DNA of 20,197 bases from a virus: the IMG/VR virus record IMGVR_UViG_3300017748_000204, positions 1 to 20,197 of that record; one strand, 5' to 3'. The notes beneath the pieces were generated by a model. The model ran no database searches. It had not been told where the DNA came from and saw only the letters and a program-made list of their open reading frames with translations. Of the stretch, positions 1 through 20,197 are shown one piece after another. Both the position numbers and the translations under genes were made by a program. Numbering within the stretch: position 1 is the stretch's first letter; each line of letters opens with the position of its first letter.

Positions 1-1717
1 ATTCCGGCCCTCTTTCTCCGACAATTGACATATTACCTGTTGCAGTTCCTCCTGTGCTAAAGAAATCAAATAAATCCTTAAACTTATGATATAGTTTCTT
101 TACTATTAATGGAACTAAACCTATTATTAATAGAGTTAAAGCAACAGGCCAACCAAAGATTAAACCAACTACTACGGCAACAAGCATTAGAATTTTACCA
201 GCATTCTTTTGTATATCGGTTGTCCAAGTTTTAATATTAAAAGCCCATTTAAAGAATTTTTTAACACCTATCACAACCATACTGATTACCATTGTTCCCA
301 ATCCTATAACGACAGTCAAGGCCAAACTTAAAACAAACTGAACAACACCGATAGCAATATCTAACACTCCATTTATTATTTTCCACAAATCACCATTTAC
401 TATTCCTGAAAATACTTCTTTAATTCCATCCCAAATACTTGCTAATGCATTTACCATTATTGCTATAAATGGAGCAAGAACTGATTTAGTAAATTTCCAC
501 GCTTCCCCTATTGTTTTTGAAATAAAAACCACTATTAGAGAAATTATAGAAATATAAACTATTGTCATTACTAAAAATGTCATTAATGGTCTAAATACCA
601 TTTTAATCATATCAAAGGCTTTTCCTATCAATTTGAATGGAGACTTTAATACCATTATTCCTGCTCTTGTCAAATTCCCAAGATTAAAAATACCTTTATT
701 TGAAAAAAACATTTTTAATCCTGCCCTGCCTTTTACTATCGCATTACTATTCCAAAGTTTTTTTATGTTTCTTGCGTTAAGTATTCCACCGCCTTTATCC
801 TTTCCCAACGGATTCATAGATTTTCCAAATCTTGTAAAAAAGCCTTTAAGACCACTACCCATTCCATCTTCTCGTATTCCCTTTACTACTTTTTTTTGGG
901 CGGATTCTTTTTCAACTGCACTTTGTCGCAATTTAATTTTTTCTTCTTTTTCTTTTATAAAAGCAGGAGAGTTAAGAAGGTTAAAATCATTTTTAGCCGC
1001 TTCATTCATTTGTTCAACTTCTTTAGCCGCATTTGCTCTTATGTTCGTTAATTTCCTTAATTTATTTCGTTCATCTTTATATTCTTTATCTGAACCAAAA
1101 ATAGTAAAGGCTTTTTTAGTTGCTTTTCCGACATTAAGTTTACTAAGAAGTTTAAAAGAAGATGTAAAGATATTATTACTGGTTTTTGTCGCATCTCCCG
1201 CTTCTTGAATCATTTTCTTTATTGACCTATAACCGCCACCTAATGTATTTAATCCCGTTGCTAATTTATTAACGATTCTAAACATTCCAGGCGGAAAAAA
1301 CCCATAAAGAACTCTTCTTGCCGCACTTGCATGAAAACCTAATATTTGGACTTCTTCTTTAGTAGAAGTCATAAATGTCGCTAAATACTCAAAAGTCGTT
1401 CCACCAGCCTTTCTATAATCTAAAAGAGTCTTAATTCCTAAATTAAATTCATTATTATTCATTTTTTGAACTGCTGTTTGTATTTTAGTCCTTGTTGAAA
1501 ACCCTTTAACTAATTCTACTTGTTCTCTTAATTCTTTTTTATTTAATTTCTTTAAATTAATTTCTTCTTTTTCTTTTTTAATTACCTTGTCTAAAGACTT
1601 TAAGTAATTGTTTTGCGTGTTCATTAAACTCAATATTTGGCTTTCAAAAGACTTAACTTCTTTTTTAAGCGTAGCAACCTTTTTTGTAATTTTAGGAAGC
1701 GGCACTTGTTCAGTCAT
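1..1717 (-). CDS. Tape measure protein, N-terminal 572 residues (gene runs off the left edge)
   Basis: The frame is open from an ATG at 1717 to the window edge, so 572 codons are visible and the stop lies outside. The start has an SD (AGGTGA) overlapping the stop of the gene before. The first ~100 residues are lysine/glutamate-rich and helical. The middle has more charged helices, and three strongly hydrophobic stretches lie near residues 372-400, 448-481 and 505-537. The last visible residues are a glycine-rich stretch followed by VGERGPE, a motif I know from tape measure proteins of many siphoviruses. A tape measure sets tail length inside the tail tube, and its hydrophobic segments are thought to act at the membrane during DNA entry. 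Its place directly after the frameshifting chaperone pair is the usual siphovirus order. The call is firm; total length is unknown. Confidence 0.88.
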   Translation of the reverse strand, partial: MTEQVPLPKITKKVATLKKEVKSFESQILSLMNTQNNYLKSLDKVIKKEKEEINLKKLNKKELREQVELVKGFSTRTKIQTAVQKMNNNEFNLGIKTLLDYRKAGGTTFEYLATFMTSTKEEVQILGFHASAARRVLYGFFPPGMFRIVNKLATGLNTLGGGYRSIKKMIQEAGDATKTSNNIFTSSFKLLSKLNVGKATKKAFTIFGSDKEYKDERNKLRKLTNIRANAAKEVEQMNEAAKNDFNLLNSPAFIKEKEEKIKLRQSAVEKESAQKKVVKGIREDGMGSGLKGFFTRFGKSMNPLGKDKGGGILNARNIKKLWNSNAIVKGRAGLKMFFSNKGIFNLGNLTRAGIMVLKSPFKLIGKAFDMIKMVFRPLMTFLVMTIVYISIISLIVVFISKTIGEAWKFTKSVLAPFIAIMVNALASIWDGIKEVFSGIVNGDLWKIINGVLDIAIGVVQFVLSLALTVVIGLGTMVISMVVIGVKKFFKWAFNIKTWTTDIQKNAGKILMLVAVVVGLIFGWPVALTLLIIGLVPLIVKKLYHKFKDLFDFFSTGGTATGNMSIVGERGPE

Positions 1718-1722
1718 AAAAT

Positions 1723-1950
1723 TCACCTAAGACTTTGTAATTTTGATTGCGAGTCGGAACTAATCTTCTCTATTTCTTCCGCCTTGATTGTTTCTATCTC
1801 GCTGTGGATTATAAGCAAATCGCTTACTAAACTCGCTGGCATCCTATAAATTTCTAATGGGCTAATCGCTAAAGCCTTAGCGAGCGTATAAACAATAACG
1901 AGAGAAAGTCGTTTGGGGTCATGTCTTTTTCCCCTAATAACTTCTCTCAT
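1723..1950 (-). CDS. Tail assembly chaperone, T-like frame (made mainly as a -1 frameshift extension)
   Basis: This 75-codon frame starts with an ATG whose A is the last base of the previous stop codon (TAATG). No well-spaced SD precedes it: the nearest G-rich run ends about 19 nt upstream. The frame is open back to a slippery heptamer at 1956-1962 in the gene before. A -1 shift there would read CGA TTA ATG and continue in this frame, giving a fusion of about 196 residues (119 + 77). The product is helical, with an acidic second half that includes PLEIYRMPASLVSDLLI. In lambda-like phages the fused GT protein links the tail tube subunit to the tape measure during assembly, and the gene position here fits that role. 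Independent translation from the ATG at 1950 is possible but looks weak. Confidence 0.75.
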   Translation of the reverse strand: MREVIRGKRHDPKRLSLVIVYTLAKALAISPLEIYRMPASLVSDLLIIHSEIETIKAEEIEKISSDSQSKLQSLR

Positions 1951-1962
1951 TAATCGTTTTTT
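1900..1962 (-). promoter_or_regulatory. -1 programmed ribosomal frameshift signal
   Basis: The heptamer AAAAAAC occupies 1962-1956 and is in the correct register, read as GAA AAA AAC, so it fits the X_XXY_YYZ rule. After a 7-nt spacer (1955-1949) comes a hairpin: GAGAGAA at 1948-1942 pairs with TTCTCTC at 1906-1900. Inside it GTT (1941-1939) can pair with AAC (1913-1911) and GGGG (1934-1931) with CCCC (1918-1915), with bulges. An SD-like AGGGG at 1974-1970 lies 7 nt upstream of the heptamer and could act as a stimulator, as in dnaX. The zero-frame stop follows one codon after the heptamer. All parts are seen directly; the pairing was done by eye and efficiency is unknown. Confidence 0.85.
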
Positions 1963-2312
1963 TCTTCATCCCCTTCAAGTGTTGAGAAAGGATTAGGTAA
2001 TATTTCCTTTAGTTGATTACCCACATAAGGAGTTAATCTTAGAATGTCAATTGCTGAAAGATGCGGTTCTGTTTTAACCACAAAATTTTCAACCATAAAT
2101 TTAAACATGGCATTCAAATCAATATCCATGTCTTGATTCTTAGCATCAATTTTCATCATGCTATTCATCGCTTTATCAACCTCAAGCCAAGTTGGTTCTT
2201 TAACCCAAATCTTGAGGTATTCTTCTTTATCTTCTGCAACTTTAATATAGTGCATCTTAGGCTCTTGTAGTGCAAAAAGCACCGACTTATCACTTACTAT
2301 TTTTTTATCCAT
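1950..2312 (-). CDS. Tail assembly chaperone, G-like (zero frame)
   Basis: This is a 120-aa protein. I chose the ATG at 2312 because it has a strong SD (AAGGTGGAT) at good spacing; the TTG upstream at 2336 lies before that SD. The sequence includes the segment YLKIWVKEPTWLEVDKAM, a pattern I associate with tail chaperones of siphoviruses, and ends in a short acidic tail coded by the slippery run. The gene lies between the tail tube and tape measure genes, the classic place for lambda gpG-type proteins, which coat the tape measure and bring in tail tube subunits. Identification rests mainly on position, size and the frameshift signal at its 3' end; sequence similarity alone is modest. Confidence 0.75.
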   Translation of the reverse strand: MDKKIVSDKSVLFALQEPKMHYIKVAEDKEEYLKIWVKEPTWLEVDKAMNSMMKIDAKNQDMDIDLNAMFKFMVENFVVKTEPHLSAIDILRLTPYVGNQLKEILPNPFSTLEGDEEKND

Positions 2313-2361
2313 GTTATCCACCTTCAAAACCAACAAACATACAAACGGTGTTGGTGGAATA

Positions 2362-2472
2362 TTACTTTTCTAATTTAGATTTTCTTTTTCTTTTAGATTT
2401 AGGTTTAGGTTCTTCAACCTTTTTTTCTTGAGAAATTCTTAGTTTCTCTCTTAGAGTGTGGCCTTTACCCAT
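2362..2472 (-). CDS. Small basic protein, 36 aa, unknown
   Basis: A short gene fills the gap between the tail tube and chaperone genes. Its ATG at 2472 is preceded by AAGGGTGAT, a good SD that contains the stop codon of the tail tube gene, and its TAA ends shortly before the SD of the chaperone gene. The product starts MGKGHTLREKLRISQ and ends in a run of lysine and arginine broken by proline and serine. It has no cysteines and no membrane segment. The tight fit, SD and clean stop argue that it is translated. The basic tail could bind nucleic acid or an acidic partner, but I do not recognise a family. Confidence 0.6.
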   Translation of the reverse strand: MGKGHTLREKLRISQEKKVEEPKPKSKRKRKSKLEK

Positions 2473-2477
2473 GTAAA

Positions 2478-4460
2478 TCACCCTTGTAAAATCCAATTAG
2501 TATTAGCAACAATGCTTGAACATTTTCTCGGCATAACTGTTGCTTCAATTGTCACCGCACCCTTATTATCGGGAATGGTGACATTAGCAGAACTTAAGAG
2601 ATAATCTGTTAAAGTAATTGTAAAGTTTTCATCGGGGTTTCCTTGTTTAGCAAAAGTCAATTCAATATTGTTTGTTCCTGCCGCTTGTTCTGCTGAATCT
2701 TTATTATCTAATAATTCTCTAAAAAGTCTGTTATCAGTAATCAAAGCAGTAAAACTAATTTCATAGGTTCTTTGAGCAGGTATAGCATCTTTTATGGATT
2801 TGCTTTGAGAACCTAAGAATCTCTTATCTTCTAATGAGTTATTCATATTCAAAGTAAAACTTGTTATCTTCAAGAAGTTTTCGCCAAAGATTGAGAAACT
2901 TCCACCGGAATAAAAGTAAGGTTCGTTAAAGGATTCTTGTTCCGTATTATAATTTATTAAAGATGTATTAGTGGCTTGACCGTTTCTTGCTTCATATACT
3001 GCATCAGTATTCGGCAGATGAACATTTCTTGTGTTTAGATTCATAGTCATTTTAACTTCTTCATTTTCATTAGCGGTTAAACTAATATCATTTACCATAT
3101 TTCCTCTTGCGATTCTAACAAAGTTATTATCTTCAAGAGCATCCGTTCCGGTTTTATAATGATTAGAAACTGCACCATCTAACTTACTAATGCTTTGTTC
3201 CAAAGCGAATGAAGGAAGAATATCTCCTTCCACTTCGGTAAAGGTATATCTAAACAAATTCACACCATTACTTCCGGAAGCCGTAGGAACAGGCACTATA
3301 TCCATATTTCCTGTTGCATCTCCTTCCATTAATGGAGGAACAATTTTATCTACGACTGTTCTGTAAATAATCGGCCCTTGAGCAAAATGACCCGAAGCAT
3401 CAATTAAAAATTTGTTATTAGTATTAGAGTTGCTTGTGGTTAATAAATCAGTTAAGGCCGCAGAACTTCCCGAAAAAGTAGAACCATCGCCCTTTTGAAA
3501 ATTAGAACAAGCACCTAAGAAATAATAAAACCAAGTCGGATGTGTAAGAACAAAAGCCAAACTTCCACCTGTTGCGTTTTCAGTTCCTTTATATTGGTAA
3601 GTCCAATTCCTTGAGCCACCTAAAGATAGATTCATTTGTTTCATTTCAACCTCAACATTAGGGAAAGTTCCTGTTTCTAATAGACCCAACCAATTGTCAG
3701 CAAGTAGTCTCTTATCTGTGCCGCTCTTAGGAGCAGGTAATGGAGAACCATACGATTTTAGAACAAAATAATGATTAGCCGTTCCTTCACTTAAAGAAGG
3801 AGTAAATTTAATTTGTGTAGCAGTATTAGAAGTCACTCTATGAGTTGAAACCAAAGCACCACCAGTAGAGATTTGCGCTCCTGTTTGTGTTCTAACAAGA
3901 CTTAAAATTGCACCATCTGTTGTAGTTGTTGCGGCTGAATTAGCACCGCCATGAGTATTTGTTATCGTGATTACTGCACCATTTCTAACTGCACTAATAT
4001 TAGAAACTGCATTAATTTCGGTAGTAATCAAAGCCGCAAATTCTTCTTTTGTCACTATTGCAGCATCGTGCATGACAATTTCAGTATTTCCATCTGCACC
4101 GTGAGAAGGAGCAGATGCACCATTAGTGGTGTCAAACCAAATAGCATGAGTAGAAGCACTTCCGCCAGCACTTGCTAAAACTGTAAATACCAAGTATTCA
4201 TTTACATAATCAGTTTTTAAATCACTTGTGAGAGTAAGAGTTGTTATTTCAGCAACATTAGCCGTTCCTGCGGTTGAATAAAATTCTAACATTGAACCTT
4301 CGTATAAGTTAGTTAATAAACTAAAATGCGCCATATCCGAATGTAAATCAACAGAAGTGTGTCCTGCTTGTGGATTAGCCGCACTTTTAATTCTAAAATC
4401 TAATTCCGGAACAAGGTTTAAACTTGCTCCACTTCCTAAAAATATGTCTCTATTTACCAT
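2478..4460 (-). CDS. Major tail tube protein, large, with inserted domain
   Basis: This 660-aa protein starts at an ATG preceded by GGGGAGAGAT. The C-terminal part (about 500-660) looks like a siphovirus tail tube fold: alternating beta strands, a stretch FGENFLKITSFTLNMNNSLE, an FTALITDNRLFRELLDN helix and a final strand set ending in NKGAVTIEATVMPRK. This resembles the Phage_tube_2 type, judged by pattern only. Common tail tube proteins have 200-300 residues, so this one is much enlarged. Residues ~86-200 look like an inserted Gly/Ala/Thr-rich beta domain of the kind that decorates phage structural proteins (IWFDTTNGASAP, then a helix, then VITITNTHGG). It follows the tail terminator candidate and precedes the chaperones, as expected. 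It should form the stacked rings of the tail shaft. Confidence 0.72.
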   Translation of the reverse strand: MVNRDIFLGSGASLNLVPELDFRIKSAANPQAGHTSVDLHSDMAHFSLLTNLYEGSMLEFYSTAGTANVAEITTLTLTSDLKTDYVNEYLVFTVLASAGGSASTHAIWFDTTNGASAPSHGADGNTEIVMHDAAIVTKEEFAALITTEINAVSNISAVRNGAVITITNTHGGANSAATTTTDGAILSLVRTQTGAQISTGGALVSTHRVTSNTATQIKFTPSLSEGTANHYFVLKSYGSPLPAPKSGTDKRLLADNWLGLLETGTFPNVEVEMKQMNLSLGGSRNWTYQYKGTENATGGSLAFVLTHPTWFYYFLGACSNFQKGDGSTFSGSSAALTDLLTTSNSNTNNKFLIDASGHFAQGPIIYRTVVDKIVPPLMEGDATGNMDIVPVPTASGSNGVNLFRYTFTEVEGDILPSFALEQSISKLDGAVSNHYKTGTDALEDNNFVRIARGNMVNDISLTANENEEVKMTMNLNTRNVHLPNTDAVYEARNGQATNTSLINYNTEQESFNEPYFYSGGSFSIFGENFLKITSFTLNMNNSLEDKRFLGSQSKSIKDAIPAQRTYEISFTALITDNRLFRELLDNKDSAEQAAGTNNIELTFAKQGNPDENFTITLTDYLLSSANVTIPDNKGAVTIEATVMPRKCSSIVANTNWILQG

Positions 4461-4486
4461 CTTATCTCTCCCCTTTCCTTACTTAC

Positions 4487-4975
4487 TTACGAGGGAACAC
4501 TAATTGCGAATCTTTTTGCTTGTAATGTGATTTTATATCCAAATAACCTCTTCGCCCTGTCATTACTTTCATTTCTTGAACCTAAAAATAATTGATTAAA
4601 TCTTGAACCATCGCTTGCAGTATATCCACGCCTGTTGCTTTCAACAACCCTACTAAGTATCAAGTATATAGCCCTTAGCCTATCTTTGCCATAAGAGGCA
4701 TCTAAACCGGAACGCTCATCATGTAAAACTCTAATATGAATTGTAAATGAATATGTTTCATTTTTAATATCATAATGAACTGTTGGATATTCAACATCTT
4801 GAGAATCTTCAAAAACAACAATTGTTGCAGGGGTTCTGCTTAAATCAACTCTAACTCCCTTATTAGCCGACATTGTTCTAATATCAATAAAATCAGGAGT
4901 AATAGCATGAGAAACACCAATTGTTCCTGCACTCACTAACGCCGTAGCATTAGAAGACCATTGAGTTGATAACAA
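4487..4975 (-). CDS. Putative tail terminator / tail completion protein
   Basis: This is a 162-aa protein. The first possible start is a TTG at 4975, 2 nt after the stop of the gene before. I see no clear SD for it, so the start is uncertain, but no ATG is available until well inside the conserved-looking part. The sequence has a strand-rich centre (TPATIVVFED, then TYSFTIHIRVLHDE) followed by a helix (KDRLRAIYLILSRVVES) and a basic end. This strand-strand-helix order, the size and the place between connector and tail tube genes match tail terminator proteins, which cap the finished tail and join it to the head. The function is inferred from context and fold pattern; no signature residue proves it. 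Confidence 0.5.
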   Translation of the reverse strand: MLSTQWSSNATALVSAGTIGVSHAITPDFIDIRTMSANKGVRVDLSRTPATIVVFEDSQDVEYPTVHYDIKNETYSFTIHIRVLHDERSGLDASYGKDRLRAIYLILSRVVESNRRGYTASDGSRFNQLFLGSRNESNDRAKRLFGYKITLQAKRFAISVPS

Positions 4976-4977
4976 AT

Positions 4978-5193
4978 CTATGAGAAGAGAGACTTCATCA
5001 ATGCCAATACCTCCTGTTCTACTGTATTACTAATATATTTATTATAAGACTGTAATGCGTTTTGCATAATTTCTTTATCACTAAATGAAATATCATATCC
5101 TAATTGCTCCGATAATTCTTTCATAGCAAGTTGTCTTTCCTTTTCTATTTCATATAACTCATGCAGTTTTTTAACATTTATTTCAACTGCCAT
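4978..5193 (-). CDS. Small helical protein, 71 aa, unknown
   Basis: I place the start at the ATG at 5193, preceded by GGATTGAT; the TTG 9 nt upstream lies inside that SD region and is less likely. The protein is mostly predicted helix, charged, without cysteines, and ends in a hydrophobic helix (QEVLALMKSLFS). It lies between the connector and tail terminator genes, so a role at the head-tail joint is possible. I do not recognise a family. Confidence 0.6.
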   Translation of the reverse strand: MAVEINVKKLHELYEIEKERQLAMKELSEQLGYDISFSDKEIMQNALQSYNKYISNTVEQEVLALMKSLFS

Positions 5194-5198
5194 GTTAA

Positions 5199-6503
5199 TC
5201 AATCCAAGAAATATACAAGGTCGCCTTTACCCTTTAGAATATCCATTCCCTCTTTTCGGAGTATATCATACTTTTCTTTAGTAGAAATATTTGCTCCTGT
5301 TTCTGCAATTAATATGCTTTGGTCGTCATGTCTTATTATTTCAGCCGAAACTAATTTTGTAGCGGCTTCATGTATAGCAGAAGGAACTCTACCATCACCT
5401 GCAACATAAGAAACTATTACAGAATTATTAGCATGGAATGGGTAATCGTTGAAAAAGAATATTCGGCCTTCTTCGCCAATTGTCCAAAAAGAACCAAGTC
5501 TATTCAAATCTTCTTTGTCTGTAAAATCAACAAGATTACAAACTGTTGGTATTGTATCTGTTGCAGTAAATGTAAGAGCATTTGTTCCACTTGCTGACGC
5601 TGGCGCACTTAATACAACATTTGTTCCATCTGTAATTGAAGCAATAGTAATTGTTCCTGTAATGCCTGTTCCGCTAACAGTCATACCAACACCTAATTTA
5701 GATGAATCCGCAACAGTAAGAGCAGTTGATGAGTTAGCAGTAGTGCATGATTGTTTTATGGTTGCTTTTAATACACAATCTGCCCCATCATCACCGGAAA
5801 GTAGGGAGGAAATGAGAAGTTGCTTGCCATTATTCTTATCTTTTGAGGCATAGAAAAAGTCGGAAATGGATAGATTAGAAGAGGATAGAGCCTTTGGTGC
5901 AGTTGCTCCGGTAAAAGAAGATGTAGCAGAAGGGAAGGATTCATTGATTAGTGCAGTAATCTCATCATTAGTGGTTTTTAATCCAAATGTATTACAAAAT
6001 TCATTATTTGCTAAATCAGTTATGTCATTCTCCGATAACAACTCAAAAGATACACCGCTATTAGGCAGTTGTAATATGATTGAATTTAAATCTCTAAAAT
6101 TTTCAAGAAGATGTATTTTTGCTTGTGCTGATGCCAACTCTTCATATGAACCACCTTGCCAAACTAACAAAGAAACTATCTTTCTAACTTTCATTTGTTT
6201 TAATTGAACAAAACCAACATGGCCACCAAAGTATGTTTTATGTGGCCTTCTTGAAAACTCAAAGTTATGGTATTCATCTTTAGTAATAATTGGTCTAAAG
6301 GAACGCTTGACTTTATCATCAATAATTCCTTCAACTCTTTTTATTATATTCCCAACTTGAGCAACTGTCGGATATGTGCTATTTGTGAAAGCAGGTATTT
6401 GTAATAGATTAGCGACTTCTGTTGCATTAGTATAAAATCCCCTGCCTTGTGAATAATCAGGGTTTATTTCAGTAAAGTCGCTTGGCGATATGGTTGTTCC
6501 CAT
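5199..6503 (-). CDS. Putative head-tail connector (adaptor) with inserted beta domain
   Basis: This is a 434-aa protein. I chose the ATG at 6503 because GGGTGAT lies just upstream and overlaps the previous stop; the GTG at 6512 falls inside the SD. The N-terminal ~75 residues form helices (TEVANLLQIP, then VAQVGNIIKRVEGIIDDKV), and the last ~70 residues are again helical (VPSAIHEAATKLVSAEIIRH). This split helical arrangement resembles HK97 gp6-like adaptors, which sit below the portal. Between them, residues ~248-317 are a Thr/Ser/Gly-rich beta module (LGVGMTVSGTGITGTITIAS), a type known as an add-on domain in many phage structural proteins. It lies upstream of the tail terminator and tail tube genes. 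Length is well above that of simple adaptors (about 100-150 aa), explained partly by the insertion. Confidence 0.58.
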   Translation of the reverse strand: MGTTISPSDFTEINPDYSQGRGFYTNATEVANLLQIPAFTNSTYPTVAQVGNIIKRVEGIIDDKVKRSFRPIITKDEYHNFEFSRRPHKTYFGGHVGFVQLKQMKVRKIVSLLVWQGGSYEELASAQAKIHLLENFRDLNSIILQLPNSGVSFELLSENDITDLANNEFCNTFGLKTTNDEITALINESFPSATSSFTGATAPKALSSSNLSISDFFYASKDKNNGKQLLISSLLSGDDGADCVLKATIKQSCTTANSSTALTVADSSKLGVGMTVSGTGITGTITIASITDGTNVVLSAPASASGTNALTFTATDTIPTVCNLVDFTDKEDLNRLGSFWTIGEEGRIFFFNDYPFHANNSVIVSYVAGDGRVPSAIHEAATKLVSAEIIRHDDQSILIAETGANISTKEKYDILRKEGMDILKGKGDLVYFLD

Positions 6504-6508
6504 CGTTA

Positions 6509-8218
6509 TCACCCAAATATTTTCTTTAATCTTCTAACATTTCTTTTTAGTTTGTTAATTTCTTTAGACAAAGACCTATTACCTGCCCCTCTTCTAAATG
6601 GATTCAAATTATATTCACCATTGTTGATTACATATATTTGACATTCAACAAAAGCATTCGCAAACAATTCTTCTGCGTTGTGCGAATTAATTGAATCATA
6701 TTTGTATTCTTGGCCACCATAGGTTTCCATGCCTCTCATATTAGCCCCTGCAACTCCTTCCGTTGTCTCAAGAACTTGAAGATTAGTCTTGTAATTCTTT
6801 TTATCTTCATTAGATAGTGCTTGATAGGCGTTTTCGGAAATAGTTTCTCCGGTTTCTTTATGCTTAAATGCCTCTTCTGTTAATTCCATTATTTCGTCTT
6901 GTGTTAATGGTTTAGAAACTAATTTGTATTTTTTCCTTTCTTGAATAGGAAGGGCTTTGTATTCTTCCGGTGTTATTCTTTCTTTCGGATTTTCTTTATT
7001 TTCAGCATATCTTGTTTTTGAATATTTTGCATCTTTTGTTTTTGTTGATAATGCGGTGGCTCTAAAGGTATCTTTTTGCTTTTGTCTTGTTTTAATATTA
7101 GCAAGTATTTTTCCTGTAAATACTGCCGTTGGTTCATCAAGATACGGCTTTAATATTCTTAAGAATAGTTCTTGATTTGCTCTTACAAATCCTTTTGATT
7201 CGCTAAGTAAATCTAAAACTACATTATTCAATGTTCCGCTTGGTTGCTTATAGTGATAGTATTGTTCACCTAACAAAATAATATCTTCATCTGCCATTTC
7301 CGGAGTTCTCTTTAAATCGCTCAATGCAGTTAAGAAAGCCAATTCACTTTCTAAACCTTCACCACCTATTTTGGTAGTAATTTGTTCTCCTTCCCCATCC
7401 CGTTCAAATTTATCATCAACTAATTTCATTGGTGTTAATACTGTTCCTTTGAATAAAGACCCTATCTTTTTTAGGTCTTTATCATATAAAGTAAAAGAAT
7501 GCTCTATAACTTCAGTTCCTACCTTTAACTGCGATGATTTTGGTTTAAAAGTAGCGTTCTGTCCTGTTGTTTCAAGAATATAATCGGCTTTTTCTGCCAT
7601 TATTTTTCCTTCATCAATAGGAGGATATACTATTTCTATATGAGCATCTTGTCTTGCATTTTCTTTCTTGAATGCTAAATTCCAACCGTCGCCTTGTGCA
7701 TTGACTCTTAATCTAACATCATCATCAATGAATTTTTCTACACTTTTTGCCGTTTCAAATGAAAACTCACTCTTAGGAAATGTTTCTTCAAAAGGGAATG
7801 GTGGTAATTCAACTTTACCTTCTTTAGCAAATTCAAGCGCACCTGCACCTTTTAATCTTGTTAATACTTTAGCATCAGTAAGATTTTCTATTTTTTGGTC
7901 GTCAATAAAATCAATATTGGCTTGATTAGTTATTGTTCCCTTTTTACCTGACTTCATATTTGAAAATTGTTTCCAGCCCTCTTTATTCTCTAAAAGTGGT
8001 TTTAGAGGTTGTTGTAAAACTTCCTCATAAATTTTTTTAAATTCACCCATAAACTCTTGTTCATTTAAACCGCTACCTTGAACACTTTCTTTTGCTCGTT
8101 TAATTTTAACCACAAAACTTCTATCGCCTGTGTTAAGAAAATCATTCATTTCCGTCTTAAGAAAGTTAGCGGAATTTGGTAAGGATAGGTTTTGATTACC
8201 CCATCTAAAAGCGACCAT
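6509..8218 (-). CDS. Unknown structural-operon protein, 569 aa
   Basis: The ATG at 8218 has a GAGGGGGA SD. I do not recognise the protein. It has a mixed, charged N-terminal half, including a beta-rich middle (about 195-290). The lysine-rich region at ~375-480 holds two related short units, ITPEEYKALPIQERKKYKL at 415-433 and ISENAYQALSNEDKKNYKT at 460-478. The last 30 residues are strongly basic (KEINKLKRNVRRLKKIFG) and may bind DNA or an acidic surface. Its place just before the connector suggests a minor head or neck protein. No enzyme motif is visible. It could also be an internal virion protein. Confidence 0.7.
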   Translation of the reverse strand: MVAFRWGNQNLSLPNSANFLKTEMNDFLNTGDRSFVVKIKRAKESVQGSGLNEQEFMGEFKKIYEEVLQQPLKPLLENKEGWKQFSNMKSGKKGTITNQANIDFIDDQKIENLTDAKVLTRLKGAGALEFAKEGKVELPPFPFEETFPKSEFSFETAKSVEKFIDDDVRLRVNAQGDGWNLAFKKENARQDAHIEIVYPPIDEGKIMAEKADYILETTGQNATFKPKSSQLKVGTEVIEHSFTLYDKDLKKIGSLFKGTVLTPMKLVDDKFERDGEGEQITTKIGGEGLESELAFLTALSDLKRTPEMADEDIILLGEQYYHYKQPSGTLNNVVLDLLSESKGFVRANQELFLRILKPYLDEPTAVFTGKILANIKTRQKQKDTFRATALSTKTKDAKYSKTRYAENKENPKERITPEEYKALPIQERKKYKLVSKPLTQDEIMELTEEAFKHKETGETISENAYQALSNEDKKNYKTNLQVLETTEGVAGANMRGMETYGGQEYKYDSINSHNAEELFANAFVECQIYVINNGEYNLNPFRRGAGNRSLSKEINKLKRNVRRLKKIFG

Positions 8219-8231
8219 ATTTATTTCCCCC

Positions 8232-8885
8232 TCACATTAGCCATTTAGCCCAAGCCGCACCTTTCTGTATTGCTGAACCTAATCCTAAGCCGCTTTGTGG
8301 GGGTTCATAACTCATTTGTCCTTGAGCATCTATCCAATATGGCCTACCATATCCATCTGTTCCCGAAGGAGGAATAGGATAACCAGTTCCATTATTCATA
8401 GCCCCTTGCATTTGTTGGTATTGTTGAGTATTGCCTGTTAATCCCGCTACTGCCATACCTGCGCTTGGTTGTTGCATATTTCCTCCACCGCTAAATCCTT
8501 GAGATTCTAAATATTGTTGTTTAGCCATTTTTCTTTGATTAACTACTTCGGAATTAATTGCTGAATTTAGCAACTTTTGAATATCCAAATCAATATTCTC
8601 TTGAGTAATCTTTTCAAATTCTCTCATAGCATCAGCATTAATTGTTATAGAAGAACCATTAGATGTAAATGCTAATTTACTAAGCATTTGAGAAACAACT
8701 CGTTGAACTACATCTTCCATTAGTTTTTCAAGAGAAGTTAAAAACATTTCACCGTGATACTGAAAAAATTCTTCAACATGATTATCTTGTAAAGAAAGTA
8801 AATTATTTACATTCTTGAATTGTTGGTCGCCCTGTGCTTGAACTGCGTTCATTACTGTTCCATTACTTGTTCCTAATATTCCCAT
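8232..8885 (-). CDS. Unknown protein with Q/G/P-rich C-terminal half, 217 aa
   Basis: The start ATG at 8885 has a strong AAGGAGGA SD coded within the last residues of the gene before. Residues ~20-125 are predicted helical, with a hydrophobic patch (EKLMEDVVQRVVSQMLSKL). From ~128 onward the chain becomes low complexity, rich in Gln, Gly, Met, Asn and Pro, and includes YPIPPSGTDGYGRPYW. It ends in a short amphipathic helix (GSAIQKGAAWAKWLM). No known family is recognised. A virion or assembly role is inferred only from the operon. The flexible tail suggests an interaction or linker function. Confidence 0.7.
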   Translation of the reverse strand: MGILGTSNGTVMNAVQAQGDQQFKNVNNLLSLQDNHVEEFFQYHGEMFLTSLEKLMEDVVQRVVSQMLSKLAFTSNGSSITINADAMREFEKITQENIDLDIQKLLNSAINSEVVNQRKMAKQQYLESQGFSGGGNMQQPSAGMAVAGLTGNTQQYQQMQGAMNNGTGYPIPPSGTDGYGRPYWIDAQGQMSYEPPQSGLGLGSAIQKGAAWAKWLM

Positions 8886-8887
8886 AA

Positions 8888-9550
8888 TTAGTCCTCCTTA
8901 TTTTCTATTGGTTCTTCGTTGGTTGCCTTAATGTTGTGCTTTAGCATTAGATGATTCATTCTGTCTGTCATTATATTTATTTCTGTAATTAATCGTATTA
9001 CTTCATCAGTAGCCGTCTTGTTATCTGCTAAAGCAGGAGGGGTTATAAACCAACCTGCGTTAGTTAATGACAAAACATCTTCTCTTGTTAAACTTTTGAT
9101 TGGGCCACTTTTTAGTATCTTTGGCATTTTAGGTTTAAACGCTTTAAAATCTAATCCATGTTTATCTGCAAGTATTTGTTGTTGTAGCATTTCTAACTGC
9201 ATATAATGTGATGCGTGTTTAGGACAATATGTTCCTCTTAGTGGCCTTCCTTTAATTACTCCATCTAAAGGAATAGGTGGCCTCATATAATCTCCTTGTT
9301 CCCAAATATGATGATACCCGCAAACTACGCACCTATCTTTTAAATTAAATTTTTTACCATATTTAATTCCTATAAATTTTTTAGGTTCTGCCTTTAAAAC
9401 ACTAATAAGTTCTTTTTGTTGTTTCTTTGGTTTAAAAGTTATAAACTTATATTCTTGAACAACCCCACTTGCCCTTGCTTGTTGTAAGGGGTTTAGTGTT
9501 GGGTTAAACTGTTGCGGTGCATTTTGTCCTATCAATTGGTTGTTATACAT
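8888..9550 (-). CDS. Zinc-finger-like protein, 220 aa
   Basis: The ATG at 9550 has TTGAGGTAT upstream, overlapping the GTPase stop. The first ~30 residues are Asn/Gln-rich. A CVVCGYHH motif (Cys74, Cys77, His80/81) is followed by CPKH (Cys109, His112), which together could hold one zinc ion in a CCCH or CCHH site. The C-terminal half is helical and charged and carries a PPAL segment near 172-175. The gene directly follows the GTPase and precedes the Q/G-rich protein. Zinc binding is inferred from residue spacing. Such fingers often bind nucleic acid or proteins, and I cannot choose between these. Confidence 0.7.
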   Translation of the reverse strand: MYNNQLIGQNAPQQFNPTLNPLQQARASGVVQEYKFITFKPKKQQKELISVLKAEPKKFIGIKYGKKFNLKDRCVVCGYHHIWEQGDYMRPPIPLDGVIKGRPLRGTYCPKHASHYMQLEMLQQQILADKHGLDFKAFKPKMPKILKSGPIKSLTREDVLSLTNAGWFITPPALADNKTATDEVIRLITEINIMTDRMNHLMLKHNIKATNEEPIENKED

Positions 9551-9560
9551 TTTCTATACC

Positions 9561-10229
9561 TCAATAATCTTTTATCATCGTCATTACGCCTCTATATACC
9601 ATTTCGGGGTCGGATTTTGCTGATACTATATATTTGAAACAAGGTATTCCCTTGTCGTTCAACTGTCTCATTCCATACTTAAAAGGTTCAAATATTTTAT
9701 GTTTGTCTATGGTTTGGCCTTCTTCTAATGGATATTTTTCTCCCCACATGTCATATTTATTAGCCCATATCCCGATAGCAATTGGATAATCCGATTCTCT
9801 TTTTCTTCTACCTGTTGGCCACAAATCCGATACAATAGTATCAACTAAAAATTTCCATGCTACTTGATGGTCTAAGTTTGCTTCGCTATCTAAGTGCCTA
9901 TGGTCTATCATAAAAATGATATATTTAACCCTGCGCTTTTGCATATCTTTTACCCATTCTTTCCAATAAATCGCTTCACCGCCTATGTCAGCACTTTTTA
10001 TTGTATGTGAATCACCATCAATCTTTACATTTTTTCTTGATGCTCTATTTAGTCCTACTGTTCTTTCATTAATTTGAGGAACTTCCCCTCTTGTTCTAAG
10101 TTGGTGACTTAATGTTGTTTTACCAACCATTGTAGAACCATACACTCCAAAATTAATAGCGTGAACTTTCTTCCAAAAACCAATAACTGCTTCGCCAACT
10201 AATATAGCAAAGCCTGTCATTAATGACAT
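9561..10229 (-). CDS. Arf/Ras-like small GTPase with N-terminal hydrophobic helix
   Basis: All five G motifs of the small GTPase superfamily are present. They are the P-loop GSTMVGKTT (31-39, Lys37), a candidate switch I Thr57, DIGGE (81-85), NKYD (157-160) and SAK (203-205). DxGG at switch II, rather than DTAG, is the Arf-like form; the residue after GG is Glu instead of the catalytic Gln, so hydrolysis may be slow or need a partner. The first ~19 residues (TGFAILVGEAVIGFW) form a hydrophobic or amphipathic helix, as in Arf proteins or the SRP receptor beta subunit, and suggest membrane attachment. The start is the ATG at 10229, just after the stop of a one-helix membrane protein; Met4 is an alternative. 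It is set in a run of virion genes, not a replication block. GTP binding is well supported; the role is unknown. Confidence 0.88.
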   Translation of the reverse strand: MSLMTGFAILVGEAVIGFWKKVHAINFGVYGSTMVGKTTLSHQLRTRGEVPQINERTVGLNRASRKNVKIDGDSHTIKSADIGGEAIYWKEWVKDMQKRRVKYIIFMIDHRHLDSEANLDHQVAWKFLVDTIVSDLWPTGRRKRESDYPIAIGIWANKYDMWGEKYPLEEGQTIDKHKIFEPFKYGMRQLNDKGIPCFKYIVSAKSDPEMVYRGVMTMIKDY

Positions 10230-10230
10230 A

Positions 10231-10449
10231 TTAATGACCCCATAAACCCGATACTTTTTCTATAATCCAACCCATTACATTAATATCAAATACGCCCAGT
10301 ATATTACCAATAAGAAAAGCGGATAAAGCACCGCAACTTCCCCAAAACCACGCTCTCATTTTCAAAAAGAAAACATCGGCAGAATGCGCTCTTGATTGGT
10401 TATAAGCATAATCGGAGTCCGAAAACCCCATTAAATCTCCAAAGACCAT
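10231..10449 (-). CDS. Small membrane protein, one predicted helix, 72 aa
   Basis: The ATG at 10449 has a good SD (GGCGGTGA). After a polar N-terminus of about 30 residues with SDSDYAYNQSRAHS comes a hydrophobic segment (FWGSCGALSAFLIGNILGVF, about 35-54), then a shorter amphipathic end (MGWIIEKVSGLWGH). It is predicted to cross a membrane once. Its stop is 1 nt from the GTPase start, so the two are probably translationally coupled. No family is recognised. A partner or anchor for the GTPase is a reasonable guess. Confidence 0.7.
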   Translation of the reverse strand: MVFGDLMGFSDSDYAYNQSRAHSADVFFLKMRAWFWGSCGALSAFLIGNILGVFDINVMGWIIEKVSGLWGH

Positions 10450-10460
10450 TCTTTCACCGC

Positions 10461-10844
10461 CTATTGTAATGCGGCTAAGAACTCATTTCCGACAGTATTC
10501 TCTTCTTCTTCTTGAATACCTTGATAAAGATTAGTATTGTATTGTCTTGCGCTCTCACGCATCTTGTTTCTTTGTTGCTCGTCTCTTGCTTTTCTTTCCC
10601 AAAAGGCCGCTATCTTTCTATCAAGAAGCCACATTTCTATCTTGTCATTCAAGACTAAATCAAAGACCGCCTTCATAACCATGATTGCACCTATTGTTCC
10701 TAATCCAAATAAAACCGAATGTGCTAATGCTCCATAAGGAAATCCTGTTCCGAATTGAGCATACGCCCAAACATTTGTTCCACTTAATGCTCCAACAAAA
10801 AGTATAGTCATAACTAAACGGGTATCTTGGCTTAACGCTGGCAT
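10461..10844 (-). CDS. Membrane protein with two predicted helices, 127 aa
   Basis: I place the start at the ATG at 10844, with a GAGGT SD, because a longer reading from 10913 would overlap the end of the gene before and lacks a clear SD. Residues ~9-28 (LVMTILFVGALSGTNVWAYA) and ~37-62 (ALAHSVLFGLGTIGAIMVMK) are hydrophobic and probably form a hairpin in a membrane. The rest is a charged helical tail (ERKARDEQQRNKMRES) and an acidic end. Two helices with a short linker recall holin-like proteins, but the place in the middle of the head genes and the long charged tail make lysis only one option. The gene is followed by a second small membrane protein and the GTPase. Confidence 0.7.
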   Translation of the reverse strand: MPALSQDTRLVMTILFVGALSGTNVWAYAQFGTGFPYGALAHSVLFGLGTIGAIMVMKAVFDLVLNDKIEMWLLDRKIAAFWERKARDEQQRNKMRESARQYNTNLYQGIQEEEENTVGNEFLAALQ

Positions 10845-10854
10845 AATAAAAACC

Positions 10855-11133
10855 TCAAGCAAATTCGATAGAAACTGCAACTGAACCTGCATCTTCTTCA
10901 AAGAATAATCCATTTGAACAGATTACTCCATGCATATCAAATTCAACTGTTTGATTAGCGGATAAAACAATTCTTGCTAATTCTTTACCACTTGCCGCAG
11001 TTGCATTATCCCACACTTTTACAATTGCGGCTGAACCTGCAACTTCACAAGCATGAATAGAAACCAATTTACACTTTCCGGAAAAAACTACTGCGCTTCC
11101 GGTCAATACTCCACTACTTCTACAACTCGCCAT
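10855..11133 (-). CDS. Small beta-rich protein, candidate capsid decoration or fibre-like, 92 aa
   Basis: The ATG at 11133 is preceded by AAGGAGATAGAG, a good SD. The chain alternates short strands and turns (AAIVKVWDNATAASGKELAR, then NQTVEFDMHGVICSNGLFFE), a pattern I have seen in small beta-sandwich proteins of virus heads and tails. It has four cysteines, unusual for a protein of this size here. It comes after the major capsid gene and two other small genes, so decoration of the capsid is a fair inference. No membrane segment or signal peptide is present. Confidence 0.65.
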   Translation of the reverse strand: MASCRSSGVLTGSAVVFSGKCKLVSIHACEVAGSAAIVKVWDNATAASGKELARIVLSANQTVEFDMHGVICSNGLFFEEDAGSVAVSIEFA

Positions 11134-11191
11134 ATCTCTATCTCCTTCAAACCATGAACAGGGGCTTTCCCTATTAATGCTATGGGTCTAA

Positions 11192-11512
11192 TTATTCTTT
11201 TAAAGCAGACTTTTTAGGTTTAGCAGGGGCTTTCTTTGCTTTTGTTTTAGCAGGTAATAATTCCTTACATAACTCATCATGCGTAGTTATTGCTTTACCA
11301 AAAGCCCTACTTAGCCTTGTAAGCATTTTAGGTTCAATTTGTTTCAAATCTTTCCTATCGCTTTCAGTAAAAGTAATATCTAAGTTAGAATCACCATATA
11401 CTCTAAGAGCATCAATAGCATCTACTTCAATAGAAGCGTCTCTATTTAGTATTTCACCAAACATTAACAAAGTTTTAGACCTTGAGCCTTTGGTTAATTT
11501 AATTGTTGCCAA
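11192..11512 (-). CDS. Small protein with histone-like Lys/Ala/Pro tail, 106 aa
   Basis: The start is a TTG at 11512, supported by AAGGTGAT at good spacing; no ATG fits. The first ~80 residues are mixed alpha/beta. The last ~20 are KAKKAPAKPKKSALKE-like, similar in composition to histone H1 tails and to basic tails of DNA-contacting virion proteins. It lies between two small candidate head proteins. A role inside the capsid or in DNA contact is possible but is inference from composition only. Confidence 0.65.
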   Translation of the reverse strand: MATIKLTKGSRSKTLLMFGEILNRDASIEVDAIDALRVYGDSNLDITFTESDRKDLKQIEPKMLTRLSRAFGKAITTHDELCKELLPAKTKAKKAPAKPKKSALKE

Positions 11513-11522
11513 TTAAATCACC

Positions 11523-11909
11523 TTAAAGATTACCAAAGACTCTCAACCTAAACTGCATACCGCTATGTGTTCCACCATCACCAACTTCCGCAGGTGTGGC
11601 TTGTAAAGCATCAACAATTAGCATTGTAATGGATTTAGCACTTGTATAGTTTCCTTGAGTTGCGAAATTATTAGCATCGCTACCATCAATAACAAAGGTT
11701 GGGTAAAACTTTACATTACTTGTTCCTGTATGCATTACCGCAGTAATAGATGCTAAACCAAAATGTTTCGCTTCAAGAACTACGCCTGATGCATCGTATG
11801 TAGAAACATCTACAACCGCATCAATCATATATTCATCACCGTTGGCTCTTGGTTTTTTAAAACCTTTATGGTCTGCTAATAAATTAACAGCAAAAACTTC
11901 TTCTGTCAT
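11523..11909 (-). CDS. Small head-associated protein candidate, 128 aa
   Basis: The ATG at 11909 has GAGGCGAT upstream. The sequence is rich in beta-prone segments (FGLASITAVMHTG, then KSITMLIVDALQAT) and ends in QFRLRVFGNL. It directly follows the major capsid gene, the usual place of a head decoration or capsid cement protein. I see no motif that proves this. It lacks cysteine and membrane segments. Confidence 0.65.
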   Translation of the reverse strand: MTEEVFAVNLLADHKGFKKPRANGDEYMIDAVVDVSTYDASGVVLEAKHFGLASITAVMHTGTSNVKFYPTFVIDGSDANNFATQGNYTSAKSITMLIVDALQATPAEVGDGGTHSGMQFRLRVFGNL

Positions 11910-11919
11910 TTAAATCGCC

Positions 11920-13272
11920 TCACAGAAGGTTTGTTATTTTGCCTTGACCCTTGAAGTATGAACAACCCATTTCTCCCATTGTTCGGTAAAGAGCCTTGTT
12001 TCCAAGAGAACCGACACCGAATGGGTTTCCGTTTGAAATACCATCTTCAAAGTATTGAGTTGGTTTCATAACAGATAGCCACAAATGGTCTGTATCAAGG
12101 AAAAGCATATCACTAATCAAAGAAGAGTTTGTTCCTGTTGAAGTCATAGCAGCAACCGGAATCATTGGTATATCATAGTAAGTTGAAACTCTAAATCCGA
12201 CTTCTTGACCCTTTACGCCTCTTACTCCATTAACAGTTGGAACAATTTCCTTTCTATCCATGAATCTTTCTTGGGCTTGTAGCAAGTCCGAGATAGTTTG
12301 TAGAGTATCATATCCTGTTAGAATAACCTTTGGAGAACCACCAGCAACTCTTAGTCTTCTAATCATATCGTTTAGAACAGTTAGAGTTAATTGTCGTGCT
12401 TCTGCTGAAAGGTAGCCATCACCGAAAGAAACTTCGGAATCAAGATATTCATTTCCTGATGCACTTCGTAGTTTTCCATAAAGTGTATCAATTGCTTGGT
12501 CTGTTGCAGCACCTACAAGGTTTCCACCGGAGTCATCTGCTAATTCGGCAATTTCATCCGAGTTAGAAATAATCTTCAATAGAGAAGTATATCCTCTATC
12601 AATGGCATTTGCAGTAGTATATGCAGTTGTAGGAGAATAAGCCTCTAATGGCATAACAAGCATTTGATTTTGAACTTCAGCGTGATGCTTGCCCATATCT
12701 TCTCTTAGTTGCGCTCTAATATCGCCAATTCCATCATCAATAGAAGCCATTTCCATAGCCAATTCACTGAAAGAGAATTGATGTGCAACAATCTTAGGGC
12801 TTGTAAATAGTGTATCATATTCCGGTGCAATTGAAATCAAACCATCTGTATTTGAATCAAGACTTGCATTTTCCGGAACACCACCAAGACGGTCTGCTCT
12901 AAGTTGGTCATCACCATATAATGCGTCACTTAATCCAGTGTTGGATGCTTTGGTAATATCTAATTTGTTTCCTGCTCCGCCAGCCGGTCTTTTCTTTAAA
13001 ATTCTCCAACCACTTGATGAATAAGGTCTTTTTGAAATAACCGATAGTGCATTACATTCTCGGTTTAGCATAGACCATACTTTTTGGCCGTAAATCTTGT
13101 TGTAAAGATTTCCGTTAATGCCCGATGGTGTGCCTAATGCTCCATCGTGTGCAGTATGAATACCTGCTACTGTTCCTGCGGCCTTAAGCAATTGATTGCT
13201 AATATGGCCTGTTGCGCCTGTTCCATAGGTTTGTGCTTCTAAATCTGCTATTGTGTTAATATATCCTGACAT
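11920..13272 (-). CDS. Major capsid protein, HK97 fold
   Basis: This is a 450-aa protein. The ATG at 13272 has a strong GGAGGTTAT SD coded by the last residues of the protease gene. It follows protease-scaffold directly, the standard capsid block order. Features consistent with an HK97-type shell protein are an extended N-terminal arm, a helix with FSFSELAMEMASIDDGIGDI, a long spine-type helix (SAEARQLTLTVLNDMIRRLR) followed by PKVILTGYDTLQTISDLLQ, and a C-terminal DTDHLWLSVMKPTQYFED segment. The size suits a mature or cleavable shell protein; a scaffold domain is separate, in the preceding gene. Identity is based on gene order, size and fold pattern, and is confident. Confidence 0.85.
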   Translation of the reverse strand: MSGYINTIADLEAQTYGTGATGHISNQLLKAAGTVAGIHTAHDGALGTPSGINGNLYNKIYGQKVWSMLNRECNALSVISKRPYSSSGWRILKKRPAGGAGNKLDITKASNTGLSDALYGDDQLRADRLGGVPENASLDSNTDGLISIAPEYDTLFTSPKIVAHQFSFSELAMEMASIDDGIGDIRAQLREDMGKHHAEVQNQMLVMPLEAYSPTTAYTTANAIDRGYTSLLKIISNSDEIAELADDSGGNLVGAATDQAIDTLYGKLRSASGNEYLDSEVSFGDGYLSAEARQLTLTVLNDMIRRLRVAGGSPKVILTGYDTLQTISDLLQAQERFMDRKEIVPTVNGVRGVKGQEVGFRVSTYYDIPMIPVAAMTSTGTNSSLISDMLFLDTDHLWLSVMKPTQYFEDGISNGNPFGVGSLGNKALYRTMGEMGCSYFKGQGKITNLL

Positions 13273-13273
13273 C

Positions 13274-13921
13274 TTAATAACCTCCTACCATTTTATGAAT
13301 ATCCGACCAATCCATTTCGGCCAATTCATCCATACTTGGGAGTTCAACTGTTGCCTCTTCTTGTGCTTTTAGGATTGTTTCCTTTTCAGCAGTTAGAGAC
13401 TTTCTTAGTGCGGTAAATTCATCCTTTAGAGATGCAATTTCACTTGCCGCATCATATTGAGATTTTGCCAAAACAGATTCTTTTGCAGAAACTTCGTGGT
13501 TAAATCTTGTTTCAAATGACTTTTGAAGGTTATCGTAAGCCAACTTTTCAAGTTGTTCTTGACGGAAAGCCTCGTATGCCTTTTCAATGTTAGAAACTGA
13601 CAAATCAAGAGTTTCTAATTCGCTGTTGTCAAATGCTTTAACAACGGGCAAATCAGATGCTTTAGGCTTTCCATTGTCAATAACTATACGGTCTGCTGGT
13701 TCGCCAATTTCTACACCTGCTCCGTCAAGAGTAGATAGAAGGGCTTTATTTTCTGCATCATCATCTTCTTCATCTTCTTTCATGTAATCGCCTTTTTCCG
13801 TCATTGGGTCTTCGGGCTTTTGCATGTCCATTTTATCTTCTTCTTCTTCTTCCTTGCGTAGAGTATTGACTTCTGCCATTAGCGCATCTAACTCTTCAAG
13901 TGCTTTTTCTATTTTGCTCAT
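13274..13921 (-). CDS. Nested scaffold protein from internal start
   Basis: Within the protease gene, in the same frame, the ATG at 13921 is preceded by GGAAGTGA with a 5-nt spacer, as good an SD as that of many separate genes here. It falls exactly between the protease domain and the acidic coiled-coil part. The product would be a 215-aa scaffold starting MSKIEKALEELDALMAEV. Lambda C/Nu3 use the same layout. The SD, frame and domain border are seen; actual use of the start is inferred. Confidence 0.6.
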   Translation of the reverse strand: MSKIEKALEELDALMAEVNTLRKEEEEEDKMDMQKPEDPMTEKGDYMKEDEEDDDAENKALLSTLDGAGVEIGEPADRIVIDNGKPKASDLPVVKAFDNSELETLDLSVSNIEKAYEAFRQEQLEKLAYDNLQKSFETRFNHEVSAKESVLAKSQYDAASEIASLKDEFTALRKSLTAEKETILKAQEEATVELPSMDELAEMDWSDIHKMVGGY

Positions 13922-14464
13922 ATTTTTCACTTCCTTTTTTGTGTTTTTTTCTTGTTTTAAAATATCAAATCTTGCTTCGGGGTTAATTCCTTTTTCACAT
14001 ATTGTAACTTCATGTAATTCAAGTTTGCTAATTTCGTTATAATCGCCTAATTCTTGGTGGTTTTTCTTAACTTTCTCTAATGCTTGTCCACCTATACTAA
14101 ATGACCTTAACGAACCTTTTCTTATTCCTCTATTGATTTCTTTTGCTTTTTCAATATCATCTCTTAACTTAATTACTACAAAGAATCCTACATCATCTAC
14201 TTCGGTTTTCCATAGTCTCCCTGTTTTGTCTCTATATGATTTTACTACTTCTCCAACTTGAACATTAGAATGATTTGTCATTACATTTCTAAACTTTGGG
14301 TTCTCCATATATTTTTTAACTGCTTCGTTAAGTGCTTTGAGTGTGATTAAGTCATTTTGTTTATCAACGATTTCGATGCTTGCATATCCTCCAATCATTA
14401 AATCGTCTTGTGCTTTAAGAATCCTGAAATCGTTTCTGCTTCTATTCATTACAGATGATACCAT
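13274..14464 (-). CDS. Prohead protease fused to scaffold domain
   Basis: The N-terminal ~170 residues match HK97-type (U35) prohead proteases. Numbering from the ATG at 14464, the catalytic His is probably His65 (MTNHSN) and the Ser is in RSFSIGG (Ser123 most likely). It continues with LHEVTICEKGINPEARF, a typical family segment. After ~180 the chain becomes an acidic coiled-coil scaffold of about 215 residues that ends in MDWSDIHKMVGGY. The enzyme matures the procapsid by cutting scaffold and shell proteins. The start is uncertain: TTG at 14473, ATG at 14464 or ATG at 14449. I favour 14464, with AAAGGG 9 nt upstream or near-leaderless use from a TATA-like box. The scaffold part probably has its own start at 13921. 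Confidence 0.85.
   Translation of the reverse strand: MVSSVMNRSRNDFRILKAQDDLMIGGYASIEIVDKQNDLITLKALNEAVKKYMENPKFRNVMTNHSNVQVGEVVKSYRDKTGRLWKTEVDDVGFFVVIKLRDDIEKAKEINRGIRKGSLRSFSIGGQALEKVKKNHQELGDYNEISKLELHEVTICEKGINPEARFDILKQEKNTKKEVKNMSKIEKALEELDALMAEVNTLRKEEEEEDKMDMQKPEDPMTEKGDYMKEDEEDDDAENKALLSTLDGAGVEIGEPADRIVIDNGKPKASDLPVVKAFDNSELETLDLSVSNIEKAYEAFRQEQLEKLAYDNLQKSFETRFNHEVSAKESVLAKSQYDAASEIASLKDEFTALRKSLTAEKETILKAQEEATVELPSMDELAEMDWSDIHKMVGGY
13286..13315 (-). repeat. DWSxIHKMV C-terminal motif, copy 1 (protease-scaffold)
   Basis: This stretch codes for MDWSDIHKMV, three residues before the C-terminus of the protease-scaffold. It differs from the copy at 18067-18096 at 3 of 30 bases and one residue. 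The same codons are kept, including TCG for Ser. Confidence 0.8.
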
Positions 14465-14492
14465 TCCTCTCAACCCTTTCTTATACTATCCA

Positions 14493-14501
14493 CTATATAA
14501 A
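14493..14501 (-). promoter_or_regulatory. Candidate TATA box upstream of the capsid genes
   Basis: The 34-43 nt gap between ligase and protease is one of the few gaps in the operon. It holds TTTATATAG on the minus strand. In archaea transcription starts about 25-27 nt after the box centre, here near 14471, just before the candidate ATG at 14464. No clear purine-rich BRE is visible, and such boxes arise by chance in AT-rich DNA, so this is tentative. Confidence 0.35.
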
Positions 14502-14507
14502 GAACAA

Positions 14508-17429
14508 CTAATTTTTAGCCGGAATTGACAATTTACTGTATTTATCTTCATATATATTCCATAAACCTTTATCGCTTTCTGTATCAGCAGGTTCTTGTTT
14601 ATATCCTGTCCAAGCAAGCCACATTTCTTTTCCTTCAACCTTGATTACTCTAAAATGCATCTTAGTTTCAAATTTATTACCTTTCAAGAAGTATTCATGA
14701 TAACCTTCTTTTTGGACACCTAACTCAATATCCCCTGCATCAACTACCTTTCCTCTTTCAACATTTTTAGCCACTTCTGCCGGATATTTACCTGCTGCAC
14801 CAAACAAATCAAACATTTCTTCTTGGTTATCTAAGTCAATAGTCCAAAATAAACTTTCATCTTCAAGTTTAATACCTAATGTTATATTATCATCTTCTCT
14901 TGAATATATTTTAAACAAACCCTTTCTATTTTCTTTTGGGGTTTTGTATTCTTTTAACATGGCGTATTTATCGGAAAATCCTTCACCAAATGAACATTGA
15001 TTATATTCATCTATCAGTGGTTTATCATCTTGATACTTTTCCTCCAAAAATTCCGTTACCAACCATTCACAATCCTCCCTCATTATAAATTTGGCATGCT
15101 CGGCCAACGCTTCTTCTAAAGAATCAAAATCACGATAATTGTTTCTTTCATTACCAAAATTATTTGTAAATTCTTTCCAAGAACCATATACATTTACTAA
15201 ATATTCAAGACTCTTTTTTTTCTTTTCAATAAGTTTATGTTTTAATTGAGTGCAACAATCACCCACCATATCTGCTTCAATAGCGATTTGTCCTTGTTCT
15301 TCTTCTTGTCTTTGTTCCTGTTTCACTCTTTGAATTAATTCTTGATTTTTAATTAAAAGTGATTTCTTAATCTCTTCTTCCTGCATAATTTTATCATCAT
15401 CGGCATGAAGTTTCTTATCTTTAATTGAAATGCCGTCTCTATTTTCCGCCCAATCTTTCAATTTAGTCTTTTTAGATTCTAATACATCTTCATAAATATC
15501 CTTATGCTTATCCTTCAAAAAGTCATGAACATCATTTACTGTCTTGTCGCCCATCGTTTTTAGATACTGAAAAATAGCAACCGTTAATTGACTTGCTTTA
15601 GTTTTCATTATTTCTTCTGCTTGGGCTTTCCACATATCCAAATCTGCCAAAGCATTCTTAGACATTAGATTATCTTCTTCAAAACCATAGATTACAAAGC
15701 CATTCATATCCGATTTCATGATTACATTTGTTTCACCATGTATATAATCAGTCAATTTAATTCCCTTTGTGAGTGCTTCTACCTTATAATTAAGTGATTT
15801 TTTAGTATCTTGTGATAGAAGTTCAAGAGTAATTAGTTTATCGGGGTGTTCAACTTCCGGTATTTCAATTACCTTTGCTGAAAATAAACTAAAGCCTTCT
15901 CCCTTTTTCTTAACTTCATCAACTTTAACTCTAACAATATCGCCGACATTAACGGCTACTTTAGTATTCAATGCTTTACCTACACCAAGATACTTTTTAC
16001 CATCAATTTCTTGTCCTTCCATATCTTCCGGAATTGGCCCAACGCCCACAGTATATGAATAAAGATTGCTTTTCGTTTTTTTCTTATCTAAAACTATTAC
16101 ATCTAAATCAACAAACTTCTTCCATTTAATCCATTTAGGGTTCTTTTTAGTTCCAATATAATATGTTGAAGTTGCGTCTTTAATAACAACTCCTTCGGAA
16201 GTGGGAATATCCATCATTTCTTTCGCATACTTTTCAACATCTTTTAGACTATCAGCCTGTCTTGTATCTTTTTTAGAAGGATAGGCGATTGCTTGATTAG
16301 ACTTCGATGAATAGTTATTGAATAAAATAGTCATTCTGTCTTCTAAATCTTCATCTGTTAATGTTTGAGATTCATGCCGAATAATATCAAACACATGACA
16401 CTTTAATTTAGCATCTTTGTATTTTCCTTTGAAAACATGAGCAATAGTATCTGCTCTATGTAGTGCATCATCACCGTCAAAAAGAATTAACTCTCCATCT
16501 AAAATACAATCCCCGTATTCTTTTTTCTTAAGTTCCTCAACCTGTTCTTTGCACTTATCAGTAATGTCTTTTTCATTGTAAGAATAAATTTTAACCGAGC
16601 CGTCTATTTTATGCAACTGTATTCTCATGCCGTCATATTTTTCTTGGACATACCAATTACCACTAAAGCCTTTTAGTTCATTAATATCATCTATCTCAAA
16701 TATTCTATACATTGGTTTATTAGGAACTATAAATTGAGAGATGGACTTTTCTGTTAATTCTTTTTGTGATTTCTCTAATCCTTCTATTTCTTTTAAATCT
16801 GTCCATTCTTTCTCTTCATGTTGAGAAAAGAAAATAAGTTCTAATAGTTCCATTCCTGCCTTTACTTTCGATTCAACCTTCTTTGAGTCTTTTCCATCAC
16901 CGTAATGCTCTATAATATAGAGGGCAATATCATCCGATTCAAGGTCAAGTCCAACAAGACCCTCCGTTATTGTGTCGGGTTGCATACCTTTAATGGCTAA
17001 AATGTCCGGAGATAGTGCTTTATTGTCGTCTCTTAGTGCATAATGAATGAATTTCACCATAGTTTCGGGATTATCTAACAATTCTTCAAGGACACTACCT
17101 TTGAACATTTCAGCGAAAGGGTCTGCAACTATTTTAGAAGAGTATCTAATGAGTTTTATTTTCTCAAACAAGTCTTTCGCTTCTCTTGATATTGGGTTTT
17201 TAACTTCTTTATTTTCTATTTCATCTTCATCAATAAAATTCCTTAACTCTTTACCTGCGGAATCTAATTCTTCATATGACTCCATGATTAAATCAACCGC
17301 TTTTCTCCAACGGCTTCCATATTCATCGGGGTCATGAACGGCTGATAAATAAGCGACTCTTGTTTTTTCAAAGAGTCTTAGTATTTCTTGAGAAGGTTGT
17401 TTATCCTTCTCAATAGAGCCAAGTTTCAT
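14508..17429 (-). CDS. ATP-dependent DNA ligase with long N- and C-terminal extensions, 973 aa
   Basis: The nucleotidyltransferase core is complete: motif I EKYDGMR with adenylated Lys264, motif III DGEL (311-314), IIIa VFD (346-348), IV SEGVVIK (411-417) and V KWIKWKK (432-438). An OB domain follows (about 440-530; VGDIVRVKVDEV). The enzyme seals nicks in DNA using ATP. Viral ligases usually have 300-600 residues. Here a ~235-residue helical N-terminal region, not clearly the usual DNA-binding domain, and a ~440-residue C-terminal region are added. The latter has a helical block (595-670), a coil, and a final part (about 826-945) ending YFLKGNKFETKMHFRVIKV then MWLAWTGYK, reminiscent of LigD phosphoesterase domains. 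The ATG at 17429 has AGGGAT upstream. It is embedded between virion genes rather than replication genes. Confidence 0.9.
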   Translation of the reverse strand: MKLGSIEKDKQPSQEILRLFEKTRVAYLSAVHDPDEYGSRWRKAVDLIMESYEELDSAGKELRNFIDEDEIENKEVKNPISREAKDLFEKIKLIRYSSKIVADPFAEMFKGSVLEELLDNPETMVKFIHYALRDDNKALSPDILAIKGMQPDTITEGLVGLDLESDDIALYIIEHYGDGKDSKKVESKVKAGMELLELIFFSQHEEKEWTDLKEIEGLEKSQKELTEKSISQFIVPNKPMYRIFEIDDINELKGFSGNWYVQEKYDGMRIQLHKIDGSVKIYSYNEKDITDKCKEQVEELKKKEYGDCILDGELILFDGDDALHRADTIAHVFKGKYKDAKLKCHVFDIIRHESQTLTDEDLEDRMTILFNNYSSKSNQAIAYPSKKDTRQADSLKDVEKYAKEMMDIPTSEGVVIKDATSTYYIGTKKNPKWIKWKKFVDLDVIVLDKKKTKSNLYSYTVGVGPIPEDMEGQEIDGKKYLGVGKALNTKVAVNVGDIVRVKVDEVKKKGEGFSLFSAKVIEIPEVEHPDKLITLELLSQDTKKSLNYKVEALTKGIKLTDYIHGETNVIMKSDMNGFVIYGFEEDNLMSKNALADLDMWKAQAEEIMKTKASQLTVAIFQYLKTMGDKTVNDVHDFLKDKHKDIYEDVLESKKTKLKDWAENRDGISIKDKKLHADDDKIMQEEEIKKSLLIKNQELIQRVKQEQRQEEEQGQIAIEADMVGDCCTQLKHKLIEKKKKSLEYLVNVYGSWKEFTNNFGNERNNYRDFDSLEEALAEHAKFIMREDCEWLVTEFLEEKYQDDKPLIDEYNQCSFGEGFSDKYAMLKEYKTPKENRKGLFKIYSREDDNITLGIKLEDESLFWTIDLDNQEEMFDLFGAAGKYPAEVAKNVERGKVVDAGDIELGVQKEGYHEYFLKGNKFETKMHFRVIKVEGKEMWLAWTGYKQEPADTESDKGLWNIYEDKYSKLSIPAKN

Positions 17430-17439
17430 TTAAATCCCT

Positions 17440-18045
17440 TCATTCTTTTTTCGGAATATATGGAGAAGGCTTTGTGAATCTATCCATTTGCGGAGACATA
17501 TCTTCCGCTAATGGTTTTTTAGGTCGCATAAACTTATCATAATCGGGGTCTAATGCTTCATCGGATTTTTCATCTCTTGGTTCGGGTAATCTTCTAAACT
17601 CTTTTTCAAGGTCAGTTACAAGACCGGATAAAGAATTAATCATTCTGCTTAGTTCACTTCTGTTTGAAGCATCACCTTCTTTAAATTCTCTTGCTAAATT
17701 AGTTATTGTTCTGTCTAATTGTGCTATTCTATCTGTAAGCATTTTTCTATCTTCTTCATCTAAAAAGGGATTAGTCATATAATCCGATTCTTTGATATTT
17801 TTTAGAATAATAATTGCTTTAGAAATATCTCCTGCATAAGCGTGTAATGTAGTTGGCCCGTCATTTGAATCAAACTTAGTTGTATCTTTTTCAGCCTTTG
17901 GTCGCTTTAGTTTAACGGCTTCGGATTCATCTTTGCTTGGATTTCTATTATTTTCTAATGATAATGCAAGTTGTTCTTTTGCATTACGAGCCTTTTCTAT
18001 TGCTAAACTAATTGTTCTTTCTTGTCTTGTTACTCTTTCCGGCAT
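17440..18045 (-). CDS. Charged helical protein, 201 aa, unknown
   Basis: The ATG at 18045 directly follows the stop of the gene before (TAAATG) and has a GGAGGGAAAC SD. The chain is highly charged. It has helical segments at ~5-35 and ~70-150 (LTDRIAQLDRTITNLAREF, then INSLSGLVTDLEKEF) that could form coiled coils. The last ~50 residues are Pro- and charge-rich and probably disordered. I do not recognise it. With its neighbours it forms a set of coiled-coil genes placed before the capsid block, so an assembly role is possible. Confidence 0.65.
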   Translation of the reverse strand: MPERVTRQERTISLAIEKARNAKEQLALSLENNRNPSKDESEAVKLKRPKAEKDTTKFDSNDGPTTLHAYAGDISKAIIILKNIKESDYMTNPFLDEEDRKMLTDRIAQLDRTITNLAREFKEGDASNRSELSRMINSLSGLVTDLEKEFRRLPEPRDEKSDEALDPDYDKFMRPKKPLAEDMSPQMDRFTKPSPYIPKKE

Positions 18046-18300
18046 TTAGTTTCCCTCCACTTGTTCTACCATTTTGTGTATTTCCGACCAATCCATGTTG
18101 CTAACATCTGTTGTTGGTAATGAACCAACTCCGCCTATTGAATTATCAATAGCAGGTGTTGGGCTATTAGATACAACGAAACCGGCTTTTCTTAAAATAC
18201 TATCCTTTGAATATACGGTTCTTTCTAATTTTTCAACTTTATTTGTTAAAGCCTTAATTATTGTTAGCAGTTCTTCATTTAATGTTTTACTTTCTGTCAT
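18046..18300 (-). CDS. 84-aa coiled-coil protein with scaffold-like C-terminal motif
   Basis: I place the start at the ATG at 18300, since AGGAGGAAAG lies just upstream; the longer frame from 18327 begins before that SD. The gene overlaps the one before by 14 nt. Residues ~7-35 form a coiled-coil-like helix (ELLTIIKALTNKVEKLERTV). A Pro/Gly/Ser linker follows (SPTPAIDNSIGGVGSLP). Near the end is NMDWSEIHKMV, almost the same as the end of the protease-scaffold. The layout of coil, linker and terminal peptide suggests a small protein that docks on the same partner as the scaffold, perhaps the shell protein. The function is inferred from the shared motif. Confidence 0.7.
   Translation of the reverse strand: MTESKTLNEELLTIIKALTNKVEKLERTVYSKDSILRKAGFVVSNSPTPAIDNSIGGVGSLPTTDVSNMDWSEIHKMVEQVEGN
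18067..18096 (-). repeat. DWSxIHKMV C-terminal motif, copy 2 (84-aa protein)
   Basis: This stretch codes for MDWSEIHKMV, six residues before the C-terminus. It matches the copy at 13286-13315 at 27 of 30 bases, although the proteins otherwise look unrelated. Confidence 0.8.
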
Positions 18301-18655
18301 TCTTCTTTCCTCCTGTTGGATAAACAATATCTCTTAATTGTCTATATAGAAGTTCATACTCTTTACGAAGTTTGGTAGCGGTAGCGACAATATCAATATT
18401 TCGCTCATCCATTGATTTCATTTTCTTGTTTAAAAGTTTATCGGACTTGGTTAAATCTAATTCTCTAAGAGTTGAAATTAATTCTCCTAACTTAGTAAAA
18501 TCTTGTCCAAAAAATTCTGTTGGTTCTGCTGATTGTAGAGTCTTTTTGAGTTTCTTTCTACCTTTGGCATCTAATGAATCAAGAACTTCTTTCGGCTTTT
18601 GTTTTCCAGCCTTTAGGATAAAGTCTTCCCCTTCACCGTAAAAATCCCATGTCAT
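18287..18655 (-). CDS. Small charged helical protein, 122 aa, unknown
   Basis: The ATG at 18655 overlaps the stop of the gene before (ATGA), and GGGTGA lies upstream. The protein begins MTWDFYGEGEDFILKAG and is then mostly charged helix, with a long helical C-terminal half (TKLRKEYELLYRQLRDIVYP) and a basic end. No cysteines, membrane segments or known motifs are seen. Overlaps on both sides point to translational coupling with its neighbours. Confidence 0.65.
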   Translation of the reverse strand: MTWDFYGEGEDFILKAGKQKPKEVLDSLDAKGRKKLKKTLQSAEPTEFFGQDFTKLGELISTLRELDLTKSDKLLNKKMKSMDERNIDIVATATKLRKEYELLYRQLRDIVYPTGGKKNDRK

Positions 18656-20197
18656 TCTTCTTCACCCTTCCCTTCTATCATGTAATTTAGTTGATTTACA
18701 ATCTCTTGTAATTCATCAATTTTAGCATTAAATTTATCTTCAAACTCTCCCATTCTTCTAACTGCTTCTGCATCAACTGTCGGAAGACCATCAAAATCTA
18801 ATCCATCTGCATCAAGGGTCAATTTAACTTTGGGGTTATCTGTCAAATAGGCACTTATGCCCCCTTCAATCCCATCTTCTTGACGAGAAGCAAATAACTC
18901 TATTCCTTTTGCTTGATAGTGTAGTTTAATAACAACATTTCCGGCTCTTGTTATTTTTGTTTTAAGAGCGTCTATTGGGTCGTTTTCTTGAAACATACCA
19001 ATTATTTTTCTAAAGCCACTAAGAGGTTCTTTGAGTCTATCAGCCGCACTTAAAGTAACCAAGTATTGTTTTAATTTAGCCTGTTCAGTCTCTAAATCAT
19101 CTTGAATTTCTCTTGTGGCTTCTTTGATATATTTTTCTTTATTGTTATCCATTTCTTTAACTCTTTCTAATAAGTTTTTAACTTCTTCCGGCTTTGTTCC
19201 TGCGGAATTAATTAATGTCATGATTCCTGCTCGTAGTCTTTTAATTTTTAACTGAACTATTTTTTCAGGTTCTTGCATTATTTCTTCTATTTCTTGAATC
19301 TTTTCTTCAACAAATTCCTTTTTAACTCTTATTTCAGCAGTTTTGCTATTGAGTATTTTTATCTCATCTTTGATTGCATTATATTCTCTTTGGACTTTTT
19401 GGCTTTTACCTTGAGCAAACATCATCATACCTCTCATTTCTCTTGCTCTTTGGCCTCTATTCTGCATTGTTTTTGGCGTTCTACCAAATTGTTGTTGATG
19501 CAACATTTTCATAATATCGAGAATATCTTTACCTTCAATATCTTGAGACAATAGCGAAACAAAATCATCTTGTAATTGCTTTACATCAATGTCTTTCTTT
19601 TTATTTAACTTAATTTCAAGTTGTCGAGTTTCCTTGTCTCTTTTGAAATCCTTTCCTTTTAGAACACCTTCAATCAATAAACGACCATATTCTGTAAATA
19701 AATACTCTTCATCTGCTTTAATACTTCTCAAATCTTGTAGTGTTTTGATAGAGTTATCTTGGCTACCACTTACTTTAAGGAAATTTTTCATTCCTCCAAC
19801 AACGACCTCTTTCTTTCTTTCTGCCTTTCTCGTCTTGAAAGTCTGTTCTTCAATTCTTGCATTTTGCATTATTTCTTGAAGAGGTTTAAGTTTAGTTGAT
19901 AGTTCAGTTAAATATTTATAGGCGGCTTTTTCATCTTCCATTAATTTAATATCGGATTCAATTTCTGCTGATTCTAATTTAGCATCTCTTTCTTCACTAC
20001 TTAAATAATCATCACTTGAAGTTCCTAATGAATCTTCTTCTCCGCTATCATCATCAGCAATTCCATATTGTTCATCTTCTTCTGCTTTCTTGATATATTT
20101 TCTATAAGAAACCATATTTTCAGAATTAATATTTTTTATCAAAGATTCCTTAATCAAGGTAATATTTGAATCGCTTTTAACTAACTCTTTAGTTTCA
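18652..20197 (-). CDS. Large charged coiled-coil protein, C-terminal part (gene runs off the right edge)
   Basis: The frame is open to the window edge. A TTG at 20157 is available, but the upstream residues (ETKELVKSDSNIT) continue the same kind of sequence and no SD precedes the TTG, so the true start lies outside. At least 515 residues are visible. After an acidic, Asp/Ser-rich linker (EDEQYGIADDDSGEEDSLG) come long charged helices (~55-130 and ~240-400), including FVEEKIQEIEEIMQEPEK. A beta-rich stretch (VVIKLHYQAKGIELFASR, then VKLTLDADGLDFDG) and a last helix follow. I do not recognise it. Its place upstream of the capsid genes leaves room for the C-terminal part of a portal with a long extension, or for an internal head protein. 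Confidence 0.65.
   Translation of the reverse strand, partial: ETKELVKSDSNITLIKESLIKNINSENMVSYRKYIKKAEEDEQYGIADDDSGEEDSLGTSSDDYLSSEERDAKLESAEIESDIKLMEDEKAAYKYLTELSTKLKPLQEIMQNARIEEQTFKTRKAERKKEVVVGGMKNFLKVSGSQDNSIKTLQDLRSIKADEEYLFTEYGRLLIEGVLKGKDFKRDKETRQLEIKLNKKKDIDVKQLQDDFVSLLSQDIEGKDILDIMKMLHQQQFGRTPKTMQNRGQRAREMRGMMMFAQGKSQKVQREYNAIKDEIKILNSKTAEIRVKKEFVEEKIQEIEEIMQEPEKIVQLKIKRLRAGIMTLINSAGTKPEEVKNLLERVKEMDNNKEKYIKEATREIQDDLETEQAKLKQYLVTLSAADRLKEPLSGFRKIIGMFQENDPIDALKTKITRAGNVVIKLHYQAKGIELFASRQEDGIEGGISAYLTDNPKVKLTLDADGLDFDGLPTVDAEAVRRMGEFEDKFNAKIDELQEIVNQLNYMIEGKGEEE

Follow-up and report, generated by a model that had tools for sequence, protein, structure and literature searches.

In the 20,197-base IMG/VR record IMGVR_UViG_3300017748_000204, analysed over its whole length (positions 1-20,197, here called the window), the minus strand carries a junction of two reading frames that is very probably a -1 programmed ribosomal frameshift cassette of the lambda G/GT type, joining a pair of tail assembly chaperones (estimated probability about 0.93). 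The basis for this reading is the anatomy of the junction, its conservation, selection and covariation in a downstream stem, and the chaperone homology of the two proteins, all of which are documented below. The device itself is known, being classical in lambda and predicted in haloviruses; what is new is the virus group, which is abundant and provides unusually full comparative support.

Anatomy of the junction and chaperone homology

The chaperone frames lie between the tail tube gene upstream and, downstream, a long ORF at the place expected for the tape measure gene, while the major capsid protein (MCP), a prohead protease and an ATP-dependent ligase are encoded farther off in the window. 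The features are as follows.

2478..4460 (-): tail tube protein, 660 aa (PF18906 Phage_tube_2, 1.6e-11; phrog_290, 2.5e-16)
1950..2312 (-): ORF1, G-like tail assembly chaperone, 120 aa, stop TAA at 1952-1950
1970..1974 (-): SD-like AGGGG, 7 nt 5' of the heptamer
1962-1956 (-): slippery heptamer A_AAA_AAC in the ORF1 register, one codon ahead of the ORF1 stop
1955-1949 (-): spacer of 7 nt, containing the last ORF1 codon GAT and the stop TAA
1896..1952 (-): downstream hairpin, core outer stem 1949-1942 with 1906-1899, inner GGGG/CCCC
1723..1956 (-): ORF2, T-like part in the -1 frame, 77 codons plus a stop at 1725-1723
2..1726 (-): tape-measure-like ORF, cut by the window end, assigned by position and size
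11920..13272 (-): MCP (phrog_24667, 9.5e-19; PF17236), used to place the virus

In 0-frame codons, the 3' end of ORF1 reads ...GAT GAA GAA AAA AAC GAT TAA. A preliminary description of this DNA had proposed a -1 link between two tail chaperone frames ahead of the tape measure gene, comprising the in-register heptamer, the 7-nt spacer, AGGGG 7 nt upstream, a 0-frame stop one codon past the heptamer and a -1 frame running on for 77 codons. All of these coordinates hold, and the link itself is supported by the conservation of several different slippery heptamers, the SD-like element, covariation and synonymous-site selection in the stem, the fixed -1 phase, the lack of ORF2 start codons in many relatives and PHROG matches for both proteins. 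The product sizes then given, ~120 and ~196 aa, agree with the lengths computed from the window sequence (120 aa for ORF1; 119+77 = 196 aa for the predicted fusion). Absent from that description was the TAATG at 1952-1948, in which an ATG of the ORF2 frame overlaps the 0-frame stop. The tape-measure-like ORF has no family match in Pfam or PHROGs, and a long ORF directly follows ORF2 in nearly all relatives (72 of 73 are long or cut by the locus end).

By sequence comparison, both proteins match tail-assembly-chaperone families, the matches of the window itself being weak and those of other family members stronger. The tail assembly chaperone family phrog_25860 is matched by the ORF1 products of 46 of 53 family members (best E 2.3e-7; window 0.0018), and phrog_9001, likewise a tail assembly chaperone family, by the ORF2 products of 48 of 52 (best E 1.5e-6; window 0.0098). 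Pfam yielded no chaperone match for either protein, its UPF0738 matches falling under the cut-off, and tblastn of ORF1 against named phages gave no match. A structure model of ORF1 (pLDDT 82.6) was matched by Foldseek to the tail assembly chaperone of HHTV-2 (E 1.7e-6, TM 0.72), and Foldseek against the PDB returned nothing significant. VIA-align matches of the same model to YqbN (3klu, Z 6.3) and to a PICI protein (Z about 6) point weakly to a chaperone fold and are suggestive only.

Elsewhere in the window, a 222-aa protein with the small-GTPase motifs GSTMVGKTT and NKYD is encoded inside the structural module (9561-10229, minus strand) and has no match in Pfam, PHROGs or named phages. The ATP-dependent DNA ligase (14508-17429, minus strand) has 973 aa, with long extra regions flanking the ligase domain (252-437) on both sides; its sole named viral match is ANMV-1.

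Conservation of the heptamer, the SD-like element and the hairpin

Seven scans of viral contigs provided 360 loci with ORF1, representing 155 distinct junctions. An in-register slippery heptamer with an open -1 frame is present in 151 of these (73/73 in the first-look set), the heptamer being AAAAAAC in 107, TTTAAAA in 26, AAAAAAA in 9, AAAAAAG in 7 and GGGAAAA in 2. Elsewhere in ORF1, in-register heptamers occur at 121 of 15,336 codons (~0.8%), and the combination found at the junctions exceeds chance. A phylogeny built from the ORF1 body implies at least 13 changes of heptamer type, or 5 by the class of the first three letters, with the +1-frame exception described below taken as one state. 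Both frames are kept without the -1 arrangement, a case that the preliminary description had named as counting against the signal, at only 4 of the 155 junctions, and the stimulatory elements are kept there.

Reading in the -1 frame is blocked 6 nt ahead of the heptamer in 120 of the 151 junctions. In 65 first-look junctions, aligned over 92 columns without gaps, the distance from the heptamer to the conserved core of ORF2 is constant, whereas the 0-frame stop floats between 7 and 37 nt after the heptamer start; the downstream -1 phase is fixed. A constant distance combined with a floating stop indicates that a fused reading frame has been maintained. The -10/-13 difference seen in the heptamer-to-stop distance was dismissed as merely this floating of the 0-frame stop.

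The SD-like element was scored by complementarity to GAUCACCUCCU, the assumed 16S tail. Complementarity peaks just upstream of the heptamer, at a mean of -10 kcal/mol, against a mean of -1.6 kcal/mol (sd 1.1) along the ORF1 body, and it is at or below -6 kcal/mol in 68 of 73 junctions. Codon choice follows the same pattern, as the Gly two codons ahead of Glu-Glu is encoded by GGG in 38 of 43 cases, whereas in the rest of ORF1 no Gly codon is used less often than GGG (14/96). The gene starts of the window also carry SD sequences (at or below -6 in 14 of 18, versus 11% of random places), and host ribosomes are therefore likely to rely on pairing of this kind. The element and the heptamer are 7 nt apart, a shorter distance than the roughly 10 nt of E. 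coli dnaX.

The outer pairs of the hairpin given in the preliminary description (1948-1942 with 1906-1900) and its inner GGGG/CCCC pairs are real, and RNAfold extends the stem, inner pairs included, to 1952-1896. The segment 1890-1975, whose folding had been suggested as a check along with the alignment of relatives, reaches -25 kcal/mol (z -4.38), a stability equalled by none of 200 shuffles. RNAalifold found no common structure for all 65 aligned junction sequences because the pairing register differs by one to four columns between subgroups; pair counts were therefore used instead, together with a null model in which synonymous codons are drawn at random while the ORF2 protein stays unchanged. 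Against this null, stability lay more than 2 sd beyond expectation in 62 of 73 first-look junctions (median z -3.5), compared with 12 of 146 control windows farther down ORF2, and in the larger set the hairpin exceeded it in 117 of 151 junctions versus 42 of 300 downstream controls. The signal is weaker in the TTTAAAA group, where 10 of 26 fall below z -2. The named outer stem covaries, with 77 cells changed on both sides against 26.7 in shuffles and every slid control lower. Among 28 sequences sharing one register, 37 cells are changed on both sides against 12.2, and 90% of cells pair, a proportion biased upwards because the subset was chosen by register.

Proposed mechanism, alternative readings and exceptional junctions

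Slippage, its rate and the roles of the products as chaperones are what we infer from these observations. Most ribosomes would complete ORF1 and release the 120-aa G-like protein, while a minority would pause at A_AAA_AAC owing to the downstream hairpin and probably also because the 16S tail pairs with the AGGGG ahead of the heptamer. The paused ribosomes would slip back by one base and read 77 extra codons, producing the fusion of ~196 aa. If the lambda scheme is a guide, tape measure binding would fall to the G part, and recruitment of tail tube subunits to the T part of the fusion.

When the window is taken alone, the TAATG overlap makes re-initiation a rival, in which ribosomes would stop at the TAA and restart at the overlapping ATG, so that a separate 75-aa ORF2 protein and no fusion would be made. 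Relatives offer some scope for such coupling, as an ATG lies within 10 codons of the heptamer in 43 of the 151 junctions, and any ATG, GTG or TTG in 83. In 67 of the 151, however, ORF2 has none of these codons before codon 15, so that independent initiation is not possible as a general route, and in many junctions the first ATG appears only at codon 38, within the conserved region. The SD-like element is also ~20 nt from the overlapping ATG, and coupling, which we consider improbable, would work without a slippery heptamer and without any constraint on the -1 phase. A joined frame could also arise in a fraction of the mRNA if RNA polymerase added or dropped A's in the A7 run (1962-1956 plus the preceding base), and runs of A6-A7 are indeed found in many relatives. 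T_TTA_AAA (26 junctions) and G_GGA_AAA (2), however, contain no long homopolymers and fit tandem tRNA slippage, and polymerase slippage usually requires longer runs. Such transcriptional slippage, for which there is very little likelihood, would not depend on a hairpin and a conserved SD-like element placed at ribosomal spacing.

The location of the heptamer in a Lys/Glu-rich tail encoded by AT-rich DNA may evoke a coding coincidence of a Glu-Lys-Asn tail, accompanying a decayed gene fusion or an assembly artefact. This explanation, whose probability is close to nil, is refuted by conservation: the same arrangement recurs across hundreds of contigs from many metagenomes, the identity of the heptamer varies while its slipperiness stays, and Asn outside the junction is mostly encoded by AAT rather than AAC (228 to 95). 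The -1 ribosomal frameshift is thus the preferred reading of the window.

At 4 of the 155 distinct junctions, ORF2 is in the +1/-2 frame. These occur at six loci (L210, L247, L251 and L257, plus L211 and L212) from six metagenomes, and the ORF1 tree requires two changes; the junction sequence is GAAGAAAAAAAGGATGATTA. The -1 frame ends there at a TGA immediately after the heptamer, and an SD-like AGGAGG, the A7 run and the hairpin are kept (-23.5 to -27.6 kcal/mol; synonymous z -2.0 to -4.0). Tentatively, these sequences may reflect a switch of the chaperone shift from -1 to -2 (or +1) ribosomal frameshifting within one virus family, a possibility to which we give less than even weight. A -2 slip would fully re-pair both Lys tRNAs, and a +1 slip or re-initiation at ATGATT are alternatives to it. 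The nearest precedent is the use of -1 or -2 for the same fusion in related genomes, as for the chaperone genes of phage Mu (-2) and the Trichomonas vaginalis viruses (-2 in TVV1, -1 in TVV2-4; PMC5009743); the -2 shift of Mu and TVV1 differs from the window's own -1 arrangement. The +1/-2 junctions are the novel residue of this analysis, possibly surprising to a specialist, and a switch, if true, would provide a natural comparison of -1 and -2 shifting by archaeal ribosomes.

Virus group and comparison with known systems

On the evidence of its sequence matches, the virus belongs with the archaeal Caudoviricetes. The nearest named MCP is that of HCTV-1 (25.6% over 87%, E 6e-20), which its record places in the Druskaviridae; viruses of Methanofastidiosa and Methanomassiliicoccales are matched as well, and all MCP matches are archaeal. 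Nine of the ten long relatives checked have 87-97 kb, the tenth resembling two genomes joined, and all ten encode a PolB nearest to that of haloviruses. Magroviruses of Poseidoniales have a genome of ~90-110 kb, PolB and an ATP-dependent DNA ligase (PMC12999244). The description of magroviruses (PMC12999244, PMC10160649) is fitted by the PolB and size of the relatives and the ligase of the window, and the virus group is probably that of the magroviruses of Poseidoniales. No named magrovirus was among the MCP or PolB matches, in a collection searched without OR863078, and the host is therefore one that we infer. The archaeal host conjectured in the preliminary description thus gains support that is indirect throughout, from the HCTV-1-like MCP, the halovirus-like PolB and the 87-97 kb relatives.

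A scan of genome contigs with ORF1 gave no match, and a scan with the MCP gave two contigs from one Maricaulis MAG (NZMJ01000024 and NZMJ01000101), whose MCPs are 86% and 60% identical to that of the window. These were rejected as host evidence, the contigs being viral, with a GC content of 0.35-0.36, and probably misbinned. tRNA genes, sought as a host clue, were absent from the loci scanned.

In L271 (1293-4786) and L272 (119-3811), PolB is split between motif B and motif C into two ORFs ~1 kb apart, as it is in seven more of the ten long relatives. The gap between the two parts holds, in L272, a T5orf172-type (GIY-YIG-like) ORF; a group I intron was rejected as the cause of the split, with no Rfam match. 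Just upstream of PolB in L271 (4790-4846, minus strand) is a weak match to the archaeal C/D box RNA sR14 (E 0.014, below the gathering score). The 184,733-base record IMGVR_UViG_3300021958_000021 contains two different chaperone junctions (L016, L181) and two PolB sets ~91 kb apart, and apparently consists of two related viral genomes run together, either in assembly or as a tandem.

Tail chaperone -1 frameshifts have been predicted in the haloviruses HCTV-1, HCTV-2, HCTV-5 and HVTV-1, according to PMC5009743 and PMC8211752, the former giving the heptamers as G_GGA_AAC in HCTV-1, A_AAA_AAC in HCTV-2 and G_GGA_AAG in HCTV-5. Like the window, these viruses have, ahead of the tape measure gene, two chaperone frames that overlap, with a predicted -1 shift at a heptamer. 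HCTV-1 is annotated in its record with a joined chaperone gene; the present analysis located G_GGA_AAC at its junction, preceded, as in the window, by an SD-like stretch (-7.2 kcal/mol). HCTV-1 differs in its heptamer and in the two further genes that separate its chaperone from its tape measure, and the halovirus chaperones have no significant tblastn match to the window proteins. What sets the present junctions apart from those of the haloviruses is the long hairpin, whose covariation was demonstrated across an entire virus group.

In lambda G/GT and other long-tailed phages, a short abundant protein is accompanied by a rarer -1 fusion (Xu, Hendrix and Duda 2004, as cited in PMC5009743). The window shares this gene position and this short-protein-plus-fusion logic, while sequence homology to lambda is undetectable by Pfam. 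At the lambda shift site, G_GGA_AAG, no strong SD or stem is known.

Chaperone frameshifts are also predicted in Hardycor1, as a -1 shift at G_GGA_AAT (PMC7911831), and in the HF1-group haloviruses, where the direction, unlike that of the window, is +1 (PMC7230728). In Saccharolobus solfataricus, fucA1 undergoes a -1 shift at A_AAA_AAT, at about 10% in vitro (PMC8211752); its A-rich heptamer and direction resemble those of the window, whereas it is a cellular gene with no tail function. The remark in the preliminary description that recoding in archaea is less studied accords with the 2021 review, in which archaeal -1 frameshifting comprised one experimentally shown case, in a cellular gene, and the halovirus predictions (PMC8211752). 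In the literature searched, of which coverage was incomplete, no report of such a frameshift in magroviruses or Poseidoniales viruses was found.

A marine, probably archaeal virus group thus carries a three-part signal, consisting of an SD-like element, interchangeable slippery heptamers and a covarying hairpin. Its more than 150 natural variants are usable to probe frame shifting by archaeal ribosomes, and could reveal whether the SD-like element and the hairpin stimulate these ribosomes as they do in bacteria.
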